Source: a virus. From it: DNA of 54,965 bases. Made by a program: the position numbers and the translations under genes. The DNA lies in the IMG/VR virus record IMGVR_UViG_3300036832_000602, positions 1-54,965 of that record; one strand, 5' to 3'. This document shows positions 1 to 54,965 of this stretch, piece after piece. The first letter of the stretch is position 1. Every line of letters begins with the position of its first letter. The notes beneath the pieces were generated by a model. That model saw nothing but the letters and a program-made list of their open reading frames with translations, did not search any database and was not told the DNA's origin.

Positions 1-142
1 AGACCCCGGCGAGCCACACTCTCGGCGTCGGCGGCGAGTGAATCCTTGTCTGAAGGTCAGGGCTTGATAAAGCGACTGCCGGCACCCAGGCCGGCAGAGA
101 AAGCGCTGTAAGAGCGCCTATGGCTAGTGCGATGCGTTTCAT
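1..142 (-). CDS. 5' part of the secreted transglycosylase-like protein (left copy)
   Basis: This is the first 47 codons of the gene that continues at 54,812 across the contig junction. The ATG at 142 is preceded by AAGGAG at about 10 nt. The encoded N-terminus begins MKRIALAIGAL, while the right-hand copy reads MKRLAIAIGAL. The hydrophobic stretch that follows is a signal peptide ending near VPAVALS. The fragment is not truncated biologically; it is cut by linearisation of the contig. Confidence 0.85.
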   Translation of the reverse strand, partial: MKRIALAIGALTALSLPAWVPAVALSSPDLQTRIHSPPTPRVWLAGV

Positions 143-153
143 CAGTCTCACTC
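1..153. repeat. Terminal direct repeat, left copy
   Basis: Bases 1-126 are identical to 54,813-54,938. The next 27 bases (127-153 versus 54,939-54,965) align without gaps but carry several substitutions. This shows that the contig closes into a circle, from circular permutation, a terminal repeat or an assembly overlap. Removing one copy leaves about 54,812 bp. The substitutions fall at the start of the transglycosylase-like gene and keep its frame. Confidence 0.9.
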
Positions 154-208
154 CTTAGCAAGCTAAGAGAGAATCGGTGCGGCGGCTCCTTTCAGGTGGG
201 ATTGCGCA

Positions 209-238
209 ACCCTAGCTGGGGAAGAAGTGAAGGGTCAA
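209..238 (-). promoter_or_regulatory. Possible leftward promoter for the transglycosylase-like gene
   Basis: On the minus strand TTGACC (plus 233-238) and TAGGGT (plus 209-214) are separated by 18 bp. They lie between the hairpin at 247-273 and the ATG at 142. The -10 is poor, so this is only a candidate. Confidence 0.25.
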
Positions 239-246
239 TGACGCGA

Positions 247-273
247 GAGAGCGGCCCCGAGGGGCCGCTCTCC
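247..273 (-). terminator. Repeated stem-loop after the first Tat gene, copy 1
   Basis: A GC stem (GAGAGCGGCCC with GGGCCGCTCTC) closes a four-base loop, CTCG on the minus strand. It sits about 20 bp beyond the leftward stop at 293. Two closely related hairpins lie at 1344-1370 and 54,270-54,296, each just past a leftward stop codon. No U-run follows, so it may be a terminator or an mRNA 3'-end stabiliser. Confidence 0.6.
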
Positions 274-292
274 TAACCTTTCGCCGGAGAGA

Positions 293-853
293 TCAGCCGA
301 CGAAGGGCGTTGGCGGGCACATCTGGCCGGGAGCGCCGCACTGGATCTCGAAGTGTCCCTTCGGTCCGAGCGGGGTACCACCGACGAACTGCCCGTTGTG
401 GGCGATCCAGACGAGCACCGTGATGCCGGTCCCGACGACGTTCGCACCACCGGCCGTGGCCGTGAAGGGACAGCCCATCGGGTCGCCGACGGGCGCCTGC
501 CCGTTCCACAGCACGCCGGCAGACGGCGTGTTGACGGCGATGGTGTTGGTGCCGCACGTCGTCGTGAAGCTGTCGTCGTTGGAAATGCTGCCAGCACTGC
601 AGGCCGTCTGACCCTGGCCGATGAAGGACCAGAAGATGGACGTGCTGCCGGTCCGCTGGTAGAGGACCGTCAGCCCCGACAGCCCGAAGGCAGCAGCAGG
701 TGGGCAACCAGGAGGCGGAGGTGGCGGCGGAGGCGGCGGACCGGACGCGGCAGCCGCTCTCGTGGTGAAGCTCTCGATGACGGGAGCCACCCACACGGTG
801 CCACCGACGATGGCGCCGCCCTTCAGGAGCTGACGCCTTGAGATCGCGCTCAC
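293..853 (-). CDS. Tat-signal secreted protein with poly-proline linker
   Basis: This 186-aa protein starts with GTG, overlapping the upstream stop as GTGA. The N-terminus is a textbook twin-arginine leader: SRRQLLKGG at residues 5-13, a hydrophobic core, then a TRAAAASG cleavage-like region near residue 38. A run of about ten prolines follows, then a Gly/Thr-rich mature domain with about seven cysteines. The leader closely resembles that of the neighbouring gene 850-1254, but the mature parts differ. The mature domain is not recognised. Export folded through the host Tat system is inferred from the leader alone. Confidence 0.8.
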   Translation of the reverse strand: MSAISRRQLLKGGAIVGGTVWVAPVIESFTTRAAAASGPPPPPPPPPPGCPPAAAFGLSGLTVLYQRTGSTSIFWSFIGQGQTACSAGSISNDDSFTTTCGTNTIAVNTPSAGVLWNGQAPVGDPMGCPFTATAGGANVVGTGITVLVWIAHNGQFVGGTPLGPKGHFEIQCGAPGQMCPPTPFVG

Positions 854-1254
854 GTCGGGAAGGTGCCAGCGGTGCAGGTGACGCCGGCCGGCAGGATTCC
901 GGGGCAGGACTGGTTGGCACCGAGGTACGTGCCGGCGAACGAGCAGCCGGTGGGAGGCACTGCCGAGCTTGAGAACACCTGCTGCGAGTTGGCAGAGAAG
1001 AAGACGAAGTGTCCGTGGTCGGCGATGCCGGGGTTGACGTTGTCACAGAACGTCCGGCAGGTGGAGACAGTGAAGTCGTCCTGCCCGGCGCCCAGGAAAG
1101 CACCCGTTGTCGTGAAGCACTGGCAACAGGTCGTCGGCGCCCCGGAAGCCGCTGCGGCCTTCGTAGTGAAGGATTCGATCACCGGTGCCACCCAGGCAGC
1201 ACCAGCAGTGGCTGCCGCTCCCTTTAGAAGCGTTCTTCGACTGACTGTACTCAC
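850..1254 (-). CDS. Tat-signal secreted cysteine-rich protein
   Basis: This 134-aa protein starts with GTG after an AAAGGTG ribosome site. The leader has SRRTLLKGA at residues 5-13, a hydrophobic core and an APVIESFTTKAAAASG segment that nearly matches the downstream paralogous leader. The mature region opens with CCQC and has about nine cysteines in all, suggesting disulfides or metal binding outside the membrane. A third Tat protein at 1391-1861 has a similar CCACY motif after its leader. Function unknown; a host-envelope or superinfection role is a guess from localisation only. Confidence 0.8.
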   Translation of the reverse strand: MSTVSRRTLLKGAAATAGAAWVAPVIESFTTKAAAASGAPTTCCQCFTTTGAFLGAGQDDFTVSTCRTFCDNVNPGIADHGHFVFFSANSQQVFSSSAVPPTGCSFAGTYLGANQSCPGILPAGVTCTAGTFPT

Positions 1255-1343
1255 TTGGTCACCTTTCGTGTTTTCCCTCAGTGTGCGCCCGTGGCGCGCA
1301 CGATGCGTACGGCGAATGAGTGAGGAATCCTACGCTGACGCGG

Positions 1344-1370
1344 AAGAGCGGCCCCGAAGGGCCGCTCTCT
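1344..1370 (-). terminator. Repeated UUCG stem-loop, copy 2
   Basis: GAGCGGCCC and GGGCCGCTC pair across a UUCG tetraloop when read on the minus strand, about 20 bp after the leftward stop at 1391. The C(UUCG)G tetraloop is present only in the leftward transcript, which assigns the element to that strand. It separates the first Tat gene from the second. Confidence 0.65.
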
Positions 1371-1390
1371 CCTCCGCTGGGAACGGATCT

Positions 1391-1861
1391 CTAGGTGTGC
1401 CAGTAGCCGCGGTCGCACTTCACGCCGAGTGGCTTCAGCTCGCTCGGCGGCGGGCAGTGGCTGTGGTAGCCGGGACCGTCCGGTGGTCCGGGTGGCACGA
1501 CGACGCGGTTGAGCCAGTGGTTCTCGATGTGGCAGCCGGGTTGTGGATGACCGGCGCTCACCCCGGCGAAGGGCGTCGTCGGGTTGGACGTGAAGTGCAG
1601 CACGACGCCGTGCGTTCCTTTCGGGGCCGCAGCCTCGCAGGCTGCCACGCACCCCGCCTTCGTGTAGTGGTCCACAGCCACAGCCACGAACGCTCCCGGC
1701 TTGCCGGGAGGGTCGCCGAAGTAGCAGGCGCAGCAGGCGTGTGCCGATCCCGTCTGCGCCGAGGCCACCGTGTCGATCTCGGGCGCGACCCAACCGAGGC
1801 CGACCAATCCGGTGCCTATTGCCGCCTTCTTGAGCAACTCCCTCCGGTCCATGGTCTTCAC
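1391..1861 (-). CDS. Tat-signal secreted Cys/His-rich protein
   Basis: This 156-aa protein begins at a GTG that overlaps the upstream stop; an in-frame ATG at 1852 is the alternative start. The leader contains DRRELLKKAAIGTG and WVAPEID before an AQTGSAHA cleavage-like stretch. The mature domain starts CCACY and contains further Cys and His residues, some in a PGYHSHCPPP segment, so metal binding or disulfide bonding is plausible. It is the first of three Tat proteins after the lysis genes. No family was recognised. Confidence 0.78.
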   Translation of the reverse strand: MKTMDRRELLKKAAIGTGLVGLGWVAPEIDTVASAQTGSAHACCACYFGDPPGKPGAFVAVAVDHYTKAGCVAACEAAAPKGTHGVVLHFTSNPTTPFAGVSAGHPQPGCHIENHWLNRVVVPPGPPDGPGYHSHCPPPSELKPLGVKCDRGYWHT

Positions 1862-2433
1862 GCCGGACTCACACCAATGTCCGAGGTGACCTCAACGACG
1901 TAAGCGGTCGAGTCGGTAAAGACGACCAGGTTTTCGCCGACAGTCAGGTTCATCGAGTTGGCGTAGTTCGATGCCGCAGCATCTTCGCTGTCAGCAACCA
2001 CCCACATGCACGGCTGCCCTGGCGACATCACCCAGTAACCAGTAGCTGGGTCCGGCATCGGGATGTCCGGCTTCGATGGCGGTGGCAGCACGATCGGGTG
2101 CGATGGACGGTACCCAGGCACTCCGTAGCCGGGATCGACTGGAGGCCGAGGCCAGGCGATCGGATGCGAGGGCCAACCGGGCACGCCGTAGCCGGGGTCG
2201 ATCGGGCTGTAGATCGGAGGCATGACGTTGACGGGTGGCATGTAGATCGGAGGCGTCGGCATGGGGACGTTGCCACCGCCCCAGATCCCCGGTGGCTGGT
2301 AGATGGGAGGCATGACGCTGACTGGCGGGTAGTAGATCGGCGGTGTGACGGTCGGCGGATAGTAGATCGGCGGTGTGACCTGTGGTGGCTGTTGGATCGG
2401 CTGCTCCGGCTTCGGAGCGTCTGGATCTGACAT
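1858..2433 (-). CDS. Proline-rich protein with PPIY repeats
   Basis: This 191-aa protein starts at an ATG preceded by AAGGAG. Residues ~15-75 hold five PPIY motifs in TPPIYYPP and MPPIY contexts, followed by two DPGYGVPG repeats and a Pro-rich linker. The last ~60 residues look globular, with a Trp-containing CMWVVADSEDAAA segment. The extended repeat and compact C-terminus suggest a spike, linker or surface protein. It lies between the lysis genes and the Tat genes and is coupled to the latter. No function can be assigned; PPxY motifs bind WW domains in eukaryotes, but nothing supports that here. Confidence 0.75.
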   Translation of the reverse strand: MSDPDAPKPEQPIQQPPQVTPPIYYPPTVTPPIYYPPVSVMPPIYQPPGIWGGGNVPMPTPPIYMPPVNVMPPIYSPIDPGYGVPGWPSHPIAWPRPPVDPGYGVPGYRPSHPIVLPPPSKPDIPMPDPATGYWVMSPGQPCMWVVADSEDAAASNYANSMNLTVGENLVVFTDSTAYVVEVTSDIGVSPA

Positions 2434-2446
2434 GGGCTGCTTCTCC

Positions 2447-2695
2447 TTATTTGGTTGAGAGAACGACATAGATGACGAACACTGCGCCGATGGTCATCCA
2501 GATCAATGCGAAGGTGGCGAACTGGCGTTTCCGTTCTCTGGCAGAGAGATCAGGATCATGGCTGCTCCCGCTACCAGTGCAACTGCCGCCAGCAGGTCGG
2601 TGGCGATGTCGCGGTTGAGGGCAAGCACGACGGCGCCGAGGACGAGGGACGCGACGCCGAAGAGGATCAGCAAGATCGTCCTCCGTAAGCGCCAC
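2447..2695 (-). CDS. Overlapping frame with a C-terminal membrane segment, possible second holin product
   Basis: This frame (GTG at 2695) lies almost wholly on top of the holin candidate, shifted by -1. Its first ~45 codons are Arg/Pro-rich and look like an antisense-type shadow. The tail is a charged ARERKRQF stretch followed by one strong membrane segment, FALIWMTIGAVFVIYVV. No good internal start with a ribosome site is visible, so the tail may be reached by frameshifting from the holin frame, by an unseen start, or not at all. The tail continues 56 bp past the holin stop and ends just before the next gene's ribosome site. Confidence 0.35.
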   Translation of the reverse strand: MALTEDDLADPLRRRVPRPRRRRACPQPRHRHRPAGGSCTGSGSSHDPDLSARERKRQFATFALIWMTIGAVFVIYVVLSTK

Positions 2696-2700
2696 GGCAT
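2503..2700 (-). CDS. Putative holin (two membrane segments)
   Basis: This 65-aa protein has a basic N-terminus (MPWRLRR) followed by two hydrophobic segments at about residues 8-28 and 36-54, joined by a short polar turn (NRDIATD), with a polar C-terminus. Size, topology and position directly after the endolysin match a class II holin, which would permeabilise the membrane to release the amidase. The ribosome site is weak, and the gene starts 5 bp after the endolysin stop, suggesting coupling. Sequence alone does not prove the function. Confidence 0.65.
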   Translation of the reverse strand: MPWRLRRTILLILFGVASLVLGAVVLALNRDIATDLLAAVALVAGAAMILISLPENGNASSPPSH

Positions 2701-2704
2701 CGTC

Positions 2705-3442
2705 TTACTTGACTGCGTTCTCGGCGATCGGGAACTTGGCGATCCTGTCGTCCGGCCAGGTGCCGACATCCTTTGCCCCAGCCTTCTTGTAATCGTTCAC
2801 TTCATCAGGGTTCTTGACTGGGGTGCGGAAGCTGCCCCAAATGAGCCAAATCCCCCCGGCCTTGTTGTGAACAATGAGCATCGGGCAATCCTCCTCTTCT
2901 TCTGGCGTTGGCGTGGTCGGCCCTGACGGTTTGCCCTGAGCTATATCGAGCACACGGGTCCAAGGGAAGCCGTCGCCCACGTCCCAGTGTCCCCCACCCC
3001 AGGTGCCGAGGTCGCCGTGGTCGCAGACACCACGGCTCCCTCCCTGTGCCTGCTCTGCCGACAGCCTGACGATCGGGATCCCGAAGCGCGATGCTTCCTC
3101 GGCGATCCACTGTGCGATGTTCTCCAGCATCTGCGGGTGCCTGTCCCATTCGCCTGCTGACCATCCTGCGAAGGCGCAGGTCTCAGCCTGGATCGCCACC
3201 GGGTTCGCATTCGCCGCTGTCCAGGCTTTGTTTCCAGGCTTCACGTATTCGCCGATTTCGTTTGGCGTGTCGTCTATCCCGACGTGCGAAGATACCTGGC
3301 TGCTTGAACTGGCGAAGTAGTTCCCCAGCGACTGATAGGTCAGTGCTCCTTCGGCGGTGTGCAGCACGATCAGCCTTACTGCGGAGCCACCACGGCTTGA
3401 GTAATTTGGGCTGGCGATGAACACCCGTCTCAGTGCTGGCAT
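2705..3442 (-). CDS. Endolysin: N-acetylmuramoyl-L-alanine amidase (amidase_2 type)
   Basis: This 245-aa enzyme is expected to cut the bond between muramic acid and the peptide stem of peptidoglycan at lysis. The N-terminal ~170 residues carry the amidase_2 pattern: VLHTAEG with candidate zinc ligand H28, a CDHGDLG segment with H142, and GHWDVGDGFPW with H152. An acidic, Pro/Thr-rich linker (~172-187) leads to a ~58-residue C-terminal domain (PMLIVHNKAGG...) that probably binds the cell wall; I do not recognise its family. No signal peptide is seen, consistent with holin-dependent release. The start overlaps the preceding stop as TGATG. Confidence 0.88.
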   Translation of the reverse strand: MPALRRVFIASPNYSSRGGSAVRLIVLHTAEGALTYQSLGNYFASSSSQVSSHVGIDDTPNEIGEYVKPGNKAWTAANANPVAIQAETCAFAGWSAGEWDRHPQMLENIAQWIAEEASRFGIPIVRLSAEQAQGGSRGVCDHGDLGTWGGGHWDVGDGFPWTRVLDIAQGKPSGPTTPTPEEEEDCPMLIVHNKAGGIWLIWGSFRTPVKNPDEVNDYKKAGAKDVGTWPDDRIAKFPIAENAVK

Positions 3443-3558
3443 CAGGATGCTGCGGGGGTTGTATCTCCGTGGGACGGCTCCTCTGGTGGCTCGGGTGTTG
3501 GCTCAGGCTCCTCGTCCTCGCGCTCTTCCTCTGTCTCTTCAGTTTCGGGATCACTCAT
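3442..3558 (-). CDS. Small highly acidic protein
   Basis: This 38-aa protein has a perfect AGGAGG ribosome site 5 nt before its ATG, and its stop overlaps the endolysin start (TGATG). About 14 of its residues are Glu or Asp, with PEPTPEPPEEP in the middle. It lies beside the strongly basic H1-like protein, so charge pairing is conceivable but unproven. It is too short for similarity-based assignment. Confidence 0.65.
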   Translation of the reverse strand: MSDPETEETEEEREDEEPEPTPEPPEEPSHGDTTPAAS

Positions 3559-3560
3559 AA

Positions 3561-3887
3561 CTACCTCCTCTTGGGTGCAATCATCTTGGCCGGTGCCTTC
3601 TTGGCCGGCACTTTCTTCGCAGGCGCTTTCTTCGCAGGCGCTTTCTTACCGTGCTGACACAGTGCGTGCTGCGCATGGGTTTTGCTGGCGTGACTGGTGT
3701 GCCTGGTCCCCTTGGAATGGTTGGCACGCCGAGCTGCAGCCGACTGGCCGGTCTGCTTGGCAGCGGCGCGCTTGGCGACGGGGTGCTTCTTGGCAGGGTG
3801 CTTGGCTCCCTGCTTGGTGCTGCCTGCCTGCCCACTGCGGTGCGCGGCAGGATGGCCGTGTGTCGGGCATTTCGCCAAATCGGCCAT
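3561..3887 (-). CDS. Histone-H1-like basic protein with PAKK repeats
   Basis: This 108-aa protein is rich in Lys, Ala, His and Arg. Its C-terminus carries four KAPAKK/KVPAKK repeats resembling the tails of histone H1 and bacterial H1-like proteins, which bind DNA non-specifically. The first ~30 residues include CPTHGHPAAHRSG, possibly a small Cys/His metal site. It lies between tail and lysis genes and is probably made late, so DNA condensation or virion packaging is possible. The repeats invite length variation. Confidence 0.75.
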   Translation of the reverse strand: MADLAKCPTHGHPAAHRSGQAGSTKQGAKHPAKKHPVAKRAAAKQTGQSAAARRANHSKGTRHTSHASKTHAQHALCQHGKKAPAKKAPAKKVPAKKAPAKMIAPKRR

Positions 3888-3895
3888 GTCACATC

Positions 3896-5110
3896 CTATG
3901 TGGCGTTCTTGGTGATCCGGGTGATGACCTTCTCGTGGCGGAGGATCCGGTGGAGCAGGTTCGAGTACTTCGGCCCGACCGTCACCTGAACCACTTCCTC
4001 GCCCGACACGTCACCGACGAAGATGTCCATCTGCGTGACGCGGGTCTGGATCGAGTCGTTGATGCGCCCGTGGTTCACGGTCACGGTCACGATGTCGCCG
4101 AGCCACAGGGCACTCGGATCCCACCAGCCCTGCTTCAAGGTCAACACATACGACGGCGTCAGGTTCGAGTCGCGCACCAGCTCGTAGATGGCGGCGTCCT
4201 CAACCGCTGGGGTCGAGGTCAGGTCGCCGTTCCCCGCCTGGAACTCCCAGCGCCCGGCAGCTTCCAGCAGCGGGTCCGTCTTCCAGCCGGTGGACAGGGC
4301 TTCGTCTACGACGTTCTTCCGCTGCGACGTGGTGCCGGGAGTGGTGCTCCCGGATATGCGCACGACGTTGGCGTAGGGCTGGCCTGTGGAGGCGTTCATC
4401 GCCCGCTGCACGTTGGTGACGTTGTCGCCGTAGGTCAGCTTCATGCCGATGTTCTGCCCACGGCCCTGCTGGTTCAGTCCGTGCGGGGGCTGTGGCCAGG
4501 TGTTGAAGGCCATTGTCGGGCTGATCTCCCACTCGAAGCCGGAGTTCAGCGTGGCGATGTTGTCGATGGCCTGGTCGATGTAAGTACCCTCCGCAGGCTC
4601 CTGTCTGCGCAGTTGAGCCGACGAAGACGCCGGGGTGAACAGCCCTTTATGGATGCCCCAGTCGCCGCCAGGCTGATCCTGGCTCCGGTCGATGATGTCC
4701 CAGGCGATCGAGCACTGGTCCACCGGTGGCTCTGGAGCCTTCCCATAGTGGAAGGTCGGCCACGGGACCATCCGGTGGGCGAGCATCCCGCGGTAGTCGG
4801 TAGCCGTGAAGTCCACCGTATGCACGTCGGGCGACGTACCGCCAGCCACGTTGCCGGCCTGCTCACCGATCGTGTCCTGGCTCGACATGAAGCGCCCGCG
4901 GAACATGAGGTGGTTGTCCCGGTAGCACATCAGGTCGGAGGTGACCTCCTGCACGTAACTGGCGTCAGCCTCCATCGCGTCCATCGTGAACGCTGCCGTG
5001 CAGGCTTCGGTCAGCATCCATGTCATCTGGCGGGAGATCGCCGTGTTCAGCTCTCCCTGCGTGACGCCCTTGGTAGTGGCCACCACGAAGTGCCAGTCAG
5101 GTCCAGGCAT
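3896..5110 (-). CDS. Tail hub / Gp37-like minor tail protein
   Basis: This 404-aa protein starts at 5110 in a TGATG overlap with the last fibre gene. The layout (N-terminal FVVATTKGVTQGELNTA, a VDFTATDYRGMLAHR segment near residue 115, and a C-terminal LGDIVTVTVNHGRINDSIQTRVTQ stretch) matches the ReqiPepy6 Gp37-like/Tal-like proteins that form the tail-tip hub of actinophages. It probably connects the distal tail ring to the fibres. It is unusual in lying after the fibre array rather than before it. The assignment rests on motif style and position. Confidence 0.65.
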   Translation of the reverse strand: MPGPDWHFVVATTKGVTQGELNTAISRQMTWMLTEACTAAFTMDAMEADASYVQEVTSDLMCYRDNHLMFRGRFMSSQDTIGEQAGNVAGGTSPDVHTVDFTATDYRGMLAHRMVPWPTFHYGKAPEPPVDQCSIAWDIIDRSQDQPGGDWGIHKGLFTPASSSAQLRRQEPAEGTYIDQAIDNIATLNSGFEWEISPTMAFNTWPQPPHGLNQQGRGQNIGMKLTYGDNVTNVQRAMNASTGQPYANVVRISGSTTPGTTSQRKNVVDEALSTGWKTDPLLEAAGRWEFQAGNGDLTSTPAVEDAAIYELVRDSNLTPSYVLTLKQGWWDPSALWLGDIVTVTVNHGRINDSIQTRVTQMDIFVGDVSGEEVVQVTVGPKYSNLLHRILRHEKVITRITKNAT

Positions 5111-6375
5111 CAGCCCGTCCCCAGGTAGTCGGCCTGGAAGAAACATGTATAAGCAAGGCCAACTGAGTAAGCGAGGCTTGCTGTACTAGACCAGGACCAT
5201 AGCTGAAGGAAATCGTTGGCTGCAGCACGTACGACTACTGTGCCGTTCGCGTACAAAACAGGTGGCATAGCAGACCCTGCAGAAGCGACCTGAGTATTGA
5301 ACTTCCTAAATCCGCTGTCAGCTAAGGCTACATTCAACCACTGACTAGCTGCCGTAGGTGCGAAAGCCATCTGCCCAGTGAGCCGCCAGAACCCTGCGAC
5401 TAATGTAATGAACCCTGGGTTCGGTGTAGCAGACCACAGACCGTAGTCGTCCCACTGCATGGCGTCGAAGGTTATCGCGGTGTTCGCTGCCGTAACTGTC
5501 GTCAATGCTGCGGAGCGAGCGTAGTAACCGTGCAGTACGTCACGAGCTTTATTCCAGACTCCAGCCTTGACGCCACCCTTGGCGACCCAAATCTCACCCA
5601 TCGAATCAGTGAACGTCGTGAACCCAGCACCTGACGCAAGCGCAGCAGGGAGGTTCATGCCGACTGTCGGGTTGGGGTAAGTACCAGCAAGATCGCCACC
5701 CGAAGCGCCAGAGGGTGGACCACCTGGAGCAGCGGGAACCCACGATGATCCGTTCCAGGTGAGCCTCTGTCCACTTGCTGCGCCGGTCGTGGTACCAAGT
5801 GGCGACCCGTTGATCCTGGCCACTGTCGGGTTCGGTAGGTTACCTGACAGGTCTCCACCAGCCGCTGTGCTCAAAATGGGACGGCGATCGGTGAGGTTCG
5901 CGTTCACGATCGACGTGACGTTGGGTCCAATGAGAACGTTGCAGATCGCGAACTGGTTGGTACCCAGTGCCGGAGCGACCTGGCTACCAGTGGTAGCGGG
6001 TGTGCCCACGACAGTTGTGAAGATGAAGTCGCTGTTCGATCCTGTATCCACGTACTGATTCCGTACCTGAGCCACGACGACATCAATACGTGACTGGCCA
6101 GCGCCAGGAGCCGTCGATATCACAACGTTCTCTACTGCATCTGAGAAGAGGTAGTACGACCCTTCATTGGTCGTGTAGTTTCCGAGTAGCATCGCACGTC
6201 CAGGCTGAATGTCAACTGACATGTTGGCACCAGCAGCGCGTTGGCTGGCAGACATCGACCCGGTAGTGAACCTCACGTTCGAGGCATTACTAGTAGCTAG
6301 GTCGCCGCGGTTCATACGATCTATGTTGGCGTTGTACTGACCCCAGTCCAGGGACAGCGGTGCATAACGTGTCAT
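5110..6375 (-). CDS. Tail fibre paralog 4 (MTRY family)
   Basis: This 421-aa protein shares the MTRY.P...Q...ID/DRM..GD N-terminal module (about residues 1-160) with the three genes upstream; this part probably docks to the tail. A single fibre-shaft unit, GGDLSGNLPNPTVARINGSP with a LTWNGSSWVP tail, follows, then the ~200-residue distal domain (FTDSMGEIWVAKGG to ACFFQADYLGTG-like end). It has no collagen-like stretch, unlike paralogs 2 and 3. Its start overlaps the previous stop. Receptor binding is the likely role. Confidence 0.8.
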   Translation of the reverse strand: MTRYAPLSLDWGQYNANIDRMNRGDLATSNASNVRFTTGSMSASQRAAGANMSVDIQPGRAMLLGNYTTNEGSYYLFSDAVENVVISTAPGAGQSRIDVVVAQVRNQYVDTGSNSDFIFTTVVGTPATTGSQVAPALGTNQFAICNVLIGPNVTSIVNANLTDRRPILSTAAGGDLSGNLPNPTVARINGSPLGTTTGAASGQRLTWNGSSWVPAAPGGPPSGASGGDLAGTYPNPTVGMNLPAALASGAGFTTFTDSMGEIWVAKGGVKAGVWNKARDVLHGYYARSAALTTVTAANTAITFDAMQWDDYGLWSATPNPGFITLVAGFWRLTGQMAFAPTAASQWLNVALADSGFRKFNTQVASAGSAMPPVLYANGTVVVRAAANDFLQLWSWSSTASLAYSVGLAYTCFFQADYLGTG

Positions 6376-8003
6376 CAGCCAGTCCCCATGTAGTCAACCT
6401 GGAAGAAGCAGGAGTAAGCCAGACCTACAGAATAGGGGATGCCTGCTGTATTGGACCAGGACCACAACTGTAGGTAATCGTTGGCATTGCACCGAAAGCT
6501 CACTGCACCTCCGGCACACATGGCGGCTCCAGCCACCACCGCTGATGACAGCACGACATTATTGAGCTTCCTGAACCCACTCACAGCCAAACCTACATTC
6601 AAGGTTTGACCAGCAGCAGTAGGTAGGAAATACATCTGACCTGTCAGACGCCACATACCAGCGATCGGTACTATAAACCCTACAGTCGGAGTACTCTGCC
6701 AAATACCGTAATCGTCGTACTGAACGGCATCGAAGACGATCGGCGTATTTACCGTCGTCACTGTCGATAGGGCTGCGACGCGTGCAGAGTATGCATGTAG
6801 CACGTCCTTCGCACGCTTGTAAGCACCACCGTTGACGCCACCCTTCGCCACCCATACCTCGCCTGTGGTGTCGGTGAACGTGGTGAACGGTGCAGCCGAA
6901 CCGAGCGCAGCAGGTACATTCATGCCGACAGTCGGGTTCGGGTACGTGCCTGCGAGATCGCCGCCCGCAGCACCAGTAGGTGGACCACCACCAGTAGTTA
7001 CCGTCTGCGGCACCCACGCCGAACCGTTCCAGCCGAGCTTCTGGTTGACCGCAGCGCCAGTCAGCGTGCCGAGCGCGGTGCCGTTGATGGCATCAACGAT
7101 CGGGTTCGGGTAGCTGCCTCCGAGATCACCGCCTGCTGCACCGCTCGGTGGGAGGGTGGTGGCTGATGTCTGCGGTACCCATGCCGTACCGTTCCAGCCA
7201 AGCCTCTGGTTGGTCACAGCACCGGTCAGCGTGCCGAGCGCAGTTCCGTTGATCTTGGCGACAGTCGGGCCGGGATAGGAGCCAGAGAGGTCGCCGCTGG
7301 CCGGTCCTGTCGATGGACCAGCAGGACCGGTCGCGCCTGTAGGACCCTGAGGACCAGTAGCGCCGGTGGCACCGGTGTTGCCCTGTGGTCCTTGAGGTCC
7401 AGTCGCGCCTGTAGTGCCGGGAGGTCCCTGAGAGCCAGTGGCGCCGGTCGGTCCCGTAGGACCAGCGGGTCCGGTAGGACCAGGAGGACCAGGAGTGCCA
7501 GCGGGCGAGTACACCGGAGGGAGCACGTTGGTGATGTTCGTCGTCAGGATCTGGGTGACGTTGGCCGCAACGGCCACCTGCGCCAGAGCGAGCTGGTTCG
7601 GCCCCACCGTAGGTACCACAGGGGCACCGGAAGCAGTGCCGGTCAGCACGACGAGGACGAAGTCGTTGTGCCCACTGCTGTCCAGGTAGTCGTTGTCCAC
7701 CTGCGCCACGATCAGGTCGATTCGAGGATAGACAGGATCGGCAGTCGCGAGCGGGACGTTCTCCGGCGCGTCGGAGTACAGGTAGTACGAACCCTCGCCG
7801 AGCACGAGGTTGCCGGGGAAGGCAACCCGGCCCGGCTGCACGTCCACCGACATCGAGCCAGGGAAGAACGCGGACGGCGTGACCTGGAAGGCGTTCGCCG
7901 TTAGGACGGCGAGGTTGGCCCCGTAGATGTCCCCGTAGGCCATCCGGTCGATCTGTGCAGTATCGGCGTAGTTCTGCACATAGAACGGGGTGTAACGGGT
8001 CAT
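6375..8003 (-). CDS. Tail fibre paralog 3 with collagen-like shaft
   Basis: This 542-aa protein starts with the shared MTRYTP module. A collagen-like region of about 20 Gly-X-Y triplets (residues ~175-235, [10 protein letters not shown] style) comes next, then three copies of the [21 protein letters not shown]...WVPQT shaft unit, then the same distal domain as paralogs 1 and 4 (WVAKGG...YDDYGIW...[17 protein letters not shown]). Collagen repeats and shaft units normally trimerise. Differences in shaft length between paralogs suggest modular growth by duplication. Confidence 0.82.
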
Positions 8004-9706
8004 CAGTTCGGGATCAGGATCACTGTGCCATTGGAGCCTGGACTTGGATTGGGCAGGCTGGCGCCACCGTTGAAGCCAGCCGCACCACCATTGGCATCGA
8101 TCGTTATGCCGGGGATGTTGTTGGGAGAGCCAATCGTTACCGAGCCACTGACTACCACCACAATGCCACCCCCACCCCCACCACCGCCTGCCGCGGCGCT
8201 CGTTGGGGAGCCTCCAGTGCCGCCCCTGGCCTGGATTGCACCAGTGCCAGCGAACGTACGGATCGCGAGCATCACGGTCCCACCCCCAGAGCCACCACCA
8301 CCACCAGGGCTGCCGGTTACGCCACCACCAGAACCACCTCCAGCACCACCGCCAACTACGACAGAGTTACCGAGGGAATACGGGTCAGGATAAGTACCAG
8401 CCATAACTGCTAGAGAGGTACGTGGTCGTGCCGAGCTGCCGGTTACGCCACCAGCTACGCCTCCACTTCCACCGTTGAAGCCGCTAGAAGAGCCGCCAGC
8501 ACCACCGGAAGCTCCAGAAGTGTTGTACAGCGAGGCGCCATTGTTACCGAGTGTGCCGGAGGCACCAGCGGCGCCAGCGGCACCGAAGGTAACTTGACTG
8601 CCAGTACCACCGCTCAGAGTGCCACCCGAAGTGAGTGCAGCGCCAGCCCCACCACCATTGGCGCCGTTACTGCCATTCCATTGGATGGTGCCGTTGTGGG
8701 TGAGGACGCCAGAGCAGAAGATGCGGTAGCCAGCCGTGCGGATGCTCACTCCAGAGTTGATGGTGCCGCCCGACAGGAACAGGTCGCGGGTCAGCGTGTA
8801 GACGTTCGAGGACGGCGCCATCCCGAGGATGGTCGAAGAGCCGTTGAAGGTCGGAGCACCATCCGAGCCGTCACCGAAGACACCCAATCCACCACCGGAT
8901 GCCACTACGTTCCCCGGCACCCAGGCTGAACCGTTCCACGTCAGCACCTGGCCGGTGGTCGGCGCGAGAGTGCCCAAGGGAGATCCGTTGATCTTCGCCA
9001 CGGCCGGATTCGGGTAGGTGCCAGAAAGGTCACCGGCAGCCGTGCCGCTCGGTGTGCCTGACGGCCCTTGTGGTCCAGTAGGACCTGTCGGTCCGGCAGG
9101 CCCAGTGGTACCGGCAGGTCCCTGTGGCCCAGGCGCCCCAGGATTTCCCGGCGGTCCAGGCGGCCCCTGTGGTCCAGTCCCACCGCCACCGCCGCCGCTC
9201 CCCGGTGAGTACATCGGTGGCCGTAGGTCCGTGATGACCGTGTTGCTGATTCCAGTGACGCTGTCACCGATGTACACCTGGGCCAGGGCAAGCTGGTTCG
9301 ATCCGAGTGGAGGCGCCACAGCACCGCCGACAACTGCAGGCTGACCTTGTACCGTCGTAAAGATGAAGTCGTTGTTGGCCCCACCATCCACGAAGCCGTT
9401 GCGTACCTGCAGTACGACGATGTCGTAGCGCTCGACCCCGGCGCCCGAGACTGCGATCGGCACAGTCTCGACGGCGTCCGACCATACCCAGTATAGACCC
9501 TCGCTCTGGACGAAGTTCCCGACGACCGTGGCCCTTCCCGGCTGGACAGTGACGTTCATGTCGGAGCCGGTGTTCTGACTAACAGTAAGGTCGGTGGAAG
9601 TACCCATCAGCGCAGCCTGCTGACCGAGGATGTCGCCGTGGAACATACGGTCGAGCTGCGCAGGGTATGAACCCAACTGCTCGTACATCGGTGTGTAGCG
9701 AGTCAT
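8003..9706 (-). CDS. Tail fibre paralog 2 with collagen-like shaft and glycine-rich adhesin tip
   Basis: This 567-aa protein has the shared MTRYTP N-terminus, ~14 Gly-X-Y triplets (residues ~177-220) and one shaft unit. It then departs from its siblings: residues ~285-567 begin [14 protein letters not shown] and become extremely Gly/Ser/Ala-rich with repeated GGGGG blocks, closing at NGTVILIPN. Poly-glycine tips of this kind recall polyglycine-sandwich adhesins such as T-even gp38 (an inference). It probably recognises a different receptor from paralogs 1, 3 and 4. The start overlaps the HNH stop as ATGA. Confidence 0.8.
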
Positions 9707-10149
9707 TGGCTAATCCTACCTAACACACGCATCTTCCGACACTCATGGCATTCCCGATGACCTCGCTTGGTTATGTAGGTATTCTCGGGCGTGAACTCAT
9801 GCCCTCGCTTGCAGTGCGTCTTCTCTCCGTTCCAACTTCGGTAATAACCATGAGCTACTACGTCCCTTGCATTATCTTGGGGAGTGCCCAAATAGAGATG
9901 GTCAAGAAGTACACAAGGTGGATTATCACAAAGATGAAGCACGTGTTTTCTGTCAGTGATCGGCCCACGAAGCAATATCCACCCTGCCCTATGAGCATTC
10001 ATCACTCTGCCCTGATAATGAAAGGCTCCATATAAACCCAAACGACCGCCTGTCCACTCCCGGCATCCAGTTACCGGATCTGCCTTTCCTACGTACGACC
10101 ACCACCTCTCCTCAGGTGTGGCACCTCTTAGAAATACTCCTCTCGTCAT
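9703..10149 (-). CDS. HNH homing endonuclease inside the fibre array
   Basis: This 148-aa protein has an HNH_3-type core: CREWTGGRLGLYGAFHYQG, then MNAHRAGWILLRGPI, HVLHLCDNPPCVLLDHLYLGT and a C-terminal HCKRGHEFTPENTY zinc-like stretch with a final CHECRK. The conserved H and N ligands of the beta-beta-alpha metal fold are present. It is inserted between paralogs 1 and 2, with a TGATG overlap upstream and ATGA downstream, so it does not break the operon. Homing endonucleases cut alleles lacking themselves; the neighbouring fibre genes may be the target. Confidence 0.85.
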   Translation of the reverse strand: MTRGVFLRGATPEERWWSYVGKADPVTGCREWTGGRLGLYGAFHYQGRVMNAHRAGWILLRGPITDRKHVLHLCDNPPCVLLDHLYLGTPQDNARDVVAHGYYRSWNGEKTHCKRGHEFTPENTYITKRGHRECHECRKMRVLGRISQ

Positions 10150-11192
10150 CACCCTGTCCCCAAGTAGTCGCACTCCACGGCAGTTGTATAGGCAAACCCA
10201 ACGGTGTAGGCCAGGCTGCCTGGGGTGGTAAGACCACCTACCTGCAGGTTGTCCCCTATCACGCACCTCATAACTGCTACTGCAGTAACAGAAACAGTCG
10301 AAGCTGTAGGTGCTGTTATACGGTGCTCCACTTTCCTAAATCCTGTCTGCCAGAGGTCTATGAGCGACACCTGGTTGACTGCCGTGGTGGTGCAGGTCAG
10401 CAAGCCCATCAGCCGCCATATACCTGGTACCGGGAGTATGAATCCGGTAGACGCTCCTACATACAGGCTGTAATCATCGAACTCTTTGCCATCCCAGGCA
10501 ATGTTGAGATTGCTCGCCTGCGAGGTGAGCGCGCCGTTACGATGCCACCTGGCATGGAGCACTTCGGTAGCACGCCTCCACGCGCCGCCGTTGATGCCAC
10601 CCTTGGCACACCACACTTCGTTGTTGGAGTCGGTGTAGTACTGGAATCCCGCGCCGGACGCCAGCGGCGGCGGCTGGACCTGATTCCACAGGACAGGACG
10701 GAAGTCCGTGATCTTGGCGTTCAGGATCGACGTGACCTGCGCGCTGACGAGGACCTGCGCCAGCTTGAGTTGGTTGGTCCCGATGGCGGGCACGCTGGCG
10801 GAGCCTGTGGCTGCCGCTGTGCCCTGGATCTTGGTGAACAGGAAGTCGTTGTTCTGCCCGCCGTCGATGAAGCCGTTGCGTACCTGCGCGACGATCACGT
10901 CGTAGCGCTCCTGGCCGGCGCCCGGCGCAGCCGAGATGATGACGTTCTCGACGGCATCCGACCAGAGGTAGTACGTCCCCTCGTTGGCCTGGAAGTTGCC
11001 CTGCAGAGCAGCGCGACCTGGCTGCACGTCCACCGACATGTTGGCGCCGGTCCCGCACTGCGTCACCTGGAAGGCGCCGTAGGAGAGCAGCAAGGAACTG
11101 ACGTTCGCCCCGAGGATGTCGCCGTGGAACATGCGGTCTGCGACCGCTGTGTAGGTCCCGAGCTGCTCGTACATCGGCGTGTAGCGTGTCAT
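10149..11192 (-). CDS. Tail fibre paralog 1 (shortest)
   Basis: This 347-aa protein contains the [13 protein letters not shown]-terminal module and goes almost straight into the distal domain (YYTDSNNEVWCAKGGINGG... to TTAVECDYLGTG), with neither collagen repeats nor shaft units. It may be the ancestral minimal form of the array. It follows the distal tail protein with a 15-bp gap and an AAGGA ribosome site. Likely part of the baseplate or a short fibre. Confidence 0.78.
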   Translation of the reverse strand: MTRYTPMYEQLGTYTAVADRMFHGDILGANVSSLLLSYGAFQVTQCGTGANMSVDVQPGRAALQGNFQANEGTYYLWSDAVENVIISAAPGAGQERYDVIVAQVRNGFIDGGQNNDFLFTKIQGTAAATGSASVPAIGTNQLKLAQVLVSAQVTSILNAKITDFRPVLWNQVQPPPLASGAGFQYYTDSNNEVWCAKGGINGGAWRRATEVLHARWHRNGALTSQASNLNIAWDGKEFDDYSLYVGASTGFILPVPGIWRLMGLLTCTTTAVNQVSLIDLWQTGFRKVEHRITAPTASTVSVTAVAVMRCVIGDNLQVGGLTTPGSLAYTVGFAYTTAVECDYLGTG

Positions 11193-11207
11193 TGCACGGT
11201 CCTTGCA

Positions 11208-12575
11208 CTAATATAAGAATGAATCATTCCATACGACCTGGCAGTGCGAGCCCGCTGACACCGAAGCTCCTGTGTACTTCAACCAGTTGTTCCCCGGCTT
11301 GATCGGGACCCATGACGACTTCGAGAGGTCGATGGTGTGGTAGGCGTCGGTGGTGCCGTCGATCGTGATCGTGCGCGCTCGTGCGTTGATCGTGACGTAG
11401 TGCCCACCAGCGAGTCCCATCGAGAGAGCGATCTGGCCGAGCACGAAGACACCGGTGGAATCCGTCAGGGCGATGACCGGGTTGGTGCAGGGTCCGTAGA
11501 TCGTGTAGATAGGCCACGCCGGGATCAGCCCGCTCGACCACACGTTGACCGTGCCTGATCCAGACGGGTACATCAGACCGTAGATACGCGGGTAGGTGCG
11601 GCCACCGGCACCCGTCGCGCTGGCGATGTCCGCGACGCTCTCGGACAGCGCCTGTGAGATCGGGTCAGCCGCCCACTGGATCTGGAAGCCGAAGGTCGAA
11701 GGTGAGTTCGCCGTGCGCTGGACGGCAGCCAGGCGCAGGTTGGTCAGCTTGCGCGCCCCCACGTCGAGGTCGATGGCGTACGAGAGCGTGCTGCGGATGC
11801 CGGGGTCGAGGAACGGCGCCAGCCGCTCCCAGGCCACTGACCTTGACTGGCTGCCGATACCGAAGCAGGTGCCGGTGATGTTGACGACACGCTGGCTGAA
11901 GAAGCGAGTGAGGTCGTCGGCACCGTTCATCTGGCTGTGGTCGTAGACGACCTCTCGCACGGTCGGACCACCGAGGTCCTTCGTGGCTATGGCGATGCCG
12001 TTCTCCCAGGTCCTGGCGGGACTCATGTCGAGCGTGATGGTGCCGGAGCTGATCTGGAACAACTGGCTGGCGACCATGCCGGCGCCCTGGCCGGTGGCAG
12101 GCGGCTGCGCTCCCTGGCTGACGCTGGCGTAGTCGAGGTAGTGGACCTCGTTGGCGGCGGCGCTCGGGATGGTGACGACCACTCGCACGTAGGCGGCGTT
12201 GCCGGGGGAGAGGTCCAGCAGCAGCAGCTCCGCCCACTGGCCGGAGCGCTCCGGCGCTGCGACCTGGTCGCTGGAGCTGATGTAAGTGTTGCTGATGTCG
12301 TAGTACAGGGCGTACATGCTCACGGTGCGCAGCGGCTGGCCCGACGCCCCGAGCACCCACAGGGCGAAGCTGTAGTACGTGCTCCCGAGGACACCACCCT
12401 GGCCGGACTCGACCTGCACCTCGCCGTTGGCGATCGCCGAGTACTGCAGGCAGTGCGAGCCGTCGTAGGCGATCCCGGCCCGATTGGCGATGGCAGCGTT
12501 GGTCATCGGCACCCAGGAGCCTGTGGTCCCGCCCTCGAAGGAGGAGTTCTCCGCCGACATCAGGTTCGTGCCCAT
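11208..12575 (-). CDS. Distal tail protein with N-terminal carbohydrate-binding-like domain
   Basis: This 455-aa protein begins with NLMSAENSSFEGGTTGSWVP and continues through GSHCLQYSA and LDYASVSQG, the signature of CBM_4_9-like beta-sandwich domains (residues ~4-155). The remainder, including DPGIRSTLSYAIDLDVGARKL and a C-terminal ITIDGTTDAYHTIDLSK...WLKYTG segment, resembles siphovirus distal tail (Dit) proteins. It follows the tape measure with a TGATG overlap, the usual Dit position. The fused sugar-binding module suggests an evolved Dit that contacts host surface glycans. Confidence 0.72.
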   Translation of the reverse strand: MGTNLMSAENSSFEGGTTGSWVPMTNAAIANRAGIAYDGSHCLQYSAIANGEVQVESGQGGVLGSTYYSFALWVLGASGQPLRTVSMYALYYDISNTYISSSDQVAAPERSGQWAELLLLDLSPGNAAYVRVVVTIPSAAANEVHYLDYASVSQGAQPPATGQGAGMVASQLFQISSGTITLDMSPARTWENGIAIATKDLGGPTVREVVYDHSQMNGADDLTRFFSQRVVNITGTCFGIGSQSRSVAWERLAPFLDPGIRSTLSYAIDLDVGARKLTNLRLAAVQRTANSPSTFGFQIQWAADPISQALSESVADIASATGAGGRTYPRIYGLMYPSGSGTVNVWSSGLIPAWPIYTIYGPCTNPVIALTDSTGVFVLGQIALSMGLAGGHYVTINARARTITIDGTTDAYHTIDLSKSSWVPIKPGNNWLKYTGASVSAGSHCQVVWNDSFLY

Positions 12576-15500
12576 CAGCCTGCCGTTCTACCAGACTGGA
12601 GTAGGAAGTCAGCCTGATTCATCAGCGTCTTCAAGTTAGCCTGGTTGTTGAAGTGCGCTGTGTTGATATGGACCGCAGGGACCTGCCGAGCGGAAGCGTT
12701 GGAAGCAGATATAGACTGAGCCGAAGCCTTGGCTGCAGCCGCACTCTGTCCGATGCTGGCTGCCTGATTGGAAGCATTGGTAGCAGCGGCATTGATCTGT
12801 GCTGACAAGTTGCTGACCTGATTCGCTACACCCTGGATGATGCTGATGACCTGTGAAGCCCACGACTGGATGAGGCTGACGCCACTCTCCAGACCGTTGT
12901 AGAGCCCGGTCACGATCGCAGTGCCTGCCGCGGTAAGCCAACCGCTGGCGCTGGCGAAATATCCCTTGACCTTCGTCGGCACGCTTGTGAGCCAGGGCAC
13001 GACGTTCGCTGACCAGCTCGCCGTTACCCCCGTGTAAAAGCCGTGTATGACGTTGTGCCCGGCAGGAGTCAACCACTGACCGGCGCCACCGGTTGTGAAG
13101 TGCTGGGTCACCTTCGACTTCACGCTATCGAGCCAAGGAACCACGCTACTGGTCCAGCCTGTCGCCAGACCCCTGTGGAAGCCTTCGATGACGTGGTGCC
13201 CCACGGGGGTCAGCCATTGCCCGGCGCCACCGGCTGTGAAGTGCTGGGTGACCTTGCTCTTGATGCTCGTCAGCCAGGGGACGACGCTCGAAGTCCAGCC
13301 GGTGGTGAGTCCCTTGTGGAAGCCTTCGATGACGTGGTGGGCCACAGGGGTGAGCCACTGGCCGGCGCCATGGACGTGGCTGGAGACCTTACTCTTGATC
13401 GATTGCAGCCAGGGGACCACGTTGCTGCTCCAGCCTGTGGTCAAGCCCTTCGTGAACCCCCGCACCGCGTCGTGGCCGGCAGGGGTCAGCCAGTTCTTAC
13501 CGATGTTCGGCGGCGTCTTCATGTGTGTCGTGAGCGCGCTCGTCACGAGGTGCCAGTTCGAGCTAACCCCGTGCGCTACCCCGGCCACCATCGCCTTGCC
13601 CATGGCGGCGTACGACGGAGCACCCTTGACCCCGGCAGTTACTGCTCCTGGGACGCCATGGATATGTGGCAAACCTGCTATACCAGGATGTGTACGTAGG
13701 TAGTTTGCAGCCCACTCCTGCCCGGTCGGGGGAGTTTTGCCTATCCGCTTGTCATGGGCAACCAGAGCGTCATACATTCTCTTCGCCGCTGCATCCCGCT
13801 TAGTGTTCTCAGCAGCGCTCGCTGTCCCGCCCCAGGCTGGGCCACGCCCCTTGTTGATCTCGTTCCAGAGCCAGGAGAAGGGGTCCATCCCACCGCGGGT
13901 AGCCGAGAGGTCGGGTCCAGGAAGCTGACCCTTCAACCCCAACAGGCGTCTGTCCCTGGCGATTGCCCGCAATATAGACGCAGAATAGGTCGGTATAGTA
14001 CCGCCTCCTGCAGCTATTGCAGTCGGCTCAGCGGCAGGACCGAAGCCATACATGGAGTGCCACAAGGCGAGGTTAGACCTATAGGACTGGAACATTGGGT
14101 TGTTTGTCAGCTTGCCCAACTGATACTGCAATCCAGCACGTGAAAGCAGAGGCTTTTCCCTGGGAAGACCACCGGGGGCACCGAGGCTGAATACGGCAGC
14201 GTTCCACAAACGCTGGAACTCCGACTTGTAAGCCGGAATGAGCGGAGGCGCACCCTGTAGGTACCCCAGAGCAGGATCAATAGCCTTACGGATTTTGGCA
14301 TACTGCGTGGGATGCCTCATCTCGTAGCGGAGTGCGTATATATCTTCGAGCACTGATCTCTGCGCAGAATCTGAGAGGCCACTGCTCTTCTGGAGATCCT
14401 TTATTTGCGTCTGCATGGCTTTCTGCCATGCGTTCAATCCGCTAGCTTGTATTTGCCCATGCGGACCCCTTATAGCCAGTGGACCTTTCGCCGGTGGGGA
14501 GATGTCGGGAACAGCGGAGGCAGCATTGATGGCTGCCATGTCCTGGTTGACTCCGGTGATGTAGCCAACTACATGTCTTGCCCACTTCCCGACAGCAGTA
14601 TCCTTGTAGAGATAAGTGCCAAAAGAATAACCAGCGAGAAAAGCAGTTATGCCAGCCCCCAGCGCCGCAGCGAATCTAGCTGCCATAAGGCGACCAGAGA
14701 CTCTAGCTACCGCAACATCTGCTACGCCAAGGTTGCCGGCGATGCCAGTTGCTGCCGTTCCTGCTGCTCCTCTTGCCGCCGCCGCTGTCGCCGCCGCCTT
14801 GCCAGGGAAGAGTAAGCCGCCAATAGCGCCCTCGCCCCTCAATAACTTCAATCCTGCCGCCGCGAGGGTAAAGGCACCCATCTGCTTGGCGAAGAACGCC
14901 AGCGTACCTGCAGCAATTAGCAACTTCCCGAAAGGAAGATCAAGAAGCGTCTTGAGGAGGCCGATGACAGTCGTGAGTGCCCTCGTAAGCGTGGGACCTA
15001 CGGCAAGCTCGAACTTCACAAAGCCTGCAGCCAACTGTGGTATCAAGCCAAGGAGCGCAAGAACCTCGGCTTTGTGTGCCACCAAGAAGTCGTGGATGGC
15101 CTTGAAGCCAGCAGGAGACTTCAGGTAGGTATGTAGCTTTTGCAGCTCACTGGTCATCCATGCAATGATCCCCCGGCCAGTGTGCGGATCAGCCCTGAAC
15201 AGCAGGGCGAGGTCCTCGATCGCCACCTTGACCAAGCCAGCCACCTGGTGAAACATGTCCAGAAGATGTTGTAACTTAGTCTCAAACCAAGAAGTTCCCT
15301 GTGGAGTATTCAGCCACTTGACCCACTTGTTGAGCGTGTTGAGGACGCCGCCCGTGTGCGTGGCGAGGAAATCGAGAGCCTTGATGAGAACCTCGATACC
15401 GTTGGTGAAGATGCTCATCGAAGTCGGTAGCTGCTTCTGGAAATGCTGTTCGAGCTGGGTGAAGATCGCCAGTCCCGGACCAGATATCCACTTGAGCAAC

Positions 15501-16744
15501 GGCTGCAAAGCCGTCTGGATGATCTTCATGTTCTGGGCAGCGAACCTGCCGATAGTCGGCAGGAATCCCTCGCCGACCTTGACAAGCTGGTTGATGATCT
15601 GGGCGCCAGTTTTCTCGGCTGGCCCTGTGACCTGATCGAATATTCGCTTGAACGTTTGGATCTGGTTCGCCGCAGCCAGCACGGCTCCCCTGGCAACCGG
15701 GCTGAACGACTTCAGGTCTGCGGTGAGTTGCGCCTGCGCGTGCGCCGCCTGCAGGGAGTTCTTGCCATAGACGGCGTTCGCCTGGCTCAGAGCAGTCATG
15801 TCTGCGGTGACCATGCGGATGTCACCCGACGCCTGCCCGATGCCGGCGAGGTCGGTGCCCATCCCCACAGCAGCAGTCGTGAGCATCCCCAGACCGGCGA
15901 GGGCACCACCGAGCAACCCGCCTCCGAACGTAGCCAAAACAGCCGTGGAGGTTATGAGCAGGTGCTCCATACTGATACCCGCGAGGGCTGCCAGAGACCC
16001 GAAGTGGCCCATGGCACTGGCCATGCCGCCGATTATTGGTATGCCAGCTCCCCACGCTGGCGTAGCTCCTCCCCTCAAAAAGCTCGCCAGGCCACCAAAG
16101 GCGCCACCCTGGCCACCGGTGACGCCGCCTGCGCCTGCGCCGAACAAGGTGGTGGTCAGTGGCACGCCAACGGCGAAGCGGCTGATGTCCCTGCCTGCGG
16201 AAGCGCCAACTCCAAGGATCTGGCGGAGAATGCCTGGCCTTGCTGCTGCCCCAACAGCCGGTGTCACCACCGGGACGACAGGGACAGTGATCGGGCGCGA
16301 CTGTGCCCTGCGGAACGCGCTCAGGGTCGCACCGGCGAAGGTGAGCCCGGTGATGTTGAGGTTGAGGTCGAGCGGCTTCGCTCTCAGCTCGCTCCTGAGA
16401 GCATCGAGCACGGCCTTGGCGCGAGCTATGTCGGCAGCGATGACCTCTGGAGAGACTGGAACATGGACAGCCTCACCAAGAGCGTTGACAGCAAAATGCG
16501 ACTCAGCATGAGCCGTCCTGTCAACGGTCGGCTCGATAATGACGGGGATATCCTCGCCAATGGTGTTCAGAAAACGGCGAGTTTCCTCGCTCATCTTCTG
16601 GTCTACACTGATCTCGACCTTTTTGACGATCGGGTCGCGCTCAAACGCCTCTGCGCGGCGCTGTGCATCGCGCAGGCCCGCGATGAATGGATCCTCGTTG
16701 AGGATGAGTGTGGCTTCGATCGAGCCTGCGTCAAACTGAGCCAT
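12575..16744 (-). CDS. Tape measure protein
   Basis: This 1389-aa protein sets tail length and occupies the tail lumen. Helical segments fill the N-terminal ~190 residues, then Gly/Ala-rich hydrophobic stretches occur around residues ~205-310 (STAVLATFGGGLLGGALAGL) and ~600-680. Residues ~1080-1290 hold about 4.5 repeats of ~46 residues (GQWLTP.GHHVIEGFH.GL..GW.SSVVPWL.S.KSKV). It starts 14 bp inside the upstream tail-chaperone frame. At roughly 1.5 Å per residue the tail would be near 200 nm, an estimate from the usual rule. Confidence 0.92.
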   Translation of the reverse strand: MAQFDAGSIEATLILNEDPFIAGLRDAQRRAEAFERDPIVKKVEISVDQKMSEETRRFLNTIGEDIPVIIEPTVDRTAHAESHFAVNALGEAVHVPVSPEVIAADIARAKAVLDALRSELRAKPLDLNLNITGLTFAGATLSAFRRAQSRPITVPVVPVVTPAVGAAARPGILRQILGVGASAGRDISRFAVGVPLTTTLFGAGAGGVTGGQGGAFGGLASFLRGGATPAWGAGIPIIGGMASAMGHFGSLAALAGISMEHLLITSTAVLATFGGGLLGGALAGLGMLTTAAVGMGTDLAGIGQASGDIRMVTADMTALSQANAVYGKNSLQAAHAQAQLTADLKSFSPVARGAVLAAANQIQTFKRIFDQVTGPAEKTGAQIINQLVKVGEGFLPTIGRFAAQNMKIIQTALQPLLKWISGPGLAIFTQLEQHFQKQLPTSMSIFTNGIEVLIKALDFLATHTGGVLNTLNKWVKWLNTPQGTSWFETKLQHLLDMFHQVAGLVKVAIEDLALLFRADPHTGRGIIAWMTSELQKLHTYLKSPAGFKAIHDFLVAHKAEVLALLGLIPQLAAGFVKFELAVGPTLTRALTTVIGLLKTLLDLPFGKLLIAAGTLAFFAKQMGAFTLAAAGLKLLRGEGAIGGLLFPGKAAATAAAARGAAGTAATGIAGNLGVADVAVARVSGRLMAARFAAALGAGITAFLAGYSFGTYLYKDTAVGKWARHVVGYITGVNQDMAAINAASAVPDISPPAKGPLAIRGPHGQIQASGLNAWQKAMQTQIKDLQKSSGLSDSAQRSVLEDIYALRYEMRHPTQYAKIRKAIDPALGYLQGAPPLIPAYKSEFQRLWNAAVFSLGAPGGLPREKPLLSRAGLQYQLGKLTNNPMFQSYRSNLALWHSMYGFGPAAEPTAIAAGGGTIPTYSASILRAIARDRRLLGLKGQLPGPDLSATRGGMDPFSWLWNEINKGRGPAWGGTASAAENTKRDAAAKRMYDALVAHDKRIGKTPPTGQEWAANYLRTHPGIAGLPHIHGVPGAVTAGVKGAPSYAAMGKAMVAGVAHGVSSNWHLVTSALTTHMKTPPNIGKNWLTPAGHDAVRGFTKGLTTGWSSNVVPWLQSIKSKVSSHVHGAGQWLTPVAHHVIEGFHKGLTTGWTSSVVPWLTSIKSKVTQHFTAGGAGQWLTPVGHHVIEGFHRGLATGWTSSVVPWLDSVKSKVTQHFTTGGAGQWLTPAGHNVIHGFYTGVTASWSANVVPWLTSVPTKVKGYFASASGWLTAAGTAIVTGLYNGLESGVSLIQSWASQVISIIQGVANQVSNLSAQINAAATNASNQAASIGQSAAAAKASAQSISASNASARQVPAVHINTAHFNNQANLKTLMNQADFLLQSGRTAG
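12880..13505 (-). repeat. Tandem ~138-bp repeats in the tape measure gene
   Basis: Four full units and one partial unit encode GQWLTP...VVPWL.S.KSKV modules of about 46 residues. The middle two are the most similar, and the outer ones have drifted. Unit number would change tail length in steps of ~46 residues, so this is a natural hotspot for length variation. Confidence 0.8.
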
Positions 16745-17096
16745 CGATCACCCTCAATCCCATTGCTGCATACTGCCTGGAATCAGCCCCTAGAGGATCG
16801 TCCTCCCAACCGCCTTGCTGCTTCTCGCCGTAGGTGAGCACCCCTTCCTGCTCCAGCCCATCGACGTAGGCGCGTTGCACCCACCAGGGAGTGTCACGCC
16901 ACTCCTGGTACGACATCTTGAGGTACCGTCTCGCCAGGTACAGCAAGACACGCTCGGACGGCCCGCCACTCAGTTGTTCGTAACGGGCCTCGGTGCTTCC
17001 GGGGTTATGAGGCTCCCGAGGATCCAGCCGAGGAAGGCTTGCCTGGCGCGGAACGGGAGCGCGGACAGGTCGTCGTAGGACGGTTGGCCGGTACAC
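16731..17096 (-). CDS. Tail assembly chaperone, -1 frame (GT-type extension)
   Basis: This 121-codon frame overlaps the 3' end of the gene at 16,970-17,365 in the -1 frame and lacks its own ribosome site. Its C-terminal ~80 residues (ARYEQLSGGPSERVLLYLARRYLKMSYQEWRDTPWW...) resemble T-domains made by programmed frameshifting. The arrangement between tube and tape measure is the classic place for gpG/gpGT. I did not find a standard X-XXY-YYZ slippery heptamer; the stretch around ACCCCGGAAGC is the only weak candidate. The stop overlaps the tape-measure start. Confidence 0.7.
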   Translation of the reverse strand: MYRPTVLRRPVRAPVPRQASLPRLDPREPHNPGSTEARYEQLSGGPSERVLLYLARRYLKMSYQEWRDTPWWVQRAYVDGLEQEGVLTYGEKQQGGWEDDPLGADSRQYAAMGLRVIDGSV

Positions 17097-17365
17097 ACGT
17101 CTGCGATCATGTGCAGCACCTTCTCGTCCTGCTCGGTGGTGTCCTCGGAGAGCAGGCCCGACAACCGCTTGGCGTATTCCTTCGGCGGGAGCTTGTCTAG
17201 GTCGATCTCCTCGTTCTCGGCCATGCGCTCAACGAGCTGGGCCAGACCCTGCTTGAAGACCTGGATCTGGTACGCGGACGGCTCAGGGATCGTTCCCGAG
17301 CTGGCGTACGGCTCGAAGTTGTAGTCGAGAGTGGTGACCTCTTCTGAGAGTATGAAGCTGCCCAT
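16970..17365 (-). CDS. Tail assembly chaperone (gpG-like)
   Basis: This 131-aa protein starts at an ATG after AGGAGGG. It is acidic and helical (VERMAENEEIDLDKLPPKEYAKRLSGLL; FRARQAFLGWILGSLITPEA), like other tail assembly chaperones that coat the tape measure during tail assembly. Place and size fit, and the overlapping -1 frame downstream would give the longer fusion. There are only 7 bases between it and the tube gene. Confidence 0.75.
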   Translation of the reverse strand: MGSFILSEEVTTLDYNFEPYASSGTIPEPSAYQIQVFKQGLAQLVERMAENEEIDLDKLPPKEYAKRLSGLLSEDTTEQDEKVLHMIADVCTGQPSYDDLSALPFRARQAFLGWILGSLITPEAPRPVTNN

Positions 17366-17372
17366 GACCCTC

Positions 17373-18392
17373 CTACAGCGGGTTCGGCTTGTCGAAGTTG
17401 TAGATGGCGATCTGGCCGATCGGGCACACCGAAGAGAAGTCCACGGTGTACATGCGTTTCGCCGTCGCACGCCGGAACGCAGCCGTTGCGTTGGCGAGAC
17501 ATGTCGCCTGCGGTATGTAGAGCCATCGTGGGACATTCCCGTACTTGGGGTTGACAGGGTTAGCCATGATGAGCGCCACCGCGTACAGAATCGGTGTGTC
17601 TGTGGGGGTCAACAGGTGGTAACCAGGCAAGGCTGCAGCCGAAGCAGTCGCTGTCGCTGCTTGGTTGAAGCCCGCGTTCATGTTGTAGGCCATAGCGAGG
17701 GTGCTGGTGATATCCTCGGCCATATCTCCCTGTACCGATAGTGTCTGTGTGGAGATCGTGGTCGCCACCGGAGTGGACTGCTCTTCGATGTTGATCTCCT
17801 GCGTCGTCTTGTTCGACACGAACGACCAGCCAGCGTCGGTGGAACCGATCGGGTGCCACCTGGCGTACGTGACAGTGACCTGAGTAGGAGCCGGAAGTAC
17901 TCCTACTTGCGCCCCCACAAACCATGCAATCGGCTGAACAACTTCCGAAAGGGTGATCGTGAACGGCTTGCTCTGTGAAGTAAGCAGACCGCCAGTGACC
18001 GAAATGTCGGTGATCTGAACCGGGAGCGCTGGCCCAATCGGATTGGTACCGTCCGCTGTCGGAGTAGTTAGGGCGTTGAAGATCGTCTGGTTGATGCCGA
18101 GAGGCGAGGCGGCTGGGGCGCTGGTGGCCGGTGCATTCCATGGTATTGGCGCCGTAGGGTACCAGTACCCGTTGTGGAGCATCCTGAGTATGTAAGTGCC
18201 TGCCGTGAGCGGCTTGACCGCAGATACGACAGCACCAGTCCACGGCGTCAGGGAGAACGGCTCCAAGAACCCAGCCGGATTGTTGCCGTTCAAGGCGGTG
18301 CTGGGCAGTGGAGCGGGAGTGTTAGCAGGAGCGATCATGCAAGCTGCCTGACCGACAACCACGTTATTTGTGCTGTAAAGCTGTCCTATCAT
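17373..18392 (-). CDS. Major tail tube protein
   Basis: This 339-aa protein is Thr/Ala/Pro-rich with alternating hydrophobic residues, as in beta-rich tail tube subunits. Segments include GTYILRMLHNGYWYP (~70) and DAGWSFVSNKTTQEINIEEQ (~185), and the C-terminal half has AEDITSTLAMAYNMNAGF. It lies between the tail-terminator region and the chaperones, where the tube gene is expected. No specific family motif was recognised, so the call rests on position, size and composition. It begins with an ATGA overlap. Confidence 0.7.
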   Translation of the reverse strand: MIGQLYSTNNVVVGQAACMIAPANTPAPLPSTALNGNNPAGFLEPFSLTPWTGAVVSAVKPLTAGTYILRMLHNGYWYPTAPIPWNAPATSAPAASPLGINQTIFNALTTPTADGTNPIGPALPVQITDISVTGGLLTSQSKPFTITLSEVVQPIAWFVGAQVGVLPAPTQVTVTYARWHPIGSTDAGWSFVSNKTTQEINIEEQSTPVATTISTQTLSVQGDMAEDITSTLAMAYNMNAGFNQAATATASAAALPGYHLLTPTDTPILYAVALIMANPVNPKYGNVPRWLYIPQATCLANATAAFRRATAKRMYTVDFSSVCPIGQIAIYNFDKPNPL

Positions 18393-18655
18393 ACCGGCGG
18401 CCCCTGATTCACGAGAACGTTCAACGACGTGGCGTAAGTGTTCATGGCGGCAACGTTCGCTGCCAGAACGTCAGACGGAACTGTCGTTATGGTCACGGGC
18501 TGAGCTGTCGTCGCGTCGGGGATCGTCAGCGACACGATGTTCGGCAGATTTGTGGAGTCGATCCACATCGCCGCATCGCCAACGGCCTGCTGCTCCGGCG
18601 CTTCACCAGCGCGCTGCTCCGGGCCGTTCCTGGCCTTCTGCTCCTCGTTAGACAT
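18389..18655 (-). CDS. Small neck/tail protein of unknown function
   Basis: This 88-aa protein has a charged, Gln/Glu-rich N-terminus (~1-28) followed by a hydrophobic, Thr-rich domain (SLTIPDATTAQPVTITTVPSD). It is coupled on both sides (TGATG upstream, ATGA downstream), so it is expressed with the tail genes. Unknown role; could be a tail-tube accessory. Confidence 0.7.
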   Translation of the reverse strand: MSNEEQKARNGPEQRAGEAPEQQAVGDAAMWIDSTNLPNIVSLTIPDATTAQPVTITTVPSDVLAANVAAMNTYATSLNVLVNQGPPV

Positions 18656-19068
18656 CAGTATTCCACCTCCCAGATGTAGTTACAGAAGAAGTGATAGCGA
18701 TCACCATCATCCTTTAGGATCAGGGACGGACCTCCGCCCGCCCTCCATATATCTAATGTCCACTTGCCATTTATGAGCTGCGATATGTCAATCGACATCA
18801 TGGCTTTGTCGCAGTCCTGTGATAACTGCTCGCCGCTCTTGTAGTCCATCTGCACACCAACGGTGCGTATCTGCACGTTGGCCCTGTCGAAGAGCTGCTC
18901 GGCATCAAGCTGCGCCCCGAACATCGTGATGATGATGAGTTGCTGGGGCGAGATGTCGTTGGCGTCGACGGTAGGACCAGGACCAGGTACGAAGACCGGC
19001 ATCGGGTCGTAGCCGGCTTCTTGCAGGTAGCCAGTCAGCAGGAACACGACATCGTCGTAGCTAAGCAC
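18655..19068 (-). CDS. Tail terminator-like protein
   Basis: This protein has 137 aa when started at the GTG at 19,068, which has GGGAAG about 9 nt before it; a TTG at 19,083 would add 5 residues. LSYDDVVFLLTGYLQEAG at the N-terminus, IIITMFGAQLDAEQLFDRANVQIRT in the middle and a mixed alpha/beta pattern fit proteins that cap the tail tube before joining the head. Assigned mainly by position between the neck proteins and the tube. Confidence 0.6.
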   Translation of the reverse strand: MLSYDDVVFLLTGYLQEAGYDPMPVFVPGPGPTVDANDISPQQLIIITMFGAQLDAEQLFDRANVQIRTVGVQMDYKSGEQLSQDCDKAMMSIDISQLINGKWTLDIWRAGGGPSLILKDDGDRYHFFCNYIWEVEY

Positions 19069-19561
19069 CGGGCCGCTTCCCAAAGGGGTTCCCGAACGGG
19101 ATCTTCGAGACGTGCGTCCACGGCACCGGGAACAGATCCTCCCAAGCCTCGTGGAGAGCGTCCAGCTCGGCGTCCGTCAGCCGCGGCATGTGCGGCGGTC
19201 GGTCGAAGACGGTCGTCCCGTTGTGAGTGACCCACGGGTGTGGGGACATCCGCAGGTTGCCCCACATGATCGGGGCGAGGGATGCCGAGTTGGTGGACAG
19301 CGCCTCGACAGCCTGGATCATCCCGGCTGTGGGGCCGGAACCGGAGAGCACAGTGGCAGAAACCATGCTCCAGTACGCATCCTCGCCACCCTTCAGCGCG
19401 ATGGTGAGGTAGAAAGCCTTTCCTCCCCGCGGGTGCCGGTAACGAGTATTGACGTGCTGGATATGGGCGTATACCTGGTTGAACTCGACATGGCCGACGA
19501 TCTGCCCGGTGCCGACCTCGTTGATGAGTTCCTCGATGCGCATGACGAAGGTGCCGGCCAT
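19061..19561 (-). CDS. Neck / head-closure protein candidate
   Basis: This 166-aa protein starts at 19,561 in a 1-base overlap with the upstream stop. It has a mixed alpha/beta sequence with GGKAFYLTIALKGGEDAYWS, then a C-terminal helix (LTDAELDALHEAWEDLF). It is placed between the connector and tail-terminator candidates, the slot usually filled by head-closure or HK97 gp10-like proteins. No motif clinches it. Confidence 0.6.
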   Translation of the reverse strand: MAGTFVMRIEELINEVGTGQIVGHVEFNQVYAHIQHVNTRYRHPRGGKAFYLTIALKGGEDAYWSMVSATVLSGSGPTAGMIQAVEALSTNSASLAPIMWGNLRMSPHPWVTHNGTTVFDRPPHMPRLTDAELDALHEAWEDLFPVPWTHVSKIPFGNPFGKRPGA

Positions 19562-20073
19562 CAGTACATGTACCCCGGCCACTGGTTCTGGTACGGCCAG
19601 CCGGTCATGGTGCCGCCGCTTACGCCAGAGGAAATGGAATTGCCGTAGAGGTCGAACTGATAGGGGAAGATCAACTGACCCGCGTACAGGTTGTAGACGG
19701 CCCCGGTGAAGATGTCGGACGTAGGCATCTGGCTGCTCGGCATCGCCGTGGTGCCGTCGAAGAGTCCCGCCAGCCGCGCCACAGCCTGCTGGTAGCGCAG
19801 GAGGACGGGATCGAGAGTCTCGAAGTCCTTTGATCTGCGCCAGACACACGTCGCCAGGAAGGCGGCGATGTCCCGCGTCCAGTAGATGACCATTCCCGGA
19901 ACGGAGTCCGCGGGGCTGTACGGGCCACCGACGTAGGTGTCTACGACGGAGGATGCCTCGGCGATCGAGTCGGTGAGGGTGGAGTCGTCCATGTCCGCGG
20001 CGGTGTTGGTGCCGGACGTTTGACCGTCAGCCGCCAGCGCGTTGCGGACATCGACCACCGAGCAGTAGTTCAT
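19561..20073 (-). CDS. Head-tail connector (adaptor) protein
   Basis: This 170-aa protein begins MNYCSVVDVRNALA and has DSTLTDSIAEASSVVDTYVGG near residue 30, followed by DIAAFLATCVWRR and LLRYQQAVARLAGL helices. This 'short N-terminal helix, asp-rich start, YxGGPY' pattern is typical of gp6/DUF1320-like connectors that dock under the portal. The Gly/Tyr-rich C-terminus is unusual. Confidence 0.7.
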   Translation of the reverse strand: MNYCSVVDVRNALAADGQTSGTNTAADMDDSTLTDSIAEASSVVDTYVGGPYSPADSVPGMVIYWTRDIAAFLATCVWRRSKDFETLDPVLLRYQQAVARLAGLFDGTTAMPSSQMPTSDIFTGAVYNLYAGQLIFPYQFDLYGNSISSGVSGGTMTGWPYQNQWPGYMY

Positions 20074-20081
20074 GGCCTGTC

Positions 20082-20450
20082 CTACCGGCGACCCTCGTGC
20101 TGGTTGGGCTGGTTGTGCTGGTCGGGCTGGTCGCCACCCTCCCTGGTCGTCGCAGCCTTCAACTGGGCCTCACGAGCCTTCGCCTGCGATTCCTGGGCCT
20201 CCTTTTCGAGCTTCTGCGCCTCTTCCTCGGCCTTCTGCTCCTTCCTGGCCTGCGCAATCGGGACGACCGCCCCGGCGTCCTCAAGCTCCTGGACGCGCTC
20301 GGGTGGCATCTGAGCCAGGTCGACCTCGTCGCCCTCGTGGTACTCGGTGGTGTCCACCTTGACAGGCACCTCGTTGATGGTTTGGGAGTTCGTCGGCACG
20401 TCGAGATAGTCAGTCTTGACAACGTGTGTTGCCGTGCCTCCGTTGGTCAT
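20082..20450 (-). CDS. Small charged head-region protein
   Basis: This protein has 122 aa from the ATG at 20,450, which has AGGAGGTG in ideal position. Residues ~20-60 carry a short beta-like domain (INEVPVKVDTTEYHEGDEVDLAQMPPERVQELEDAGAV) resembling small head proteins with a 'G-rich, ...ELEA.GAV' motif. The rest is a Lys/Glu coiled coil (KEQKAEEEAQKLEKEAQE) and a Gln/Asn tail. Possibly a head fibre or decoration accessory; unknown. Confidence 0.7.
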   Translation of the reverse strand: MTNGGTATHVVKTDYLDVPTNSQTINEVPVKVDTTEYHEGDEVDLAQMPPERVQELEDAGAVVPIAQARKEQKAEEEAQKLEKEAQESQAKAREAQLKAATTREGGDQPDQHNQPNQHEGRR

Positions 20451-20495
20451 GTTCACCTCCTATTGGTAAGTAAGATCGGTGTGTTATCTCAGCAA

Positions 20496-21416
20496 TCAGC
20501 AGGCGGTGAGGATGACCGCAGCCAGCGGCTGGTCGAGGCCCATCGCAGACCTTCTATTTACATCAGACCGCCAGGTGCGGCGGGGCTGGTCGCGATACAG
20601 CGGGGTCGCCTGCAGCGGTTCCTCGTCGGAGTAGAAGCCCACAGTGCCCCGCTCCATGATGAGGACGCTGGAGTCGGGCAGCACGCCACCGGACTTCGTC
20701 ACGAGCACGTCCAGGTTCAGCACCTTCTGCGGCATGACGCCTGTGTAGAGAAGGTTCTCATCGGCCAGGTTGCCCTGGAAGATGTTGTTGAACTGGGTGC
20801 TGGACAGCAGGTTGTACTTCTGCACCTCCGTGATGACCATAGTGTCAGCGAAGAAGTTCAGGTAGTTCAACGGCTGCTGGCCGGTAACGGCGTTGTTGAC
20901 GATCTTCACGCCCTTCAGGACATCCTGACGGATATTCGTGGAGGTCGCCCAGGCCGTCGCGACTGCGAAGGTGGGGACGGACGGGTTCGCCAGGAACAAC
21001 TGGAAGAACGACTGATCCCAGTCGCGCCGCATAGTGTTGCGCACCTGGTTCATCTGGATGTTCACCATGTCGATCTTGTTCCGCATCCGCATCTCGTCAG
21101 AGATAAGGATTGACAGACCGCGGTCGATAGTGTTGGCAACGGTCGGGATGCCCAATGATGTTTGGGCGTACATGTATTCGGCGAACTCGGCCCTGACGGC
21201 AGCAGTCGTGTTCGCAAACAGAGGCGTCGACTGGTAGAACTCAACGAGTCCCGAGTCGTTTGATCCTGCATTACGGAGAATCGAATCCGAGATGAACTGG
21301 TTCTCTGCAATTTCGAGGATACGCCGTGGAACAACAGTCGGGTTACGGATAAGGTCGTTTACGACTACCCGTGGACCATCGGTTACCGACTGGATTGGCA
21401 TGATTGCGTTAGACAT
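20496..21416 (-). CDS. Major capsid protein (HK97 fold)
   Basis: This 306-aa protein follows an ideal GGAGGAGGTGA ribosome site. An N-terminal arm (NPTVVPRRILEIAENQFISDSIL) is followed by an E-loop-like segment and a spine-helix candidate (RMRNKIDMVNIQMNQVRNTMRRDWDQ, ~110-135). P-domain and A-domain strands follow (NFFADTMVITEVQKYNLLSS; KVLNLDVLVTKSGGVLPDSSVLIMERGTVGF). Size and order after protease and decoration genes are those of HK97-like major capsid proteins. No N-terminal propeptide is obvious, so the neighbouring scaffold is separate. Confidence 0.88.
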   Translation of the reverse strand: MSNAIMPIQSVTDGPRVVVNDLIRNPTVVPRRILEIAENQFISDSILRNAGSNDSGLVEFYQSTPLFANTTAAVRAEFAEYMYAQTSLGIPTVANTIDRGLSILISDEMRMRNKIDMVNIQMNQVRNTMRRDWDQSFFQLFLANPSVPTFAVATAWATSTNIRQDVLKGVKIVNNAVTGQQPLNYLNFFADTMVITEVQKYNLLSSTQFNNIFQGNLADENLLYTGVMPQKVLNLDVLVTKSGGVLPDSSVLIMERGTVGFYSDEEPLQATPLYRDQPRRTWRSDVNRRSAMGLDQPLAAVILTAC

Positions 21417-21430
21417 TTCTCACCTCCTCC

Positions 21431-21871
21431 TTATGAAATCGACAGCGACATGGCGCCGACAGCTCCGAGCGCAACGCCTGCTGGTTCGTAACAGATTCCG
21501 ACGACCTGACGTGCGTCAGGGGTTGCACCTGCCGGTGTGACCTGCCCGTTCGCTGCCGTGATGAGCCGCTGGCCGAACGTGGCGGCAGCGGCATAGGTCA
21601 CCGGGTAGACGCCTTCCGATGCCACGCCCACCGTGTTCGGGAACGGCGCCAGGTTGACGGCGACCGGTGCACCTGGAACGGTGGGGGTCTGGGCGACCGT
21701 GGCTCCGAGCGCGTCCGTGACGGCCACGCCGAGGCAGACGTTGCTGGCGGCTCCTGCCGGCTGCACGCCGGTAGCGGTCGCATCGACAAGCTGCCCGCCG
21801 ACGATCGACGCTGTCGGGACGACGGTAAAGGTTACTGGTCCACGGTCGAACCGTGGGGTTACTCCAGGCAC
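21431..21871 (-). CDS. Capsid decoration protein
   Basis: This 146-aa protein, GTG start after GGGAGGTGAG, is Ala/Val/Thr/Pro-rich and compact, with VTFTVVPTASIVGGQLVDA and NVCLGVAVTDALG segments. The 'first residues bind, then a small beta-domain' style is that of lambda gpD/DUF2190-like head decoration proteins. It sits directly before the major capsid gene, the standard position. Confidence 0.7.
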   Translation of the reverse strand: MPGVTPRFDRGPVTFTVVPTASIVGGQLVDATATGVQPAGAASNVCLGVAVTDALGATVAQTPTVPGAPVAVNLAPFPNTVGVASEGVYPVTYAAAATFGQRLITAANGQVTPAGATPDARQVVGICYEPAGVALGAVGAMSLSIS

Positions 21872-21888
21872 TGGCTAGCTCACCTCCC

Positions 21889-22938
21889 TCACTGCTTGGC
21901 CCAGGCGTCGAGCAGAGCGTCGACGCGCTGGTCTTCGTTGGCCTCGTTGTCGAAGGCTTCGGCCGATCCACGCATTGTGGTCAGCTCGATGAAGCCTTCG
22001 GTCTCGTGCAGCATGTTGCGGATCACCTGGGCCACGTCGATGTTGTCGCCACCGTGATTGCTCAGGTCGATAACTGGTGCCTGTGGTAGCTCCAGGATCG
22101 GCTTGGCCAGGAGCACGATCGCGGGCGGAACGCCCTTGTCCACCCACGTCCGCATCTCGTTGGCGAACTTCTGCCTAGCGAGATCCAGTTCCAGCGTCTC
22201 GATCCGGTGCTGCATCGCCAGATCGACCGCAGCCTCCCCGACCAAGTCCACGGGGGGTCTGGTTGCCTTACGGGACAAGCTGGCTGCTGCTTTCTCCAGC
22301 TCCTCCTCGTCCTCCTTGGCGTCTGCTTCGAGACCATCGATCTCTTCCTGAGTCGGCGCTCCCGGCACCGTGTTCGGTGGGGGAGCGTCGGTTACTATTG
22401 CTGGTGTTGGCACTTTCACCTCCTCATTGGTTACGTCAATGGTGTTCGCTACCTCTTCGGACAGCGACACCTCCTGCCAGGACGCCATCCCCGTGACACG
22501 GGGATCGAGCGTTCCAAGCACATGTTGGATGGCGCGGGGGAACTTTTTCCCGTCCGAGCGCTCCAGGCTTTCGATGATGCGGGCAGAAACGCCCAGTTTG
22601 GGGTTCTTGCGCACGAGGTCCGAAGCGTCCGGGGTGAGGTCGAGCAGCACGTCCAAACCGAGGGGGGTCAGTTCGACGCCTCGTACCTCACCCCGGAAGC
22701 GCTCCGGATCCATCGTATGGCTGTTGTCGTCTTTCGCCAGCAAGAACGCAACTTGATCGAACGCTTGACCGCGGAACGACTCAGCCAGATCCGCCAGGTA
22801 ACGCTCATCGAACGTGATCTTCCGACCCTTGTAGTCGATGGTTCCTTTGGGCAGCAACTGCTTTCGCCACAAGGTCTTCGACAGTTCGACGGCGTCGTTG
22901 CGGTCGAGCGGCGCCAGGAGTGCGTACTCGCCGGTCAT
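21889..22938 (-). CDS. Capsid maturation protease with scaffold-like C-terminus
   Basis: This 349-aa protein has an ideal AAGGAGGTGA site. Residues ~10-170 (WRKQLLPKGTIDYKGRKITF; FLLAKDDNSHTMDPERFRGE; HVLGTLDPRVTGMASWQEV) match a family of actinophage head maturation proteins, with candidate catalytic His in the NSHT and QHVLG segments. The C-terminal half is acidic and helical (ADAKEDEEELEKAAASL), as in scaffolding domains that are cut away during maturation. It is likely to process itself and the capsid interior. Confidence 0.75.
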   Translation of the reverse strand: MTGEYALLAPLDRNDAVELSKTLWRKQLLPKGTIDYKGRKITFDERYLADLAESFRGQAFDQVAFLLAKDDNSHTMDPERFRGEVRGVELTPLGLDVLLDLTPDASDLVRKNPKLGVSARIIESLERSDGKKFPRAIQHVLGTLDPRVTGMASWQEVSLSEEVANTIDVTNEEVKVPTPAIVTDAPPPNTVPGAPTQEEIDGLEADAKEDEEELEKAAASLSRKATRPPVDLVGEAAVDLAMQHRIETLELDLARQKFANEMRTWVDKGVPPAIVLLAKPILELPQAPVIDLSNHGGDNIDVAQVIRNMLHETEGFIELTTMRGSAEAFDNEANEDQRVDALLDAWAKQ

Positions 22939-22950
22939 TTCGTCACCTCC

Positions 22951-23283
22951 TTATGCCGTAGGGAAGAACAGGTTTGCGACGTAAGGCCACTCACCCTGCA
23001 CTGCTGACATAATCTGACCATCAGCGATGCGATTGGAGTCGAACTCTTCTGGCGGGGTGCCTGCAGCGTCATCGGCTAAACCAGGCGCCGTGCCGACCAA
23101 GCTGTAGAAGGTGTTGAGAGAAACACCTCCGCCAGAGTTCTTGATGATGTCGTTGGCAAGCGCGACGTACGACGGGTCAGCGGCATTACGGTAGTTGTCA
23201 GTCGCCTGCTCGATCAGGCACGCCTGTATACGCATCTGGAAGGCCAGGTCATTCGTCAACCGGTTCTGTTCCTCGTATCCCAT
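22951..23283 (-). CDS. Conserved-looking small head protein
   Basis: This 110-aa protein, ATG after AGGAGG, is helical at the start (EEQNRLTNDLAFQMRIQACLIEQATDNYR) and ends with EWPYVANLFFPTA. The residues around AADPSYVALANDIIKN look like a short repeat domain. It lies in the head gene block between the Ig-like protein and the protease; function unknown. Confidence 0.7.
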   Translation of the reverse strand: MGYEEQNRLTNDLAFQMRIQACLIEQATDNYRNAADPSYVALANDIIKNSGGGVSLNTFYSLVGTAPGLADDAAGTPPEEFDSNRIADGQIMSAVQGEWPYVANLFFPTA

Positions 23284-23293
23284 TACATGCCTC

Positions 23294-23698
23294 CTAAGCC
23301 ATCTTGGGTGACACGACCCAGTGCTCCTGAGCCGAGCGTCCCTGGCCGGCGCCGGTCGTCGCCGCCTCGACGGTCCACTCGCCTGGGAAGCTTGTGGTGT
23401 CGAGCCAGGTCTGGTAGACGCCTTGACCGGTACGGGCCAGTGTGCCGACGCTCACCTTCTCCGGGACCGTGACTCCGTCCCAGTTGGCGTAGAGCCAGGT
23501 GATCTCCGGCTGATCCGTCGTCCCGACCTCCGAGTAGATGGTCAGGGACTCAGGGTCGAGTGCGCTCTGCATGGTCTCGGCGTCCACGATCTCGACCGTG
23601 AGGATGGCGATGTCACCTTCCTCGAAGGTGTGGATCGCATCGAGCCAGTCGACGGTGAGTGTCACCACCCCCGGCTGGACTACAGAAGGGGTGGTCAC
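23294..23698 (-). CDS. Ig-like beta-sandwich structural protein
   Basis: This 134-aa protein, GTG start in a GTGA overlap, has alternating hydrophobic strands (VVTLTVDWLDAIHTFEEGDIAILTVEIVD; GVYQTWLDTTSFPGEWTVEAATTGAG) typical of an Ig-like or BppU-type fold. Such proteins decorate heads or tails and may bind glycans. Placement among head genes suggests a decoration or neck protein. Confidence 0.6.
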   Translation of the reverse strand: MTTPSVVQPGVVTLTVDWLDAIHTFEEGDIAILTVEIVDAETMQSALDPESLTIYSEVGTTDQPEITWLYANWDGVTVPEKVSVGTLARTGQGVYQTWLDTTSFPGEWTVEAATTGAGQGRSAQEHWVVSPKMA

Positions 23699-25236
23699 TT
23701 CGACGTACCCTCCGAGGTCCAGTTATCGGGGATCAGGTCAGCCCAGCCCTTCTTGCGCAACACCCGCATGATGTAGCGCCGGACCTGGGCCTGATCGCCC
23801 TTGGCGAACTGCACCATCTTGGTAGCACGGGAAGCGAGGGTGCGGTTGGTGAGCGGGAACCGCGCACCTCCCGCACCCCCGCCGCCCTTAGGTGGCAACG
23901 CCTCGCCCTTGGCGAGCGCCGCCTTACGCGTGGCCGCGGTCGGGCTAGGTACCGTGGCCAGCTCAATGATCTGCCCGAAGGCGTCGTACACGGAGGAGTA
24001 GCTGTGCGTGGTGATCGTGCGCCCCGCCTTGCGGGCCTGCGCGGCCGTGCGGACGGCTGCCGGTGGTGCTTGCGCGCCCGTGATCTGTCCTACAGACGGC
24101 GTCGCCTTCTCGACCAGCAGGTTGGTGTTGTTCGAGCGGGTCTGGCGGCTGGCCCCCGTCTGCTTGCCGGAGTGGATGGCGCTGTCCATGTCGCGGTCGG
24201 CTCCCCCTGAAGGAGATCCCGGCTGGCGGTCGGCACCGGATGTCCTGCGTGGGCGGGATGTCTGGTGGTGCTCCGGTGGCGGGCGCTCAAGGCCGGTGAC
24301 GTTCGGGCCGGAAGGCGCGGTATGCGTGCCTCCTGTGGTCTTGGGGCCTGGGTCCGGGGCGGTGTAGTGCTCGGTGCCCATGACCGAGTCCGAAGGTGCG
24401 TCGGAGCGGGTCGGGTCCGGCGTCGTCGGGTAACCGGTGTTGGCCTTGCCGGTGCCGACACCCCCGGAGCCAGGACCCCCGCGGGTGTCGGCAGTCGGCG
24501 CCTTCGGCTTGTTCTTGCTGCCGAGTGGGCGACCCGGACGGCGCTTCTTGGACGAGGACATGGACCCGTTGTCGCGGGCGGGCGGGTTGTCGGTGGCCGG
24601 CTTGTGCAGGCTGTTGTGCTTGACCAGCAGCGTCTGGTCCTTGACGCCGTCCACGTCCTGGGCGTGCATAGTCGCGAGGTGATGCCTCACTTCCTTGCCC
24701 GTCATCTGGTCAATCGGCTTCAGTCCGCCGTGGGACGGCTGATCGGAAGGGCGATGGACATGTTCACGGCTTTGGCGGGAGACCGGCGCGTAGCCCGAGC
24801 TGGCTCCGTATGTAGGCGTGGCGCCGGCAAGGTCCACGACCTGATCCTCGGTGACTGTCATGGAATGCTCCGATCTCGATGCGGCCTGTGCGTGCGCGAT
24901 CGCCCGCTTCTGGTTCCACTCACGGATCGCCTTGCGGGCCGCGGCCCTCACATCAGGGTGAATCTTCCCAGGATGCTTCGGGTGACCCACTTTGGTTTCA
25001 CCACCAACTGGAACACCAGCAGCCCATTTCTTGACAATTCCAACTGCAAGCTGAATAGCTTGGGATACAGAGTGGGCACTACCTTGCTCCAGTAAGTCGT
25101 GAGCAACGTGCTGGATATACGCGGGAAGCATCATGCCTTTTACGTGCCATAAGCCAGGGCCACCAGGCCGACCAAAAGGCTCAGGGACCGTGCTAGCAGT
25201 CGGCGTCTCGGCAGTAAAGTCCATGAGATCAGTCAT
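23695..25236 (-). CDS. Large head-associated protein with Pro/Gly-rich middle
   Basis: This protein has 513 aa from the ATG at 25,236, which overlaps the HNH gene by 8 bases. Residues ~35-125 (MLPAYIQHVAHDLLEQGSAHSVSQAIQ, KIHPDVRAAARKAIREWNQ) resemble the DUF6582-like module found in many actinophage head proteins. The middle (~210-350) is Gly/Pro/Ser-rich and low complexity, likely disordered. The C-terminus (~385-513) is basic and helical, with RRYIMRVLRKKGWADLIPDNW. It follows portal, where a head-morphogenesis or MuF-like protein is expected. The exact role is unknown. Confidence 0.6.
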   Translation of the reverse strand: MTDLMDFTAETPTASTVPEPFGRPGGPGLWHVKGMMLPAYIQHVAHDLLEQGSAHSVSQAIQLAVGIVKKWAAGVPVGGETKVGHPKHPGKIHPDVRAAARKAIREWNQKRAIAHAQAASRSEHSMTVTEDQVVDLAGATPTYGASSGYAPVSRQSREHVHRPSDQPSHGGLKPIDQMTGKEVRHHLATMHAQDVDGVKDQTLLVKHNSLHKPATDNPPARDNGSMSSSKKRRPGRPLGSKNKPKAPTADTRGGPGSGGVGTGKANTGYPTTPDPTRSDAPSDSVMGTEHYTAPDPGPKTTGGTHTAPSGPNVTGLERPPPEHHQTSRPRRTSGADRQPGSPSGGADRDMDSAIHSGKQTGASRQTRSNNTNLLVEKATPSVGQITGAQAPPAAVRTAAQARKAGRTITTHSYSSVYDAFGQIIELATVPSPTAATRKAALAKGEALPPKGGGGAGGARFPLTNRTLASRATKMVQFAKGDQAQVRRYIMRVLRKKGWADLIPDNWTSEGTSK

Positions 25237-25666
25237 AGCGAATATACACTTGCCAGTTTCTGATCCTAGAAATTGTGGCCTGACCCACACCATAATCTTC
25301 GGCCAGCTTCTTCTGGTGCACCCCAGCGTCGAGGGCAGCACGTATTTCTACGACCTGCTCCCATGTGAGCTTTGCACCTGGTCGAACAAATACCTGCCTA
25401 CCCTTAGCCCTTGAATCCCTTATATTATCTGACTGCGAACCAAGTCTGAGGTGCTCATAGAGGAAGCACGCAGGCTTATCGCACAAATGCATGACGACCA
25501 TCCCTTTCGGGATCGGACCGTTTATCTGCTCCCAAACCCACCTATGAAGAAGGATAACCTTTCCATCACGCGAAATTGCTCCATATCCCCTACCAGTACG
25601 AGGACCTCTATATTCGCGGCATGGTGTCGTAGGCTTGGTACCTGGCTCCCAGTCAGTGATAGTCAT
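25229..25666 (-). CDS. HNH homing endonuclease with C-terminal DNA-binding helix-turn-helix
   Basis: This 145-aa protein has an HNH_3 core with CREYRGPRTGRGYGAI, LLHRWVWEQINGPI, VMHLCDKPACFLYEHLRLGSQSDN, then a C-terminal NUMOD-like helix-turn-helix (LTWEQVVEIRAALDAGVHQKKLAEDYGVGQATISRI). This is typical of free-standing homing endonucleases. It is inserted between a membrane protein and the next head gene, with ATGA overlap upstream and an 8-bp overlap downstream. Confidence 0.87.
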   Translation of the reverse strand: MTITDWEPGTKPTTPCREYRGPRTGRGYGAISRDGKVILLHRWVWEQINGPIPKGMVVMHLCDKPACFLYEHLRLGSQSDNIRDSRAKGRQVFVRPGAKLTWEQVVEIRAALDAGVHQKKLAEDYGVGQATISRIRNWQVYIRYD

Positions 25667-25827
25667 GGAACAAATCTATCAACAAGCAAGCCGACAGCGA
25701 GTGCGATGATCGCCCAGCAAATCTCTGCGATGTGGGTGCCGGGGGAGGATGCGAGCACGATGCCTGCGAGCACGATCGCCGCCGCGATCCCGAGCAGCAG
25801 GATAATTCTTTGCACGGTGATTGTCAT
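25663..25827 (-). CDS. 54-aa membrane protein after portal
   Basis: The ATG at 25,827 overlaps the portal stop as ATGA, and its own stop overlaps the HNH start as ATGA. The sequence has two hydrophobic segments, about residues 8-27 (IILLLGIAAAIVLAGIVL) and 35-49 (EICWAIIALAVGLLV), with a short loop. A small bitopic or hairpin membrane protein among head genes is unexpected. It might be a second holin-like or membrane-targeting protein. Too short for family assignment. Confidence 0.65.
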   Translation of the reverse strand: MTITVQRIILLLGIAAAIVLAGIVLASSPGTHIAEICWAIIALAVGLLVDRFVP

Positions 25828-27461
25828 GAACTGGTCGTCCTTGGTGCGGTGCGGCCCGAGACCGCCTGGCGCGCACGCTGTCTGGCAGGGGACGGCTTGC
25901 CGGTCGCTGTGTTCGTCTGCCCGACTCCGGCCCTGGAAGTACCGCTCGCCTGCTTCGGCTTCGGCACCTTGGGGCTGGGGGCTCCCTGGTTGGCCATCTG
26001 CTGCTGTGCGCTTTGCGCAACCTGCGCGCCCTGCTCGGTTACGGTCGTGATCTGCTGCAGGGAACCCTGCGGCTTGAAGCGTGAGAAGCCCTGCTCGATC
26101 TGGTCGGTGTTCATGCCCATCTGGTCAGCGATGTCGAGCGTCAGCTCCTTGATGAACTCGATCGGGACCTGGATGTTCGGGGCGGAGGCGAGTGCCTGCA
26201 GCATCGCCCAGGACTGCTGCACGTCCTGTGCCTGCATCGGGCCGACCTCGAAGCGGGGGATCTGGGTGTCGCGGCCCTTGTTCCAGCGCACCAGGTCCTT
26301 GACGACCTGATCGGACACTGTGTCGCCCAGCTCGCCGGCGTAGGCCCGCATCATCGTCATAAAGAAGGCGATCTGGGACTCGCTGAGGCCATAGCTGCCT
26401 CTGGAGCCACCGCCGCCTCCGGTGCTGACCGTGCCCATCGCACGAGATGGCAGGTCCGTGAAGCCTGCAAGCAAGCTGAGTGCGCTTTCCATATCGAGGT
26501 AGCCGATCGCCTCCTGGAAGGAGCGAGCGCTGTTCGTGTTGTACGGGAGTGGCATGATCTCCGACACCCACTCCTTCGGGATACCCGCTACGCCGGCATT
26601 TTTCAGTGCTGCGATCGCCTGCGCCGCTTTCTTTGCGGCTGAGTCGCTGTTGGCCAGGACCACGGTGCGGGGGAGGGACATGACCTCGCAGTACGTGTAC
26701 CACAGGAACTTCAGCTTTTCCTTGGTGCGATAGTTGCGGTAGCAGACCTGAAGGTCGGAGATGCCCTTGACAGGGTTACGGTGTTGTCCATGTACATAGA
26801 CAAGGGCATAGGGTAGCACAATGGACACCTGTATCGGCTTACCAAAGACCCATTGATTGAATCCCATGAGGTCTCCGGTACGCTTGTCACGTAGCATTGT
26901 GCATGTGTCAGTGGGGCGATAGGCGATCTTGTCATAGACAACCTGTCCCTTGTCGTCCTGCTTGAATACTTTTTCGTGGTAGGTGCGCCGCATGACGAAA
27001 GCAGAGGTCATCTGCGCCAGGGTGTACTCTATTGATCCCTGCATCCCGCCGTTCGGCGTGTCTTTACGCAGGATGTCCTCGACCCACTGGGCTGTTTTGT
27101 GGTCATTGTTGCCTTCACCGGGGGTCACACGCCAGCCGGCGCCGATGATCGGCATACTGAGGACCTGCTCCAGCGAGCGGGCCTTGCCGTCGTTGTCGAG
27201 CATCTCCTGCAGTTGACCCACGGTCGGCTCGCGGTAGTCGTAGACGAGGCCCACGTTGGCCGGAAGGCCAGGTTGATATGTGAAAACGAGGTCCCCAGCC
27301 GTGTAGTCAAACTGTGTGCCCAATTCCTGCTCAAAGACAGGCGTGGCATCGGGGTCGATCGGAGGGGCGCTGGACGCTGCCTGGCCTACCGAGGAGTTTG
27401 GCAACAATGGGGAGCGTGATCCTCCTGTATAAGCCGGTGAGGGCGGTACGTAATCACTCAT
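25824..27461 (-). CDS. Portal protein
   Basis: This 545-aa protein, ATG after AGGTGAAG, forms the dodecameric ring through which DNA enters. The central part has the portal style of DUF935/Mu gp29-like proteins: EPTVGQLQEMLDNDGKARSLEQVLSMPIIGAGWRV (~75-110), then ALVYVHGQHRNPVKGISDLQVCYRNY (~215) and a C-terminal helical region ending in a Gln/Pro/Lys-rich tail. It directly follows the large terminase. The Gly-rich loop GGGGGSRGSYGLSESQ near residue 350 is common in this family. Confidence 0.9.
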   Translation of the reverse strand: MSDYVPPSPAYTGGSRSPLLPNSSVGQAASSAPPIDPDATPVFEQELGTQFDYTAGDLVFTYQPGLPANVGLVYDYREPTVGQLQEMLDNDGKARSLEQVLSMPIIGAGWRVTPGEGNNDHKTAQWVEDILRKDTPNGGMQGSIEYTLAQMTSAFVMRRTYHEKVFKQDDKGQVVYDKIAYRPTDTCTMLRDKRTGDLMGFNQWVFGKPIQVSIVLPYALVYVHGQHRNPVKGISDLQVCYRNYRTKEKLKFLWYTYCEVMSLPRTVVLANSDSAAKKAAQAIAALKNAGVAGIPKEWVSEIMPLPYNTNSARSFQEAIGYLDMESALSLLAGFTDLPSRAMGTVSTGGGGGSRGSYGLSESQIAFFMTMMRAYAGELGDTVSDQVVKDLVRWNKGRDTQIPRFEVGPMQAQDVQQSWAMLQALASAPNIQVPIEFIKELTLDIADQMGMNTDQIEQGFSRFKPQGSLQQITTVTEQGAQVAQSAQQQMANQGAPSPKVPKPKQASGTSRAGVGQTNTATGKPSPARQRARQAVSGRTAPRTTSS

Positions 27462-27473
27462 ACTTCACCTGAA

Positions 27474-29162
27474 TTACCGCCATTCCTCAACGTATGGGCT
27501 CTCGCCACCGTAATCGAAAACGAAAGCATTGCCGGAATCGACCCCGAAGTAGAACAGGGACATCACCACGGCATCAGCGGAGTCAGGGGAGCGGCGGATG
27601 CGCTTACGGGTGTCATCTTTCGGCTCCACCTGGATCTTGGCACCTGCGAGAACGCGCCAGCGAGGAGCCGACAACTCGGCTGCCAACTGCTCGTCATCGG
27701 GGAGGGTGAGGGGGTCCGGGTTATCGGGGTCGAGAAGCTCACGCAGGTTCCACCAGGCGGCGCTGCGCTGGTTCGGAAAGGTGAACTCGCCGTGGGAGTC
27801 GTGCATATCGGTGCGGGCGGCGCTGTTGAAGCTGATGGTCTCCCGCTCGAGTTCCTGCAACCGGTCCACCACTCCGGCACCGAGGCCGATCACGTCCACG
27901 ACAGCTATCGAGGCAGGGTGCTCGCTCATGCGGCTGTTGATACGCAGGGCGGTGGTCTGGGTGTCCTGGTTGGCAAAGCGCTCAATCCTGAGCACGTTGC
28001 GCCCGCGGCGCGTGGAAAGGACGGTCTCATCGCTGCCGTAGCGCGCTACGTCGCAGCCGTACACGTAGGATCCCAGCAATTCTTCCTCGAGGTGGGGGTC
28101 TTCGGCAAGTTGTTTGGCCAGGATCCTGCCGCGCTCCTGTGCGGCTCGTATCCAGGGGAGGGGGATCACGCCGTTGGCCCCCGAGTCCTCCGGGAAAACG
28201 GCCCTTACCTTTGATTGCCACAGGGGGGTTTCAGTCCATGTGCCGTCGGCATCCCGGAGGACACCCCAGGCCAGCATGCGCTCTGCAACCCACAGGGGGG
28301 ACAGCAGCATCTGGGTCAGATCGTAGGGTATCTGCTCCTGTGAAAAGGGAATGTCGTGGTCCAGGAAGTACTGGTAAAGGTCACCTGTCTGGCGCTGGAT
28401 GGCGCTGACGGCTTTTACCTCGTCACGGCTGAAATTGGGGGATAGCAGCCCGTCCAGGCGGATGGTGTGCCAGCCCGATCCCGGTATGCACATGGCGCGG
28501 AAGCGGGAGTGGGCGGTATCCGGGTTGCCGATGGCCAGAACGCGTGCGTGCTCGTTGGTGGCGAGGGCGTCGACTGCGGTCCACAACTGCTCGGGGATAC
28601 CGGAGGCTTCATCAATTATGATCAGCACGTGCTTCTGGTGGATGCCCTGAAAGCCCGACTCGTCATAGTCGGCCGGCTTGCGGCCGTAGCCGACCAGTTC
28701 CTTCCCGATCTTCCACTCCGGCACCCGGCCCATGTTGATTTGTCCGGGGAGGTGTAATCTTCTATGAAGCTTCTCTATCTCACGCCACAGGATGGCACTG
28801 ACCTGACTGGAGGTGGGCGCCGTCGATACCACGAAGGCATCGCCCTGGGGATGGGTGTCTATCCACGCGCATGCGCTGGCTGCCGCCAGGAAACTTTTAC
28901 CTACATCATGGGCGCTGGGGACCACCGTGTACCTGTTTTTGGCAAGGGATGCCAAGACATGTCGCTGGCCCAGGGTTAGATGGATGCGATGGTTTTTGTA
29001 CCAGTCGCCGGCATGCGGTTGTGGGGCGAAGTAGGCATCGGCCACCTGCCGCGCCTGGGCCTCGAGGCGGATGGGTTCTTGTTCGGGTGGTCGTCTGCCG
29101 TGCGCGGTGCGCCGCAACCCCAGGCGTTCCTCGAGGCTGAGCCGCGCCTCAGGCTGATCCAC
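27474..29162 (-). CDS. Terminase large subunit
   Basis: This 562-aa packaging motor starts with GTG. The ATPase domain has a Walker A-like SAHDVGKS (residues 83-90) and a Walker B/DEAS site, HVLIIIDEAS (~178-187). The RNase H-like nuclease domain follows with YGCDVARYGSDET (~365), VVDVIGLGAGVVDRL (~435) and DSADAVVMSLFYFG near the C-terminus, giving the three acidic positions of the nuclease. It is preceded by a 12-bp tandem repeat at the small-subunit stop. Packaging type (cos or headful) cannot be read. Confidence 0.95.
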   Translation of the reverse strand: MDQPEARLSLEERLGLRRTAHGRRPPEQEPIRLEAQARQVADAYFAPQPHAGDWYKNHRIHLTLGQRHVLASLAKNRYTVVPSAHDVGKSFLAAASACAWIDTHPQGDAFVVSTAPTSSQVSAILWREIEKLHRRLHLPGQINMGRVPEWKIGKELVGYGRKPADYDESGFQGIHQKHVLIIIDEASGIPEQLWTAVDALATNEHARVLAIGNPDTAHSRFRAMCIPGSGWHTIRLDGLLSPNFSRDEVKAVSAIQRQTGDLYQYFLDHDIPFSQEQIPYDLTQMLLSPLWVAERMLAWGVLRDADGTWTETPLWQSKVRAVFPEDSGANGVIPLPWIRAAQERGRILAKQLAEDPHLEEELLGSYVYGCDVARYGSDETVLSTRRGRNVLRIERFANQDTQTTALRINSRMSEHPASIAVVDVIGLGAGVVDRLQELERETISFNSAARTDMHDSHGEFTFPNQRSAAWWNLRELLDPDNPDPLTLPDDEQLAAELSAPRWRVLAGAKIQVEPKDDTRKRIRRSPDSADAVVMSLFYFGVDSGNAFVFDYGGESPYVEEWR

Positions 29163-29165
29163 GGC

Positions 29166-29189
29166 TATTCAGACACCTATTCAGACACC
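29166..29189. repeat. 12-bp tandem repeat between terminase genes
   Basis: TATTCAGACACC occurs twice in direct tandem. Read on the minus strand it duplicates the end of the small-subunit gene, including an in-frame TAG, just before the large-subunit GTG. It looks like a recent duplication; whether terminase recognises it is unknown. Confidence 0.85.
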
Positions 29190-29698
29190 ACAGGGCCACC
29201 GTGGGCCGTTTGTGGGATATCGGGCGTAGGGGCCGGGCCTGAGAGGGCGGAGTATGTGATCTGGCGGACTTGCGGATCATTGGGATCGAAGCCGTAACGC
29301 AGGCCGAGGTTCCGAACTGCTTGGCTGAGGGCGTTGCCGATGAACTGGACCTGTTCCTGGCGCAGCCGGACGTCGTAATCGTTGCTGTAAGTGTTGCTGT
29401 GGTGCAGCGCGTTGGTCACCACGAACTGCGCGGCCTGCAGCCGGGTGCGCTCGCTTTGGGCGTGAACGGCCAGGTGACAGATGCTGGCGGCGGAGATCAG
29501 CGCATGCTCACGGAGGATGCGCGACGTCGCAGCCCGCTGGTCATGGTCGTCCAGGGCACTCTCCAACACCAGGTCCTGCAGGGCTGCTTGTGGGTTCCAG
29601 TGCGCGTCGGGCACGCGGACTGTTTCCTGGTAAGTGTTGTCTGACTGCTGCTGAGGGTGACCCTCCACCTCATGTTCAGATATCTGCTCAGGGTCCAT
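29177..29698 (-). CDS. Small terminase subunit candidate
   Basis: This protein has 173 aa from the ATG at 29,698 (MDPEQISEHEVEG). Upstream in-frame starts exist but run through compositionally different sequence, so I rejected them. It has a helix pattern typical of TerS-like proteins: LVLESALDDHDQRAATSRILREHAL (~45-70), then HAQSERTRLQAAQFVVTNALHH (~80-105). It sits immediately upstream of the large terminase. It probably recognises the packaging site; the repeat-rich region just upstream (29.7-30.57 kb) is the obvious candidate. Confidence 0.65.
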   Translation of the reverse strand: MDPEQISEHEVEGHPQQQSDNTYQETVRVPDAHWNPQAALQDLVLESALDDHDQRAATSRILREHALISAASICHLAVHAQSERTRLQAAQFVVTNALHHSNTYSNDYDVRLRQEQVQFIGNALSQAVRNLGLRYGFDPNDPQVRQITYSALSGPAPTPDIPQTAHGGPVVSE

Positions 29699-29759
29699 GT
29701 GCGTAAAGTACAACGATCTGCACCAAAAAGCGAGCTTATACAGCCTGGGGTTGCATATA

Positions 29760-29771
29760 GAACGTATGTTC
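29760..29771. repeat. Dyad GAACGTATGTTC
   Basis: A near-perfect 12-bp palindrome that differs by one base from the perfect palindrome GAACATATGTTC at 30,276-30,287. The two copies in the same non-coding region suggest a protein-binding site. Confidence 0.5.
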
Positions 29772-29820
29772 CCCTGTGCTTTTGGCCGATTATTTTGCGC
29801 GGGGGCAGTCATCCGAGAAT

Positions 29821-29860
29821 ACGCTGCGTGGTCTTTGTGTGCGCCGGCGCCACGCAGCGT
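29821..29860. repeat. Inverted repeat ACGCTGCGTGG
   Basis: ACGCTGCGTGG at 29,821-29,831 pairs perfectly with CCACGCAGCGT at 29,850-29,860 across 18 bases. Those 18 bases and the first base of the right arm contain the palindrome GCGCCGGCGC. The element is ~120 bp upstream of the small terminase start, in the leader of the structural operon. Confidence 0.7.
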
Positions 29861-29940
29861 GGGAGTGGTCGGGTGTGGTTGCCCGGTCACTTTGGAGGTC
29901 ACACTTACACCGTACGAAGTTGAGTGTACCATGCTCAAGT

Positions 29941-29956
29941 ACATGAAAGTACACGT
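29941..29956. repeat. 16-bp direct repeat, copy 1
   Basis: ACATGAAAGTACACGT occurs here and again at 30,154-30,169 in the same orientation. Additional GTAC-containing partial matches lie nearby. The arrangement is iteron-like. Confidence 0.75.
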
Positions 29957-30153
29957 ATTTCCTAACCCAGTGTGCCAGTGATAACCGCTGTTAGTAACTG
30001 ACCGTATGCACAAATTAGGTAATACACATCTACGGAAGCGACCCTCAGCGTATACATGGCATGATATGACAATAGACATACTTCCTAATTGTGTGTGTAG
30101 GTGTATAGCTAAGTACCACGGAGAGTGGCGTAAGGTTCACAAAATCCGCCAAA

Positions 30154-30169
30154 ACATGAAAGTACACGT
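30154..30169. repeat. 16-bp direct repeat, copy 2
   Basis: Identical to 29,941-29,956 (ACATGAAAGTACACGT), 213 bp away. Confidence 0.75.
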
Positions 30170-30233
30170 TACCAAAGGACCTGGTCAGGGGCTCGACCAC
30201 AAAAGTGGCTGTAAAACTCACTCAACCACAATT

Positions 30234-30271
30234 GTTTCACAGGCCGTTGACCTGCTGCCTTCCTGTGAAAC
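30234..30271. repeat. 10-bp inverted repeat GTTTCACAGG
   Basis: GTTTCACAGG (30,234-30,243) and CCTGTGAAAC (30,262-30,271) form a perfect inverted repeat spaced by 18 bp, directly followed by the GAACATATGTTC palindrome. It could be a binding site or a hairpin. Confidence 0.65.
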
Positions 30272-30275
30272 ATCC

Positions 30276-30287
30276 GAACATATGTTC
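30276..30287. repeat. Perfect palindrome GAACATATGTTC
   Basis: A 12-bp perfect dyad five bases after the GTTTCACAGG inverted repeat; a one-base variant is at 29,760-29,771. Confidence 0.6.
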
Positions 30288-30343
30288 AACCACACAGATG
30301 GTCACCGGTCACCGGGGCACCGTGCCATAAGGTGCCCCTAGGT

Positions 30344-30377
30344 GCCCACGTGCCCCCACCCGCGCCCACGTGCCCCC
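30344..30377. repeat. 14-bp direct repeat GCCCACGTGCCCCC
   Basis: Copies at 30,344-30,357 and 30,364-30,377 lie 20 bp apart within a block of GTGCCC-rich sequence that also repeats TAGGTGCCC. Spacing of two helical turns would place both copies on one DNA face. Confidence 0.7.
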
Positions 30378-30404
30378 TAGGTGCCCGTGTGCCGGCTACG
30401 GGCA

Positions 30405-30433
30405 CCGTGGTGGGCCTGTGGTGCCCACCACGG
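30405..30433. repeat. Inverted repeat CCGTGGTGGGC
   Basis: CCGTGGTGGGC (30,405-30,415) and GCCCACCACGG (30,423-30,433) form a perfect 11-bp stem with a 7-base loop in the GC-rich part of the non-coding region. Confidence 0.7.
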
Positions 30434-30475
30434 CCGCTACGGGGCACCCGGCTACCCCACACGCACGGGCGCGTT

Positions 30476-30505
30476 GTAGGGCACGGTGCGTACACCGTGC
30501 CCTAC
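30476..30505. repeat. Near-palindrome GTAGGGCACGGTG with 4-base centre
   Basis: GTAGGGCACGGTG (30,476-30,488) and CACCGTGCCCTAC (30,493-30,505) form a perfect 13-bp inverted repeat around CGTA. This is the strongest cruciform or hairpin candidate in the region, ~60 bp downstream of the leftward gene ending at 30,568, so it could also terminate that transcript. Confidence 0.75.
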
Positions 30506-30567
30506 GGATCCCTACGGGGGGCTGTGGTAGCCGTACCCGTACCGGGCCGGCTACCGTGCCCTACCCC

Positions 30568-30912
30568 CTAGAACAGCCGCGTGCCGGGCCGGCAGTTGGA
30601 GCAATCGCACTCGGGACCTCCCTCGATCCGCGGCGTCGGCCTGCCGCGGCCGCGGCGCGCCGCACACATGCCGTGCGCGCCGTCCGCGTTGAACGCCCGC
30701 TTGAGGCTGCGGCCACCGCACAACGAGCACACGGCGCTCGTTTCCCCGCTCTCGTAGCGATCAACGTTGACCAGGTAGGCCGCGTGCCAGATGCACACCT
30801 GCTCGGCATGTGCCCTCGCGCCGACCGCTTCCGCATAATCCCGCGGGCTGCAGGTCGTGCGTGCGTGGTTCACCGCGTGGTCCAGATCGCGCCAGATCGG
30901 TACGTTGCTCAT
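30568..30912 (-). CDS. Early zinc-finger-like small protein
   Basis: This protein has 114 aa from the ATG at 30,912, which follows the A/G-rich leader motif shared by early genes. An in-frame ATG at 30,948 coincides with the predicted transcription start and could give a leaderless 126-aa form. The protein has CSLCGGRSL (~66) and a C-terminal ECDCSNCRPGTRLF, suggesting zinc binding, and a HAVNHARTTCSPRDYAEAVGARAHAE helical N-terminal part. Unknown function. Confidence 0.65.
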   Translation of the reverse strand: MSNVPIWRDLDHAVNHARTTCSPRDYAEAVGARAHAEQVCIWHAAYLVNVDRYESGETSAVCSLCGGRSLKRAFNADGAHGMCAARRGRGRPTPRIEGGPECDCSNCRPGTRLF

Positions 30913-30954
30913 TTTCGTTACCCCGTTTCCGTTTCGTGTGTTCGTCATGCCCTC

Positions 30955-30983
30955 ACCTTACACCCGTTACTACCCGTTGTCAA
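30955..30983 (-). promoter_or_regulatory. Early promoter with embedded operator (leftward, 1)
   Basis: On the minus strand TTGACA (plus 30,978-30,983), a 17-bp spacer containing GGGTAGTAAC, and TAAGGT as -10 (plus 30,955-30,960). It drives the gene at 30,568-30,912. The predicted start is near 30,948. Confidence 0.75.
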
Positions 30984-31017
30984 CCCACTACGGGCACATT
31001 TTCCAGATTTCTTTTGC

Positions 31018-31311
31018 CTACCCGTGTACCCGTAGGGTGTGTACCGGGTGCGTGCGGTTGTAGCCGCACGTGGCACATTCCCCGTCCAGGTTTTGCTCGA
31101 ACCCGTGCAACGGGTTACCCTCGAACCCGACCGCGTCGGCTAGTTGCTCGAGCAAATATTCGATTTCCGCTTCATACTCGGAAATCGAAGCTTCCTGGTG
31201 CTCCTGCTCGGCCTCCATGCCCAGGGCCACCGCTACCCCGTGCAATGCCCGGTGCCCGCTAACCATCCGCTGTGCCGCTTTGACCTGGTGCTCGATCCCA
31301 CCTGCGTTCAT
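31018..31311 (-). CDS. Early small helical protein with C-terminal zinc motif
   Basis: This 97-aa protein, ATG after a leader ACGGAAACGGGG, has an Glu-rich helical middle (EHQEASISEYEAEIEYLLEQLADAVG) and a C-terminal GECATCGYNRTHPVHT segment that could bind zinc through two Cys and two His. First and only gene of its own leftward promoter. Function unknown. Confidence 0.65.
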   Translation of the reverse strand: MNAGGIEHQVKAAQRMVSGHRALHGVAVALGMEAEQEHQEASISEYEAEIEYLLEQLADAVGFEGNPLHGFEQNLDGECATCGYNRTHPVHTLRVHG

Positions 31312-31343
31312 TTCGTTACCCCGTTTCCGTTTGCCGTTACCTA

Positions 31344-31372
31344 ACTATACACCCGGTACTACCCGTTGTCAA
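31344..31372 (-). promoter_or_regulatory. Early promoter with embedded operator (leftward, 2)
   Basis: Minus-strand TTGACA (plus 31,367-31,372), a 17-bp spacer with GGGTAGTACC, TATAGT (plus 31,344-31,349). It drives 31,018-31,311. Confidence 0.8.
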
Positions 31373-31428
31373 GCGGCTACGGCACATTTCCCAGATTTCT
31401 TTTCCCCGTACCGTGCCCCGGTGTGCCC

Positions 31429-31764
31429 CTACTCGGCCTCGTACGTGAACGCCTGTAGCCGCTCGTAGATCCGCGCCAACGGGGTATCGTACCGTCCGTA
31501 GTAATCGGCCTCCCCTTCTGCCATCGCGAAGTTGGCAAACGTGATTGCCATTTCAGCGTGTGTAGCGGCAATCATGCTGGAGCGTAGATCGGTGCCCTCC
31601 TGAATGATTGCGCCGTCAACCTCGAGCGCGTAGTGCCAGCGATTGTTGCGGTAGCCGCGCCCTACGGTGCCACCCCCTACCGCCGAAATCATGATCCGCA
31701 CCTTGGGATCGCCGGTAACGTATTGCTCCGGCACCTCCACCGTGTATTCCCAGTCGCTGCTCAT
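31429..31764 (-). CDS. Early protein of unknown function
   Basis: This protein has 111 aa from the ATG at 31,764 (MSSDWEYTVEVPEQYV); an in-frame ATG at 31,803 sits at the predicted transcription start and would add 13 residues as a leaderless form. The sequence looks like a small alpha/beta domain (VRIMISAVGGGTVGRGYRN; HYALEVDGAIIQEG) followed by a long helix. No family recognised. Confidence 0.65.
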   Translation of the reverse strand: MSSDWEYTVEVPEQYVTGDPKVRIMISAVGGGTVGRGYRNNRWHYALEVDGAIIQEGTDLRSSMIAATHAEMAITFANFAMAEGEADYYGRYDTPLARIYERLQAFTYEAE

Positions 31765-31809
31765 TGCCGCCCCGTTTCCGTTTGTGTGCTCCGTTGTTGT
31801 CATACCCCT

Positions 31810-31838
31810 ACTATAGCACGGGTACTACCCCATGTCAA
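31810..31838 (-). promoter_or_regulatory. Early promoter with embedded operator (leftward, 3)
   Basis: Minus-strand TTGACA (plus 31,833-31,838), a 17-bp spacer with GGGTAGTACCC, an extended TGC and TATAGT (plus 31,810-31,815). It faces away from the rightward promoter at 31,900, so the two form the divergent pair of the genome. Confidence 0.82.
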
Positions 31839-31899
31839 CCCCTACGGGCAACATTTCCTAGATTTTCCAGAAATATGCAAAAGCCCTGGTCAAACCCCC

Positions 31900-31928
31900 T
31901 TGACAAGGGGTTAGTACCGTGCTATAGT
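31900..31928 (+). promoter_or_regulatory. Early promoter with embedded operator (rightward, 1)
   Basis: TTGACA at 31,900-31,905, a 17-bp spacer containing GGTTAGTACC, TGC then TATAGT at 31,923-31,928. It drives the gene at 31,967. Confidence 0.85.
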
Positions 31929-31966
31929 AACCCCTACACAACGGAAACGGCAAAAGGAGCAAAACA

Positions 31967-32482
31967 ATGGAAGCCGAAACAATGAGCACCACCGAGCGGC
32001 TGGATCGGGCGGGGCACCGGGGTCGCATAGCCGGCAAGGCCGATGCGGACAACTACATCGATGCTACCCCGGTGGCATTGCGTAGCCGCAACGATTGCCC
32101 CAGCCCGCTCAGCGGAGAATGGGCCGGCGAGTCGATCAAGGAGCTGCTCGGTGACCTGTTTGGGGAGCGGCCCGCGATCCGTGCCGGCAACGACGAGGTG
32201 CTCAACGCCTACGACGACCTGCAGTACCGGATCGAGAACGCCTACGAGAACGCCTACACCGAGTCCTGGTTTGCGGTGCTCGAGGAAGCTGAGGAAGCCG
32301 AGGGCACGACCGAGGCCGAGTTTGGTGACCTGCTAGCTACCCTGCTAGCCGACTCCGACGAAATCGAAGGCGTGAGCACGTTCAGCGATGTCGGGGTTAT
32401 GACGATGAACGAGGGGCTGGTTGTTCGCCTGTATAACGGCACCGAGTTTCAGGTCACCATCGTTCAGTCCCGTACCCCGTAA
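31967..32482 (+). CDS. Early acidic protein of unknown function
   Basis: This 171-aa protein, ATG after AAAAGGAG, is the first gene of the rightward arm. The N-terminal ~50 residues have RGRIAGKADADNYIDATPVALRSRNDCP; the middle is a long acidic helix (SWFAVLEEAEEAEGTTEAEFGDLLATLL). Position under the first early promoter suggests host take-over or regulation. No family recognised. Confidence 0.75.
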   Translation: MEAETMSTTERLDRAGHRGRIAGKADADNYIDATPVALRSRNDCPSPLSGEWAGESIKELLGDLFGERPAIRAGNDEVLNAYDDLQYRIENAYENAYTESWFAVLEEAEEAEGTTEAEFGDLLATLLADSDEIEGVSTFSDVGVMTMNEGLVVRLYNGTEFQVTIVQSRTP

Positions 32483-32536
32483 CGGGTACCCGGCACGGCA
32501 CCCGGCACATTTTCTGAAAAAGATTGTGCCGGGTGC

Positions 32537-32565
32537 TTGACACCGGGTAGTAACCATGCTATACT
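32537..32565 (+). promoter_or_regulatory. Early promoter with embedded operator (rightward, 2)
   Basis: TTGACA (32,537-32,542), a 17-bp spacer with GGGTAGTAACC, TGC and TATACT (32,560-32,565), ahead of the gene at 32,600. Confidence 0.85.
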
Positions 32566-32599
32566 AGACACATAACGGCAAACGGAAAAGGAGAACAAA

Positions 32600-32974
32600 A
32601 TGGGAGATCGAGCGCAGGTTTTCATTCACAACGGTGGGCACGCAGCACCGGTGGCGCTGTACACACATTCAGCCGGCGGTACGCTGGCGAGCACCGTAGC
32701 ACGAGCACTCGCTCGCAAGCAGCGGTGGGACGATCCGGAGTACCTGGCGAGGATCATCTTCTGCGAGATGGTGCGGGGCGACGAGGCCGGAGATGTTGAT
32801 TTCGGAATCGGCACGGCTCAGCATTTTGACCTCCAGCACGATCCGATCCACGTACACTCAGGGGGTGGCATCATGGACCCCACCGAGCCGCACGTGTTCT
32901 ACAACGGGGAGCGGTTCAGCTTCGAGCGGTTCATCGACCGCTACGCAGGTCGGGGTCGGAGTTTCTACCGATGA
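32600..32974 (+). CDS. Conserved-style phage protein of unknown function
   Basis: This 124-aa protein, ATG after AAAAGGAGA, begins MGDRAQVFIHNGGHAAPVALYTH, a start I associate with a widespread group of small actinophage proteins. Several His and Asp residues (GIGTAQHFDLQHDPIHVH) could form a metal site. Coupled to the next gene by ATGA. Function unknown. Confidence 0.7.
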   Translation: MGDRAQVFIHNGGHAAPVALYTHSAGGTLASTVARALARKQRWDDPEYLARIIFCEMVRGDEAGDVDFGIGTAQHFDLQHDPIHVHSGGGIMDPTEPHVFYNGERFSFERFIDRYAGRGRSFYR

Positions 32975-33297
32975 ACGCCTACAACCCCGTGTCATCGGCG
33001 GCACGGCAGGCGTGGATCGACGGGGAGAATGATCCCCTCGAGCTGTGCCGGATCGACACCGAGCACGGGGTGGTGGCACAGGTGCCGGCGTGCGAGCTGG
33101 TCGGTCGGGAGGGTACGTTTCGCCTCCCGGCCGGCAGGGCAACCTACGAGGCCGTGATGTACGACTGCGGTCGTGCCCGTAGCGATCGGATCCGGCTGGC
33201 TCGCATCGAGACCAGGGACGGTGGGTTGTACCAGGTCAACCGCTACGTCGACTGGGAACAGCCGATTGAGGTGCTCCAGTTGTTCGAGTACCCGTGA
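32971..33297 (+). CDS. Hypothetical early protein
   Basis: This 108-aa protein starts in an ATGA overlap. It is a mixed alpha/beta sequence with paired beta strands (GVVAQVPACELVGREGTFRL; IRLARIETRDGGLYQVNRYV). It shares the transcript from the promoter at 32,537. No family recognised. Confidence 0.7.
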   Translation: MNAYNPVSSAARQAWIDGENDPLELCRIDTEHGVVAQVPACELVGREGTFRLPAGRATYEAVMYDCGRARSDRIRLARIETRDGGLYQVNRYVDWEQPIEVLQLFEYP

Positions 33298-33327
33298 AAA
33301 AGTTTCTGAGAAATACCCCCTAGTGGG

Positions 33328-33356
33328 TTGACATACGGTACTAACCGTGCTATACT
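33328..33356 (+). promoter_or_regulatory. Early promoter with embedded operator (rightward, 3)
   Basis: TTGACA (33,328-33,333), a 17-bp spacer with GGTACTAACC, TGC and TATACT (33,351-33,356), upstream of the gene at 33,391. Confidence 0.85.
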
Positions 33357-33390
33357 AAAGGTACAAGGCAAACGGGAAAGGGGAAACGAG

Positions 33391-33606
33391 ATGGGAATCA
33401 GCAGACGGGAGCGGGAGGAGGCACAGGCAGCAGGGTACGTCGAGTGCTCCGAGTGCGGGCACCCGGTCGAGGAGCATGACAACGATGGGTGCTCCCACGT
33501 TGACGACGACTACCACTGCCCGTGCGACGAGCGCTTGACCATCAGCGACATCGACCGGATCCGCGCCGACTACGGCCTCGAGCCGACCGGCAATGCGGCG
33601 CCGTAG
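33391..33606 (+). CDS. Small zinc-finger-like protein
   Basis: This 71-aa protein starts at ATG 33,391 after a GGGAAAGGGG leader. VECSECGHPVEEHDNDGCSH and HCPCDE hold five Cys and several His, so one or two zinc sites are likely. Basic N-terminus (MGISRREREEA). Possibly an early regulator. Confidence 0.7.
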   Translation: MGISRREREEAQAAGYVECSECGHPVEEHDNDGCSHVDDDYHCPCDERLTISDIDRIRADYGLEPTGNAAP

Positions 33607-33619
33607 GGGAGACGGAGCG

Positions 33620-33916
33620 ATGATTAGGAATCGGTGCCCTGGCTCGAGGGAGCCAGGGCTGGACGGCAGGTTCCCCGGTGACAGCGACCGGTGCTCGCGT
33701 TGCTCGCGCAACCACGTTCGGGTGCTGGCAGATTGCACATTGGCCACGCACCCACGCGGTAACGGCAAGCCACGCGCTGGGAAACAACCGGCGCCAGGTG
33801 AGAAGCTGGGAACCATCCTGGCCCGCGAATGGCTGAGCGTGGGACTTGACCCGCGCAGCCTTCGCCAAAAGGCTGACGGAGACTGGGAGTACTACATACC
33901 AGAGGGGAAAGCATGA
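33620..33916 (+). CDS. Small Cys-containing basic protein
   Basis: This protein has 98 aa from ATG 33,620. It has CPGSREPG, then CSRCSRNHVRVLADC (~30-45), a zinc-ribbon-like set, and a basic linker before an EYYIPEGKA end. Coupled to the next gene by overlap. Unknown. Confidence 0.65.
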   Translation: MIRNRCPGSREPGLDGRFPGDSDRCSRCSRNHVRVLADCTLATHPRGNGKPRAGKQPAPGEKLGTILAREWLSVGLDPRSLRQKADGDWEYYIPEGKA

Positions 33917-34152
33917 TGGGATACGACCGGGCACGGGATCCGCAGTTGTGGGACGACCCGCCAGACGAGGACGAGGCCGAGGAGGACGACTACGAGGTTG
34001 TCCACCTTGAGGCCACAAGGGACGAGGACGAGTACACACTCGAGGACTTCGAGGCCGACCGCGCCGACCGCATCCTGGCCGAGCGTAAGGAGATGGACCC
34101 GTCCGAATACTCAGAGGGTCCGTACGTGCCGGCACACAGGCAGGGACCATGA
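33913..34152 (+). CDS. Small very acidic protein
   Basis: This 79-aa protein starts ATGATG, overlapping the prior stop. About a third of the residues are Asp or Glu (DDPPDEDEAEEDDYEVV; LEDFEADRADR). Small acidic early proteins often mimic DNA or bind host proteins; nothing here proves that. Confidence 0.65.
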   Translation: MMGYDRARDPQLWDDPPDEDEAEEDDYEVVHLEATRDEDEYTLEDFEADRADRILAERKEMDPSEYSEGPYVPAHRQGP

Positions 34153-34370
34153 CCGCCTACTACGTCAGCACCCCACAGGGGCAACTACACCTGACGGACG
34201 CCGGCAGCGACGACAGCCACACATATTGCGGCGAGATCATCGGCATCGACTGGCTAGCCGGCACCGAGACGGTAGTCGGCTCGAGGGCGTGCGGGATCTG
34301 CTACCGGGGCTTCAAGGCGGCGCAGGGCAAGCAGGGCACCATCGACCGGGCACACGAGGGGCGATCCTGA
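34149..34370 (+). CDS. Small protein with C-x-x-C motif
   Basis: This 73-aa protein starts in an ATGA overlap. It has HTYCGEIIGID and SRACGICYRGFKAAQGK, giving three or four Cys spaced like a small zinc site. Last gene before the structured RNA. Function unknown. Confidence 0.65.
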   Translation: MTAYYVSTPQGQLHLTDAGSDDSHTYCGEIIGIDWLAGTETVVGSRACGICYRGFKAAQGKQGTIDRAHEGRS

Positions 34371-34389
34371 GAAAAACCGGCTAGGTGCC

Positions 34390-34419
34390 TTGACAACGGG
34401 TACTAACCCATGCTATAAT
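34390..34419 (+). promoter_or_regulatory. Early promoter with embedded operator (rightward, 4), drives the structured RNA
   Basis: TTGACA (34,390-34,395), an 18-bp spacer with GGGTACTAACCC, TGC and a consensus TATAAT (34,414-34,419). The expected start, about seven bases downstream, is A34,426, which is exactly the first base of the closing helix of the RNA element. Confidence 0.88.
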
Positions 34420-34425
34420 AGCTTT

Positions 34426-34580
34426 ATGTTCACCGGATCCCCGCAACGTCCCTGCCCGCAAAGGCGAGCATACGGGGTCGGCATTCAGGCAAGGTACCGC
34501 TCCAACGGGTTTTCAGGTTCGTCCGACTCCCAGGAGCACCGCTAAGGCCTTACCCCTCCCACAGGGGATCCGGTGGACAT
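34426..34580 (+). ncRNA. Structured RNA / 5' leader element ahead of the ArdC-like gene
   Basis: Bases 34,426-34,442 pair with 34,564-34,580 as a 17-bp helix with one G-U wobble and no mismatch. Inside, GGGGTCGG (34,474-34,481) pairs with CCGACTCC (34,523-34,530), and a small CGC-AAAG-GCG hairpin lies at ~34,456-34,465. The element starts at the predicted transcription start and ends 42 bases before the ATG at 34,623. It does not match a tRNA, tmRNA or any riboswitch I know. It may be a processed small RNA, a leader controlling the downstream operon, or both. Confidence 0.65.
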
Positions 34581-34622
34581 ACCAGACAAACGGCAAACGG
34601 GAAACGGAAAGGGAAACGGGAA

Positions 34623-35498
34623 ATGGCATACGCGAAGAAGAGCAAGGAAGAGAAGATCGAGGAGGTCAAGGCGGCGCAGGAGAAGCTGACGGCGGCGCTG
34701 GAAGAGATGGTCACCGGGGAGGATTGGATCCGGTGGCTGAACTACCAGACCAAGTTTCACAAGTACTCGGCTAACAACTGCATGCTCATCGTGCTTCAGA
34801 ACCCCAACGCTACGCAGGTAGCCGGCTACGAGACCTGGAAGAAATTGGGCCGGCAGGTCATGAAAGACGAGAAGTCGATCCGCATCTTCGCTCCGATCAA
34901 GGGGGCGCGCACCGAGCAGGATCCGGCTACCGGCGAGGATGTCACCCGCACCTGGCTGCGCTTCATGCTGGTGGGTGTGTTCGATGTGAGCCAGACAACC
35001 GGCGATCCGCTCCCCGAGGCGCAGCATCCGGTCCTGCTCGACGGGGAGGCGCCCGAGGGGCTGTACGACGCCCTAGCGGCGCAGGTAGCCGCGGCCGGCT
35101 ACGCGCTCCACAGGGGGGACTGCCGCGGAGCCAACGGCTACACCGACTACCTGGCTCGCGTGGTCAAGGTGCGCGACGACGTTTCCGAGGCGCAGGCGTG
35201 CAAGACGCTGGCGCACGAGCTGGCCCATGTGCTGCTCGATCACGAGCACCGCGGCCACGGCGCCGAGGCGACCATCACGCGGGACCGGATGGAGGTCGAA
35301 GCCGAGTCGGTCGCCTACATCGTGTGCAGCTTGCACGGGCTGGACTCGAGCGGCTACACGCTCGGGTACGTTGCCCACTGGGCCGATGGCAGCCTCGCCA
35401 AGGTACGCGAGACCACCGCCAAGGTTGCCGAGGTCGCCAAGCGGATCCTGGACACTACCGAGGTGCCCGCCGCCGACCGTGAGCTGGTGGCGGCATGA
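34623..35498 (+). CDS. ArdC-like antirestriction protein: ssDNA-binding domain plus metallopeptidase
   Basis: This 291-aa protein begins with an ArdC-type N-terminal domain (residues ~15-110: FHKYSANNCMLIVLQNP, GYETWKKLGRQVMKDEKS, IRIFAPIKG), known in plasmids to bind single-stranded DNA and protect incoming DNA from restriction. The C-terminal half has a zinc metallopeptidase signature, LAHELAHVLL (HExxH, ~197-206), with a downstream glutamate in EVEAESVAYIVC, as in ImmA/IrrE-like proteases. The combination is the classic ArdC layout. It is first in its transcript, under a strong early promoter, which suits early protection against host defence. Confidence 0.85.
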   Translation: MAYAKKSKEEKIEEVKAAQEKLTAALEEMVTGEDWIRWLNYQTKFHKYSANNCMLIVLQNPNATQVAGYETWKKLGRQVMKDEKSIRIFAPIKGARTEQDPATGEDVTRTWLRFMLVGVFDVSQTTGDPLPEAQHPVLLDGEAPEGLYDALAAQVAAAGYALHRGDCRGANGYTDYLARVVKVRDDVSEAQACKTLAHELAHVLLDHEHRGHGAEATITRDRMEVEAESVAYIVCSLHGLDSSGYTLGYVAHWADGSLAKVRETTAKVAEVAKRILDTTEVPAADRELVAA

Positions 35499-35746
35499 AG
35501 CGGCTCGTGACGGGGGCAGCCTTCGCCGGGTTGCTCTCGTTCGGGCTGGTCGGGTGGACCAGTATGCACCACATGGCAGACCCAGACCCAGCGCCCAGCT
35601 TCCGACCGACGTGGTTGGACTGCGCCGGCTACCAAGGCGACAAGTACATCACTTACTCGCTGATGCAACCCGGCGACCGGCAGTATTACCGGATCTGCCG
35701 GCACTGGCTCGCAGTCGAGAACTCGCATACGGAGGATGATCGGTAA
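35495..35746 (+). CDS. Small secreted or membrane-anchored protein
   Basis: This 83-aa protein starts in an ATGA overlap with the ArdC-like gene. A basic N-terminus and hydrophobic stretch (KRLVTGAAFAGLLSFGLVGW) form a signal peptide or anchor. The remaining ~55 residues contain two Cys (LDCAGYQG, RICRHW) that could form a disulfide outside the membrane. Possibly an envelope-acting early protein; unknown. Confidence 0.7.
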   Translation: MKRLVTGAAFAGLLSFGLVGWTSMHHMADPDPAPSFRPTWLDCAGYQGDKYITYSLMQPGDRQYYRICRHWLAVENSHTEDDR

Positions 35747-36033
35747 TGCCGACTCCTACCGGGCTGCCGAAGCCAGGCGAGGTCTGGCGCCGGACGTACA
35801 GCCTGCCGCCCGACTGGATACCGGAGACGGTCACGTTCATCGTGATCCGACGTGGCCGCGGCGACTACTTCGCCCTGTGGGTACACGTCCACTCCGTCAA
35901 CGGGGAACCGGTGGCGCCGGCACAGCAACAGAAACTCTGGGTTGATGCCGCCTACTGGCACAGCCGGGGCGAGCTGGCCTACGTCGGCAAAGCCGGACCC
36001 GAGACTCGCAAGCGCATCGGACTACCCGCCTAG
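35746..36033 (+). CDS. Hypothetical protein
   Basis: This 95-aa protein, ATG overlapping the previous stop (TAATG), is rich in Trp and Pro (PPDWIPETVTFIVIRRGRGDYFALWVHVHS) with SH3-like beta spacing and ends with a basic tail. Last in its transcript before the next early promoter. Unknown. Confidence 0.68.
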   Translation: MPTPTGLPKPGEVWRRTYSLPPDWIPETVTFIVIRRGRGDYFALWVHVHSVNGEPVAPAQQQKLWVDAAYWHSRGELAYVGKAGPETRKRIGLPA

Positions 36034-36051
36034 AAATTATCCGCCAGTGAC

Positions 36052-36079
36052 TTGATAATGGGTACTAACCTGCTATACT
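36052..36079 (+). promoter_or_regulatory. Early promoter with embedded operator (rightward, 5)
   Basis: TTGATA (36,052-36,057), a 16-bp spacer with GGGTACTAACC, TGC and TATACT (36,074-36,079), ahead of the gene at 36,128. The variant -35 and shorter spacer make it weaker than its siblings on paper. Confidence 0.78.
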
Positions 36080-36127
36080 AAACCTAACGGCAAACATACA
36101 AACAACCAAACGGAAAGGGAAACGGAA

Positions 36128-36598
36128 ATGGCAAACGACATCAACGACAACGAGGCACCCAACCTGGAGGAGCTGGAGCGAGTGCAGCGGTACATCAGCG
36201 GGCTGCGCCAGATGGCAGACTTCCTGAACGAGCACCCGGAACTGTGCCCGCTGGACTCCGACGCTACCTACAACCCGCACTCGCAGTACGTGCGGTCGGA
36301 CGAGGCCAAGGCGAAGCTGGCGCACGCGGTACGCACCGGTGGCACCTGGAACAAGGTCAGCAGCGACATCTTCTTCAAGGTCGAGCGCAGCTTCGGCCCG
36401 CACCTGCTGCGAGTCATGGCCTACCGCCAGGACGTATGCGAAAAGGTCAAGACGGGCGAGCGGGAGGAAGAGGCCATCAGCCCACTGGTCGAGAAGCAGA
36501 TCGCGGCCATCCGCGAGAATGCGCCGAAGCACAAGCGGATGGTCGAGACCTTCGAGTGGAAGTGCCCGCCGTCCCTGCTGGACACCGGGGAGGCGTGA
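36128..36598 (+). CDS. Helical protein of unknown function
   Basis: This 156-aa protein, ATG after GGAAAGGGAAACGGAA, is predominantly helical (NLEELERVQRYISGLRQMADFLNEHPEL; EAKAKLAHAVRTGGTWNKV) with an acidic N-terminus. It is followed by two membrane proteins in the same transcript. No family recognised. Confidence 0.72.
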   Translation: MANDINDNEAPNLEELERVQRYISGLRQMADFLNEHPELCPLDSDATYNPHSQYVRSDEAKAKLAHAVRTGGTWNKVSSDIFFKVERSFGPHLLRVMAYRQDVCEKVKTGEREEEAISPLVEKQIAAIRENAPKHKRMVETFEWKCPPSLLDTGEA

Positions 36599-36702
36599 TG
36601 TTCGAGGTATGGCTCACGACCATGATCGCTGTCTCGATCGTGGGGGTCGGGCTCTGGCTCCTGTCTCGCTGGCATGGCAAGCAGAAAGCAGGCAAGTCGT
36701 GA
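36598..36702 (+). CDS. 34-aa single-pass membrane peptide
   Basis: The ATG overlaps the upstream TGA (TGATG), and its stop overlaps the next GTG (GTGA). A single hydrophobic segment (LTTMIAVSIVGVGLWLL) is followed by a basic HGKQKAGK tail. Such small membrane peptides often regulate membrane enzymes or exclude superinfection; no evidence here. Confidence 0.6.
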   Translation: MFEVWLTTMIAVSIVGVGLWLLSRWHGKQKAGKS

Positions 36703-37076
36703 TCCAGCTCTGCTTTGGCGCCTTCCTCACCTACGCCGGCATCCTGGGGCTGAGCAACCACACCGGCAGCGGCAGCGTCGACGGCATCATGATCGTGCTC
36801 GGTCTGGCGTTCGTCGCGGGTGGGCTCGCCAAGCGCATCAACAAGAAGACCAGGCGGCTCGGTGGCCAGACACCGGACAAGTCGTTGGGCGGCGCGCTGC
36901 TACAACGCCAGCAGCTACAGCAGCAACAACAGCCAGCACCACAGCAACCAGCCGCCTGGTACCCCAATCCTGACGGCTCCGGTGACTGGCGCTGGTGGGA
37001 CGGCAAGCAGTGGACGGTCGCACACACGAGCGACCCTGAGTTTGGAGGGAACGGGAATGCCAACAAAGACCAATGA
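36699..37076 (+). CDS. DUF2510-type membrane protein
   Basis: This 125-aa protein starts with GTG in a GTGA overlap. Two membrane segments (~3-18, LCFGAFLTYAGILGL, and ~29-45, GIMIVLGLAFVAGGLA) are followed by a Gln-rich linker (LQQQQQPAPQQPA) and a C-terminal DUF2510 motif, AWYPNPDGSGDWRWWDGKQW. DUF2510 is almost confined to actinobacteria and their phages, often at the cytoplasmic side of membrane proteins. This is the best single indicator of the host group. Confidence 0.78.
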   Translation: MIQLCFGAFLTYAGILGLSNHTGSGSVDGIMIVLGLAFVAGGLAKRINKKTRRLGGQTPDKSLGGALLQRQQLQQQQQPAPQQPAAWYPNPDGSGDWRWWDGKQWTVAHTSDPEFGGNGNANKDQ

Positions 37077-37278
37077 GGAGATCCTCGAGAAGGCAGTCAC
37101 CGAGGTCGCCACCGCTCGAGAGCGGCTCGAGGAGGTGCTGCTCAAGCGGGACCGCACCATGCAGGTCATGCACCAGGGCGGCATGGGCTACGAGCAGATC
37201 GGGCGCATAGCCGACCTGAGCCACATCGGAGTGCTGCGGGCCATCAAGCGGCTGGCACAGAAGGAGAGCGCAGCATGA
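37057..37278 (+). CDS. Small helix-turn-helix protein
   Basis: This protein has 73 aa from ATG 37,057 after GGAGGGAACGGG, overlapping the DUF2510 gene by 20 bp. A long helix (TNEEILEKAVTEVATARERLEEVLLKRDRT) precedes a helix-turn-helix (MGYEQIGRIADLSHIGVLRAIKRLAQ). A candidate DNA-binding regulator; it could be the protein that reads the early-promoter operators. Confidence 0.7.
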   Translation: MPTKTNEEILEKAVTEVATARERLEEVLLKRDRTMQVMHQGGMGYEQIGRIADLSHIGVLRAIKRLAQKESAA

Positions 37279-37529
37279 TGATTACCGAGGCGATCCAACA
37301 ACTAGCCAACGAGGGCGATCCGTTCACGGCCGACGACGTGGTCGCCCTGTGCGGGTCGCCGGACGACGAGCACCGGCCCAACGGGCGGAATAGCAGCATC
37401 GGTGCGGCTTTTCGCACGGCGCGCAGTCAGGGTGTCATCTGTCAGACGGGCAACTACGTCCGCTCCACCCAGCCGCATCGCAAGGGCGGGGCGATTGCTG
37501 TGTGGGTCGGGAGAGTGCATAACCTATAG
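37275..37529 (+). CDS. Small winged-helix-like protein
   Basis: This 84-aa protein starts in an ATGATG overlap. EAIQQLANEGDPFTADDVVALCG, then IGAAFRTARSQGVICQTGNYV and a GAIAVWVG end resemble a winged helix used by phage DNA-binding proteins. It is the last gene before the promoter-less operator at 37,527. Function unknown. Confidence 0.65.
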   Translation: MMITEAIQQLANEGDPFTADDVVALCGSPDDEHRPNGRNSSIGAAFRTARSQGVICQTGNYVRSTQPHRKGGAIAVWVGRVHNL

Positions 37530-37540
37530 TAGTAACCATC
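37527..37540 (+). promoter_or_regulatory. Operator-like site without promoter hexamers
   Basis: TAGTAGTAACCATC here matches the spacer core of the promoter at 32,537 (GTAGTAACCAT), but the positions of -35 and -10 are not recognisable. It lies in the 69-bp gap before the gene at 37,599. It may be a decayed early promoter or a stand-alone binding site. Confidence 0.4.
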
Positions 37541-37598
37541 CGTTCAAATAAAAATCGGGGTTTTATTCTCAGACGGGAATCGAAAGGAGAAACGGAAA

Positions 37599-38972
37599 AT
37601 GAGCATCGGACAACGGCCAGGGTCGGTACGGGACGAGGTGAAGGAAAAGGAGATGGCGGCAGCGATCACGGGGGAGCCGACCAACGCACAGGCACCGAAC
37701 CCTCCCATCTGCCCGCGCTGTCTCGGGCTGATACCGAGCAACGAGAACCCTGGCGCCTACCCAGGGGCATGGAGCCGGCGCTACCGCAAGCAGGAACTGG
37801 GGCGCTCCATCAACGACTCGACGCAGGTGTGCTCTGCGTGCGGCGACGAGGAGGCCATGCTGGAGGCGGCACTGATGATGAGCGAGCACGGGCAAACCAC
37901 CGGCCACAAGCTGGTGGACGAGCGCTGGCCGGTCGATACCGGTCGTGCCCCGGCACGTCGCATGGCAGCACACGGCAAAGGCGTCAGCCACAGGATCGGC
38001 AAGGCCATCCACCAGGATGGTGTCCTAGAAGTCAAGGAAACCAAGCGCTGGCCGCACCCACCTCACCCACGCGACGTTGCCGAGTGGCGCAACGATTTGA
38101 TGCATGCCTGGGCACCGGGAGGCATCCTCGCTGAGATCACGCCGGCACTGGCAACGTCAACCGGGCAGCATTTCGACCCTCAGTGGGAGTTCCACTCGCT
38201 CAAGGATGCCAGCCTGTGGTTTGTCGGCAAGGATATGTGCGACCTGCTGGACGGCGCCGCACCACAGCTACCCAACACTCCGCTTACCGACGACATCTGT
38301 CCGTTCCCCGAGGGGCTCGTCGTGTTCGAGAAGCCTCTCTTCGGCATCGATGCTCAGGGATCGGACCACGAGGTGGCGGTCGGTGCCTACCTGTGGGGGC
38401 GTTCGCTCTGGTCCGGCGACTACTCCCGCATGATCGGGATCACCGTCTACGGTCCGAACCCTTCTGCCCACCAGCGTCATCTAGTGCTCCCGCTGGGGCA
38501 ACTCATCTGGCCGTACGGGCACGGACCGGACGACGGGCTCGACTGGATGGTTGACAGGGATAGTCGTCCCGCCAACCTGACGCCGGCACAGAAAGCATCG
38601 ATGGCCGAGGATAGGCGGCGCCTGATGGCTCTGTGGTTGTTGTCTAGCCAGCCGGGGATCGCTCAGCATAGGGACTACATCGACCGGGCCACTGCCAAGC
38701 GGGAGCTACGCGCCGCAGAGAAGGCACGGCGCCGGCCGCTCGACAGCCGGGTACGGATCATCACACTGCGCCGGCCACCGCAACCGTCGTCGGACGCAGC
38801 CGGCAACCACGTCGATTGGCAGCATCACTGGATGGTTTCCGGGCACTGGCGCAAGCAGCCCTACGGTCCCGACCGCAGCCTGCGCCGGCCCAAGTACATC
38901 AACCCATACGTGAAGGGGGATCCAGACAAACCCTTCCTAGGAGGAGCAACAGTAAGGAGCTGGACCCGATGA
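37599..38972 (+). CDS. Large hypothetical protein with N-terminal zinc site
   Basis: This 457-aa protein, ATG after AAAGGAG, has CPRCLGLIP (~38) and CSACGDEEAMLEA (~79), which together make a likely four-Cys zinc site. The middle has WEFHSLKDASLWFVGKDM and VAVGAYLWGRSLWSGDY. The C-terminal WMVSGHWRKQPYGPDRS, KYINPYVKG and DKPFL segments resemble a region I have seen in uncharacterised actinobacterial and phage proteins. A DNA or nucleotide role would fit context, but I do not recognise the fold. Confidence 0.72.
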   Translation: MSIGQRPGSVRDEVKEKEMAAAITGEPTNAQAPNPPICPRCLGLIPSNENPGAYPGAWSRRYRKQELGRSINDSTQVCSACGDEEAMLEAALMMSEHGQTTGHKLVDERWPVDTGRAPARRMAAHGKGVSHRIGKAIHQDGVLEVKETKRWPHPPHPRDVAEWRNDLMHAWAPGGILAEITPALATSTGQHFDPQWEFHSLKDASLWFVGKDMCDLLDGAAPQLPNTPLTDDICPFPEGLVVFEKPLFGIDAQGSDHEVAVGAYLWGRSLWSGDYSRMIGITVYGPNPSAHQRHLVLPLGQLIWPYGHGPDDGLDWMVDRDSRPANLTPAQKASMAEDRRRLMALWLLSSQPGIAQHRDYIDRATAKRELRAAEKARRRPLDSRVRIITLRRPPQPSSDAAGNHVDWQHHWMVSGHWRKQPYGPDRSLRRPKYINPYVKGDPDKPFLGGATVRSWTR

Positions 38973-39241
38973 CGGCACACGATGACTACAACGAGGCGCT
39001 CGAGGAGCTGCACGAGGCAGAGGTTGCGTTAGCCAAGGCAATCGAGGACGAGGAGCCATCCCGAGAGCGAGCCGAGGAGGCGGAGAGGAAGCTGCGGGAG
39101 TACTACGAGGAGACAAGCGAGACCTTGAGCGAGTGGCGCGAGTACGAGCAGCAGCGTGTCCGAGCCAAGGGCAGGGTTACCAAGCTCAAGAAGAAGCTGG
39201 ACAGACTCGCACACGAGGCACTGGCTGAAAGTGCAGGATAG
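38969..39241 (+). CDS. Coiled-coil protein
   Basis: This protein has 90 aa from an ATG overlapping the previous TGA (ATGA), with AAGGAG upstream. Almost all of it is a highly charged heptad pattern (LEELHEAEVALAKAIEDEEP; RAEEAERKLREYYEETSETL). Probably an oligomer scaffold or small regulator. Unknown. Confidence 0.7.
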   Translation: MTAHDDYNEALEELHEAEVALAKAIEDEEPSRERAEEAERKLREYYEETSETLSEWREYEQQRVRAKGRVTKLKKKLDRLAHEALAESAG

Positions 39242-39506
39242 CTGGTGGGATCGGATGAGGTGCTGGAACGGGCTCAGCGAATGCCAGCAGGAGAAGCTGG
39301 TCACCGTGGGCACGCTCGAGTTTGGCTACACACCAGAGGGCTGGTGCTCCAACAGAGCACAGGTGGGGATCGAGACCCGCTCCGACGAGGCGCCGGCTCC
39401 CCGGTTCTACTGCTACCCCTGTGGGATCGAGTACCTGCAGCGGAAGGCCAACCCGGCAGCGCCTACGTTTGTTGGCAGGGTCATGCAGTATCTAGGGCTG
39501 CGCTGA
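39231..39506 (+). CDS. Small Cys/Trp-rich protein
   Basis: This protein has 91 aa from GTG 39,231 (VQDSWWDRM); an ATG at 39,255 is an equally good start (83 aa). Cys residues in RCWNGLSECQQEK, GWCSNRAQ and YCYPCGIEYLQ probably bind zinc. Unknown role. Confidence 0.62.
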   Translation: MQDSWWDRMRCWNGLSECQQEKLVTVGTLEFGYTPEGWCSNRAQVGIETRSDEAPAPRFYCYPCGIEYLQRKANPAAPTFVGRVMQYLGLR

Positions 39507-39541
39507 ACAGTTACAATCTAAGCAACCACGAAAGGGAGGAA

Positions 39542-39748
39542 ATGAAACTACCTACATGGGTACACAGGCGCGGACGGGAACTGGCAGCCGAGGTCGCGAA
39601 GTCAAGCGGCTTCGATACCTTTCAAAGCCCGGACGACGAGGAGCATGGAGTGTTCATACTCCGTGACGCCAACGCCAGCTACGGGAGATCGCAGGGGCTG
39701 GTAGCGATCGTCCCCATCGCCTACTTAAAAGCACTGGAAGAGAAGTAA
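39542..39748 (+). CDS. Small hypothetical protein
   Basis: This 68-aa protein, ATG after AAAGGGAGG, begins MKLPTWVHRRGRELAAEVAK. The centre (SSGFDTFQSPDDEEHGVFILRDA) and the LVAIVPIAYLKALEEK end suggest a compact alpha/beta domain. No family recognised. Confidence 0.7.
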   Translation: MKLPTWVHRRGRELAAEVAKSSGFDTFQSPDDEEHGVFILRDANASYGRSQGLVAIVPIAYLKALEEK

Positions 39749-39768
39749 CCAAACCAAACGGAGCCGAG

Positions 39769-39891
39769 ATGGAAAAGGAAACTGAAATGGGAACAGAAAC
39801 TGATGACAAGCAACCACCGCCCAAGCATGAGTGCAACGACCCAGGCTGCCCTGTCTGCCGTGGATTCCCGCCTCGAGGCCGAACCGTCTGA
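39769..39891 (+). CDS. 40-aa Cys-containing peptide
   Basis: ATG at 39,769 (or 39,787, after AAAAGGA) opens a frame with a polar N-terminus and a CxxxxCxxC cluster, HECNDPGCPVCRGFPP, near the end; this is a common mini zinc motif in phage small proteins. It overlaps the 5' end of the next gene in another frame. Confidence 0.5.
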   Translation: MEKETEMGTETDDKQPPPKHECNDPGCPVCRGFPPRGRTV

Positions 39892-40015
39892 ACTCGACAT
39901 CGCCATCCAGCGACTGGTGGACCAGGACCGGGTGCTGCGCTGGCGGGTACAACAACTGACCAGTGAGGTCCGTTACCTACGGGCGCAGCTCGCTGCGCTC
40001 GAGGCGGGACCATGA
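39803..40015 (+). CDS. Small coiled-coil protein
   Basis: This protein has 70 aa from ATG 39,803, or 62 aa from ATG 39,827. SELDIAIQRLVDQDRVLRWRVQQL, then VRYLRAQLAALEAG form a long amphipathic helix with leucine-zipper-like spacing. It overlaps the 40-aa peptide, so one of the two may be spurious. Confidence 0.55.
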   Translation: MTSNHRPSMSATTQAALSAVDSRLEAEPSELDIAIQRLVDQDRVLRWRVQQLTSEVRYLRAQLAALEAGP

Positions 40016-40037
40016 GCAAACAACCAAAGGAGAAAAG

Positions 40038-40745
40038 ATGCTGAACTGGACAGATATATCAGAGAAGGACAAAAAACTAAGAGAAACGGAGGGTAAAGCA
40101 GCGGAAGCACTCTGCAAGCTGCGCTACGACAACACCATTGGACTCCGCGATCCAAAGCCTGGCTTCGCCCGCTATTCAAAGGAATGTGGCGTCACCCTTC
40201 AGCGGGTCCGTTCCGATGCCCTGGCGTGGGAGCTGAAAAGTAACTCCCGGGAGTTACTTTCGATCGGTGAGGCACGGCTACGAGTGAGCGCGAGTGCCGA
40301 ACAGGCAGACGTTATCGATGTCGTCGCCAAGGCGAAGGGGATCGCCCCGAAGACGGTGCAGAACTGGCACCGTGACGAGGTGAGCGCAGTACGAATGGTC
40401 GCACGCGAGCGAGCCGAGAAGTCTGGGAGGTCCGTCCGCGACGAGGCCGAGGACGTTGTCGCCTTCGGACAGAAGAAAGCACGCTCGGATGCCGAGCGGC
40501 GGGAGCGAGACCGTGCTGCGCGCACCTGGCAGTGGATCGAACTTGAAGGCTGCCTCGCTAATGCAAAGCGTTATCTGCAAAAGGCGGCGAGGGTGGATGC
40601 CGACTGGAAAGAGGATGACCGAGAAATGATCTCGCATTCTCTTGAGCAGCTTGAGTCGCTTATCAAGCTCATCAGGGCACACGTCATGGGTGCCGAGAAC
40701 ATCGACTGGGACGCCGAACTCGCGAAGCTCGGAGGGGAAGCATGA
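40038..40745 (+). CDS. DNA-binding protein candidate containing a 24-bp palindrome
   Basis: This protein has 235 aa from ATG 40,038 after AAAGGAGAA. Residues ~90-125 (SAEQADVIDVVAKAKGIAPKTVQNWHRDEVSAV) look like a helix-turn-helix; the rest is helical and basic (RSDAERRERDRAARTW; KRYLQKAARVDADWK). The codons for KSNSRELLS hold a perfect 24-bp DNA palindrome, which might be its own operator. The next gene (winged helix) overlaps by ATGA. Possibly a repressor or replication regulator. Confidence 0.6.
   Translation: MLNWTDISEKDKKLRETEGKAAEALCKLRYDNTIGLRDPKPGFARYSKECGVTLQRVRSDALAWELKSNSRELLSIGEARLRVSASAEQADVIDVVAKAKGIAPKTVQNWHRDEVSAVRMVARERAEKSGRSVRDEAEDVVAFGQKKARSDAERRERDRAARTWQWIELEGCLANAKRYLQKAARVDADWKEDDREMISHSLEQLESLIKLIRAHVMGAENIDWDAELAKLGGEA
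40237..40260. repeat. Perfect 24-bp palindrome inside a coding region
   Basis: The left arm AAAGTAACTCCC is followed directly by its exact reverse complement. A perfect 24-bp dyad at the DNA level is unusual in coding sequence. It lies inside the candidate DNA-binding gene at codons ~67-74. Confidence 0.85.
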
Positions 40746-41182
40746 ATCGCGAACAGCAGCAGAAGCTGCAAAACAGGCGCATCACCCAACTCGTCACTTA
40801 CATATCCGACAATCCTGACGGTGTTACAGTTGATGGAATGCAAGCAGAGTTGGGACTCGATTACAGTACGACTCGCAAGCTGATTCATGCCGTACGGATA
40901 TATCTGCGAGACAGTGGCTTCGACCTTTGCTGCAATCCTTCGACTATACGGCGTGGCCGTTGGATCTACTACTTCACTGGCGATTGGCAGGAAGGAAATC
41001 AGTGGCTCTCCTTCCGTCTACGAGACACACAGGGACGAATCAAAACTGTCGAGGCCGTCATGACGGCGTTATTTTCAAAGCTCGACGGACGCTCATCCGA
41101 GGGGAGAGCAGCGAAGCGATGCCTTATAAGCGTACGTCACCTCGAAGAGAATCTTGACGTTCTGGTCGAAGAGTTCGTCTAA
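40742..41182 (+). CDS. Winged-helix protein
   Basis: This 146-aa protein starts in an ATGA overlap. NRRITQLVTYISDNPDGVTVDGMQAELGLDYSTTRKLIHAVRIYLRDSG (~10-60) has winged-helix spacing, followed by a beta wing (RRGRWIYYFTGDWQEG). The C-terminus is helical with EENLDVLVEEFV. Probably binds DNA; a stable hairpin follows its stop. Target unknown. Confidence 0.68.
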   Translation: MNREQQQKLQNRRITQLVTYISDNPDGVTVDGMQAELGLDYSTTRKLIHAVRIYLRDSGFDLCCNPSTIRRGRWIYYFTGDWQEGNQWLSFRLRDTQGRIKTVEAVMTALFSKLDGRSSEGRAAKRCLISVRHLEENLDVLVEEFV

Positions 41183-41205
41183 GCCGAGCCGAGATTCCTA
41201 GCGTG

Positions 41206-41238
41206 AGCCACCCTCCGGCTGGGAACCGGAGGGTGGCT
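41206..41238 (+). terminator. Stable hairpin between two regulator genes
   Basis: AGCCACCCTCCGG (41,206-41,218) pairs perfectly with CCGGAGGGTGGCT (41,226-41,238) across the loop CTGGGAA: 13 bp, nearly all G-C. No U-run follows on either strand. It sits 24 bp after one stop and 28 bp before the next GTG, so it may attenuate, block RNase or regulate the downstream gene. Confidence 0.6.
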
Positions 41239-41266
41239 GCGACTGCCTAACAAGGAGGCCAGTCAC

Positions 41267-41497
41267 GTGAAACAGTCTGCCACCACTACACCTAGCGTTG
41301 CCACCAAAGCAGTCGCGCTCACCCACGTCAAGGACACGGCCCGCGCTGCACACGAGGCACAGCAGATCTATGACTCGCTACTGGAGCGGCGCAACGAGGC
41401 GATCCGCAAGGCAGCCGAGGCAGGACTCAGCACTGCTGCCATCGCCAAGGCTGCCAAGATGTCCACCACCCGAGTGAACGGAATCATTCACGGATGA
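41267..41497 (+). CDS. Small helix-turn-helix protein
   Basis: This 76-aa protein, GTG after an ideal AAGGAGG, contains a long helix (AAHEAQQIYDSLLERRNEAIRKAAEA) and a helix-turn-helix (LSTAAIAKAAKMSTTRVNGIIHG) resembling phage regulators such as those in the MerR/sigma-like HTH group. Coupled to the next gene by ATGA. Candidate reader of one of the operator families here. Confidence 0.68.
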   Translation: MKQSATTTPSVATKAVALTHVKDTARAAHEAQQIYDSLLERRNEAIRKAAEAGLSTAAIAKAAKMSTTRVNGIIHG

Positions 41498-41883
41498 TCC
41501 TGATAACCACGGGTAGTTACCAAGCGAAGATCAGGTTTGCCTACGACCCCGAGGTAGTCGCCCTTGTCAAAGCCGTCCCTGACAGGAGCTGGCATCCTGA
41601 CGGCAAATACTGGACGATCGATGTCGACCTTGTCCGTGCCCTGGCTGCCAGCCTGTACAAGGCCGGACGGCAAGTGTTCATCGACGGGGAACTGTTCGAG
41701 CTGAAGCAGGCAGCAGTAGCGCCGGAAGGCATCGGAAATATCCTCATCGCCCTGTTTGATGAGGTACCTGATGATCTGCGGGTTGGCACCTTCCGCGCCC
41801 TGGCACGTGCCTGGCACCCCGACGTCGGAGGCGACACGGTGCTCATGCAGCAACTCAACCTCGCCGTCGAGTCAACCAAATGA
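41494..41883 (+). CDS. HARP-like plus J-domain-like protein
   Basis: This 129-aa protein starts in an ATGA overlap. Residues ~10-55 (KIRFAYDPEVVALVKAVPDRSWHPDGKYWTI) resemble the HARP domain of SMARCAL1/HepA-type helicases, a ssDNA/forked-DNA targeting module. Residues ~100-129 (RALARAWHPDVGGDTVLMQQLNLAVES) carry the HPD and following helix of a DnaJ-type J domain. It is encoded near a SNF2 helicase that lacks its own HARP domain, so it may direct that helicase to replication forks (inference). Confidence 0.6.
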   Translation: MILITTGSYQAKIRFAYDPEVVALVKAVPDRSWHPDGKYWTIDVDLVRALAASLYKAGRQVFIDGELFELKQAAVAPEGIGNILIALFDEVPDDLRVGTFRALARAWHPDVGGDTVLMQQLNLAVESTK

Positions 41884-42260
41884 GCCGGGGGCTGGGCCGG
41901 CGCGAGCAGCAGATCCTGCGAGCCTGCCGACACGCTGCCACCGAGCAAACCATTGAGTCCTGGTGGGTGTCGATCCGTGAGCTTGTGGTTGCGGAAGATC
42001 AACACTTACGGCACACGCAGTACGTGTCGTTCCTGCGTGCGGCGCGCTCGCTCGTTGCCAAGGGCTGGGTCGAGGAGGGCGAGGTCTGGGCCACGATCCC
42101 CGTTGTCGGCTTGGTCGGCGCAGTCTCACGGGAACGCAAGCTGCTCGCAGTCCGCTCCGTGCTGACGCCGGAGCAGCAGGAGATCGAGGACGCCCACAAA
42201 GCCGAGCTGGCCGAGCGTCGGCGCCGTATCGTTGCCGAGCTGAAAGCTAAGGCAGTTTAG
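41880..42260 (+). CDS. Winged-helix-like protein with charged C-terminus
   Basis: This 126-aa protein starts in an ATGA overlap. REQQILRACRHAATEQTIESWWVSIRELV (~8-36) and VSFLRAARSLVAKGWVEEGEVW (~49-70) give a winged-helix feel, followed by a basic helix (AELAERRRRIVAELKAKAV). Unknown; maybe a replication accessory. Confidence 0.62.
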   Translation: MSRGLGRREQQILRACRHAATEQTIESWWVSIRELVVAEDQHLRHTQYVSFLRAARSLVAKGWVEEGEVWATIPVVGLVGAVSRERKLLAVRSVLTPEQQEIEDAHKAELAERRRRIVAELKAKAV

Positions 42261-42275
42261 GGCTGGAGGGTGAAG

Positions 42276-42530
42276 GTGTTGTTCAGAAGGGAGGACGTAC
42301 AGGCGTTCATCAGGATCTTGGCTGAGCAAGACAAGCGCATCGCCAAGCTGGAAGAAGTTGTCAACAGCCTATTGACGACCGGATATCAGCGTTGGGCACC
42401 TCCAGCGCAGTACGCTCCCCAGCAGCCGGTGCTGTTCGACCAGGAGCTGGAGGACCCCGATGCAGAAGGTGAGGCGCAGCCCAGAGGAATTGAAGATGGC
42501 AGTCCAGCAACTGGAGAGCCTGGGTTATAG
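42276..42530 (+). CDS. Small hypothetical protein
   Basis: This protein has 84 aa from GTG 42,276 with GGAGG 6 nt upstream; an earlier GTG at 42,270 overlaps the ribosome site. A helical N-terminus (RREDVQAFIRILAEQDKRIAKLEEVVNSLL) leads into a Pro/Gln/Gly-rich tail. Overlaps the next gene by 71 bp. Unknown. Confidence 0.6.
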   Translation: MLFRREDVQAFIRILAEQDKRIAKLEEVVNSLLTTGYQRWAPPAQYAPQQPVLFDQELEDPDAEGEAQPRGIEDGSPATGEPGL

Positions 42531-42750
42531 GGTAACTGACGACTGGAAGCGGGGGCTGACGGCACTCGAAGGGCTGGACGTGCTCGTGTCGGGATCCCTC
42601 GGTACAGCCACCTACTATGCAGCATCACTGTTCGACTGGGCCGAGATTTCGCACACCAGGGACAGGGTAGAGGGTGTAGTGCAGTACAAAGGCAGCCCAT
42701 TGCTGCTAACCTTTTGGAAAGACAAAAGCGGAAAAGAGAAACGGGAATGA
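42460..42750 (+). CDS. Small hypothetical protein
   Basis: This protein has 96 aa from ATG 42,460 (GGAGG upstream); an ATG at 42,496 would give 84 aa and reduce the overlap. VQQLESLGYRVTDDWKRGLTALEGLDVLVSGSLG and LLLTFWKDKSGK suggest an alpha/beta domain. Coupled to the SWIM protein by ATGA overlap. Unknown. Confidence 0.6.
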   Translation: MQKVRRSPEELKMAVQQLESLGYRVTDDWKRGLTALEGLDVLVSGSLGTATYYAASLFDWAEISHTRDRVEGVVQYKGSPLLLTFWKDKSGKEKRE

Positions 42751-43208
42751 GATTGAACTTCAACGAGGAACAGGGTACAACTGAGTTCATAGACGAGGCG
42801 ATCGTCTACAGAACGGAGAGCAAGAGCGAGCCTGGTTACTACCACTACACACTCAGGTTCCGCAACGGCGACATCGTATGTTCATGCAAAGGCTTCCAGT
42901 ATGGTGAGAAGTGCTGGCACATGGACCGCTTCGAGATGGACGGCAACGGCTACCGCATCCTGCAGGGCTGGGAAGGACCTACTACCAGGAACCAGGCGCT
43001 CGTGCTGGGGGTGCTGAGCAAGCACCCAGCAACCGCACGGGACAAGGACTTCTGGCCGCTCAACTACAACCAGGTACGCGGACTGCTAACCCGGCTGCGC
43101 GCTCGAGAGTTCGTAACGCAGACCGGCTTCTCCCACTCGAGCCACATCTACTCGATCACACCGCAGGGGATGGAGGCGCTCCGTGCCTACGGAGTAACGG
43201 ACAAGTGA
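42747..43208 (+). CDS. SWIM zinc-finger protein with C-terminal winged helix
   Basis: This protein has 153 aa from ATG 42,747. Residues ~28-60 carry a SWIM finger (IVCSCKGFQYGEKCWHMDRF: CxC...CxH), a DNA/protein binding module found with SNF2 and other nucleic-acid enzymes. The C-terminal part (NQALVLGVLSKHPATARDKD; YNQVRGLLTRLRAREFV) looks like a winged helix. It is translationally coupled (GTGA) to the SNF2 helicase directly downstream. SWIM and SNF2 are often one protein in bacteria; here they are split, so they probably act together. Confidence 0.8.
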   Translation: MRLNFNEEQGTTEFIDEAIVYRTESKSEPGYYHYTLRFRNGDIVCSCKGFQYGEKCWHMDRFEMDGNGYRILQGWEGPTTRNQALVLGVLSKHPATARDKDFWPLNYNQVRGLLTRLRAREFVTQTGFSHSSHIYSITPQGMEALRAYGVTDK

Positions 43209-44569
43209 GCCTCTACCCGTTCCAGCAGGAGGACGTCAGTTACCTACAGGATCAGGCGAGCGCTCTGATTGCCAACGAGATGGGCACCGGCAAAACTTTC
43301 GAGGCCATCGCCCGTGACGCCGAGCTACGCAGGCCGTTCGGGTTCTCAGCCCCGACGCTGGTCGTGGCCCCGCTGGTCACGCTCGAGTCCGTGTGGCAGC
43401 GGCACTTCGAGGAGCTGACCAGCCTGTCGGTGGTGGCGCTCGATCCCCGCAGCCGTAACCAAACGTGGAACGACTGGAAGGAGGCCGGAGGCGACGTCTT
43501 CCTGGCGCACTGGGAGGCACTCCGCTTGATGCCGCAGCTAACGGAGATCAAGTGGGGGCACATCATCGCTGACGAGTGCCACCGGATGAAGAACCGGCGC
43601 GCCCAGCAGACACGGGCGCTGAAGGCGATCCCCGCCTACAACAAGACTGCCATGTCCGGCACCCCTGTGGTCAACCGGCCCGACGAGCTATGGAGCATCC
43701 TCAACTGGCTGTGGCCACGTGAGTACTCGTCGTACTGGCGCTTCTTCAACAGATACGTCGCCACTGAGGTTGACTTCGCAGCCGGCCGGCAGTTCCGCAA
43801 GGTGATTGGTCCGAAGAACGTGGACAAGCTGCAAGCAGCAGTCAAGCCATTCTACGTGCGCCGGTTGAAGACGGAGGTGCTGCCCGAGCTACCGGAGAAG
43901 TACCACACCGAGATCCGGGTCACCCTCACACCGCAGCAACGCAAAGCCTACAACACCATGCGCGACGAGATGATCGCCTGGATCGGGGAGCAGGAGGAGG
44001 ACGTGCTGCCCGCCCCTGTGGTTGTAGCGCAGTTGACCCGCCTGCAGCAGTTCGCCTGCGCCTACGCCGAGATGGACGACCAGGGACGGGTCCGGCTGTC
44101 GGAACCATCGTCCAAGCTCGACGCGCTCATGGATGTGCTGGACGAGGCCGGCAGCGAGTCGGTGGTTGTATTCTCCCGGTTCCGCAGCCTGATCGACCTG
44201 CTCGTAGTGCGGCTGACGAAGGCTGGCATCAGCCACGTCGCCTTCACAGGCGACACACCACAGGCCCACCGTGCCCACCTGGTAGACCAGTTCCAGGACG
44301 GGCACGCACGCGTGTTCGCCGGCACCATCGGAGCCGGTGGCGTAGGTCTGACGCTTACCGCCGCCAGTACGGTCGTGTTCATCGACCGGGAATGGTCGCC
44401 GGCTGCGAACGGGCAGGCCGAGGACCGACTCCACAGGATCGGCCAGCAGAACGCCGTCAACGTCATCGACGTCATCGCCCGCAACACCGTGGAACCGAAG
44501 AAGATGCGAACACTGGAAACCAAACGGGACTGGATCCGGCGCATGCTGGGAGATCAGTATGAGGGATGA
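43205..44569 (+). CDS. SNF2-family DNA helicase/translocase
   Basis: This protein has 454 aa from GTG 43,205 in a GTGA overlap. ATPase core: EMGTGKT (Walker A, ~25-31), IIADECHRMKN (DECH, 123-126), SGTPVVNRPDELWSIL (motif III region), VVVFSRFRSLIDLLVVRLTKAG, GDTPQAHRAHLVDQFQ, and GLTLTAASTVVFIDREW...EDRLHRIGQ (motifs V-VI). SNF2 translocases remodel protein-DNA complexes and forks. It is compact, lacking the usual N-terminal extensions; the HARP-like and SWIM proteins upstream may supply them. Confidence 0.92.
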   Translation: MSLYPFQQEDVSYLQDQASALIANEMGTGKTFEAIARDAELRRPFGFSAPTLVVAPLVTLESVWQRHFEELTSLSVVALDPRSRNQTWNDWKEAGGDVFLAHWEALRLMPQLTEIKWGHIIADECHRMKNRRAQQTRALKAIPAYNKTAMSGTPVVNRPDELWSILNWLWPREYSSYWRFFNRYVATEVDFAAGRQFRKVIGPKNVDKLQAAVKPFYVRRLKTEVLPELPEKYHTEIRVTLTPQQRKAYNTMRDEMIAWIGEQEEDVLPAPVVVAQLTRLQQFACAYAEMDDQGRVRLSEPSSKLDALMDVLDEAGSESVVVFSRFRSLIDLLVVRLTKAGISHVAFTGDTPQAHRAHLVDQFQDGHARVFAGTIGAGGVGLTLTAASTVVFIDREWSPAANGQAEDRLHRIGQQNAVNVIDVIARNTVEPKKMRTLETKRDWIRRMLGDQYEG

Positions 44570-45044
44570 TCTCATAGAGTTGTCATTCGGCAGCATTCGC
44601 CGGTCTCTCTTTGAGGAGAAGGTGCGCCACGAACCGTCAGGATGCCACCGGTGGACTGCGGCCATGGATAATACCGGTTATGGTCGGATAAGGCTCAGTC
44701 AACCTCGCAAGGCTGGGCTCGCTCATAGAGTTTCATATGAGCTGTACAAGGGTCCTATACCTGAAGGTAAGGAGCTTGACCACCTGTGCCACAACCGCTG
44801 GTGTGTCAATCCAGAACACCTGGACCTTGTAACTCATGCAGAAAATATGCATAGGTACGCTCTATTGTGTAAGAGAAAAGAAGCCTGTAAGCATGGGCAC
44901 CGGCTCTCCGATAAGAACCGCTACAACAGAGGTAGAGCCTGCAAATACTGCATGTACGTGAGGGGTGCTTTACGTGATGGACATGCCTGTAAGTCGTTCG
45001 AGGACTGGCTACTGATGCAAGGGGGTGGTGATGCAGACGATTAG
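44559..45044 (+). CDS. HNH homing endonuclease in the DNA-metabolism block
   Basis: This 161-aa protein starts 11 bp inside the SNF2 gene. An HNH_3 core is visible: CHRWTAAMDNTGYGRIRLSQ, LAHRVSYELYKGPIPEGKELDHLCHNRWCVNPEHLDLVTHAEN, then ACKHGHRLSDKNRYNRGRACKYC. The coding is visibly less GC-biased than in its neighbours, which fits recent acquisition. It lies between SNF2 and the Cas4-like nuclease and slightly overlaps both. Confidence 0.88.
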   Translation: MRDDLIELSFGSIRRSLFEEKVRHEPSGCHRWTAAMDNTGYGRIRLSQPRKAGLAHRVSYELYKGPIPEGKELDHLCHNRWCVNPEHLDLVTHAENMHRYALLCKRKEACKHGHRLSDKNRYNRGRACKYCMYVRGALRDGHACKSFEDWLLMQGGGDADD

Positions 45045-46023
45045 GACTAGCGACCGCGGCTACTTCAAGCGCTGCCGGCAGCTCTGGAACTGGACATCAG
45101 TACTACGGGAGAACCTCGAGCCGTACCAGCGGGTGGAGGCTCTCGACTTAGGCACCGCCATCCACGCTGCGCTCGAGTCGTACTACAACCCGGACCGCTG
45201 GGGAGACTACGCCGCCATGGAGCAGGAGGCTACCAACGCCTTCCTGGCGTTCGTTGCCGAGGTCGAGGAACTGGTGCAGGAGGCGCCGATAGACATCGAG
45301 ATCGACTTCGAGGCACAGAAGGAACTGGGCCTGGGAATGCTTCACCACTACTTCCGCTGGGCACCGAACCACGACGACTTCACGCCGGTACGGGTCGAGG
45401 TGGAGTTCGAGGTGCCAATCCCCGCACTGCCGGAAGCCGTCTACCAGGGACGGGTCGACCTGCTAGCTGAAGATGAGCACGGCCTGTGGATCGTGGACCA
45501 CAAGACGGCCGGGCAGTTCGGCGCTACCGAGTGGCTCGTGCTCGATGACCAGTGCAGCAGCTACGCGTGGGCACTGCGCAAGCAGCTCGGGTTGGAGGTG
45601 CGCGGCGTGATCTACAACGAGCTACGCAAGAAGGCTCCGCACAAACCGCTGATCCTGAAGAACGGCACGCTGTCGTTGAACAAGAGTCAAGAGACAACCT
45701 ATGAGCTGTACATGGAGATGATCAGCGAACTGGGACTCAGCATCGGGGACTACGACGGCATACTCGAGTACCTGCTGTCGCAGAACGACCGTTACTTCAG
45801 GCGTACACGGGTCACTTTCAACCCACAGATGCTGCAACTGGTAGAGCAGCGGATCCTCTTAGAGGCCCACGAGATGATCGATGACCCCGCCATTTACCCT
45901 ACACCTTCCCGGTTCAACTGCACCGGCTGTCGCTTCTTTGCCCCTTGCGTTGCGTTGCAGGAAGGTGCAGACTACACGGCAATCCTTAATGAAAACTACG
46001 AACGGAGAACTGGAAATGGCTGA
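45031..46023 (+). CDS. Cas4/RecB-like exonuclease (PD-(D/E)XK, Fe-S type)
   Basis: This protein has 330 aa from ATG 45,031 after AGGGGGTGG. Motifs: GTAIHAALESYY (~38), a YQGRVDLLAE...LWIVDHKTAG metal site (D...DHK, ~136-157) and QCSSYAWALR (QxxxY). Cys15 (KRCRQLWNW) and C-terminal FNCTGCRFFAPC give a four-Cys iron-sulfur cluster typical of Cas4/AddB nucleases. In phages these resect DNA ends for recombination. It overlaps the Sak4-like ATPase gene by 8 bp, so the two likely work in one recombination pathway. There is no CRISPR array here. Confidence 0.85.
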   Translation: MQTIRTSDRGYFKRCRQLWNWTSVLRENLEPYQRVEALDLGTAIHAALESYYNPDRWGDYAAMEQEATNAFLAFVAEVEELVQEAPIDIEIDFEAQKELGLGMLHHYFRWAPNHDDFTPVRVEVEFEVPIPALPEAVYQGRVDLLAEDEHGLWIVDHKTAGQFGATEWLVLDDQCSSYAWALRKQLGLEVRGVIYNELRKKAPHKPLILKNGTLSLNKSQETTYELYMEMISELGLSIGDYDGILEYLLSQNDRYFRRTRVTFNPQMLQLVEQRILLEAHEMIDDPAIYPTPSRFNCTGCRFFAPCVALQEGADYTAILNENYERRTGNG

Positions 46024-46831
46024 TATAGAGACGCTAGTCGTAGTGCCACCAGCAGCGAACCCACCACTCACGGCGCGAACCATCGCCGGCCTGCGGGTCG
46101 GAGCACCAGGCGAGTTCGACTGGCTCAACCTGCTGGTCTACGGCGAGCCGGGCGTGGGCAAGACCCGCCTGGCTGGCTCGAGCGTGCTCGTGCCTGAGAT
46201 GTGCCCGGTGCTGCTGATCGACGCCGAGGCGGGAGCGCTCTCCCTGGCCGGGGACATGCGGGAAGTGGACGTGGTACGGGTCACGGGCTGGGAGCAGATC
46301 GACCGGATCTACGGTAACCTGTTCGATTCCAACCCTTACCGCACCGTGGTGGTGGACAGCCTCAGCGAGCTGCAGAAGCAGTCGATGCGGGGCATCATGA
46401 ACGCCGTCGTGCTCAAGGACCCGGACCGGGACGCCGACGTAGCTGGGCTGCGGGAGTGGGGCAAGAACGGCGAGCAGGTACGCCGAGCCGTGCGTGCCTT
46501 CCGTGACCTGCCCTGCAACACGATATTCACAGCCCTTGTGGACGAAACCCGTGACGAGCGTACCGGTATCACCAGGCTGCGGCCTGGGCTGCCGGGCAAG
46601 CTGAAGGGTGAGGTCGCCGGTTACGTCGACATCGTCCTGTACATGTACCAGAAGGAGGTGCTGACAACGGCAAAGGAAAGGGAAACAAAGACCTTGGTAT
46701 TGACACAGGGAACGGAAAGGCAGGTGGCAAAGGACAGAAGCGGAACCCTACCAATAACAATGGAAGCTCCAACCATGAAAACGATATTTGACAACGTGAA
46801 AGGTACAAAAAATGAGAATCAATCTGACTGA
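46016..46831 (+). CDS. Sak4-like RecA-fold recombinase
   Basis: This protein has 271 aa from ATG 46,016. Walker A GEPGVGKT (43-50), VLLIDAEAGALSLAG (~70), Walker B-like RTVVVDSLSELQKQS (~104), and a C-terminal GEVAGYVDIVLYMYQ. This is the AAA_24/Sak4 layout: a short RecA-like ATPase that anneals single strands in phage recombination. It sits next to an SSB-like partner as in other phages. The Lys/Glu/Thr-rich tail (KERETKTLVL) is written in A-rich codons. Confidence 0.82.
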   Translation: MADIETLVVVPPAANPPLTARTIAGLRVGAPGEFDWLNLLVYGEPGVGKTRLAGSSVLVPEMCPVLLIDAEAGALSLAGDMREVDVVRVTGWEQIDRIYGNLFDSNPYRTVVVDSLSELQKQSMRGIMNAVVLKDPDRDADVAGLREWGKNGEQVRRAVRAFRDLPCNTIFTALVDETRDERTGITRLRPGLPGKLKGEVAGYVDIVLYMYQKEVLTTAKERETKTLVLTQGTERQVAKDRSGTLPITMEAPTMKTIFDNVKGTKNENQSD

Positions 46832-47258
46832 GGTCGAGGACCGGTCATTCGAAGCCATACCGGCAGGTCGATACCATCTCGCGCTCGTGAACTTCGAGAT
46901 GCGCGAGGTCAAAGGTGGCGGCAAGGTTCCAGCCGGGACGCCCATGATCAATTGGGAGTTCAACGTGGTCTCGGACGCCAAGACCGGCGACACCAAGTAC
47001 CAGAACCGCAAGGTCTGGATGAACACGGTGCTCACCGACTCCGCGCTGTTCAACCTGAAGGCGCTGCTACGCGCCACCGGCAAGTACTCCGACGAGGATC
47101 TGTCCTCCGAGATCGACTTCGATCCCGAGGACATCATGGATACACAGATGGTCGGTGTCATCAGCCAGCGTGAGTACAACGGCGACACCGTCAACGACAT
47201 CAAGCGAGTGCTCCCGCTCTCCGACAAGGCGATCGAGGAGTCATCGTTGCTTCCGTAG
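46812..47258 (+). CDS. Single-strand-binding-like partner of Sak4
   Basis: This 148-aa protein starts 20 bp inside the Sak4-like gene. VEDRSFEAIPAGRYHLALVNFEMREVKGGGKVP (~7-40) and PMINWEFNVVSDAKTGDTKYQNRKVWMNTVL (~44-75) have the OB-fold pattern of phage DUF669/SSB-like proteins, ending with an acidic helix. It probably coats single strands and stimulates annealing. A strong hairpin follows its stop. Confidence 0.72.
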   Translation: MRINLTEVEDRSFEAIPAGRYHLALVNFEMREVKGGGKVPAGTPMINWEFNVVSDAKTGDTKYQNRKVWMNTVLTDSALFNLKALLRATGKYSDEDLSSEIDFDPEDIMDTQMVGVISQREYNGDTVNDIKRVLPLSDKAIEESSLLP

Positions 47259-47276
47259 ACCGCCTGCAGGCAAAAA

Positions 47277-47308
47277 GAATCCCCCCTGGTGACAGCCAGG
47301 GGGGATTC
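47277..47308 (-). terminator. Hairpin with minus-strand T-tract between rightward genes
   Basis: GAATCCCCCCTGG (47,277-47,289) pairs perfectly with CCAGGGGGGATTC (47,296-47,308); the loop is TGACAG. On the minus strand the stem is followed by TTTTT (plus 47,272-47,276), the form of an intrinsic terminator for leftward transcription. On the plus strand no U-run follows. The flanking genes are rightward, so this would stop antisense transcripts or act mainly as an mRNA hairpin. Confidence 0.7.
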
Positions 47309-47334
47309 ACTACCACAAAGCAAAGTAGGTTCCG

Positions 47335-49557
47335 TTGCCCATTGTAGTCCCACACTCAGAAGATGCGTCAAACAAGCGAGAGACCTTCTTCAGGGTGATC
47401 TTCGACAAGGTCCAAGTCGAGGGGCGCGAGAGGTTCGTCTGCATAGCCCGTAAGGCACAGGGCCGCAACGGCAGGTTCCAAGAGCACTTCTTCCGGTGGC
47501 CACTGGAACTGGACGCTCTAACACGCTACGTGGACGAAGGTGTCGCCGGACACAACGTTTACTTTGCCCCGATGCTCTTCGACGGGCCAACACGTACGAA
47601 GGAACACTGCGTTTCGTGCCCGGTGGTGTGGGCAGACCTCGACACCTGCGATCCATCGAACCTCCTCGTGCCGGCGTCGGTGTCGATCGAGTCAAGCTCA
47701 GGCCGCTGGCAAGCCCTGTGGATATTCAACCAGGAGGAGGACCCAGGGGAGGTCGAGGACCTCGCTCGCAAGATCGCCTACGCGCACTCCGAGGAGGGCG
47801 CCGACAAAAGCGGCTGGGACCTCACCCAGCTACTGCGGGTGCCGTTCACCTACAACTGGAAGTACGAACCTGCTTCCGTAGTGATGATCCGGTCGGCCAG
47901 TTCCGAGACGACACTCCGAGACATGGACGGGATCTACCCCAGCACCGAGAGCCATGAGCAGTCTTCCTGGCCGTTCCCCGAGGAGATACCGAACGCCCAA
48001 TGGGTATTGGAACAGCACGAGGCCCATATGCGGCCGCTGGTGTTCCGGCTCATCGAGGACGAGCCGGCGAACGACTGGTCGGGCGCCCTGTGGAACCTCG
48101 AGATGCTGCTGTGCGAGGAAGGGCTCAGTCGTGAGGAAGTGTTCGCCATCGCTTCCATTGCCGCCTGCAACAAGTATGCCCGCGACGGGCGCTCACAGCA
48201 TGCGCTGTGGGCCGAGGTCTGCAAGGCATGGTCTACTACCCACGAGCAAACCGGCATCATTCCCAGCGTTGAGGATGTTGCCAACCTCGAAGATCTGCTA
48301 AGCGATGAGAACATGCGGTCGGCTGAAGCCGACCACACCTTCATCGATGACTACATCGACTGGGGACAGGCCGCTTCAGACGCTGCCCCGGAGTACCACG
48401 AGGCCGGAGCATTCGTAGCCCTTAGCTCGATACTGTCGGGATACCTGCGCTTGATGACGTCGATCGGGCCGTTCCGATTCAACCTGTGGTTCATGCTGTT
48501 GGGTGACTCCACGCTCACCCGCAAGACCACCGCCATGAGGCTGTCTACCCAAATGGTGATGGACGTCGAGAAGGAAATAGTACTGGCGACAGATGGCTCA
48601 TGGGAGGGATTGCTCACAGGGATAAGCAAGCGCGACGGGAGAGCCACCCTCTACCGGTCCGACGAGTTCAGCGGCACGCTGGCGACGATGACGAAACGCG
48701 AGTACATGGTCGGGTCAACGGAGATGTTCACCCAGCTCTACGACGGTAGCTTTGTGAAGCGCCTGCTGCGCAAGGAAACGATAACGATCGATGAGCCGAT
48801 CTTCATCTTCTTCGTTGGTGGAATCCGGGAGCGCGTACAAAGCCTGCTAGGACCAGAGCATGTGACCTCCGGGTTCGTGGCGAGGTTCGTTCTCATCAAC
48901 GGGAACGTCGACATGAACAGGCTGCGCTCGATACATGCCTCGAACGCAGCCAGTGAGGCAAGTGAAGATCAAAGAATCGCATTGGTGAACCGCCTGCGCC
49001 AGATGCAGGAGCTGTATCGTAGTAACTTCACTGTCAGCTCGAACGGTAACCATGCTGTTGTGCAGAACAAACCCCATGTAACCCTGACCCAGGACGCTTG
49101 GGACCTGTACAACAGCCTCGAGATGAAGCTCATAAAAGCTGTCTATAACACTGCCAGCCAGGAAATGCTGCTTCCCACCATGGATCGGCTTGCTAAAGGT
49201 GGGTTGAAAGCGTCGGTGCTGATAGCAGCTAGCCGCATGAAGAGTGAACATGTGACGGTCGAGGAAGGAGACGTACTCAAGGCCTTCCAGTACATCAGCA
49301 AATGGAGGCAGAATGCCATCGAAGTGCTGGCAAATATAGGCGTGTCCGCTACCGAGAGACGCATCCAGCAAGTCGAGAGGGCCATCTACCGCAGGAGGAC
49401 AGGGCTATCCCGCAGCGAACTGATGCGGAACTTCCACCTAAACGCGTTCGAAGCGCAGTTGATCCTCGACACGCTGGTACAGCGCGGTCTGATCAAGCGC
49501 ACTCCTGGGAGGAGGGGGAGCATATCCGAGATGTGGTTCCCCACTCAGGACACATGA
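47335..49557 (+). CDS. Primase-helicase (AEP-like primase plus DUF3987-type ATPase)
   Basis: This protein has 740 aa from a TTG at 47,335 with AGTAGG upstream; no better start is visible, so the N-terminus is uncertain. The N-terminal part has VVWADLDTCDP (D101-x-D103) and SGRWQALWIF, as in archaeo-eukaryotic-type primases. The second half has LLGDSTLTRKTT (~388-399, Walker A-like), LYRSDEFSGTLATMTK (Walker B region) and a C-terminal winged-helix (RTGLSRSELMRNFHLNAFEAQLILDTLV). The layout matches replicative primase-helicases of phages and plasmids. It sits just upstream of the polymerase fusion. Confidence 0.82.
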   Translation: MPIVVPHSEDASNKRETFFRVIFDKVQVEGRERFVCIARKAQGRNGRFQEHFFRWPLELDALTRYVDEGVAGHNVYFAPMLFDGPTRTKEHCVSCPVVWADLDTCDPSNLLVPASVSIESSSGRWQALWIFNQEEDPGEVEDLARKIAYAHSEEGADKSGWDLTQLLRVPFTYNWKYEPASVVMIRSASSETTLRDMDGIYPSTESHEQSSWPFPEEIPNAQWVLEQHEAHMRPLVFRLIEDEPANDWSGALWNLEMLLCEEGLSREEVFAIASIAACNKYARDGRSQHALWAEVCKAWSTTHEQTGIIPSVEDVANLEDLLSDENMRSAEADHTFIDDYIDWGQAASDAAPEYHEAGAFVALSSILSGYLRLMTSIGPFRFNLWFMLLGDSTLTRKTTAMRLSTQMVMDVEKEIVLATDGSWEGLLTGISKRDGRATLYRSDEFSGTLATMTKREYMVGSTEMFTQLYDGSFVKRLLRKETITIDEPIFIFFVGGIRERVQSLLGPEHVTSGFVARFVLINGNVDMNRLRSIHASNAASEASEDQRIALVNRLRQMQELYRSNFTVSSNGNHAVVQNKPHVTLTQDAWDLYNSLEMKLIKAVYNTASQEMLLPTMDRLAKGGLKASVLIAASRMKSEHVTVEEGDVLKAFQYISKWRQNAIEVLANIGVSATERRIQQVERAIYRRRTGLSRSELMRNFHLNAFEAQLILDTLVQRGLIKRTPGRRGSISEMWFPTQDT

Positions 49558-49745
49558 TGGCCAGAGTCAAGCGCTGCGATCAGTGCGGCAACAGCATCTG
49601 CCTATCGTCCTCGGCTGACGACTTCTGCGATGCAGCCTGCTACATCCGCTGGCTGGTCGTCACGGGCCGGGTCACCCGACGTCGTGCCATCGGGTACGTG
49701 AAGTGCCGACTGCAAGGCCTGCCGACCGCCGCTCTCATACCGTGA
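49554..49745 (+). CDS. Small zinc-ribbon protein
   Basis: This protein has 63 aa from ATGATG overlapping the primase stop. RCDQCGNSICLSS and DDFCDAACYIRWLV give four or five Cys of a zinc ribbon, with a basic C-terminal tail (TRRRAIGYVKCRLQ). Coupled to the methyltransferase-polymerase by GTGA. May be a replication accessory. Confidence 0.7.
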   Translation: MMARVKRCDQCGNSICLSSSADDFCDAACYIRWLVVTGRVTRRRAIGYVKCRLQGLPTAALIP

Positions 49746-52700
49746 CCGCTACCTACATCGTCGGCGACGTGTTCCAGGGACTGGCAACCCTCGAGCCAGG
49801 GAGCGTTGACCTGGTCGTCACGAGTCCACCCTTCCTGGCTGTCCGCACCTACCTTCCGGTGGACGATCCTTTGAAGCACAAGGAGATCGGCTCCGAGCCG
49901 AACCCTGCCGTGTTCATCGACGTCATGCTCGACCTAGTCGAGGCCATCGCGCCGGCACTCGCCCCGCACGGATCGATGTGCCTGGAGTTTGGGGACACCT
50001 ACGCCGGCTCGAGCGGCACCAACGTCAGCGAGCGCCGCAAGATCGGCGCGCAGGAGCTGGCTACCGATGAGGAGTACAAGCAGATCTACGAGCGGGATAT
50101 CCCCTACCGGCGCGCCGGCTACCGCGAGTTCGCAACCTCCAGCTCCAAACCACGCACTGTCGAAGGCTGGCCGCTCGACAAGTCGAAGTGCATGATCCCT
50201 GAACTGATAGCCATCGCGCTCGCCTACGGCTTCAACCCGCTCACCGGCCGCACCACCGACCGCTGGCGTATCCGCAATCTCGTGACGTGGTGCCGACCCA
50301 ACCCTCCCATCGGAGCGGACGGCGACAAGTTCCGCCCAGCTTCCACCCGTATCATCGTTGCCACCAAGGCGAAGGACCGCTACTTCGACGGGTTCGGGGT
50401 ACGTGTGCCGTCCCTGACCCCGCCTCGAGAGGGCTACCCGGTGACCCCAGACCAGAAGATGGCAACGGCTACAGGGGGCTCCTGGCACATGGACCGCAGC
50501 GCCATGAACGGGGAAACCCGTCCCCTCTACGACTGGTGGGAGATCCCGACAGAGAGCTTCAAGGGCAGCCACTACGCCACCTATCCGCGCAGCCTGGTGG
50601 AACCGCTCATCGTAGCCATGTGCCCCGAGCGCGTCTGCGGCACCTGCGGACAGCCCAGCCTGCGGGTCATGGGGGATACGAAGTACCTGAACTCCCGCAA
50701 CGAGGAAGCCTCGTACCTCGCCATGAACGATTCCAAGGCGAGGATGGCCCCTGGTGTGAACCAGTTCAAGCACGACACCGTCCACCACATCGTGCAGGAG
50801 TCGGTCGGCTGGTCGGACTGCGGTCACGACAACTGGCGCCTCGGACGGGTGCTCGACCCTTTCGCCGGGTCCGGCACCACCCTCCTCGTCACCTGCGGAC
50901 TAGGACGTGAGAGCATTGGGATCGACCTCGACCACCGCAACCTCACCCTGGCGCAGAACCGCATCGGCATGTTCCTCCAGAACGTGATCGAGCTACCGCT
51001 GGACACGCCGCTGCCGCTTCAGACACCACAGGTAGAGCCTGAGCCTGTGGTGCAGGCGCCAGAACCGGTGGTGCTGGAGGTGCCAAAACCGACACCACAG
51101 CCCCAGCCAGCGGTCACCGAGCCGCTATGGAGGGAACTGCCGAAGCTCATCGAACTGCCAGACGAGTTCGAGGTAGTGCGCCGGCACCCGCTCGCCAAGT
51201 GCGAGGAGTGCCCGCTGGCGAACGAGCAATCGATCTTCGTGCCGTCCAAGCAGGTCGAGGACCCGCACATCGTCATCGTGGGTGAGGCTCCGGGCGCACA
51301 GGAAGCAAAGCACGGTATCCCGTTCGTCGGTCCGTCCGGCAAGATACTCGACGCAGTGCTAGCGGGTCAGCGGCTGCAGCGAAAAGAAGCCTTCATCACC
51401 AACGCCTGTCTATGCCGGCCGAAGGACAACGCCACGCCCACCGCCAAGGCCGTGCGGGCATGCGCGCCGCGCCTGCTCGAGGAAGTCACTGAGGCGACCA
51501 AGGGCGGCGCCCCGATTGTGGCTATGGGAAACGTGGCTGCCTCCGCCATCCTCGACTACAAGGTGTCCATCCTCGAGCACCGCATGGGGCTGCCGAAGGA
51601 ATCGCACCTCTACCCAGGCGTGCCGGTCATTCCGACCATCCACCCTGCCTACGCGCTACGCGTGCCCGAGGCGCTGCCGCTGCTGGTGGACGACATCGCC
51701 AAGATCAACGGCGACGTCGGCATGGGCTGGGAGGAACCGCAGTACCGTACCTTCGAGGTTGCACTGCAGGCCCGCCAGGCACTCCAGCAGCTACGCAAGC
51801 TGGCCCCAGCCTCGGTGGTGGTCGACATCGAGGTCGGCGCCGAGAAGGACGAGACGTTCATCCGGCCCGACAAGCTGCGGCTGCTCTGCGTGGGGCTGGC
51901 CTATGCCCCCGGCAAGGCGATCGTGATCGGTGAGCAGGCCCTGCACGACCTCGGTGTGCAGCACGAGCTATCAGCCCTACTGCGCTCATCGAGGGTGGTC
52001 GCGCACAACGGCAAGTTCGACCTCGCCGGCTTGAGACACATCACCACAGGGGCACGACTGGGCTTCGACACGATGCTAGCGAGCTACGTCTGCGACGAGC
52101 GGAAGGGTACCCACGGGCTGAAGTACCTGGCGATGGAACGGCTCGGTGCTCCAAACTACGCAACCCTGATCCACAAGTACATCTCCAGCAAAGGTGAAAA
52201 CTTCGCTCACGTTCCGACTGAAGTCCTGCACAAGTACAACGCTTACGATGTGGTGTGTACCTGGAGCCTCATGGAGTTGTACGAGGAACGGATGCGTCGG
52301 GAGGATCTGACCAAGGTACACGACATGCTCGTGCGCGGCTCGAACATGCTGCTCCCTGTGGAGCAGAAGGGACTGCGGGTCGACCTCGAGTACATGCACA
52401 AGCTCGACACCGAGTTCAGCGACCAGATCGAGGGCCTTGACCGCAGCATAAGGAAATGGGTGGAGAACGCCCGTTCTCCCCAGCAGATCACCAACGCCCT
52501 GCGCAAGCTGGGGATGAACGCGCCGTCCACCGGCATCGAGGTCCTGCAGAAGCTGGTTGAGACAGCAACCGGGCCGGCGCTCGAGTTCCTTACCCAGCTA
52601 ATGGAGCACCGACGCCTGTCCAAGCTGCACGGTACCTATGTGAAGGGCATTGAGGACCGACTCGAGAACGGTTACGTACACCCGACCTTCCTACTGCACG

Positions 52701-53461
52701 GCACCACGACCGGGCGTCTGTCATGCCGCAACCCAAACCTGCAGAACATCCCACGGGAATCGGCTATCAAGCGCATGTTCGTGCCTGACCCCGGCAAGGT
52801 GTTCGTGCAGGCCGACTACAAGGCCATTGAGTTGCGCGTGATCACCTGCGAGTCACGCGACGAGTATTTGAGGAGCATGTTTGCGGAGGATCGTGACATC
52901 CACTCGGAGGTGGCTGAGAGGTTCTTCGGGCCGGGCTTCACCAAGGAGCAGCGTGTCTGGGCTAAGGGCGTTGTATACGGACTCAGCTACGGACGTGAGG
53001 CGTACGCTCTCGGCCAGGCTGCCGGCATTCCGACAGCGGAGGCGCAGACCTACATCGACACGTTTCTGGGGATGATCCCCGGCGCCATGGCCTGGCGTGA
53101 CCGGATCGCTCACCAGGTACTCGAGACGGACCAGGACCTGACTACCGTCTACGGGCGCCACCGGCGCGTGCTGCTGCTCACCGACGAGAACAAGAAGGAC
53201 ACCTTGAAGGAGTCCTACGCCTTCATTCCACAGAGCACCGCCAGCGACATCTGCCTGTCGGCTGCGATCGAGCTACACGAGAAGCACGGACTCGACATCC
53301 GGCTTCTCGTACATGACTCGATCCTGGTCGAGACGGACGAGCCCGACGAGGTGGCGACGCTGATGCACGAGGTCATGCCGAGGGTCGCCGCCGAGACCTA
53401 CAGTTCCTTCGTCCCCTTCCCAGTTGAGACTGCAGTGGGCACGAACTGGTCGGAGGTGTAG
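49742..53461 (+). CDS. Four-domain DNA enzyme: DNA methyltransferase - uracil-DNA glycosylase - 3'-5' exonuclease - family A DNA polymerase
   Basis: This protein has 1239 aa from GTG 49,742 (GTGA overlap). (1) Beta-class methyltransferase, ~1-420: SPPF at 28-31 (motif IV) before FAGSGTT at 374-380 (motif I), with a Cys insertion (CPERVCGTCG...SDCGH). (2) A Pro-rich linker (~420-470). (3) Family-4-like UDG, ~480-670: CEEC at 487-490, GEAPG at 514-518, CLCRP and RACAPR Cys for Fe-S, and HPAYALR at 634. (4) Exonuclease: VVVDIEVGAE (D695, E697), AHNGKFDLAG, YNAYDVV. (5) Pol A: DYKAIELR (1025), R1071...K1075...Y1079...YG, and HDS (H1191, D1192). All motifs look intact. Tyr1079 is at the Pol I 762 position. 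The frame is unbroken throughout, so this is a fusion, not a cluster of separate genes. Confidence 0.9.
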   Translation: MTATYIVGDVFQGLATLEPGSVDLVVTSPPFLAVRTYLPVDDPLKHKEIGSEPNPAVFIDVMLDLVEAIAPALAPHGSMCLEFGDTYAGSSGTNVSERRKIGAQELATDEEYKQIYERDIPYRRAGYREFATSSSKPRTVEGWPLDKSKCMIPELIAIALAYGFNPLTGRTTDRWRIRNLVTWCRPNPPIGADGDKFRPASTRIIVATKAKDRYFDGFGVRVPSLTPPREGYPVTPDQKMATATGGSWHMDRSAMNGETRPLYDWWEIPTESFKGSHYATYPRSLVEPLIVAMCPERVCGTCGQPSLRVMGDTKYLNSRNEEASYLAMNDSKARMAPGVNQFKHDTVHHIVQESVGWSDCGHDNWRLGRVLDPFAGSGTTLLVTCGLGRESIGIDLDHRNLTLAQNRIGMFLQNVIELPLDTPLPLQTPQVEPEPVVQAPEPVVLEVPKPTPQPQPAVTEPLWRELPKLIELPDEFEVVRRHPLAKCEECPLANEQSIFVPSKQVEDPHIVIVGEAPGAQEAKHGIPFVGPSGKILDAVLAGQRLQRKEAFITNACLCRPKDNATPTAKAVRACAPRLLEEVTEATKGGAPIVAMGNVAASAILDYKVSILEHRMGLPKESHLYPGVPVIPTIHPAYALRVPEALPLLVDDIAKINGDVGMGWEEPQYRTFEVALQARQALQQLRKLAPASVVVDIEVGAEKDETFIRPDKLRLLCVGLAYAPGKAIVIGEQALHDLGVQHELSALLRSSRVVAHNGKFDLAGLRHITTGARLGFDTMLASYVCDERKGTHGLKYLAMERLGAPNYATLIHKYISSKGENFAHVPTEVLHKYNAYDVVCTWSLMELYEERMRREDLTKVHDMLVRGSNMLLPVEQKGLRVDLEYMHKLDTEFSDQIEGLDRSIRKWVENARSPQQITNALRKLGMNAPSTGIEVLQKLVETATGPALEFLTQLMEHRRLSKLHGTYVKGIEDRLENGYVHPTFLLHGTTTGRLSCRNPNLQNIPRESAIKRMFVPDPGKVFVQADYKAIELRVITCESRDEYLRSMFAEDRDIHSEVAERFFGPGFTKEQRVWAKGVVYGLSYGREAYALGQAAGIPTAEAQTYIDTFLGMIPGAMAWRDRIAHQVLETDQDLTTVYGRHRRVLLLTDENKKDTLKESYAFIPQSTASDICLSAAIELHEKHGLDIRLLVHDSILVETDEPDEVATLMHEVMPRVAAETYSSFVPFPVETAVGTNWSEV

Positions 53462-53526
53462 GATCATGACGTTCACGGTACCGGCGACCTTCTGGTCTAG
53501 CCCGTTAGGTGACGAATGACCGGCGT

Positions 53527-53847
53527 ATGTCACCTCTCCAATCGGTCGGGGCAACTAGTCCGCTGGGATCGGGCAAGAGCCGGTTATATCCCATGAAACC
53601 ATCCGATGCTGTCAAGCGCGGACTCTGCCCGAGCTGTCTCGGGAAGGGGACCGTCACGGTCCTCGTGCCATACGAGGACGACGCTGCCGAGTGCTTGACC
53701 TGCGCGGGTACCGGCATGTTCCCGGTCCGCTGCACCCGCTGCGACGGCGAGCTGCACCTGAACGTGATGAGTGACTGGGTGCACGTCGATTACGACCAGC
53801 ACAACCACATACCGCGGCTACCACCAAAGGCAGAGCCGCTCTCCTAG
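53527..53847 (+). CDS. DnaJ-type zinc-finger protein
   Basis: This protein has 106 aa from ATG 53,527; a GTG at 53,509 or an ATG at 53,593 are alternatives, and no start has a good ribosome site. CPSCLGKGTVTV, ECLTCAGTGMFPVRCTRC are three CxxC knuckles of the DnaJ-type cysteine-rich finger, probably binding zinc. It lies between the polymerase and the RuvC-like gene. Unknown partner. A 17-codon frame (53,466-53,519) between it and the polymerase is too short to call. Confidence 0.65.
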   Translation: MSPLQSVGATSPLGSGKSRLYPMKPSDAVKRGLCPSCLGKGTVTVLVPYEDDAAECLTCAGTGMFPVRCTRCDGELHLNVMSDWVHVDYDQHNHIPRLPPKAEPLS

Positions 53848-53848
53848 C

Positions 53849-54313
53849 GTGTACTGCGTCGCGCTCGACCCAGGTGGCACCACAGGGGTAGCCACCGTCC
53901 CGAATGCCGACGAGCCGTGGGTGATCGAGCCGCGCCAGTTCGAGGGCGAGCACCACGCTACCCTGCTGAGCTACCTGGAGTTCAGCCGACCGGAGACGAT
54001 CATCGCAGAATCCTTTTACCGCACGGCCAACGAGGCGGCGCGGCTGGCGTCGAGCGAGATCATCGGCGTCGTCAAGGCGTATGCGCAGGCGACGGCTACT
54101 CCTGTGGTCTGGCAGTCCCCCTCCACAGGGAAGGGCTTCTGGTCCGATCTCCGGCTCAAGAAGTGCGGGCTCTATGTCGTCGGCAAGCCGCACGCTCGCG
54201 ACGCGATCCGACACTACGCCTACTGGCGCACCTTCACGCTGAAGGATTCCTCACTCCTGGCGAAGACAGGGGAGAGCGGCCCCGAAGGGCCGCACCCCTT
54301 TCTTGACGACTAG
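53849..54313 (+). CDS. RuvC-like Holliday-junction resolvase
   Basis: This protein has 154 aa from GTG 53,849. An RNase H-like fold with VALDPGGTTGVAT (D7), IIAESFYRTANEAARLASSEIIGVVKAYA (E54) and HARDAIRHYAYW (D118) gives the acidic triad of RuvC-type nucleases. It probably cuts branched replication or recombination intermediates before packaging. Its last codons contain the hairpin at 54,270-54,296, and it converges on the transglycosylase gene, with a 4-bp overlap of their 3' ends. Confidence 0.82.
   Translation: MYCVALDPGGTTGVATVPNADEPWVIEPRQFEGEHHATLLSYLEFSRPETIIAESFYRTANEAARLASSEIIGVVKAYAQATATPVVWQSPSTGKGFWSDLRLKKCGLYVVGKPHARDAIRHYAYWRTFTLKDSSLLAKTGESGPEGPHPFLDD
54270..54296 (-). terminator. 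Repeated UUCG stem-loop, copy 3
   Basis: GCGGCCC and GGGCCGC close UUCG on the minus strand, ~15 bp after the leftward stop at 54,310. The same bases encode the end of the RuvC-like protein (GESGPEGPHP) on the plus strand, so a rightward terminator here would cut that message short. The leftward role is therefore more likely. Confidence 0.6.
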
Positions 54314-54954
54314 CAGCCGTCCTGCCAGGCAGGGTACAGACCGCCCTGCTGGTCGTACAGGGTCCAGAACGCATTGAGCTGCGTCTGCCACGAGTACATC
54401 GTGGCGGGAGCAGCCAGCCCGGTCACGTTCGTCCACGTCGTCGGCTCGAACTGGAAGTAGCCGCCGCCGTCGCCGCCGGGGTTGTTGGTGCCTCCTGACT
54501 CGACCCCGAGGATGCAGCCCACCGGCCACGGCTGGCTCGACGGGGCGACGTAGGGGTCACCGTACCCATAGCTCGCCGCCGCCGCGGTGGTCGTCGTGAC
54601 CGGCGCCACGTAGACGTAGGGCTGCGTCGTGGTCGTGACAGGCGGCACGTACGGCTGCGTGGTCGTTGTCGTTGACTCGTATAGTTGCCATGCCTTGAGC
54701 TGTGCAGCAGCCCTCGCTTCGGCGAGGCTTCGTTTGGTTGCGAGAAACCGTTTCCGTAGAAGGAAGCGGTGCCTTTGCTGCCAGTGCTCGGTCGGGAGTG
54801 TGCTCGTCGGATAGACCCCGGCGAGCCACACTCTCGGCGTCGGCGGCGAGTGAATCCTTGTCTGAAGGTCAGGGCTTGATAAAGCGACTGCCGGCACCCA
54901 GGCCGGCAGAGAAAGCGCTGTAAGAGCGCCTATGGCTATGGCTAAGCGTTTCAT
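54310..54954 (-). CDS. Secreted transglycosylase/lysozyme-like protein (right copy, complete)
   Basis: This protein has 214 aa from ATG 54,954; a GTG at 54,963 would add MRR. The signal peptide (MKRLAIAIGALTALSLPAW...) is followed by a Lys/Arg/Ala-rich helix, a Thr/Pro/Val repeat linker (TTTTQPYVPPVTTTTQPYV), and a C-terminal lysozyme-fold domain: GCILGVESGGTNN (catalytic Glu candidate), GGYFQFEPTTW, then WQTQLNAFWTLYDQQGG. This layout is close to actinobacterial Rpf-like/transglycosylase domains that cut peptidoglycan from outside. Its place after the Tat genes suggests a role in envelope breaching or lysis. The start is duplicated at 1-142. Confidence 0.8.
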   Translation of the reverse strand: MKRLAIAIGALTALSLPAWVPAVALSSPDLQTRIHSPPTPRVWLAGVYPTSTLPTEHWQQRHRFLLRKRFLATKRSLAEARAAAQLKAWQLYESTTTTTQPYVPPVTTTTQPYVYVAPVTTTTAAAASYGYGDPYVAPSSQPWPVGCILGVESGGTNNPGGDGGGYFQFEPTTWTNVTGLAAPATMYSWQTQLNAFWTLYDQQGGLYPAWQDGC

Positions 54955-54965
54955 TCGTCTCACTC
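54813..54965. repeat. Terminal direct repeat, right copy
   Basis: Copy of bases 1-153: 126 identical bases, then clustered substitutions that reorder two residues of the signal peptide (LAIA versus IALA) while keeping frame and start codon. The substitutions suggest mixed phage variants rather than a clean physical repeat. Confidence 0.9.

Follow-up and report, generated by a model that had tools for sequence, protein, structure and literature searches.

A long terminal dyad at the predicted transcription start upstream of an ardC-like phage gene, and its possible role as a 5'-terminal clamp

Introduction

In its setting, the element described here appears to be closest to the leader of ardC on the plasmid p576. 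According to the parts of PMC8708921 that deal with these leaders, the ardC leader of p576 has two short inverted repeats and a strong promoter with a repressor operator, and its authors think it most likely that the repeats lengthen the half-life of the RNA; in pLS20, about 600 bp with multiple inverted repeats are found upstream of ardC. Stem-loops are among the mRNA-protecting features named in the relevant section of a review (PMC7509114). RNAs with a different role are also known: the put RNA of phage HK022 is about 70 nt long and has two stem-loops, with putL located just after PL (in the portion of PMC9378689 that describes it), and conAn2 RNA works at the start of a long operon (in an excerpt of PMC8955417).

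The locus analysed here belongs to a virus, IMG/VR record IMGVR_UViG_3300036832_000602, and the window is the whole stretch of DNA that was analysed, with a length of 54,965 bases. Judged from the sequence, it resembles an uncultivated phage like those of actinobacteria. Its terminase resembles those of Streptomyces phages (43.9-46.0% identity in the best eleven matches), and is 61-68% identical in nine of the 41 loci from uncultivated IMG/VR contigs. The structural genes run mostly leftward and the genes in the right part of the record mostly rightward. A search for tRNA and tmRNA genes found none. It is worth adding that a single frame of 1252 aa at 49703-53461 (+) matches the N6_N4_Mtase DNA methylase, uracil-DNA glycosylase, 3'-5' exonuclease and family A DNA polymerase.

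The likeness of this locus to p576 and pLS20 is one of layout. The gene is ardC in each case, p576 has a strong operator-controlled promoter and repeats in the leader, and pLS20 has inverted repeats upstream of ardC, some of them more than 100 bp apart (same parts of PMC8708921). Those are, however, Bacillus conjugative plasmids with several short repeats or with 400-600 bp of repeats, whereas the phage has a single pair of 18 bp, located at +1.

Results

The features of the locus, in coordinates of the window, are the following.

34390..34419 (+), promoter TTGACA-18-TATAAT with a TG extension (12/12 matches; predicted +1 at 34426)
34398..34409 (+), operator-like dyad GGGTACTAACCC in the promoter spacer (scans; pattern search)
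34425..34442 (+), 5' arm of the terminal helix (fold, dyad scan; 34426-34442 counting transcribed bases only)
34426..34545 (+), leaderless open frame of 39 codons, with codon usage that is not coding-like (codon score, tblastn)
34443..34563 (+), interior of 121 nt, with a fold no better than shuffles (fold z)
34564..34581 (+), 3' arm of the terminal helix (fold, dyad scan; 34564-34580 pairs with the transcribed bases)
34582..34622 (+), purine-rich AAACGG leader and ribosome site (same kind as sibling leaders; accessibility prediction)
34623..35498 (+), ardC-like anti-restriction gene (291 aa; Pfam ArdcN, Peptidase_M78; PHROG 7245)

The two arms form 18 pairs in the DNA (34425-34442 with 34564-34581) and 17 in the predicted transcript, the extra DNA-only pair being 34425/34581. 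T34430-G34576 is the only G-U pair. The 17-bp closing helix with one G-U that the initial annotation had placed at 34426/34580 is therefore confirmed, and it was unmatched in 100 shuffles: with one G-U and spans no longer than 250 allowed, the terminal dyad of 18 pairs is the longest helix in the window, the maxima in 100 dinucleotide-preserving shuffles of the window being 12 to 16. A separate run of 8 shuffles, with a slightly different rule, gave no helix of 15 pairs or more. The terminal dyad is far beyond chance. In the predicted ensemble the arm bases are at most 0.17 unpaired, with the maximum at the very end, and an arm duplex closed by a four-base loop comes to about -33 kcal/mol.

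The element as a whole is predicted to fold into one long-range helix and a branched interior, at -69.7 kcal/mol (z -4.26, with 0/200 shuffles as stable). This score is owed to the arms, because without them z is -0.38: for the interior, 34443-34563, the fold energy is -38.1, the mean over shuffles being -36.8, and 68/200 shuffles are as stable. A larger span, 34420-34640, folded whole, gives z -0.55 (57/200 shuffles as stable). The internal 8-bp helix and small hairpins noted earlier are present in the predicted fold, but at this z the interior is not what is expected of a structured non-coding RNA domain; internal helices as part of a structured RNA are not supported, and the modest score does not exclude a fold. 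Since the interior is not beyond chance, the helix is the part that has been selected. The reverse strand of the element has z -3.26, as expected from a dyad, and the fold therefore cannot tell the strand. The element shows that one terminal dyad alone can yield a significant score for a whole element (z going from -4.3 to -0.4).

The promoter in front of the element had been called strong, and it is: it matches at 12/12 positions and is TG-extended. It is the sole site reported (at 9/12 or better) in a scan of 33600-35800, and it is the one exact TTGACA-N17to19-TATAAT in the whole window, where 0.01 are expected. Its -10 hexamer ends at 34419, which puts the predicted +1 at 34426, so that the proposed coincidence of the transcription start with the first base of the element stands, as a prediction. 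Downstream of the promoter and element there is a long same-strand gene block.

Scans found eight promoters, at 30.9-36.1 kb (window 30983-36081), with a GGGTA(C/G)TA(A/C)CCC-like (GGGTANTANCCC-like) dyad in the spacer, and of these the one at 34390 is nearest to consensus. The other seven, also from scans, are:

31900, 32537, 33328 and 36052 (+), related spacer-dyad promoters
31838, 31372 and 30983 (-), related spacer-dyad promoters

With at most one mismatch, GGGTANTANCCC has 8 matches in the window against 1.9 expected. Six of them fall in the spacers of five of the eight promoters, two overlapping at one promoter, and the other two, at 9663 and 48230, are outside these spacers. The spacer dyad looks like a common operator for early control, where the label early comes from the position of the eight promoters and from gene content. 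In an observation that goes beyond this phage, the pattern TTGACANNNGGTANTANCN{1,3}TGNTATANT matches 38 stretches in IMG/VR contigs; in the 37 examined, several of them near-duplicates, GC is 0.32-0.47, and this suggests that the promoter with a palindromic spacer is a recurring phage type.

The product of 34623-35498 matches Pfam ArdcN (6.5e-9) and Peptidase_M78 (1.5e-5), as well as PHROG 7245 'anti-restriction protein' (6.1e-16). The two Pfam matches bear out the earlier description of the downstream gene as ArdC-like, and the 42 bases stated to separate it from the element are there too, as 34581-34622. Seven of the eight leaders in the window are short and A/G-rich and have no clamp. If the element is removed from the 34390 leader, what remains looks, by eye, like the sibling leaders, and the element is thus a module between +1 and a standard leader. 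The predicted accessibility of the ardC ribosome site with and without the element is equal within 0.02, and a simple scan of 33600-35800 gave no terminator-like sites. A switch of the usual kinds, such as a riboswitch or attenuator, is therefore unlikely, neither a terminator nor a hidden ribosome site having been found as an expression platform.

The Rfam search gave no match across the whole window. When 34380-34640 was searched up to E 5, one match was returned, outside the element and with 14.2 bits where 40 are needed. No Rfam family thus reaches its gathering threshold, in agreement with the earlier statement that the element matches no known class. In phages, blastn of 34300-34700 and of 34100-37000 found no match; in plasmids the sole match was of query 34588-34626, in the purine leader, to a Vibrio record (87.8%). 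The 394 genomes searched are a sample of the class to which a Propionibacteriaceae assembly belongs; with at most two candidates per genome scored, 45 of them had one match each, of 17-40 bases and E 0.003-0.1, which were treated as noise. Three of 11 related contigs had a match at E<=1, one being in the purine leader at 1.3e-6; the remaining matches in these contigs are of 14-22 bases, two of them, from one contig, inside the element at E 0.2-0.4. The exact arm pattern was matched once in viral contigs, in L103 at a protein start, and this was treated as chance. The record itself has no second copy of the element.

A covariance model (R1) gave 198.7 bits for the window and a best E of 0.26 in 45 other sources, and being built on one sequence it has a short reach. 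In the 394 genomes, with stricter filters and in a set that holds no positive control, it had 0 matches. The element is an orphan in the sets searched, and is probably best regarded as a large, long-range form of a known device, the 5'-terminal mRNA structure; on present evidence it is not a new RNA class. As in a 5'-terminal mRNA stabiliser, a stable helix includes the first transcribed bases, with +1 as predicted.

With ArdC as the query, no relative was found in viral contigs, and one locus came from genome contigs. In contigs related by terminase or capsid, most of them fragments, ardC was found in 0/11 and in 0/2 further contigs. At E<=0.001 there were ardC matches in 49 of the 394 sampled genomes, and 30 of their loci were obtained. 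The leaders of ardC were surveyed over 300 nt upstream at 39 other loci (41 were given; L059 and L060 were dropped as too short). Long-range dyads at p<=0.05 were found in 5/39 (L151 and its near-identical counterpart L152, L081, L159 and L077), where about 2 are expected; this is weak, and we do not claim that ardC leaders generally carry dyads. An initial dyad scan that took whole loci had many matches in coding DNA and is excluded from these counts. Plasmids of Glutamicibacter and Gulosibacter have other long-range dyads (L151:574-757, L152:574-757 and L159:621-772), of 12 bp with a span of 184 and 11 bp with a span of 152, ending 59 and 44 nt before ardC.

The related contigs G001 and G002 have the replication core in common with the window (helicase about 65%, polymerase part about 60%; the comparison was of these two, G406 being left out). 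No ardC match was found in G001, G002 or G406, and all three have repeated early promoters of their own, mostly TTGATT-18-TATAAT. The leader set consisted of 38 distinct promoters, 30 from pieces of these three genomes and 8 from the window, with hexamers from a short list selected after an earlier promoter scan. Where promoters agreed in all of their first 30 transcribed bases, one was counted, and the G002 copy of one hairpin leader was thus dropped; the L011 and L016 promoters were left out.

A short helix starting from +1 to +4 is present at p<=0.05 in 7/30 leaders of the relatives, by a base-shuffle null and with homologous leaders among the 30, and the same test at eight other offsets gave 0, 0, 0, 1, 1, 2, 2 and 2 of 30. 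A helix score of at least 6 was reached by 5/30 at +1, 3/30 at +21, 2/30 at +25 and none at the other six offsets. One of the +1 hairpins, of 9 bp, is identical in two genomes. This enrichment is supporting, not decisive. A long-range clamp was found in 0/30 leaders of the relatives, the sole p<=0.05 in the long-range test being the short 9-bp hairpin, and in the window only the 34390 leader has a +1 helix (17 pairs, 0/200 shuffles).

An ATG opens the element, exactly at the predicted +1. The same is true of 10/30 leaders of the relatives and of 3/8 in the window, whereas at the eleven next offsets ATG is found in 0-3 of 30 and in 0/8, respectively. Leaderless starts are common in actinobacteria, and the other two +1 ATGs of the window lead into open frames of 124 and 126 aa. 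The frame 34426-34545 stops before ardC. Its codon score of -0.17 is equalled or exceeded by 39% of 934 open non-coding frames and is in the lowest 1% of coding stretches, and tblastn in phages found no protein relative. A translated peptide from this frame is unlikely, and ATG at +1 may be a preference of the start site and not a codon. At two promoters of related phages, L054:6368 (+) and L057:11746 (-), a purine-rich ribosome site is followed, by eye, by a four-codon frame (MTPD* and MYPE*), possibly a short leader peptide.

A separate observation concerns five of the sampled genomes (G125, G146, G166, G204 and G247), where a rod of 166-173 nt is closed by TGCCTTTCGGC/GCCGAAAGGCA:

L075:2574-2745 (-), rod
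L081:1155-1320 (+), rod
L086:565-737 (+), rod
L090:3112-3282 (-), rod
L161:1497-1669 (-), rod

The closing pattern is present in 6/394 genomes, the sixth, G357, having an unrelated interior; a reversed control pattern had no match among the genomes listed. In all five rod genomes a same-strand ardC match follows 0.2-5 kb downstream of the rod, where ardC overall is found in 49/394. Proximity to ardC was how four of the rods first came to notice, and only the pattern search, run on all 394 genomes, is not subject to this selection. When the five are aligned, 18/62 predicted pairs are changed on both sides with pairing kept, and 32/62 have a break or gap in one sequence or more; the RNAalifold covariation term, +1.2, is slightly unfavourable. 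Four of the five rod loci were scanned against Rfam, and no family matched. The 3' arm has, by eye, a promoter-like TTGC(CA/GC)-N16-(TACAAT/TAAAAT/CACAAT) within the fold and pointing to ardC. A promoter-like sequence inside a fold is also what is described for the Frpo single-stranded DNA promoter (in part of PMC11541004, the main text of which contains neither 'ardC' nor 'actino'). The rod thus resembles a single-stranded-DNA (Frpo-like) promoter and is a candidate for one, as a lead and not as proof; near ardC, it may outweigh the clamp in importance.

Discussion

The reading that we favour, at a little less than an even chance, is that the element clamps the 5' terminus of the early ardC transcript. 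If the gene is transcribed from the 34390 promoter and the RNA folds in the cell as predicted, the first 17 nt of the ardC RNA would pair with 34564-34580, leaving the 5' triphosphate end in a nearly blunt duplex. The clamp would shield this end from pyrophosphohydrolase and from 5'-end-dependent RNases, and early in infection the anti-restriction message would thereby survive longer. The interior, at 121 nt, would serve as a loop whose sequence is of little importance. For a strong helix with the first base among its pairs, shielding from 5'-end-dependent decay would be the simplest role. This reading is favoured because the dyad of 18 pairs exceeds those of the shuffles (12-16), its outer end lies on the predicted +1 and the arms are paired in the ensemble; because 7/30 leaders of the relatives have +1 hairpins against 0-2/30 elsewhere; and, in preference to a switch, because the accessibility of the ribosome site is unchanged and no terminator was found.

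Several points weigh against the clamp. No homologue was found and so there is no covariation; a 17-bp helix with a 121-nt loop far exceeds the hairpins of the relatives, of which 0/30 have a long-range clamp; and the other seven early leaders of the phage are without one. RNase III might cleave the helix. The 3' arm is transcribed about 140 nt after the 5' arm, and protection would therefore be late.

Stabilising 5' stem-loops of the ompA type are short hairpins. The element is like them in that a stable helix lies close to the 5' end and the ribosome site further downstream is predicted to be free (the stem-loops being as described in part of PMC7509114), and unlike them in that a 17-bp helix closes 121 nt; stabilisation is suggested here by analogy. 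Frpo/ssi, too, have a folded element ahead of an anti-restriction gene. There, however, the promoter is inside the folded strand (part of PMC11541004), whereas the sole promoter-like site in 33600-35800 is upstream of the phage element, outside it and ordinary double-stranded.

It is conceivable, though unlikely, that the element has no designed RNA function and is a small insertion with terminal inverted repeats, MITE-like and TA-flanked, that entered an ordinary leader at its -1/+1 T-A. IS630/mariner elements make TA-flanked insertions, and the 18-bp arms (18 paired positions with one G-T, as in the terminal repeats of a MITE) have TA at both outer ends (34425-34426 and 34580-34581); the interior looks random, and the leader without the element is like those of its siblings by eye. 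The dyad by itself, however, produces TA at both ends, which is no independent sign of duplication, and an insertion precisely at +1 would have to be coincidental. The further copies or parent element of a MITE were found neither in the record itself nor in the 394 sampled genomes (at most two candidates scored in each), plasmids or phages, and the one match in viral contigs is a coding start. A role for the arms as DNA sites of a regulatory protein, such as a looping repressor, with RNA pairing as a by-product of their inverted order, is clearly less probable than an insertion. It would account for the 10-mer GGATCCGGTG, present in both arms, occurring exactly three times in 305 bp (34431-34440 minus, 34566-34575 plus and 34726-34735 plus), with a further exact copy at 3943 and, at up to one mismatch, 15 matches against 6.1 expected. 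The arms are not palindromes, however, sibling early promoters have no exact GGATCCGGTG nearby (one-mismatch copies are at 33553, 33932 and 35904), and the promoters already have the spacer dyad in common. The third exact copy, at 34726-34735 (+), is inside the ardC coding frame and has no explanation beyond coincidence with a coding stretch.

Position is what speaks for an RNA of the antitermination or polymerase-binding kind, like HK022 put or the RNA part of conAn, heading the early operon, which we consider improbable, slightly less so than the DNA sites: the element is at the very start of the transcript from the most consensus-like promoter, before a long same-strand block, and put, too, is transcribed from the beginning of an early operon in a phage (in the portion of PMC9378689 that describes it). 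There is no likeness in anatomy, put having two adjacent compact stem-loops in about 70 nt (same portion) and the phage element a long-range closing helix. The interior is not beyond chance, no sequence is conserved with any relative, and the 33600-35800 scan gave no terminator-like site. That the element encodes a leaderless leader peptide of 39 codons, whose translation competes with closing of the helix, is very unlikely. The ATG at the predicted +1, enriched there in the phage group (10/30 relatives, 3/8 in the window), fits such a peptide; the codon score of -0.17 falls among those of open non-coding frames, the peptide has no protein relative in phages, an AUG within a blunt 17-bp helix should initiate poorly, and the ATG may reflect start-site preference. 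Least probable of all is a kinetic gate, with the leaderless AUG at +1 and the clamp being mutually exclusive. A ribosome loading before the 3' arm is made would leave the 5' end open and the message short-lived, and without an early ribosome the clamp would shut and the ardC mRNA would last; the output of anti-restriction protein would then be a readout of how well supplied with ribosomes the cell is just after infection.

Conclusion

The initial annotation had taken the element as a real unit and not a chance dyad. This is supported in that there is a non-random feature at the predicted +1, with a helix beyond chance whose outer end falls on the predicted start, and in that some leaders of related phages have hairpins anchored at +1; it does not extend to a folded RNA domain, the interior having z -0.38. 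A folded domain of a new class is not upheld, with the interior at chance level and no homologue in the sets searched. If the clamp is true, its setting recalls the repeat-bearing ardC leaders of conjugative plasmids, and, if it protects the message, a phage device for protecting the RNA end would give the anti-restriction protein a head start on host defence.

Follow-up and report, generated by a model that had tools for sequence, protein, structure and literature searches.

The 54,965 bases of the window make up an entire IMG/VR record, with the genes of a siphovirus. The minus strand encodes the terminase, the portal, the major head protein, the tape measure and the tail fibres; the plus strand encodes a helicase, an exonuclease, a Sak4-like annealing protein, SSB, the primase and the fusion protein that is the subject of this work. 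The PD-(D/E)XK gene at 45031-46023 belongs to a phage exonuclease family (phrog_1218), and an ArdC-like anti-restriction gene, which fits restriction pressure on the phage, is found at 34623-35498. The ends of the window share 153 bases at 96%, the first 126 being identical. An assembly that is closed, circularly permuted or overlapping would show such a match, which suggests that the genome is closed.

The replication genes end in a tightly packed run. The DUF3987 primase/helicase gene (47335-49557, plus strand; phrog_10514 DNA primase, E 1.5e-91) is followed by a small Cys-rich ORF (49554-49745, plus strand), whose start overlaps the primase stop in the tetranucleotide ATGA (49554-49557); the stop of this ORF in turn overlaps the GTG start of the fusion gene in GTGA (49742-49745), and therefore the fusion gene is the last of a tightly coupled gene run. 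A homologue of the small ORF was sought in G003 and G004, two sister phages described below, and none was found. The fusion gene extends on the plus strand from 49742 to 53461 as a continuous open frame of 1239 codons and a stop. The frame can also be read from a GTG at 49703, and GTG 49742 is the likely start, as judged from the sequence, because the two overlaps chain it to the small ORF and the primase. Downstream, a conserved gene, putatively RuvC-like (53849-54313, plus strand; phrog_1981, function unknown), is 49-57% identical in the sister phages and serves as the right-hand synteny marker. A second polymerase was sought among the long genes searched and none was seen, so that the fusion protein alone is recognisable as the replicase of this phage.

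The 1239-residue product joins four domains in one ORF, from the N- to the C-terminus: a beta-class amino-methyltransferase, a type-4 uracil-DNA glycosylase (UDG), a 3'-5' exonuclease and a family A DNA polymerase. The earlier note had read a continuous frame with four enzymes in this order, and a domain search of the whole protein bears it out, each match being above its Pfam cut-off: N6_N4_Mtase (PF01555, residues 22-295, E 4.8e-18), UDG (PF03167, residues 507-644, E 5.2e-26), DNA_pol_A_exo1 (PF01612, residues 688-844, E 1.6e-11) and DNA_pol_A (PF00476, residues 883-1238, E 5.3e-67). PHROGs returns a methyltransferase family (phrog_67) and a polymerase family, and on inspection the catalytic motifs of all the fused enzymes are intact. 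We are almost certain that 49742-53461 is a single real ORF.

The methyltransferase domain occupies residues 1-415 (49742-50986, plus strand). Motif IV (TSPPF, 27-31) precedes motif I (DPFAGSGTT, 372-380), which is the beta-class order, and the core is modelled by AlphaFold with pLDDT >90. In structure comparison the model matches M.BceJIV, M.RsrI and M.PvuII with E-values from 1e-12 to 9e-9; the closest folds are M.BceJIV, M.MboIIA and M.RsrI, and also M.PvuII, so that both m6A and m4C enzymes are among them, the best matches being m6A enzymes. TSPPF, which we take to resemble the motif of m4C enzymes, suggests an m4C target. The window enzyme is thus like the beta-class N4C/N6A methyltransferases M.PvuII, M.RsrI and M.BceJIV in motif order and fold, but it differs from them in being fused to a polymerase and in belonging to a subfamily of its own which, among the matches listed, is found in L379, L451 and L454. 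In named phages and plasmids its best matches are stand-alone methyltransferases with about 25-30% identity; the closer subfamily, with 42-49% identity among the matches listed, comes from the IMG/VR phage contigs L379, L451/L452 and L454, where the enzymes also stand alone and have roughly 430-585 residues. A UDG-PolA of the window's type was sought in these records, some of them partial, and none was found. The methyltransferase and polymerase halves are shown by sequence to be of separate origin.

Between the methyltransferase and the UDG lies a linker rich in Pro, Glu and Val (residues 416-469, 50987-51148, plus strand), with 15 Pro in 54 residues, where the earlier note had placed a Pro-rich linker. 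It is predicted to be disordered: starting at residue 420, most blocks of the AlphaFold model have pLDDT values of about 41-55. In each block across the linker the codon statistics point to the ORF frame (+3.6 to +14.4), the other frames scoring zero or negative, and GC3 is 0.85 before the junction and 0.83 after it. No in-frame ATG was found between codons 411 and 570, and none of the GTG codons in the same interval has a properly spaced Shine-Dalgarno sequence. GTG 51176 (codon 479) lies exactly at the UDG start, with GAGG only 2 nt upstream, and could in principle initiate a separate, shorter UDG-PolA product. In its anatomy the protein consists of two complete enzymes with a flexible tether between them.

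The remaining domains make up a proofreading replicase. The UDG (51149-51780, plus strand) has the four Fe-S cysteines (CEEC 487-490, C558 and C574) and the motifs GEAPGAQE (514-521) and HPAYALR (634-640) of a type-4 enzyme; it matches the UDG TM0511 with E 5.5e-24 and TIGR00758 with E 1.8e-33, the 115.7 bits of the latter being slightly below its cut-off of 125.3. The exonuclease (51803-52273, plus strand) carries DIE (695-697), NGKFD (756-760) and YNAYD (832-836), and the polymerase domain, which with the stop codon spans 52388-53461 on the plus strand, carries DYKAIELR (1025-1032), R1071/K1075/Y1079 and VHD (1190-1192). Motifs A, B and C and ExoI-III of a family A polymerase with proofreading are all present, motif C being VHDS and not VHDE. 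The polymerase domain aligns with Klenow (E 3e-43) and has Tyr at the position of E. coli residue 762.

UDG-PolA is a known type of phage polymerase; a form with a methyltransferase in front was found nowhere else in the records searched. Three alignment scans of IMG/VR gave at least 172 loci, forming at least 162 clusters at 97% identity, and among the 162 listed none has a methyltransferase in the same ORF or in the fetched flanks, near-identical records being perhaps outside this scope. This agrees with the earlier note, to which UDG-PolA links were known and a methyltransferase in front of them unfamiliar. In the sampled relatives the UDG-PolA protein begins with the UDG; in the window the UDG is preceded by 469 residues. 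Although 4,887 of 50,697 phage records match the fusion protein, none of the 50,697 covers 80% or more of it, and a search of IMG/VR with the single whole-protein sequence returned no relative, whereas alignment queries did. In a scan of genome contigs the matches were mostly cellular PolA without UDG, the best of those listed (L161) being a relative without the cassette described below. We also considered, and rejected, that relatives encode the methyltransferase in a gene of its own upstream: a search of 29 relatives, each over its full record, gave no match to a methyltransferase profile (A2), and PF01555 found no such methyltransferase in the genomes of 14, with the control positive in 11 of the 14. 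The earlier note had envisaged that close relatives might hold the same domains as separate genes; what they hold is UDG-PolA by itself, and they lack genes of this methyltransferase family. In the literature, no methyltransferase-polymerase fusion was found in the open-access library searched, which is weak evidence of absence, and fused forms may exist elsewhere in the polymerase or methyltransferase families. Among named phages, Brevundimonas phage StAshley has a UDG-PolA with the same UDG-exonuclease-polymerase order in a single chain, preceded by queC, queD, queE and a DpdA-like gene; polymerases of this type have no methyltransferase domain and are about 30% identical to the window. The PDB entry 9qhs_A is a polymerase chain of 1142 aa with a weak UDG match.

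In the nearest relatives the slot between primase and UDG-PolA, where visible, holds QueC, QueD, QueE, FolE, MazG-like and DpdA-like genes, of which QueC, PTPS/QueD, QueE, GTP cyclohydrolase I and MazG were confirmed, and the distance between primase and UDG-PolA is about 3.8 kb, against 1.6 kb in the window. The 16 closest polymerase clusters among the matches listed are 49-62% identical to the window; 15 of them have at least two dpd genes, and the other, cut by the contig end, a DpdA-like gene only. Considering all the 162 clusters listed, 98 have at least two dpd genes and 12 have one, 37 have a visible primase and no cassette, and 15 are left unassigned. UDG-PolA thus does not need a modification system in the slot, since those 37 listed clusters lack both the cassette and the methyltransferase. 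The UDG itself was part of the polymerase ancestrally and is present with and without the cassette; nothing in our analysis links it to methylation. When other modification genes were sought by eye and by profile in the slots of relatives without dpd genes, the search turned up small unknown ORFs and nothing else. No que or dpd gene was found in the window, which thus stands outside the 7-deazaguanine group.

In the polymerase tree the window lies within the UDG-PolA clade as sister to six cassette-bearing loci (SH-aLRT 100), and it lacks the trait by which members of the clade start directly at the UDG, with no extra domain in front. Two of these, the sister phages G003 and G004 (L094, L095), have replication and structural genes in common with it: the major capsid protein is 81-83% identical, the portal 69%, the terminase 65-66%, the helicase 65%, UDG-PolA 59-60%, SSB about 60% and the primase 47-48%, and a recombinase is also common. 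Their slot, however, holds a QueC-QueD-QueE-FolE-MazG-DpdA cassette where the window has the methyltransferase. Very probably the cassette was replaced by the methyltransferase in the window lineage; like the architecture, the intact motifs and the different origins of the two halves, this exchange is read from sequence. On the polymerase tree, parsimony points to an ancestor that had the cassette and to its loss in the window line, the alternative being a gain of the cassette in the sister line; whichever the direction, the slot holds different genome-marking systems in related phages.

What such an exchange might achieve is suggested by the system that occupies the slot in the sisters. In phages, 7-deazaguanine modification protects DNA from restriction enzymes (PMC6884629). 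It shares with the window methyltransferase the genomic slot and, as we propose, the purpose of covalent genome marking, but the chemistry of the window is different and all cassette genes are absent. We consider it fairly likely, somewhat beyond an even chance, that the fusion is a self-methylating replicase shielding phage DNA from restriction in place of the sisters' cassette. The UDG-exonuclease-PolA replicase would carry a complete methyltransferase tethered at its N-terminus through the flexible Pro-rich linker; the tethered enzyme would mark its target sites, at N4 of cytosine or N6 of adenine, on the DNA leaving the polymerase; progeny genomes with methylated sites would escape host restriction, and the methyl mark would do the job of the sisters' 7-deazaguanine marks. 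For this we infer catalytic activity, target, coupling to synthesis and anti-restriction benefit. The earlier note had guessed that nascent DNA is protected from host restriction. The protective part of this guess gains support because the nearest relatives hold a 7-deazaguanine cassette in the same slot, and self-protection is probably the function of the methyltransferase; the other part, marking coupled to replication, is a conjecture to which we give slightly less than an even chance. More tentatively still, the enzyme may be a "copy-and-mark" replicase that adds methyl groups to viral DNA as it is made at the fork and that arose by swapping out a whole base-replacement pathway.

The methyltransferase could instead be active and protective while the fusion is incidental, fixing the expression ratio or having arisen by read-through, with methylation untied to the fork. 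In fact, in the sister loci L094 and L092 the DpdA-like gene already runs, in another frame, into the start of UDG-PolA; tight translational coupling is therefore ancestral at this junction, and the fusion may be its extreme form. The stand-alone occurrence of the same methyltransferase subfamily elsewhere points the same way. We nevertheless judge this unlikely, since some 50 residues of Pro-rich, coding-like linker between complete enzymes are what is expected of a tether. Orphan phage methyltransferases can regulate, and methylation here might time transcription, packaging or replication initiation and not protect at all; a restriction nuclease was sought among the searched neighbours of the methyltransferase and none was seen, so the gene does not appear as part of a restriction-modification system. 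We think a regulatory role improbable, because the cassette that the sisters hold in the replaced slot belongs to a class conferring restriction resistance (PMC6884629) and because the phage also carries the ArdC-like gene.

Slightly less probable again is a catalytically dead domain, serving the polymerase in DNA binding or processivity. At 42 of 93 conserved positions the window methyltransferase differs from the wider family, the median for the other rows being 3; this comparison is biased, since those rows had been fetched by profile. However, 23 of the 42 departing positions are identical in the stand-alone homologue of L379, which argues for many of the departures being features of a maintained subfamily and not decay; the idea of a decayed domain is weakened by these common residues, and stands against intact catalytic and cofactor motifs and a complete predicted fold. 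Least probable of all is an assembly artefact or a pair of products, in which a missing stop or a chimeric join merged two genes: the fusion is known from one metagenomic assembly, a single contig, with no second fused example among the matches listed, but the upstream primase and the downstream polymerase are both of the same phage lineage, so that two joins, flanking the methyltransferase on either side, would be required to make a chimera, and the continuous coding frame, the even GC3 and the matching contig ends speak against it.

The self-methylating replicase that we favour has a parallel in phage polyvalent proteins (methylase-SWI2/SNF2 ATPase dyads, DarB; PMC5512222), which likewise join a methyltransferase to a DNA-acting motor and modify phage DNA. 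In those proteins the methylase pairs with a helicase/ATPase and is thought to act at injection (PMC5512222), whereas in the window it pairs with the replicase, and no polyvalent hub domain (MPTase, ART, SNF2) was found in the fusion protein with Pfam and PHROGs. A copy-and-mark enzyme, if real, would join a replicative polymerase directly and physically to sequence-specific genome modification. These phages offer a natural experiment, with common replication and structural genes and, at the same locus, a 7-deazaguanine cassette in some and a polymerase-fused methyltransferase in one; it makes testable whether the marking of viral DNA is coupled to its synthesis, and whether one modification system can be exchanged for another, as a module, at a fixed "modification slot" next to the replicase.

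The comparison also exposes a widespread association of UDG-PolA with the 7-deazaguanine cassette, and with it a family of short DpdA-like proteins that goes unrecognised by Pfam and NCBIfam. Its members, of 230-266 residues, overlap the UDG-PolA start and have no Pfam match above the cut-off and no NCBIfam match. The family profile nevertheless hits the DNA-guanine transglycosylase 7ui4 (E 8.4e-6), and a model with pLDDT 96.5 matches TGT (E 1.4e-8) and DpdA 7ui4 (E 2.0e-7) in Foldseek.

The last gene of the sister phages' 7-deazaguanine cassette belongs to a family of short proteins that resemble the DNA-guanine transglycosylase DpdA; examples are L094:4315-5010, L092:4298-5038, L097:4256-5014, L002:3060-3860 and L005:3205-3975. 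Its members, of 231-266 aa, are recognized by neither Pfam nor NCBIfam, and seven residues are without variation: D47, N48, E52, D77, H159, G162 and D183. The gene occurs in phages having the preQ0 pathway, usually with UDG-PolA directly downstream. In several relatives without the cassette (L105, L146, L152, L338 and L353), the slot upstream of UDG-PolA holds a conserved protein of about 100 aa and of unknown function, with an N-terminal pattern like MPYIGxRxxHxxxxIxVKxHGP.

The polymerase of the fusion gene carries Tyr at residue 1079 (region 52943-52993), which corresponds to Phe762 of E. coli, whereas sisters L092 and L094 have Phe; in the literature the residue at this position has been connected with how the polymerase behaves and with the life style of the phage. 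The fusion gene is flanked by two small Cys-rich plus-strand ORFs, at 49554-49745 and at 53593-53847, the latter with a weak match to the DnaJ CxxCxGxG motif, and neither was found in the sister phage records G003 and G004. No counterpart was found there either for the ArdC-like anti-restriction protein (34623-35498, plus strand), which combines ArdC-N and IrrE/M78 metallopeptidase domains.

Four tail or fibre genes lie on the minus strand at 5110-11192; the first approximately 165 residues of all four match one single gene region of the sister phages, which suggests that a fibre N-terminus was duplicated locally. The direct terminal repeat (1-153 and 54813-54965) is exact over 126 bases, and the next 27 bases contain 6 mismatches.
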